The notes under the pieces were generated by a model. It was not told the origin of the DNA. It did not search any database and saw only the letters and a program-made list of their open reading frames with translations. Shown here piece by piece: positions 1-41,386 of a stretch of DNA of 41,386 nt. A program made the position numbers and the translations under genes. The DNA comes from Saccoglossus kowalevskii (lineage: Eukaryota > Hemichordata > Enteropneusta > Harrimaniidae), in the NCBI RefSeq assembly GCF_000003605.2, contig NW_003108579.1, positions 666,116 to 707,501 of the forward strand, given 5' to 3'. Each line of letters begins with the position of its first letter. Positions within the stretch are counted from its first letter, which is position 1.

Positions 1-1877
1 ACAAAAATAACTACTTAGCTTTCTGAAAGGTGAAAATCGTAGATTTTTCGGGAGCTCAGAACAACGACATGTGTATGCTAATTACATACATACATACATA
101 CATACACACAGCCAGCAATTTAGTCACAATGAAATAAAAACATTCCGATATTTGCTGAAATATCGGTCTACAGAACTAGATAAAAAAAGAAGTTGTCTTT
201 AATATCGATGTTAGAGCCATTACAGCAAATCAGACTGACACGCAATTATTTTTCATTGCTGTTTGTCGTGGGAGGGCGCAGTGTAAACGTCATTTGTGTC
301 TTTCCAAAGTTGTTCCTGAAGAGATTTGTCATACAGTATTAGTAATGTATCTTTCTATTCCCTATCAGTCAATCGTGTAATTCCTACCCGATCTACTGTT
401 GTTTGACACTATTGTATGACACTGCACTAGCATTGAAATAAGCTAAATGTTTTAGTACCTTACAAAAGAGAAGACTTCCTTTGAATGAATGCACTGACAC
501 CAGGTCAAGGTCATTCACATAAACTTGGAAGTAAATGTGCATTTCTGGTTGGCTAGTTCTGAAACATAAAGTCAAATATATATTTGTTAATCTATTGCAG
601 TTATGAATATTGCATATAGATAGTATATTTCAAGCGATCAAGTTCAATCGTGAAAAGTACAAAGACACATTTGTACAATGTCTTACATAACGCACTGAAC
701 CAATGCACATCAACGACTGGTAGAACTACACTTTTCGTAACTGCATCAAATAAATACAAAATGTTTTCGATTGGGTTAAATATTACTAATCGTATATAAG
801 TGTAGTGTATACATAACAATTATCAGTTTAAACAATATACTAATATTCAAAATAAATCATAATTAAAATGTTTAGACGTCAAAAGTCCGTTTGTGACATT
901 TGGGTGAATTCTAGTTTTATATCATGAAAACGTGCAATGACCCTCGAAGAATTACAAATAGAATGCTTCTTGCAACGCGATGCGCGTTTCCATGGTAAGC
1001 GATTGCCATGGGCGCAATAATTCATAGATTAAGGTATTTTTGATCACTGACTTTACCTATTGTTTTTCTTCGAACATAAATCTGTTGTCACTGTTCGCTG
1101 TAAATGTGTCTGCGGTTAGATGGAATGTAAGCTTCATCTACGGTTAAAGGAGAAAGTCAATTCACGATTTTAATATTATTGAACTGAACAAGAAATTCTA
1201 ACTCACTGCTAACCATAACTATCCATTATATATATATATATATATATATTCATCCATATTTAGACGAGTAATGCGTTTTAATATCACTTTGCATTTAATT
1301 AAAGTTTTGGTCACAGGTGGGTGTGACGTCGACAGTTAAATATGGTAATAACAAAATATATAATAGACTCACTTCACCGAGTGGTCATGTGAAAACTGGC
1401 AGATGACACAAAGCAGACAGGTTATTGACAAGGTAAGTGAATACAGTTTGTAATCTTCAGTTTTGAACAAGATACTACTACTGTACAATCTCGGAGACTT
1501 GTATTATGACGTCACTCGCCATATATTACAATCTACGTGAAAAAGGTCATATTTTGTTATTTAAATAAATATTTGAAAATATTTTTGTCTCGGTTATATT
1601 TGCTCTTATAACACATGTGATAAACGTTAACATAATTCAATACTTAAATATATATTATTTAATACTGCTTAATGTGATGAATAGTTTATGTTGCCTCAAA
1701 ACCCGTATAAGCTTACGAATGCATGTACATGTGTTTGACATTATTACGTCATATGTGTTCATATAAACACATTTATCATATTTCATTTATCATATTCCCC
1801 AAAAAAGCAAAAAGAACACGTGAAATAAATTGGAATAAGGCAGCAGTACTAATTATTTATATTATTTATGTCTGCAG
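1..1877. other. Noncoding flank upstream of peptide gene 1
   Basis: I see no convincing coding exon here on either strand; the short open frames are AT-rich and carry no recognisable domain. It holds an (ACAT)n microsatellite at about 84-110 and a (TA)n run at about 1226-1249. The promoter and first noncoding exon of peptide gene 1 should lie in the right part, because a 3' splice site (tctgcag) ends at 1877, just before the ATG exon. The exact start site could not be fixed. Confidence 0.5.
1507..1514. promoter_or_regulatory. Perfect palindromic CRE-like site
   Basis: The octamer TGACGTCA, the cAMP-response element consensus, lies about 395 bp upstream of the ATG of peptide gene 1. CREs are common in neuropeptide promoters, but this octamer also occurs at 3779-3786, where no gene is seen, so it could be chance. 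Confidence 0.25.
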
Positions 1878-1901
1878 CACAACATAAGTATCAATTTCAA
1901 A

Positions 1902-2691
1902 ATGAAGACCTGTGGATTTATATTCATCATTATAACTGCTTTGATTCTGATATCAACTGTATCGACTGTGTCAGGACAGTTACCACCCGGATCAAACACT
2001 GCTTCTGGCGTAAGTGATATTGTGTTAGAAGCGAAACTAATTAGCATGTCAACTACTGGCATTTTGTTCATGATTTTTTGTTTGTTTCACTTATCTATGC
2101 CGATCATTAACTGTTGGTATGTCGACTCCCTAGTACGCTTGTACAATCAAGCATCCCGGTTAATGTTTGGTTTCAGCCGATTTCGACCCTTTCGATTTTA
2201 TGTGGCTGCATTAGTGTAGGAGGAGAATTGGGTATTTTTTTCGAGTATACGTTAATTGATTTTTAATCATTCATCAATCATTACTGCTGCAAATTTTGAG
2301 AAAAAAATTAAAATGTTTTTCGCTCGGTTAAATTCACAAATTTCCGAATTGGTACAAATTAATACGCATCGAGGCGAGTATTGTTGTCGCTGGTTATTTT
2401 CGCACAGTTTCATTTTTTTCAAAAAGGTCGCATAAATGTCCTCAAACAACAATAAGAATCATGCAAATTATATTCTTTTTTACCTACAAGACGAAGAAAA
2501 AAGTTGCAAATACTTTATTAAGTACCGATTACTGTCGAGTAGGTCCCAACTCTTGGAGTAAATTTAGCTCGATGTCTCATTCATTCTTTATTTATTCATT
2601 TTAGTGCACAGCTGGATGGTTCTATGGTTGTGGAAAAAGAGCAACAGAAAATAAACCTGCAACTACACACGAACAATTCGTTGACGAGTAG
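1902..2691 (+). CDS. Secreted cyclic amidated peptide precursor, paralog 1 (two coding exons)
   Basis: Coding exons are 1902-2009 (36 codons) and 2605-2691 (28 codons plus TAG), giving a 64-residue precursor. The donor gtaagt is at 2010 and the acceptor ttttag ends at 2604; the intron is phase 0. A further acceptor (tctgcag, ending 1877) shows that 5'UTR 1878-1901 follows an upstream noncoding exon. Residues 1-25 form a signal peptide with a long Ile/Leu-rich core, cleaved after Ser-Gly. Gln26 opens the linker QLPPGSNTASG. Exon 2 starts with the ring CTAGWFYGC, then GKR: the Gly is an amide donor and Lys-Arg a convertase site. The tail of 16 residues (ATENKP...FVDE) looks like an acidic spacer. 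The predicted product is a 20-residue pyroGlu peptide with one disulfide and C-terminal amide. It is the most diverged of the three paralogs. The family is not recognised; a secreted defence or attractant peptide is also possible. No expression evidence is available. Confidence 0.8.
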
Positions 2692-2781
2692 CTTCTTAAC
2701 AAGTCACTAAGTAAACCGACATGATTTGGTTAATATGATTAGCCGAATTTGATCTTTTACATATTGTTATCAATTGAGTAG

Positions 2782-2787
2782 AATAAA
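2782..2787 (+). terminator. Polyadenylation signal of peptide gene 1
   Basis: A canonical AATAAA lies about 90 bp after the stop codon of peptide gene 1, in AT-rich sequence that fits a 3'UTR end. Confidence 0.5.
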
Positions 2788-5700
2788 AATTACGATTATC
2801 CGTGAATTAAAATGTAAATATATTGTCGTTGTATTGATTGTCATTTACTGAATTGCCTACACAAATGTATCTAAGGTCTAACAATAATACAAATTGTAAC
2901 ACAATAATACAAATTTACATATTTGTATTGTATTTGAGATCGATTAACTCAACAGTTTGTATGAAATCGCAATGTGCGAATTCTGAAAATTGTTATGTCA
3001 TATAATCTGGACTACGCTATGGACGTTAGTTTTTGATTGATTCCCTGTTATTGATAGTTTTAAAATTGACAAAACATTTTCAAAAGTAATTATTAAACTC
3101 TGATTTGTATAATCAGTCGACTTTAGATGGAATCAATGGTGGACTGACATTACAACAGTACACATATAATTGTCACACATGCGTTACTGTTTTATGACGA
3201 GCACAGATAAGCATGCAGCAGTGAATGCTTCATTTCTACACTGACACAGAGAGTACATCTATGAATACAATGAACGATTGGTCAAAAGGTGAACCTTTGG
3301 ATCACATCACACTGTCACAATAACAAATTTATTTAGGTAATACAAAGTTGCAGTGCAAAATGTATTTTGTTTTCATGCCAGAACCAACGACATTTTCATC
3401 AACCTGGTATTCGTCTTCGTCGAATAATAATTGTAATGTCATGAATGGTATTGATAAATACAATTGGATGCTTATACAGAATTTTCATTGGTGCACTTGT
3501 GTGAATGTATTCTTGTCTCTTCCGCCTTTGTCAAAGAACGTGCCATGACATGTGACTATGTGTTCATATCATAACATTGAAAACGTATTCTTTACAGCGT
3601 GTGTGTTGGTGATAACTCTCAAGTATGGCAGTGTTTATGTTTTGAGGTGTATGAATAAACGACTAGCGTTATGGTGTAAGCAATGTTTGAAAGATGTGTT
3701 TCTCAATAAGTTGTTGACCACTGAATTATACATTTTCTAATTAATCAAAATAATAATTTCTCAAAATTCTGAAATGTGTGACGTCACGGTGTAATCGGCA
3801 TGTCGAAGTGCCTATTTACATTCGACTGTTATGTGACATCATAACTAGAACATATCTAAACAGTTGCTTAAAGTCGGAGTGAGCAAAATTAAAAGACGAC
3901 AAAATCGTAGGGTAACATTTATTTATTATTATAAATCGGGTCGTAGTGCAAATGTAAAACACAAAATACATGCATACCTATCAATACATCGCGTGAAAAT
4001 CTACATTTCTCAATTCCGTTAACCCTACACGACTTCAATTCTCGGGGAACTATTTGTTGACATTGGCCATTTGGAGAACGTAGAGCAAGCAACACACAAG
4101 CATTTCAAATAAATGCATAGTTGCTTTTCCCGTTAACCAGAGATGGCGTGCGTCGCTAACCAACATGACAGCGCACCAGAACCCGATATAAGTCCTTATT
4201 CGCCAACACAAGTATTGTAGCTCTCTGACTCTTGACAAGATATCGACAGCCATTTAAGACTGACGTCTATTGTGATTTGACTATCTATTTAAGCAAGTGT
4301 TTTTTGATGACCATGGCTCATACATTAGCGGTGGTTACTCATATTGTTGGTGTATAACTACTTTGTATGAAAATACAATAACAATTAGCTAGTATGTGTA
4401 TTTTATCCATCACACCACACTACATATACTGAGGAGGTCCTGTTTGCAATAGCATATGTTACATTTGAATTTGATAATCGTCTAATACATAATTTGTTTG
4501 CTTTCACACAAATGGCGTAATAGTGAAGTAAAACATCGACTGCACTCCATATTATATTTGCGATCATTTGAGATTCAGGACAAAGTGAGTGTTTGTCACG
4601 GAGTGGGGGAGGGGAGGGGAGGTCTTGTGTCGTCATCTCACTTTGGTGAGTGGCACGGAAACTGTAAACGCAATTAATGGAAGGGGATGCTGCATATTCC
4701 ACACACTTGACCGCGTTTCCTAGTATACGGTCTTTTCAGAACAAACCAGCACGTAAGTGCCAGAAAACGATTGACCTGTTGCTTTCATCACAAGAATGCC
4801 CAGACAACCTCCACACTTTTCTCGTTCTAAAAATAATACGCGGCCTTAAATCTGATGAGGCTTTCTGTGTCGGCACAGATGGCTCAAGCAATTATTTGGC
4901 AGTGAATAACCACGTCACGTTCGAGTCTCTATTAAATTTATTTTGGACTGTACATGTTTTAACAATGCTGCCTCAACAACTAACAAAATCACAGTAGCTA
5001 GCTATCAATATATAGTAGTCCGATAAGTACATAATTCAGTAACAATACAGGCAATATCATTCCGTAACTTCAGTGACAAGATTAACAGTATTCTTCAATA
5101 ATAATCATTCAAAGACTTCAAATCAAGGCACAATCAAGAAATTATGAATTTCACACCAGTAGAAGAGGTGTTTGTATAAGCTATGTATCAGTTAACACGA
5201 TATCAGCAGTGGGCATGGAATGCCTCGCGCTCTTGCTAGAACAATATTCCTTAAGAATAAAATCTTAATTCTCCCGCATAATTTCACTACACATTTCACA
5301 AGTGTGGGAAGAGATGACACATTTCACAAGTGTGGGAAGAGATGACACATTTCACAAGTGTGGGAAGAGATGACACATTTCACAAGTGTGGGAAGAGATG
5401 ACACATTTCACAAGTGTGGGAAGAGATGACACATTTCACAAGTGTGGGAAGAGATGACACATTTCACAAGTGTGGGAAGAGATGACACATTTCACAAGTG
5501 TGGGAAGAGATGACACATTTCACAAGTGTGGGAAGAGATGACACATTTCACAAGTGTGGGAAGAGATGACACATTTCACAAGTGTGGGAAGAGATGACAC
5601 ATTTCACAAGTGTGGGAAGAGATGACACATTTCACAAGTGTGGGAAGAGATGACACATTTCCCAAGTGTGGGAAGAGATGACACATTTCACAAGTGTGGG

Positions 5701-7869
5701 AAGAGATGACACATTTCCCAAGTGTGGGAAGAGATGACACATTTCACAAGTGTGGGAAGAGATGACACATTTCACAAGTGTGGGAAGAGATGACACATTT
5801 CACAAGTGTGGGAAGAGATGACACATTTCACAAGTGTGGGAAGAGATGACACATTTCACAAGTGTGGGAAGAGATGACACATTTCACAAGTGTGGGAAGA
5901 GATGACACATTTCACAAGTGTGGGAAGAGATGACACATTTCACAAGTGTGGGAAGAGATGACACATTTCCCACATAGGTATTTGCATATACATAAATTAA
6001 AATGTGGGCTTCGAATTTAGAAATAGAATAACGCTCTCAGGCTGTTGTTTTGCCCAATGTGGTTTAATTTGCAAAAACACCTAATGTTTGCAGTTTGCAC
6101 ACACATCGCCAGTAAACGGCTGATTGTAGTATTCACGACATTCATCATAATGTTCATTATGAGTCAGCGGTTGGGATAACGATTACTAGCTCTCATTCAG
6201 TCATTAAAATGACGACTTTAAAAATGAAGTATATGTTTTCTTTAATCATGCATGAATAAGCCTTACCACTATACAGGAGTGAAGCTACATATGTCAAAGA
6301 TTTATGTCCAAATTACGCCCATACGAATCGTCACAATGTGCCATGACAGTTTCTGTCCTGTCGTGCTTAGTATTATGGTGAAACTCGTATCCACAGCACT
6401 ATTCTCCCTGTTCTTTCAACTAGTTGAAACACTTAATTTATTTCCAAATCGTACAAATTTAACAAATTATTTGTTTTATTTCACTCACATAGAGTACAAT
6501 ATTTCACAGATTGTGTAAAAGTGTCATTTAAAGATATTTCTGACAAATAACGTGGAGGCAGCTGATCTCGGAACTTTGACAAGTTACCAGCTGCTTTTTC
6601 AATCTACTACTGACATATTTTAAATACTATAATATGTGCCTCTCCAGCGACAAAGAGTCGAGTCAACACGCTGTCGTTTGGAATCTGTATTGAATATTGC
6701 AGAGTGCGTGTTGTAATATGTCGTATGCCTTATGCTTTCATGTAGAAATCGCACAATGTACACGTATATTGAGAATTTTTTTGTATATTGAGAAATTTCT
6801 CTGATTAAATATGTTTAGGTGTTTTTTTACTCGAAAATATCATTTAGGGGAAATCACGAAATTATAATTAATTCAAAAATGCCCTCATGAATTGTACGGC
6901 AGTCAAGAAGCTGTCCAATTCAAACTAGAATGCAGCAATTTGTGTAAAAACACAGCCTTGTTTTTGAAAGCTGAATATATATTCTATAAACATAAATCAT
7001 CACCTGGACTGTAATGGGAGATTCAACAGTTGTTTATCTATTTAGTTTTAGAACAAATCCAATGTTAAAATATTTTTTTTAAATAATTAAAGAGGACAAA
7101 AAGTACACCACCATTAACAATATGAATATATTCACTTAATGTAGTATAATATATAATATCTTCACCATTTGAATACCATTCATTAAAATATAATCATCAC
7201 TGTCTCTCAAAATAGGCTGGTAAAACAACATTTTTGTCAAAGTCAATATCCGTAAATTGATATTACAAAGTTATTACTGATTATTACTCATATTACTGAT
7301 AGAAAGTGTCGCAATTATCAAATCAATTTGCTAACGGGATTAATGGCACAATTGTTAATTTCATTGTCCAGCCGTGTCTAACTGATAACAGAATGATGAT
7401 CCAATTTTAATGAAAATGTGAACCAGGTCAGATTTATAAAAACGATATTTTAAGTATAAACAAAATAATAATATAAATGCTGTCTAATCAACACGTGACT
7501 ATCGAGAGTTATTAAGTCATAAATATTATGGTTATCGGTTATCGCGGATCGATTTCGTATATTCAAACATACATAATATGAAATACAATTGTTTCGAGCT
7601 ACTGCTGTTTCATTTGTTTAAATTAATTTAAATTAAATGTTTCCATTTACGCAAACATTCACAGTGTGGATTAACGATTTTGTGATTGAGACACAACAAG
7701 ACGTGCTTGAGTTCCAATATCCGTCTGCTACTTTCGAACCGGCACGCATAAACTTGCCAGGTAGTTGTAGATATGCCATCCATGTTTTACATAGGCAAAG
7801 TCTACATCATGATGGAAAAAAAATGTATAATGTCTGGATAATTATTAAATTAATTATTAAAATAAAGAT
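2788..7869. other. Intergenic stretch between peptide genes 1 and 2
   Basis: About 5 kb without a supported gene. Apart from the minisatellite at 5289-5971 I see only AT-rich unique sequence. The longest open frame (4677-4997, 106 codons, +) has no signal peptide, no recognised domain and no splice context, so it is not called as a gene. Confidence 0.45.
5289..5971. repeat. 28-bp minisatellite, about 24 copies
   Basis: A unit of 28 bp (acacatttcacaagtgtggg followed by aagagatg) is repeated head to tail about 24 times with almost no divergence. Two internal units, near 5660 and 5717, carry the same ca-to-cc change (ttcccaag for ttcacaag), and the final partial unit also reads ttccca. Such homogeneity indicates recent expansion or ongoing conversion. 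The unit is not a multiple of three and is frequently stopped, so it is not coding. Confidence 0.95.
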
Positions 7870-8170
7870 GAGTAGCTGATGAAATTGTTGTCGCCTAGAC
7901 AACTATTAACTTCTCGCCCGAGCACGCATTGACATACATTGACTTAATCTACTAAAATTACACCGATACATTCATCACCTAGCAACAAGTGTTTACCTAA
8001 TATGTTTAACAAAGACCAGATTTTATGATCTAAAACACAATTTGATATTGTTTTTAAATTTATTAGTTTTAATATATTCCAGGTGCCACTGCGCCCACAG
8101 CTGGTATGTCGACTTACGTTTTAAAATTAATTTAAAAAAAAAATGTCGATACGTTTTGTATATATAACTC
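7870..8170 (+). promoter_or_regulatory. Upstream block of peptide gene 2, duplicated at gene 3
   Basis: This block aligns by eye with 15770-16060, upstream of gene 3. Shared stretches include attgttgt near the left end, the segment around ttttatgatctaaaacacaa (ttttatgagctaaggcacaa at gene 3), aaatttatta, and gcgcccacagctggtat (gcggtcacagctggtac). Both copies end in a TATA-rich run. Its conserved place before two paralogs suggests that promoter sequence was carried along in the gene duplication. The shared CAGCTG is an E-box core. Confidence 0.5.
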
Positions 8171-8221
8171 TTCGCCTTTTCTTTCGTGATTAATACGACA
8201 AGAACGAACTGCTTCAAAAAC
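8158..8221 (+). promoter_or_regulatory. Candidate TATA box and first noncoding exon of peptide gene 2
   Basis: A TATA-like tgtatatataac (8158-8167) lies at the end of the duplicated upstream block. About 50 bp later there is a donor-like gttagt at 8222, and a strong acceptor (atatttacag) ends at 8320. A short untranslated exon near 8190-8221 spliced to 8321 would fit. The start site is inferred only from spacing. Confidence 0.3.
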
Positions 8222-8342
8222 GTTAGTTATGCTCTTATTTGTGTATACTTGAAACAATTCCACTTCATTTGCAATATACAATGTATACTTGTTTCGACAT
8301 TTTTTTGTTTATATTTACAGCAATCTTTTACTCAGTCACAAA

Positions 8343-9072
8343 ATGAATACCGCAGGCGTGTTTATCTGTATTGCAACAACACTTGTGCTGCTGTCAGTAA
8401 CATCTACAGGAACAGGACAAATACCATACGGAGCCAATAAAGCAGCTGGGGTAAGTAAACGTGCAAACTAATTTCTTATATTAGGTATAATATACAATCG
8501 TCATATATTAAAGCAGAGTTGCTGTTTACAAATAGAAACAGTTCTCAACAGATAAAACTACGTTGTTATATACAATTTGTATATCATGATAAATGATTCA
8601 TTCCTTATCGGTAAACAGTCCAAAGAGCGCCGATCACGACGTTGTATTTTTTAAATAAATAAATAAGCAAAGTGGTACCAACAACACCGTTTTTGAACAT
8701 CCCATGACAAAAAAATGAAGTTTTGATATTCGATATGAGTGTTTAAATAATAATGTATTATATGTGTAATTTCAGTGTAGTCTAAGATTTCTAATGTATA
8801 CATATACTACTATGCTGCATATTTAGTTCGACTACAGTGATTGTGTTAATACATTAACCCGAATATCTGAATTGAGTAATAGTAAAGGGTAACGTTATTG
8901 CTGTTTTACATTAGCCATTGTGCAATAGTCGGAAATTCCATGGTAATAGTTATTGTATGATTTTCTTCAGTGCTACTCCGGCTTTGGAATTGGGTGTGGA
9001 AAAAGAGATTCTACTGGTGAACAGACGACGGACCAAATGTATACAGACGAGGAGCCTGGCATAGCCGAATGA
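8343..9072 (+). CDS. Secreted cyclic amidated peptide precursor, paralog 2 (two coding exons)
   Basis: Coding exons are 8343-8450 (36 codons) and 8971-9072 (33 codons plus TGA), giving 69 residues. The donor is gtaagt at 8451, the acceptor ttttcttcag ends at 8970, and the intron is phase 0. A 5'UTR of 22 nt (8321-8342) follows an acceptor ending at 8320. Residues 1-25 are a signal peptide ending Gly-Thr-Gly. The linker is QIPYGANKAAG and exon 2 opens with the ring CYSGFGIGC, then GKR. The 21-residue tail starts DSTGEQ, which is shared exactly with paralog 3, and ends in an acidic stretch finishing PGIAE. Predicted product: a 20-residue pyroGlu, disulfide-ringed, Cys-amide peptide. The start is chosen because the ATG precedes the signal peptide directly and lies at the same place in all three genes. 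No canonical AATAAA was found close downstream. The family is not recognised. Confidence 0.82.
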
Positions 9073-10801
9073 GAAGGCAGATCCTTGTATAGAATGATAT
9101 ACAATTTTGCAAACACTGACTAACTTGCAACCATGCACAACAATGTATCTCGAGATTATTTAATATCAGTAACTGATTATGTCAATTCAAATGTATGTTA
9201 ATGGTATATAAATACAATTATTCCAATACATAAAATAATTGTGTTGAATTGTAGGCAGTCATGTTTGTACAAACTTCTTTCTAACACAAAGCAAATAACA
9301 CTTGTTTTGACTCACCTACTGTCATCTTCATATGTGAAGATTACTGAACGGCTTTTGATAGATTGGTTGATCGATTGATTAATTAGTGGACACCTAAATT
9401 CTAAAATTGCCAACACACGCAATACACCATATTATCTATGTTGTACAACAACTAAATGTTCAATCTAATCATGTTATTCCTCATTGTTATTCACATGCAT
9501 TCTCGAACAAATAGCCAGTCACAAGCCCTGTATCAATCCACATGAGTTGAACGAAAACATTCAATATAGTATTAGGCATTGCAGTATTCAAAATTATAGT
9601 TTTAAAAAACAAATATTTTTGTTGGTGCGGGGAACACTGATTTTGCTTTCTATTGGTACCACTATTACGCAATTGATAAGATGAGTAGAAATATAGCGAC
9701 CCACAAAGTGACATATGTTATATTTAAGCAATATATGCGAGTGCATGTGCGAGTGCATATATGGAGTGAACTGTCCAATATCAAATGGTATGCCCGCATT
9801 CGGCGGGGGTTATTGCTATTATATTGTATTATATCGCCTCGTTTTGTGACAGGACACGTACATGATATGCCTTGTATCAAATTATGTCGAATCAGCGACT
9901 GTGCACACCGTTGCTCTAATAAAGTGCTCTTTCCGCCGGCATCGAATTTTGTCTTAAACAAATTCTTGGTCATCATTGGCATTCTTCCCGGCCACGTCTC
10001 CCAAAATGAAAAGTTAAATCAAACCCAACTTTTCTAATTAAACTGACTGGAATACTTGTCGATAGCAAATCGTCCATGTAGATTGCTATTTTGTGTTCAA
10101 CTTTATCAAGTCCCACTGTTTTAAGTTTTTTTAATTAAACCTTTGAAGGTGTTGTTGGCAGTGTTGAATTTGCGGTCTTGTGTAATATTCATGTTGCCAT
10201 TATATGGTGGTGAGTTGATGTGGCGATTGATCGCCGCTCGCACTGCTTTAATGATTTATTTCTATGTGTCTAAGATTGGTCACTGATAGGACTTAATAAT
10301 TGTTTCTAGTGGGTACCTGATTTTTATCATTCAACACCTTTCCATAACCTGTCACCATTTATACGAGGTCCTGGTCGGAACTTCAGTCAGCGAATGGAAC
10401 TAATTACGATATAAACGTCTTCAACGGACTGTACAATCTGACAGTTTGGTATGTGTAGTTTATAGCAGACGATTAATCAATAGATATGACGTGTTAAATA
10501 CTTCGTGTGATTGGCTAAATGCAAGTTGAATGTTTGGCGGCTACGCCTTTTTTAAACTCCCCTGTAATTGGCCAAGGTTTGAGAAGTAAATAAAGCTGGT
10601 CTTGGTCGGTCTTGGGGAGCTCACCACGAGGCACGCAGTCTTGAGGCAGGCAGTCTTGAGAGGCGAGGCGCCGAGCTTTGGCGGCTCTCCACAGGGCGAC
10701 TGAGACGAGAAGCTGACACGTATTCTAGATCTGTGTGTGTCTTTGTTCAGTAAAAAGATTGTGACCGTTACGATCCCTGGTTCCTGGCGTGAGGTTTACA
10801 G

Positions 10802-12289
10802 AAATTCCAGGCACTGATTTGACGCTGAAGTAGTGCTAGATATAGACAACATTCTACAATAGATTACACACTTTGTTTTCATATTTACAGAAGTTGCAAC
10901 TAGAAATATAAACATCGACTGCCAATCAGAGGAATGATTGACAGATATTGCCCATAATGTTTTCGATTTTTGCTACAAAGACCGATGCACCCAGACTTTG
11001 CGGCGCGTCTGTCTTTCATTCACTTTTGCACAGCACAAAATGCTTTATTCACCCAGACTATTCCCAGTGGGTGAATGTTGGTGTGTTTTAGGTTGTATGT
11101 CAAGATCATTCATCCACTTTAGTAGTAATACTATCAGTCATCGTGTTGATTGCGTGTCTACAAATCGGAAATTGTCCAAGTTGTTTAAACACCACAATGG
11201 AGAAGCAAGGAGTCGAAAAACCAGTTGAAGATTGGAAATCGAAGTGATGTTTCAACGCAGACAGCTTATAATATCGTCAAACGGTTTGTTACCATGGCTG
11301 TGAGTATCCTGCCAGGAAAGCGTAAGAGCGACCAATCCTAGACTAAGAAACTGACAACGTTATAGACTATGTCGGATATTATAAAACGTCGATACCGAGA
11401 ATTTACGAACAGTAAATTCGACAAAACTACCCGAAGACGGTGTATGTATGGCGGCAACCCTCCCGGACGTGTGATCGTGTGTTGCTCGTGATAAGCTGTT
11501 TGCAGATACGGTGAAGTTACCATGCTCTAAAAAGTAAAAACGTTTTTCAAGGGGAAAAGTGTTTTGAAGCATGGCTAAATATATAATTTTTTAAAGCCCA
11601 TGTTCCTGGCTTTTTGAAAAAAATGGTCTGCGATATGTACCACGATTGATTACTAAGTAAACATATAGGTGTTATTTTGAATAAAAATGAGTTTTGTGTA
11701 AAAACAGCAGGGGTTCTGTAAAAAAAGAAAGCTGAAAAAACACTGCAGCCTCAGCATTATTTGGTGTCAACCATTTGATTCTCATAGTCGAGAACTAATA
11801 ATCGAATAACACGTCATCCATTCTCCTTGTGTATTTAATTTCATTATTGATATACTGGACGAAGTCTTCATAGGACATTTGTTGCAGGCAGCTTTCAGTT
11901 TAATATATCACAGTTTAGTGGCTATATAGATCGGCGTGATACGGATATTTCCATAGTAAGAATAATGCACTTTGATCATCATTTTTGCCATGATCAGCCG
12001 GTCAGCTGGTTCTGTAAAATAACTCTAACTAACGTTCTGTACAGTGCCACCACTTTATGCGCTCACTGAAATAACATGTGACTCAAATTGAAGTAGGAAA
12101 CTAAGTTGAGAGCCTCGATTGTTTATTGGAGGAGAAATTCAAAACTAATGTACCGCTACTTTTATTGCAGACATGCCGTCTGAATTATTTGTAACAACTT
12201 CTGTAAATGTGAAAACAAAGTGTGTAACCTATTGTAGTAAGTTATCAACATGTAGCACTACTTTGGCGTCAAATCAGTGCCTGGAATTG
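10802..12289. repeat. Inverted-repeat element with arms of about 98 bp
   Basis: The left arm 10802-10899 matches the reverse complement of 12192-12289: both read aattccaggcactgatttga, then a diverged middle, then ttacacactttgttttca and atttacagaagttg. Identity by eye is about 80-85%. The arms bracket about 1.3 kb with no recognised transposase. A non-autonomous DNA element, or two opposed copies of a shorter repeat, would explain it. The GC-rich stretch at 10600-10700, just outside the left arm, may belong to the same insertion. Confidence 0.55.
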
Positions 12290-15200
12290 CTGTAATAACA
12301 CGATAATTAACCGCATCATACTGCACTGAGACTCGACCTCCCGTACTTCTCTCCTGCCTGACTCCGCATCCCAGCATAACACTGTTGTAAAACATTGTTG
12401 AGATCTTCAACACTCAGATACTCGAATTCAGGGTTCTACGCAGTTGATCCTAGAAAGTCTGTTTAAAAAAATGGGAAACAGCATTTCAGTAAAATTAAAA
12501 ACCGTATTGTAAACAGTATCGTCTTACCGGCGAAATGAAAACAAAACAAGACATTCACCTTTCATAATTCTTTTATAATTCTTATTCTTATTTTCTGTAT
12601 TTTGTTTTTCGTTCTTCAATCCCTTAATCTCATCTAGTCGGTCATCATTTAAACTTACAAACCGTGTTTTCTTTGTTGAAGGTTCGAAATCTATTTCAAG
12701 TCACAACAGGGAGGACATGTTTTACAAGTAAACGCAGCGTTATGGCGTTCGTTTTGGTTTGTGTGGCGAATGACGATCACCCAACGATCGACACTCAGAA
12801 CTTGGAACCCGCCATTAACAAAAAGCAATATTATGGTATATTTTTAAGATGTTTTAATTCGGTAATTTTTCCATTTTTTTTCCAAAATGCAATCACTATT
12901 TTTTTATAAAAATCAAATATTACCGGTTTTATGTATTACCGCATTAAACATGTAGTCAATTCATGTTCCAGGGTCACTTTGTTTAGCGTGACTGAGCAGT
13001 ATTAGCCAATATACCATTAGGTGCGTATGCACATTTTGTGTTTGAACCAATCAAATCGATGGATTAACACCACAAATATACTGGTATAATATAATTATTT
13101 TTATTTTATGAACGTCCCTTAAAATGAGTTAATTGTACGTGTGTAAAAGCTGAATAGAAAATGGCCTTTAGTATCACTCACAGCTTATTTCACCGTATTT
13201 ATATATAATTACTTCTACTCTATGGAAATGCAATTGTGAACCACTTTCTTACATCACCAAAATGATGTTATTCCGGACTTACAATATTCTAAATATAGTG
13301 ACACGTTGTTACTTTGTTACATACACCCATACCTTGTCTTGAACAACATGCACATCGTCAAAAGTGAGCAGACGGGATTCTATACTATCAGAGCATACAT
13401 ACTGTTGATTTTTTTTGTCAAAGTAGACAATACAGGTGTTTTGATCTGAGGGCGAGCTGATCCGACGATCGAGACAGATCTTTTTTGTTTGGCATTATCT
13501 GAATAAAATCACTAAGTTGAACATTATCGATAAAACCATGCAAGTATATACAATGTGGACATATTAAAATCTCCTACTTTGTATGAGATAATAAAAAATT
13601 ATGTTATCAAACCAAGCATGAAAAGAATGATGCCTCCGTCTTGGTGATAGTATTGTAATAATTAATGAATACATTGACAATCTATACGAATTTAAACAAT
13701 GATACAGTGTACATTGATGATGATCTACTTATAATGTATCATATCAATCAACCGTCTTAATTTTGTCTATCATGTGCACTGGCCAGTTAGCATTACTTGT
13801 TCGGAAATTAAAATAAATCAATGTTATTGAGAGCTACAGGCCCTCGGTGGCAGCAACGTAGCAATAGTGAACCATTCCATATTTTATCTTATTTAATTCT
13901 TTTCTTATATATTGTATGAACGCACTTCCATTACCATGACATGTTTGTACAAACGAATCGGATCAGTGATGTAACGTGTTTTTTGAATGATATTGCAGTA
14001 CTATCTACATAAAACAATGATGAGCTCACACAAAAAAAAATAATAAATAAATCATAAACTGTAATGTCCATGGAACAATGTTGAACTATCTGATCACTGC
14101 TGAAATCCACGTAACATATACTTAATAAATAATGCATGCTAAACAGACACTAATATAGGTCAGATCAATGTTATTTTCAAAATTCTTAATGCCATTATCG
14201 AAACATAATTGCTAGATTGATGTGGCTGATAAATGACAGTATTCATCGCCGGAAATGGGTGGACAAGATGGCCGACTTTCGCTCGTGGGCAGTGTTCTCT
14301 TGTCAATAAACATCACAGAATGTGCCATAGAGATATATTGAAAAAAATATTGAGTTTATATTTTAAATTATTTCACTTTTGTGTGCTTTGTATAGACAGG
14401 TGACGCTCCAAGCTTTCGATATGTTGTTATAGATATTTCATTAAAACGCTACCATTAAATGCCCAACTTGCCGGGAAACTTGGTGTTAAATCTTCCACTG
14501 GCTCAGTGTGATACCAATGGACAATGTGCGATTTTTCAAGTTTGTTCCCTTCGTTCTTGATAATTTCTGATACAATGAACACAGTGATGCAGCTCAAATA
14601 TGTCCGTTATTCCATGTGAAACCACCCCTCTTCTCGAACGTGAACCACTAACGCTATACTGCTATTGGTGCTAAAGGTGCACAAAATCAACATATTGTAT
14701 GACCGTTTTTCCTCTTTATAAAGAAGGGTTTTCATCACGACGTCTGTCCGTGAGTTGTGTATTGTTCCACGACAGTCTCGACTTTTGTCTTGTAACGCGT
14801 CAGACGTAATTTGCATACCAATCGCCGTTGACGACAACAATGATATTCACAAGATTTGTCTGTCCACAGAGTTTTGTATTACATATATAACAGGTGGCTG
14901 TCTTCAATGCCAATATAAGAGTGTACCTAATGGAATCTCGTCCTCTGTCAACCAAAACCATTTATTACATGGCTTCATATAATCAACTAACAAATTAAAC
15001 AAACGAAAGATTATCTCACTTACCATTGTTTTCAACATCATCCATTGTTTTGAATAATTTTGCATACAATTATAGTCACTGCAATGGGATAGACTGGAAA
15101 TCCCTACTTGACCTGATTTTATTGTCCATTTCTGGCAATGATACATCTGTAATCGTAACGTCATAAGTTACAGCGTGGCGTAATTTTGCGGTATTTTGTG

Positions 15201-15390
15201 GGGTATTTTCATCCTCCCATATACGGAAATGCGAATTCAAAATATGGAATGATTACACGCGAGTCCTCTAATAATAAAAACAAACATGGCTGCGATCAGG
15301 GTTTGACCGGGCTAGACACAAAGAAGTTCGCCGATACTGTTCTAAACTTTTTGGATTTCGGCATTGCTATGATGTATCCTTAGAAGGAAA

Positions 15391-15534
15391 ATACTAAGGT
15401 TATTACGAGGATACCTCAAAGTATGCATTCAGACAGTGCGCCATCGTCTCGACCGATGCTGCGCGTCGGACGATACTGCCGCTGTACAGTCTGTGTGCAT
15501 ACTTTGAGGTATCATCGTAATAACCTCATAGTAT
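15391..15534. mobile_element. Hairpin (MITE/foldback-like) element, 144 bp
   Basis: The segment folds on itself nearly end to end. The left arm atactaaggttattacgagg, continuing through atacctcaaagtatgca, is matched by the reverse complement of the right arm (tgcatactttgaggtat, then cgtaataacctcatagtat). The centre also pairs (atcgtctcgac with gtcggacgat). Such short foldback elements are typical non-autonomous DNA transposons. No open frame is present. The target-site duplication is unclear. Confidence 0.75.
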
Positions 15535-15769
15535 AAACTAACTGTCATTCTAACTATTATATAAAAGTGTAGAAATAACAACACACCAACTCTGTAGACA
15601 AACGTATAACCAACAGTGGGAATTCAGAATCTAAACAAACTATTGCCAAACATCCATAATAAAGAAAAGGCACGTAAACTACAATACATGGTCAAATCAG
15701 TCGTAGTAATATATATGCCATCTTTGACACCACTAGCACGTTGTTTAAACCTTTATTAAATTAATCGTG

Positions 15770-16060
15770 ATTATATGAAAGTGGCTCATGAGATTGTTGT
15801 TCCTAAGGTAACCATTTACTGTTTACTCAAGCATGTGGGATAATTCGTGAAGGCAACAATGTAATCGTATCACTATTATTTAATTATTTCCTCGATGTGA
15901 ATATCAATAACAAGGTCCACGTTTTATGAGCTAAGGCACAATTTCATATCGTCCTAGTATTAAATTTATTATACTTGAGGCGTTTCTGCGGTCACAGCTG
16001 GTACATTTTCTCATATGTAATTTTAATTTAACGAGACGTTCAGTGTATATATATATCTAA
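15770..16060 (+). promoter_or_regulatory. Upstream block of peptide gene 3, paralogous to 7870-8170
   Basis: It aligns with the block before gene 2 over about 250-300 bp with small gaps: gattgttgttcctaaggtaa, ttttatgagctaaggcacaa, aaatttatta, cacagctggta and a terminal TATA-rich run. In gene 3 the block is about 1.3 kb from the ATG rather than about 0.2 kb, so the first intron is longer here. Confidence 0.5.
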
Positions 16061-16132
16061 CCGATTTTGTTTTTTTTTTGAGTTGTACAGCAATCACGGC
16101 AGTTTTCTAAAACGATCATTTGAGTTATTCAG
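16045..16132 (+). promoter_or_regulatory. Candidate TATA box and first noncoding exon of peptide gene 3
   Basis: A TATA run (16045-16056) in the paralogous position is followed by a donor-like cag|gtaggt at 16132/16133. An acceptor (tttacag) ends at 17337, 22 nt before the ATG. A short untranslated exon ending at 16132 and spliced over about 1.2 kb would mirror gene 2. Inferred from sequence only. Confidence 0.3.
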
Positions 16133-17359
16133 GTAGGTAGCATTTTCTGTTCTGTAAGATGTCGGTTAAGGTGGACAAACAATTTATTTGTTTTTTGTTT
16201 ATATGATATAGCAAATCAACTGATAATGGCGATGTTGATAACGATTATAATAATATTAATCGTAATGATGAATTATGATAATGGTATATTGGTTTAGTAA
16301 TACAATGATAAAAGACAAACAATCACGCGATTGCCCTAACTGAAACGACATTGCGAATATGCCATAGTTATGTATGGACGAAGTGAACGTAACATACACA
16401 ATCCGTTGGTTTTAGCAGGGGTGTAGTAGACATCCATTTAACATTCGACTAGATGGTCACTCTGCGAAGTCAACTTTAATGAGGTAGCGCCACAGTGGAG
16501 TTTTATTAAAATTAAATTAAGCTTTTCATTGCTCTCGGTACATCTTTGATAAACCTCCTTTGAAGTTATCTTAAACACCATGGATTGCAAACGGGCGCTT
16601 CCGGGTGCCGTCAACATAGTTCATTGAGGCAACAATAACTGAACTTAACCTGTGCTTCGGGGTGCACGAATTGGTGCCCAGCCAGACAGGCACTGGCGTA
16701 CTGGTTTTGATCATTGAGAATCCTTCAAACTCAAGGAATATATAGCTATACCAAGTAATGTAACTGTTGTCGAATGTTTTTGAAAACATATGCAGTTACT
16801 ACAGTGAAAGGGATAGTATTACCCAAGATCCACAGCATTCATTGAACAGTGGGGTGGAGTATATACCCTTTTTGCTGCCAAATCTCACTTAGTGTTGTTG
16901 CAAAATTGCAGCAAACAACTTGTGACACAGTTGGTCATTTTTCGCAAATATATCATATAATGCAATTAGGTACAATCAATTAATTGATACTGGTTGTATT
17001 TTAGTCTAGGTGATTGTGCGTAACCTTCGCGAGGTCGAGGAAATTATAATCATTATTGCAGCTGTGGACTTTTCCACTTATTGTATTTTTAATACTACAT
17101 TTTCTAAGTGTAATTTACATGTTACCAGGCACACGTCACCTGACATTTAACATAACTAAAATTTGACTGCACTTCCATAAACTCGGAAGTTTGAATGTAA
17201 TATGTGTGCCCGATTCTCGCCAGGCGTTACCGTCACCGCTCTGAGGACTAACTAAATCGTAGCTCATGCAAATGAACAAATCAAATTGATACAACCTTGT
17301 ATATATTTGTACCAACTTTCACTGTTTACGTTTACAGGAATTGTAGACTTAATTTCGAA

Positions 17360-18211
17360 ATGAAGACTACATGCGTGTTTATCTTTATTGCAACAGCACT
17401 GTTGCTGCTCTCAGCAGCATCTACGGTAACAGGACAAATACCATACGGAGCCAATACAGCAGCTGGGGTAAGTAAACGTTTTGAAAGTATTTAACAGAAG
17501 ATATTTACAATACTTTTGAATCATATCAGGTGCGTGAAAATGGCCTGCAGTCAAGTATTTTTGTAATTAAAATCATAAAAGCAAAATTAATTAAGTACAA
17601 AGTTGCAATGAGATCGGCCAAGATATGAAACAGTTAATGATATATTGTTTTTTTAAAAAAATAGACATAAACAATCGACATCGTGACGAATGCTGAACAA
17701 ACGGGCAGACAAAAAGAACCCAATGCATAGGTTCCTGAATCATTGCTGACTGAAAAAAAAAAAAAAAATAAACTTTTACATGTTTTATATTATCACAAGG
17801 GATGTGAACTTCATGTATTCCCTTGTATTAATTATTTATTTTCCCAGGTACCATCTCTGCAATATGTATATATGTTCAAGTTCCCCCTCAAAATCATCCG
17901 TCTCTCTATAATACACCCTGGCAACACATCTCAAGCAGGGAACGTCAACACCATGATATTATAAAAAGAATATATAATCGAAAATAAGAACAAGTGCACA
18001 TACGTTTTGACACGCGTGCAGATACAGCTTTTATCGAACGTAATGATTTTTGGTGTTATATGTATGACGATAATATTTATTGTAACTTTATTTATTGTAA
18101 CTTTATTTACAGTGCTTCTCTGGTTCTAAATTTGGATGCGGAAAACGAGATTCTACTGGTGAACAGTCAGAGCATGTGGATACAGATAAGAAGCGTGGTA
18201 TAATGGAATAA
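17360..18211 (+). CDS. Secreted cyclic amidated peptide precursor, paralog 3 (two coding exons)
   Basis: Coding exons are 17360-17467 (36 codons) and 18113-18211 (32 codons plus TAA), giving 68 residues. The donor gtaagt is at 17468, the acceptor ttatttacag ends at 18112, and the intron is phase 0. A 22-nt 5'UTR follows the acceptor ending at 17337. Residues 1-25 are a signal peptide with a Leu/Ala core. The linker is QIPYGANTAAG, differing from paralog 2 at one residue. Exon 2 starts with the ring CFSGSKFGC, then GKR, then DSTGEQ. Unlike its sisters the tail carries Lys-Lys-Arg before GIME, a second possible dibasic cleavage site. Even the first intron bases (gtaagtaaacgt) match paralog 2, so these two are the youngest pair. 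Predicted product: a 20-residue pyroGlu, Cys-x7-Cys ringed, amidated peptide. The receptor and family are unknown. Confidence 0.82.
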
Positions 18212-18290
18212 GAAGTCTTGTATAACATTTGTTTACAACAGACTCTTTACGACTATATTTCAAATACGGCAATGTACTTTAAGAGTATAT

Positions 18291-18296
18291 AATAAA
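18291..18296 (+). terminator. Polyadenylation signal of peptide gene 3
   Basis: A canonical AATAAA lies about 80 bp after the stop codon of peptide gene 3. Confidence 0.5.
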
Positions 18297-19129
18297 AATA
18301 TAATCTACATATGTCGTTCAAGTATCATATTAATAGTAGTCACGAACTACGGTTAAAAGGCATTACTTAACATAGCAATTTTGGGTGCAATTGTACACAG
18401 TTTGTACAGAATGCCAGTGTAGTTTATATTCAATGTGGATGGATGTGTGGATGGACGAACAGATGACTGTCTGACTGACTCATTGTTCGTTTATTGTTCC
18501 TGTGATCAATGGAAAACTGAATATATCTTATTTCTCCATTCGTGCCCTCAATGGACGAAGTGTAACACAAACTCAAATCCGATTTGTGTGTGATGAAAAT
18601 CATACTTGCCAGAGTCAAATGATTATACAGCAAGACTGGAAGTCAATATCATTCACAATCTTTTATTACCACGAATAACATCAACGATACAGTTCCAGAC
18701 ACGTAATAGTAACATTTACCGACGTAAAGTCTCTCCCGCTTTAGTTAGCACTTTTTGATCAACTTCGACCTTATTGGTAAAAAGGGCGAGCTTTTGTGTG
18801 ACTGTAGCTTTCTTTTCGTTTGAAGAAAGGCTTTTGTATCCTGCCAAATGGTATCATCTGTCATATTTCCGGAGGTTATGACTTCAGTGCCATGAACATT
18901 TGTTTGTGCCAGGCGACAGTCACTGTTGTCACTCCTGACTTTTTTGTATGTGCAATTGTAAGTGCTAGTGCTGACACAGTGCATTTTTGCCACAGAAGTC
19001 ATATTCATGTTTGGGACTCCATGACAGGGCTGTGTGGCCATCTCTTTATCAAATGTCAATTTAAGTGCGCTATCCTATCATCAACCAGGCTCTGTCGAAC
19101 ACAAGCACCTGCGGTCCTTACCTAAGATT

Positions 19130-19316
19130 CCCCCATAGTCGCATTCGTGAGTGAATGAATCTCGGCCAGTGGAATAGGTCTTCCCATTGAGTTTTTGGCT
19201 CACTCAGCAAGGGTAAGAGGCGACCCTTTTGATGTTCAGGCTAAGGTAGGATTTGAACTTGGGTCTACCGGCCATGAGTATGATGCGACAACCACTATGC
19301 TACCAGTGACCGGTCA
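19130..19316 (-). mobile_element. tRNA-derived SINE-like sequence
   Basis: Read on the minus strand, TAGCATAGTGG (19292-19302) matches the RNA polymerase III A box and GTTCAAATCC (19249-19258) the B box, about 35 nt apart as in tRNA heads. A non-tRNA body follows toward lower coordinates; its 3' end was not fixed. The fold is not a clean cloverleaf, so a SINE head is likelier than a functional tRNA. Confidence 0.6.
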
Positions 19317-20640
19317 TCGTAGTTTATAAATACACAGCGACATTTACACATTCGCAACATGATATCAACTTTCTCGGCCATGATTACATATCGACTGCTA
19401 ACTGCAGGCATACACAATGACACACACTGCTAAGTGATATCACTGACATAGTCACATTTATTTTTGGCAACATATTTGAAAATCTTTATTATACACATAA
19501 TCACTCAAAAATAACGTTATTCCCGTGTCAACGCTCAGCAAAACACAGTGCAAGGCATTGCGTGTTACGGGTTACAATATGTACAAATTGGTGGTAAATT
19601 CACGATTACTAAACGTAATGAGAACCGTGTGTGGACGGAATTGTCTGATTATTCCGGACGTCTTTCTTCACTAATTGAGAACTCATCTTACTAGTTACGG
19701 CCACGTTCTAATTTAGACCGTGCAGTGAAGGCTTAGTGTAAGTCATACATAAAACTCATGAAATAAAATAGAGAAATTTAGAATATATTTTTGTACTATA
19801 TTACTAGTATTTACTTGTTGTGCAATAAATAACAAATAACACTTTTTTTAGAACAAGCTACACATAAATTAGATAAGTTTTTTTTTTCAAATCGGGGCGT
19901 ACAAAACCATGCGACCACTATTAATGGGGCTCTGCAGAGAATACTAAACGAGCCAAAAACATCGGTGTATGGTTCAAAGTTATATTGTAGAAAATACAGT
20001 ATAGTATAACAATCCTGCAAATATAATATCATCATCTTGCAAATTGACAATTGCTCTATAGTTCAATAAATGTGCAAGAATAAATATGTTTTGTATTTTT
20101 CCCAACGTGTTCATAAAAGTGAGCAATCGGGCCTTATGTTAACCTTGAATAGAAATTACTTTTTTATATTATAGTTTATAATATTACCAATAGACAATGT
20201 GTTACACTACTGTACAACAATGAAATTATGTTATTTACAAACTTTAATATTTACAATATTCTAAAAACAAAGCTATTTTTATTATGAGTCGCTTACACAA
20301 GTTCCCAGTTTAGATAGACTGAATCACACATTCCAACTGATAAATACCTGTTAATGTGAATGAAATTACCACAGCTGCAGGCGCATGGGGCCTTGGATAA
20401 CATGACTCGCACACTTGCCAACGTGGGCCAGTGTTCAATATATGATATTTGATATATATATATATCTATTTATTTAAATCTGCAAGCAACAAATGCTCAA
20501 ATACCAATAAATGATCAAATGATCAAATTAACGATACTAACGATCTAATCAAATCATTTATATCTAGAGCTGTACAAAATTACGCGCATGATTATAATTC
20601 AATTAAAATGTATAAATAAATGTTACATGTTAACATGAAT

Positions 20641-20807
20641 CTACACTACCAACGCATTCATCCTGTTCATCACTGAAACTGTCGTCAAGGTAGGTGACAC
20701 GTACATAAGGTAGCATGTTGCCGTAGGTCTATATATACAGACGTTATATACTTCATTCAACACATACATATTTGCCGGACGTGCATGAATTAGATGTACC
20801 CGACTAG
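20641..20807 (-). other. Possible alternative 3' coding exon of the adhesion GPCR
   Basis: A good acceptor (minus strand, tttacatttacag) precedes an open stretch of 54 codons ending in TAG at 20641. Its phase (two bases needed to complete a codon) fits the donor inside the last receptor exon, where GCC A|gtaagt lies just before the in-frame TAA. Splicing would replace the terminal Ser-Lys with a longer tail starting TSRVHLIH. The tail has no recognised domain. Confidence 0.25.
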
Positions 20808-21276
20808 CTGTAAATGTAAATATATCACTGAGAAATCGTCGTATGATTACAACCACGCTTTTCTTGTACTTGTACTAGACGCACCTGCATGAAACAAAGT
20901 GATATTAATTGAGTGACATTCAATAATAAATCAGAATTTATGCACATGGGCCGATAATCCACATCGTTGCATGACAATTGTTGGTTTCCAATTAATTGTC
21001 CTTAACAAAATTATGTGGTATATAATCTTCAATGAATCTATGATTACAATAATTAACTACATATATCATCATCTGCGCATGCCGCCACTCAGCTCAATAA
21101 ATTATGCAAACATGTAATTTTGTAGTCCAATGAACTGTGATGTTAGCCGCGGCAATATACATATTGTGACTAAGACTAATACCTCTGATATGCATGTTGT
21201 CCGGTGTTTTTTTTTTTTTTAATGTGTTTTTTTGAATGCTCAATACATTCTAATTTTTGAAGCCAGATCTGATTTG

Positions 21277-21282
21277 TTTATT
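21277..21282 (-). terminator. Polyadenylation signal of the adhesion GPCR
   Basis: AATAAA on the minus strand lies about 85 nt past the TAA at 21370-21368, which fits a short 3'UTR for the isoform ending there. Confidence 0.45.
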
Positions 21283-21367
21283 GTCTAGTATTCGAAGTTT
21301 ATTAACCAAGGAGAAATATTAGTGTTATTCACTAGTCTGATAACACATGGCATTGGTTGTATGGTAA

Positions 21368-40856
<19,489 letters not shown>

Positions 40857-41386
40857 CTGCAAGACAATAACAATGCAGATATTTATATATAGCGCCAAAA
40901 TCTATGACGACGTCACGTTCAATGCCGCTGTACATTATCACCTTAGTTAGCTAGCCAGTCAAACTTATTTGCCAGCTCAACTCCCCGGGATCACCCAACC
41001 CGACCTGACGTTCAGTTGTGAGACATTACAAAATAAACGATGCCAGCGATAGATTACGAGTATGAAAGAACAAAATAAACGCAATCAAAGGCGCCGACCA
41101 CGCGCGTTGGAAATAAATAGAATAGAATAAATCTCACCAGCATCTTTCACTCACGCAAATGCACACACGCATGCTATTTCTGTATATTGAATACGTTGGC
41201 AACGGAAGGGACAAGTTTAAATCATCTTTGTATTAACACAACTTGAAAGCAACAGTCTCACACTGAATATATGTTTATAAATTATCAAACTAAACATTCA
41301 ATGAAGCGGACTGCGACGGTTAAGACGAAAAGACAAGGCTAAGACGAAAAACATGTGACAGTACGATTATGCTCGTCTACTACATG
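40857..41386. other. Upstream of the receptor; possible signal-peptide exon
   Basis: No exon can be placed with confidence. One candidate on the minus strand is an ATG at 41143-41141 starting MLVRFILFYLFPTRVVGA, which looks like a signal peptide, in a 29-codon frame. No good phase-0 donor was found inside it. The true first exon may lie beyond the window. Confidence 0.2.

Follow-up and report, generated by a model that had tools for sequence, protein, structure and literature searches.

Three tandem paralogous genes of the hemichordate Saccoglossus kowalevskii are likely, judging from their sequence, to encode precursors of 20-residue pyroglutamyl, ringed and amidated extracellular signalling peptides. 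The genes, called here g1, g2 and g3, lie on the + strand of a 41,386-nucleotide stretch of contig NW_003108579.1, positions 666,116-707,501 (this whole stretch is referred to as the window), comprise two coding exons each, with coding sequences spanning 1902-2691, 8343-9072 and 17360-18211, and translate into precursors of 64, 69 and 68 residues, respectively. All three follow the same plan: a signal peptide, Gln, a C-x-[SA]-G-x3-G-C ring, Gly-Lys-Arg and a tail. An earlier note on this DNA had described three + strand genes with a common precursor plan, which was reproduced by translation, with the N-terminal Gln, the Cys-x7-Cys ring and Gly-Lys-Arg present in every copy, and the exons proved to be homologous. 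Its reading of the genes as precursors of amidated peptides agrees with the paralogous genes, the signal peptide, the amidation and dibasic motif and the ring frame; production, cyclisation, amidation and signalling are the part that we infer.

The first coding exon is 108 bp long in all three genes (1902..2009, 8343..8450 and 17360..17467, + strand) and encodes the signal peptide (residues 1-25 in g1), followed by the linear part QLPPGSNTASG in g1, QIPYGANKAAG in g2 and QIPYGANTAAG in g3. The second (2605..2691, 8971..9072 and 18113..18211, + strand) encodes the ring (CTAGWFYGC, CYSGFGIGC and CFSGSKFGC, respectively), GKR and a tail, acidic in g2, and ends in TAG, TGA and TAA. These models are based on translation, supplemented in g1 by the GTAAGT donor and homology to exon 1 of g2 and g3 and by a TTTTAG acceptor of exon 2, and in g2 and g3 by homology. 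The coding introns (595, 520 and 645 bp) are in phase 0, with GTAAGT donors, TAG or CAG acceptors and the reading frame kept across, and the splice points that had been proposed at 2009/2605, 8450/8971 and 17467/18113 thus hold at the sequence level. In each gene the intron is located exactly between Gly36 and Cys37, i.e. directly before the ring, which amounts to a division of labour between an exon for the signal peptide and linear arm and an exon for the ring, processing site and tail. Candidate polyadenylation signals (AATAAA) are found on the + strand at 2782..2787 for g1 and 18291..18296 for g3, and none of this form is among those listed for 9073-9700, downstream of g2.

Between residues 25 and 48, fourteen positions are identical in all three precursors (G25, Q26, P28, G30, N32, A34, G36, C37, G40, G44, C45, G46, K47 and R48). 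The ring frame is therefore constant, and its three-residue interior differs: WFY in g1, FGI in g2 and SKF in g3. A signal peptide and an amidation Gly followed by a dibasic site (GKR), both of which are general marks of neuropeptide and peptide-hormone precursors, are present in 3/3 precursors. The predicted signal peptides, which the earlier note had assumed, score 7.6, 8.4 and 11.0 with a hydrophobic core in each, and the best predicted cut precedes Gln26 in g1 and g3 and lies one residue further on in g2; the scores come from a matrix of the von Heijne type, not from SignalP.

The paralogy of the genes is evident from homology within the window, which links exon 1 of g2 and g3 (8306-8462 with 17323-17479, 83%, E 8e-42), exon 2 of the same pair (8947-9076 with 18089-18215, 73%, E 4e-14) and exon 1 of g1 and g3 (1893-2015 with 17351-17473, 68%, E 7e-5). 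Alignments of the coding introns score no higher than those of shuffled copies (3 shuffles each). By the NG86 method, dN/dS is 0.24 for g1 against g3 (dS 2.0) and 0.34 for g1 against g2 (dS 1.6), well below 1, and 0.60 overall for g2 against g3, where constraint is weak; these values are rough, with about 45-50 synonymous sites and dS near saturation in the comparisons with g1. Within the mature peptide the ring is the most changed part. Its pN exceeds that of the signal peptide in 3/3 comparisons (0.24 vs 0.17, 0.40 vs 0.30 and 0.45 vs 0.40, on about 21 ring sites), and nonsynonymous differences between g2 and g3 number 5 over 21 ring sites and 1 over 25 linker sites. In such peptides the ring is usually the receptor-binding core, and its variability, which counts against the signalling reading, would fit diversified targets, a weak constraint on the loop, or a role in defence.

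The 83% likeness of exon 1 between g2 and g3 extends over 157 bp and ends about 12 bp inside the intron, and synonymous change in this pair amounts to 4/30 sites in exon 1 against approximately 9/20 in exon 2 (Fisher p 0.02, from rounded counts). Because synonymous change is low there, the likeness ends in the intron and the introns are unalignable, exon 1 looks homogenised, most simply by local gene conversion; alternatively, the likeness could stem from selection acting on the DNA itself.

Each gene is preceded by a predicted promoter and leader exon on the + strand. For g1, the probable core promoter and leader exon occupy 1312..1432, with an E-box (CACAGGTGG) at 1312, TATATA at 1357 and a donor GTAAGT at 1433, and the putative leader acceptor CAG is at 1875-1877, 24 nt before the ATG. 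The probable counterparts are 7999..8221 in g2 (E-box CACAGCTGG at 8096, TATATA at 8159, a weak donor GTTAGT at 8222, acceptor CAG at 8318-8320) and 15900..16132 in g3 (E-box CACAGCTGG at 15993, TATATA at 16046, donor GTAGGT at 16133, acceptor CAG at 17335-17337). The layout is the same in 3/3 genes: CACAG[C/G]TGG is followed after 45-63 bp by TATATA and after another 63-87 bp by a donor, and a CAG acceptor precedes the ATG by 22-24 nt. An upstream block is common to g2 (7999-8106) and g3 (15900-16003; 70%, E 1.5e-6), and another, detected under relaxed scoring only, pairs 7842..7924 of g2 with 15753-15833 of g3 (+ strand, 67%, E 1e-5); upstream of g1, no likeness to these blocks was found beyond the short E-box, TATA and donor motifs. 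The E-box occurs four times on the + strand of the window, the fourth copy being within exon 2 of g1, and not on the - strand. The ordered E-box/TATA/donor arrangement is found in the window only at the three genes, with none on the - strand, and at 2 sites in 1785 simulated single-strand windows, the search pattern having been drawn up after looking at the sequence. Since the arrangement is confined to the three genes, each of them probably starts with a leader exon that is not translated and receives a common bHLH-type input. This layout, the position of the intron before the ring and the apparent homogenisation of exon 1 are new relative to the earlier description.

The cluster appears to hold all the copies that our searches could reach. 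In the genome (572 Mb, 4830 contigs), searched with the g1 and g3 proteins as queries, g3 gave at least five matches and g1 at least four, all of them exons of this cluster, and no further copy was found in the 101 kb scanned (the window and six further stretches, including about 16 kb of N). A loose Cys-ring-dibasic pattern had two matches on the - strand in the same scan, one at 12394 of the window and one in the right flank, neither with any other likeness to the genes. The window also contains a minisatellite at 5289-5969 (24.3 copies of a 28-bp unit, 99% matches), whose FHKCGKR frame was considered as a relative of exon 2 and dismissed as chance, as an equal score against g1, g2 and g3 is reached by 92, 44 and 422 of 500 shuffles, respectively. 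Other repeats are an inverted pair at 10796-10896 and 12195-12295 (101 bp, 89% identical) and adjoining tetranucleotide arrays of TTAT, CGTT, TTTA/GTTT, CGTC and ATTT at 35446-35910.

The - strand at 21848-40901 carries the exons of a large receptor, which is probably a single adhesion GPCR of the lectin/PAN kind. PAN (40557-40901 and 37239-37517), C-type lectin (39457-39882 and 30453-30761) and GPS (26267-26443) domains are above the Pfam cut-offs, F5/8 C-like (34691-34954 and 32617-32874) and 7tm_2-like (25253-25501) regions are below them, and additional transmembrane segments were recognised by eye. About 25 kb upstream of g1 lies an open frame for a rhodopsin-type peptide GPCR (L008:4596-5789, + strand), which has neuropeptide FF receptor 1 as the nearest solved structure (E 5e-39) and is a linked receptor candidate. 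Elsewhere in the genome, a homeodomain search gave 31 matches, 12 of which were converted to loci and 8 of these read. By eye, we take contig C132 (337 kb) to carry two posterior-type genes followed by Hox8-, Hox5- and Hox3-like genes in order, C1423 to carry Hox2- and Hox1-like genes, and C2346 to carry one Hox11/13-like gene and a second, unread match. Hox3 beside Hox5 would fit an ambulacrarian, a weak sign when taken alone. The distribution of the homeobox genes over these three contigs speaks against the feather star Anneissia japonica, whose ten Hox genes lie on a single 1.86 Mb scaffold (PMC7351957).

Processing by pyroglutamyl formation, disulphide bonding and amidation is established chemistry, and its application to these precursors would proceed as follows. 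Each paralogue would yield one secreted 20-residue peptide: the signal peptide would be removed before Gln26, which would cyclise to pyroglutamate, a Cys37-Cys45 disulphide would form a C-terminal ring of nine residues, cleavage after Lys-Arg by a prohormone convertase would remove the tail, which would be discarded, and the exposed Gly would be converted to an amide on the final Cys. The predicted products are pQLPPGSNTASGCTAGWFYGC-NH2 (g1), pQIPYGANKAAGCYSGFGIGC-NH2 (g2) and pQIPYGANTAAGCFSGSKFGC-NH2 (g3), with net charges of 0, +1 and +1 and no acidic residue. Their calculated monoisotopic masses, with pyroglutamate, amide and disulphide in place, are 1995.824, 1955.866 and 1957.845, and each would rise by 2.016 on reduction. 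Most likely they would be extracellular signals, presumably of neural origin and probably acting via rhodopsin-type GPCRs, in the manner that their resemblance to other single-ring amidated neuropeptides suggests, and since the ring frame is fixed and its three-residue interior varies, potency or receptor preference probably differs among the copies. Juveniles of S. kowalevskii are reported to express PC2, glutaminyl cyclase and PAM (PMC10508912), which counts for this model because the precursor plan needs these enzymes.

The same features can be read in other ways. Chance open frames, which the shortness of each exon might suggest, have a practically negligible probability, given three paralogous exon pairs in which frame and splice sites are conserved around unalignable introns. 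Moreover, the strict motif C-x2-G-x3-G-C-G plus two basic residues is found at three sites on the + strand and none on the -, against 0 in 1346 simulated windows (order-2 Markov, both strands), and a looser motif (acceptor, C-x7-C-G, two basic residues), again 3 on + and 0 on -, against 2 sites in the same windows; both motifs were defined after the genes had been seen. Secretion, Gln and Gly-Lys-Arg would be equally compatible with non-neural secreted peptides, and a family of defence, mucus or gamete peptides, processed in the same way and aimed at microbes, eggs or sperm, is an unlikely reading that nevertheless deserves some weight. It would account for the tandem array, for the diversified ring of g2 and g3 next to a conserved linker, and for the elevated pN of the ring. 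Yet the low net charge and lack of acidic residues are unlike cationic antimicrobial peptides, and, unlike the pattern of toxins and defence peptides, dN/dS is lower in the mature part than in the signal peptide in 3/3 comparisons (0.41 vs 0.89, 0.16 vs 0.27 and 0.24 vs 0.52, rough at high dS). A possible likeness to echinoid sperm-activating peptides such as resact, which the earlier note had called faint, would lie in the small Gly-rich ring and in the amidation of some of them; they differ in ring spacing, in their multi-copy precursors and in their guanylyl-cyclase receptors.

Membership of a known family was the other matter to be weighed. The nine-residue crustacean cardioactive peptide (CCAP) has a Cys-x5-Cys ring and a Gly-Cys-amide, and the earlier note had remarked on the resemblance, which stands for the single ring, the Gly-Cys-amide end and the small secreted precursor; membership fails, as all three peptides have a Cys-x7-Cys ring, placed after an 11-residue pyroglutamyl arm, and no residues beyond Gly-Cys were noted in common. 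Vasopressin/oxytocin peptides likewise share a disulphide ring, amidation and Gly-Lys-Arg, but their ring is Cys-x4-Cys and N-terminal and their precursors include a neurophysin domain, neither of which is present in g1-g3 (neurophysin was sought with Pfam), and the genome has its own gene of this type on another contig. Two neurophysin loci were found, and 2.6 kb ahead of the first lies an exon for CFISDCARG-Gly-Lys-Arg. CFISDCARG-amide is the published S. kowalevskii vasopressin-type peptide, the other deuterostome entries shown being different (PMC7181382), and the peptide of the crinoid Antedon mediterranea is CFWRTCPVG (PMC9793003). The second neurophysin exon lies near the end of contig C3808, and no NG-peptide motif was found in the 1.3 kb up to that end; the exon may belong to an NG-peptide gene that is truncated there. 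The NG peptide/NPS type, comprising deuterostome relatives of CCAP, is characterized by Asn-Gly motif peptides and a neurophysin domain, and a S. kowalevskii precursor of this type is already published (PMC4422128); g1-g3 contain no Asn-Gly and fall outside it. That the three are divergent peptides of the CCAP/NPS or vasopressin type whose ring has grown larger is thus very improbable.

The note's statement that no family is recognised agrees with the searches: no precursor scored above the curated Pfam cut-off, the matches of g1 to DUF4834 (E 0.26) and of g2 (residues 3-23) to Ac45-VOA1_TM (E 0.0086, judged to be signal-peptide noise) being below it; the best PDB match of g3 has E 2.5; and a large protein collection, which we take to be poor in such animals, gave 3 candidates with g3, none with E <= 10, and 51 with the three-row alignment, again none. 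In collections of viral and prokaryote contigs the pattern picked out 80 and 125 stretches, respectively, of which not one was confirmed. As the collections are viral, prokaryotic or thin for such animals, these negatives say little. The statement is qualified by two crinoid precursors described in the same terms, AmedPCNP3a and 3b, which are structurally related, C-terminally amidated and have two cysteines each, as does PCNP19 (PMC9793003). That g1-g3 are homologues of PCNP3a/3b, and so belong to a family of ambulacrarians whose predicted peptides have been published before, is rather improbable, although it would be compatible with the signalling-peptide reading; the likeness is by description only, the description suits many peptides, and the authors report PCNPs as bearing no relation to other phyla. 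Six fragments of the peptides or of their GKR junctions did not occur in the searchable literature text. A published survey reportedly covers S. kowalevskii peptides, and an earlier listing of these in print is possible.

Taken together, the genes form a real and coherent peptide family, familiar in kind and probably undescribed. Tentatively, and as a possibility that we would not put at even odds, it could be an undescribed hormone family restricted to hemichordates or ambulacrarians, whose pyroglutamyl arm and nine-residue ring frame, both fixed, are carried on separate exons, whose three-residue loop varies freely, and whose copies are kept in step by an E-box promoter common to all and by conversion of exon 1; if PCNP3a/3b were homologous, it would date back to the ambulacrarian ancestor. 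Phyla that have only recently come under study often yield orphan precursors of this type. For the question of how chordate nervous systems arose, hemichordates are a key group to compare, and most of what is known of their peptides comes from homology to other phyla, a route by which a precursor family without homologues would escape detection. The three copies provide well-defined synthetic peptides of exact mass, and with them a natural structure-activity series for an orphan receptor hunt.
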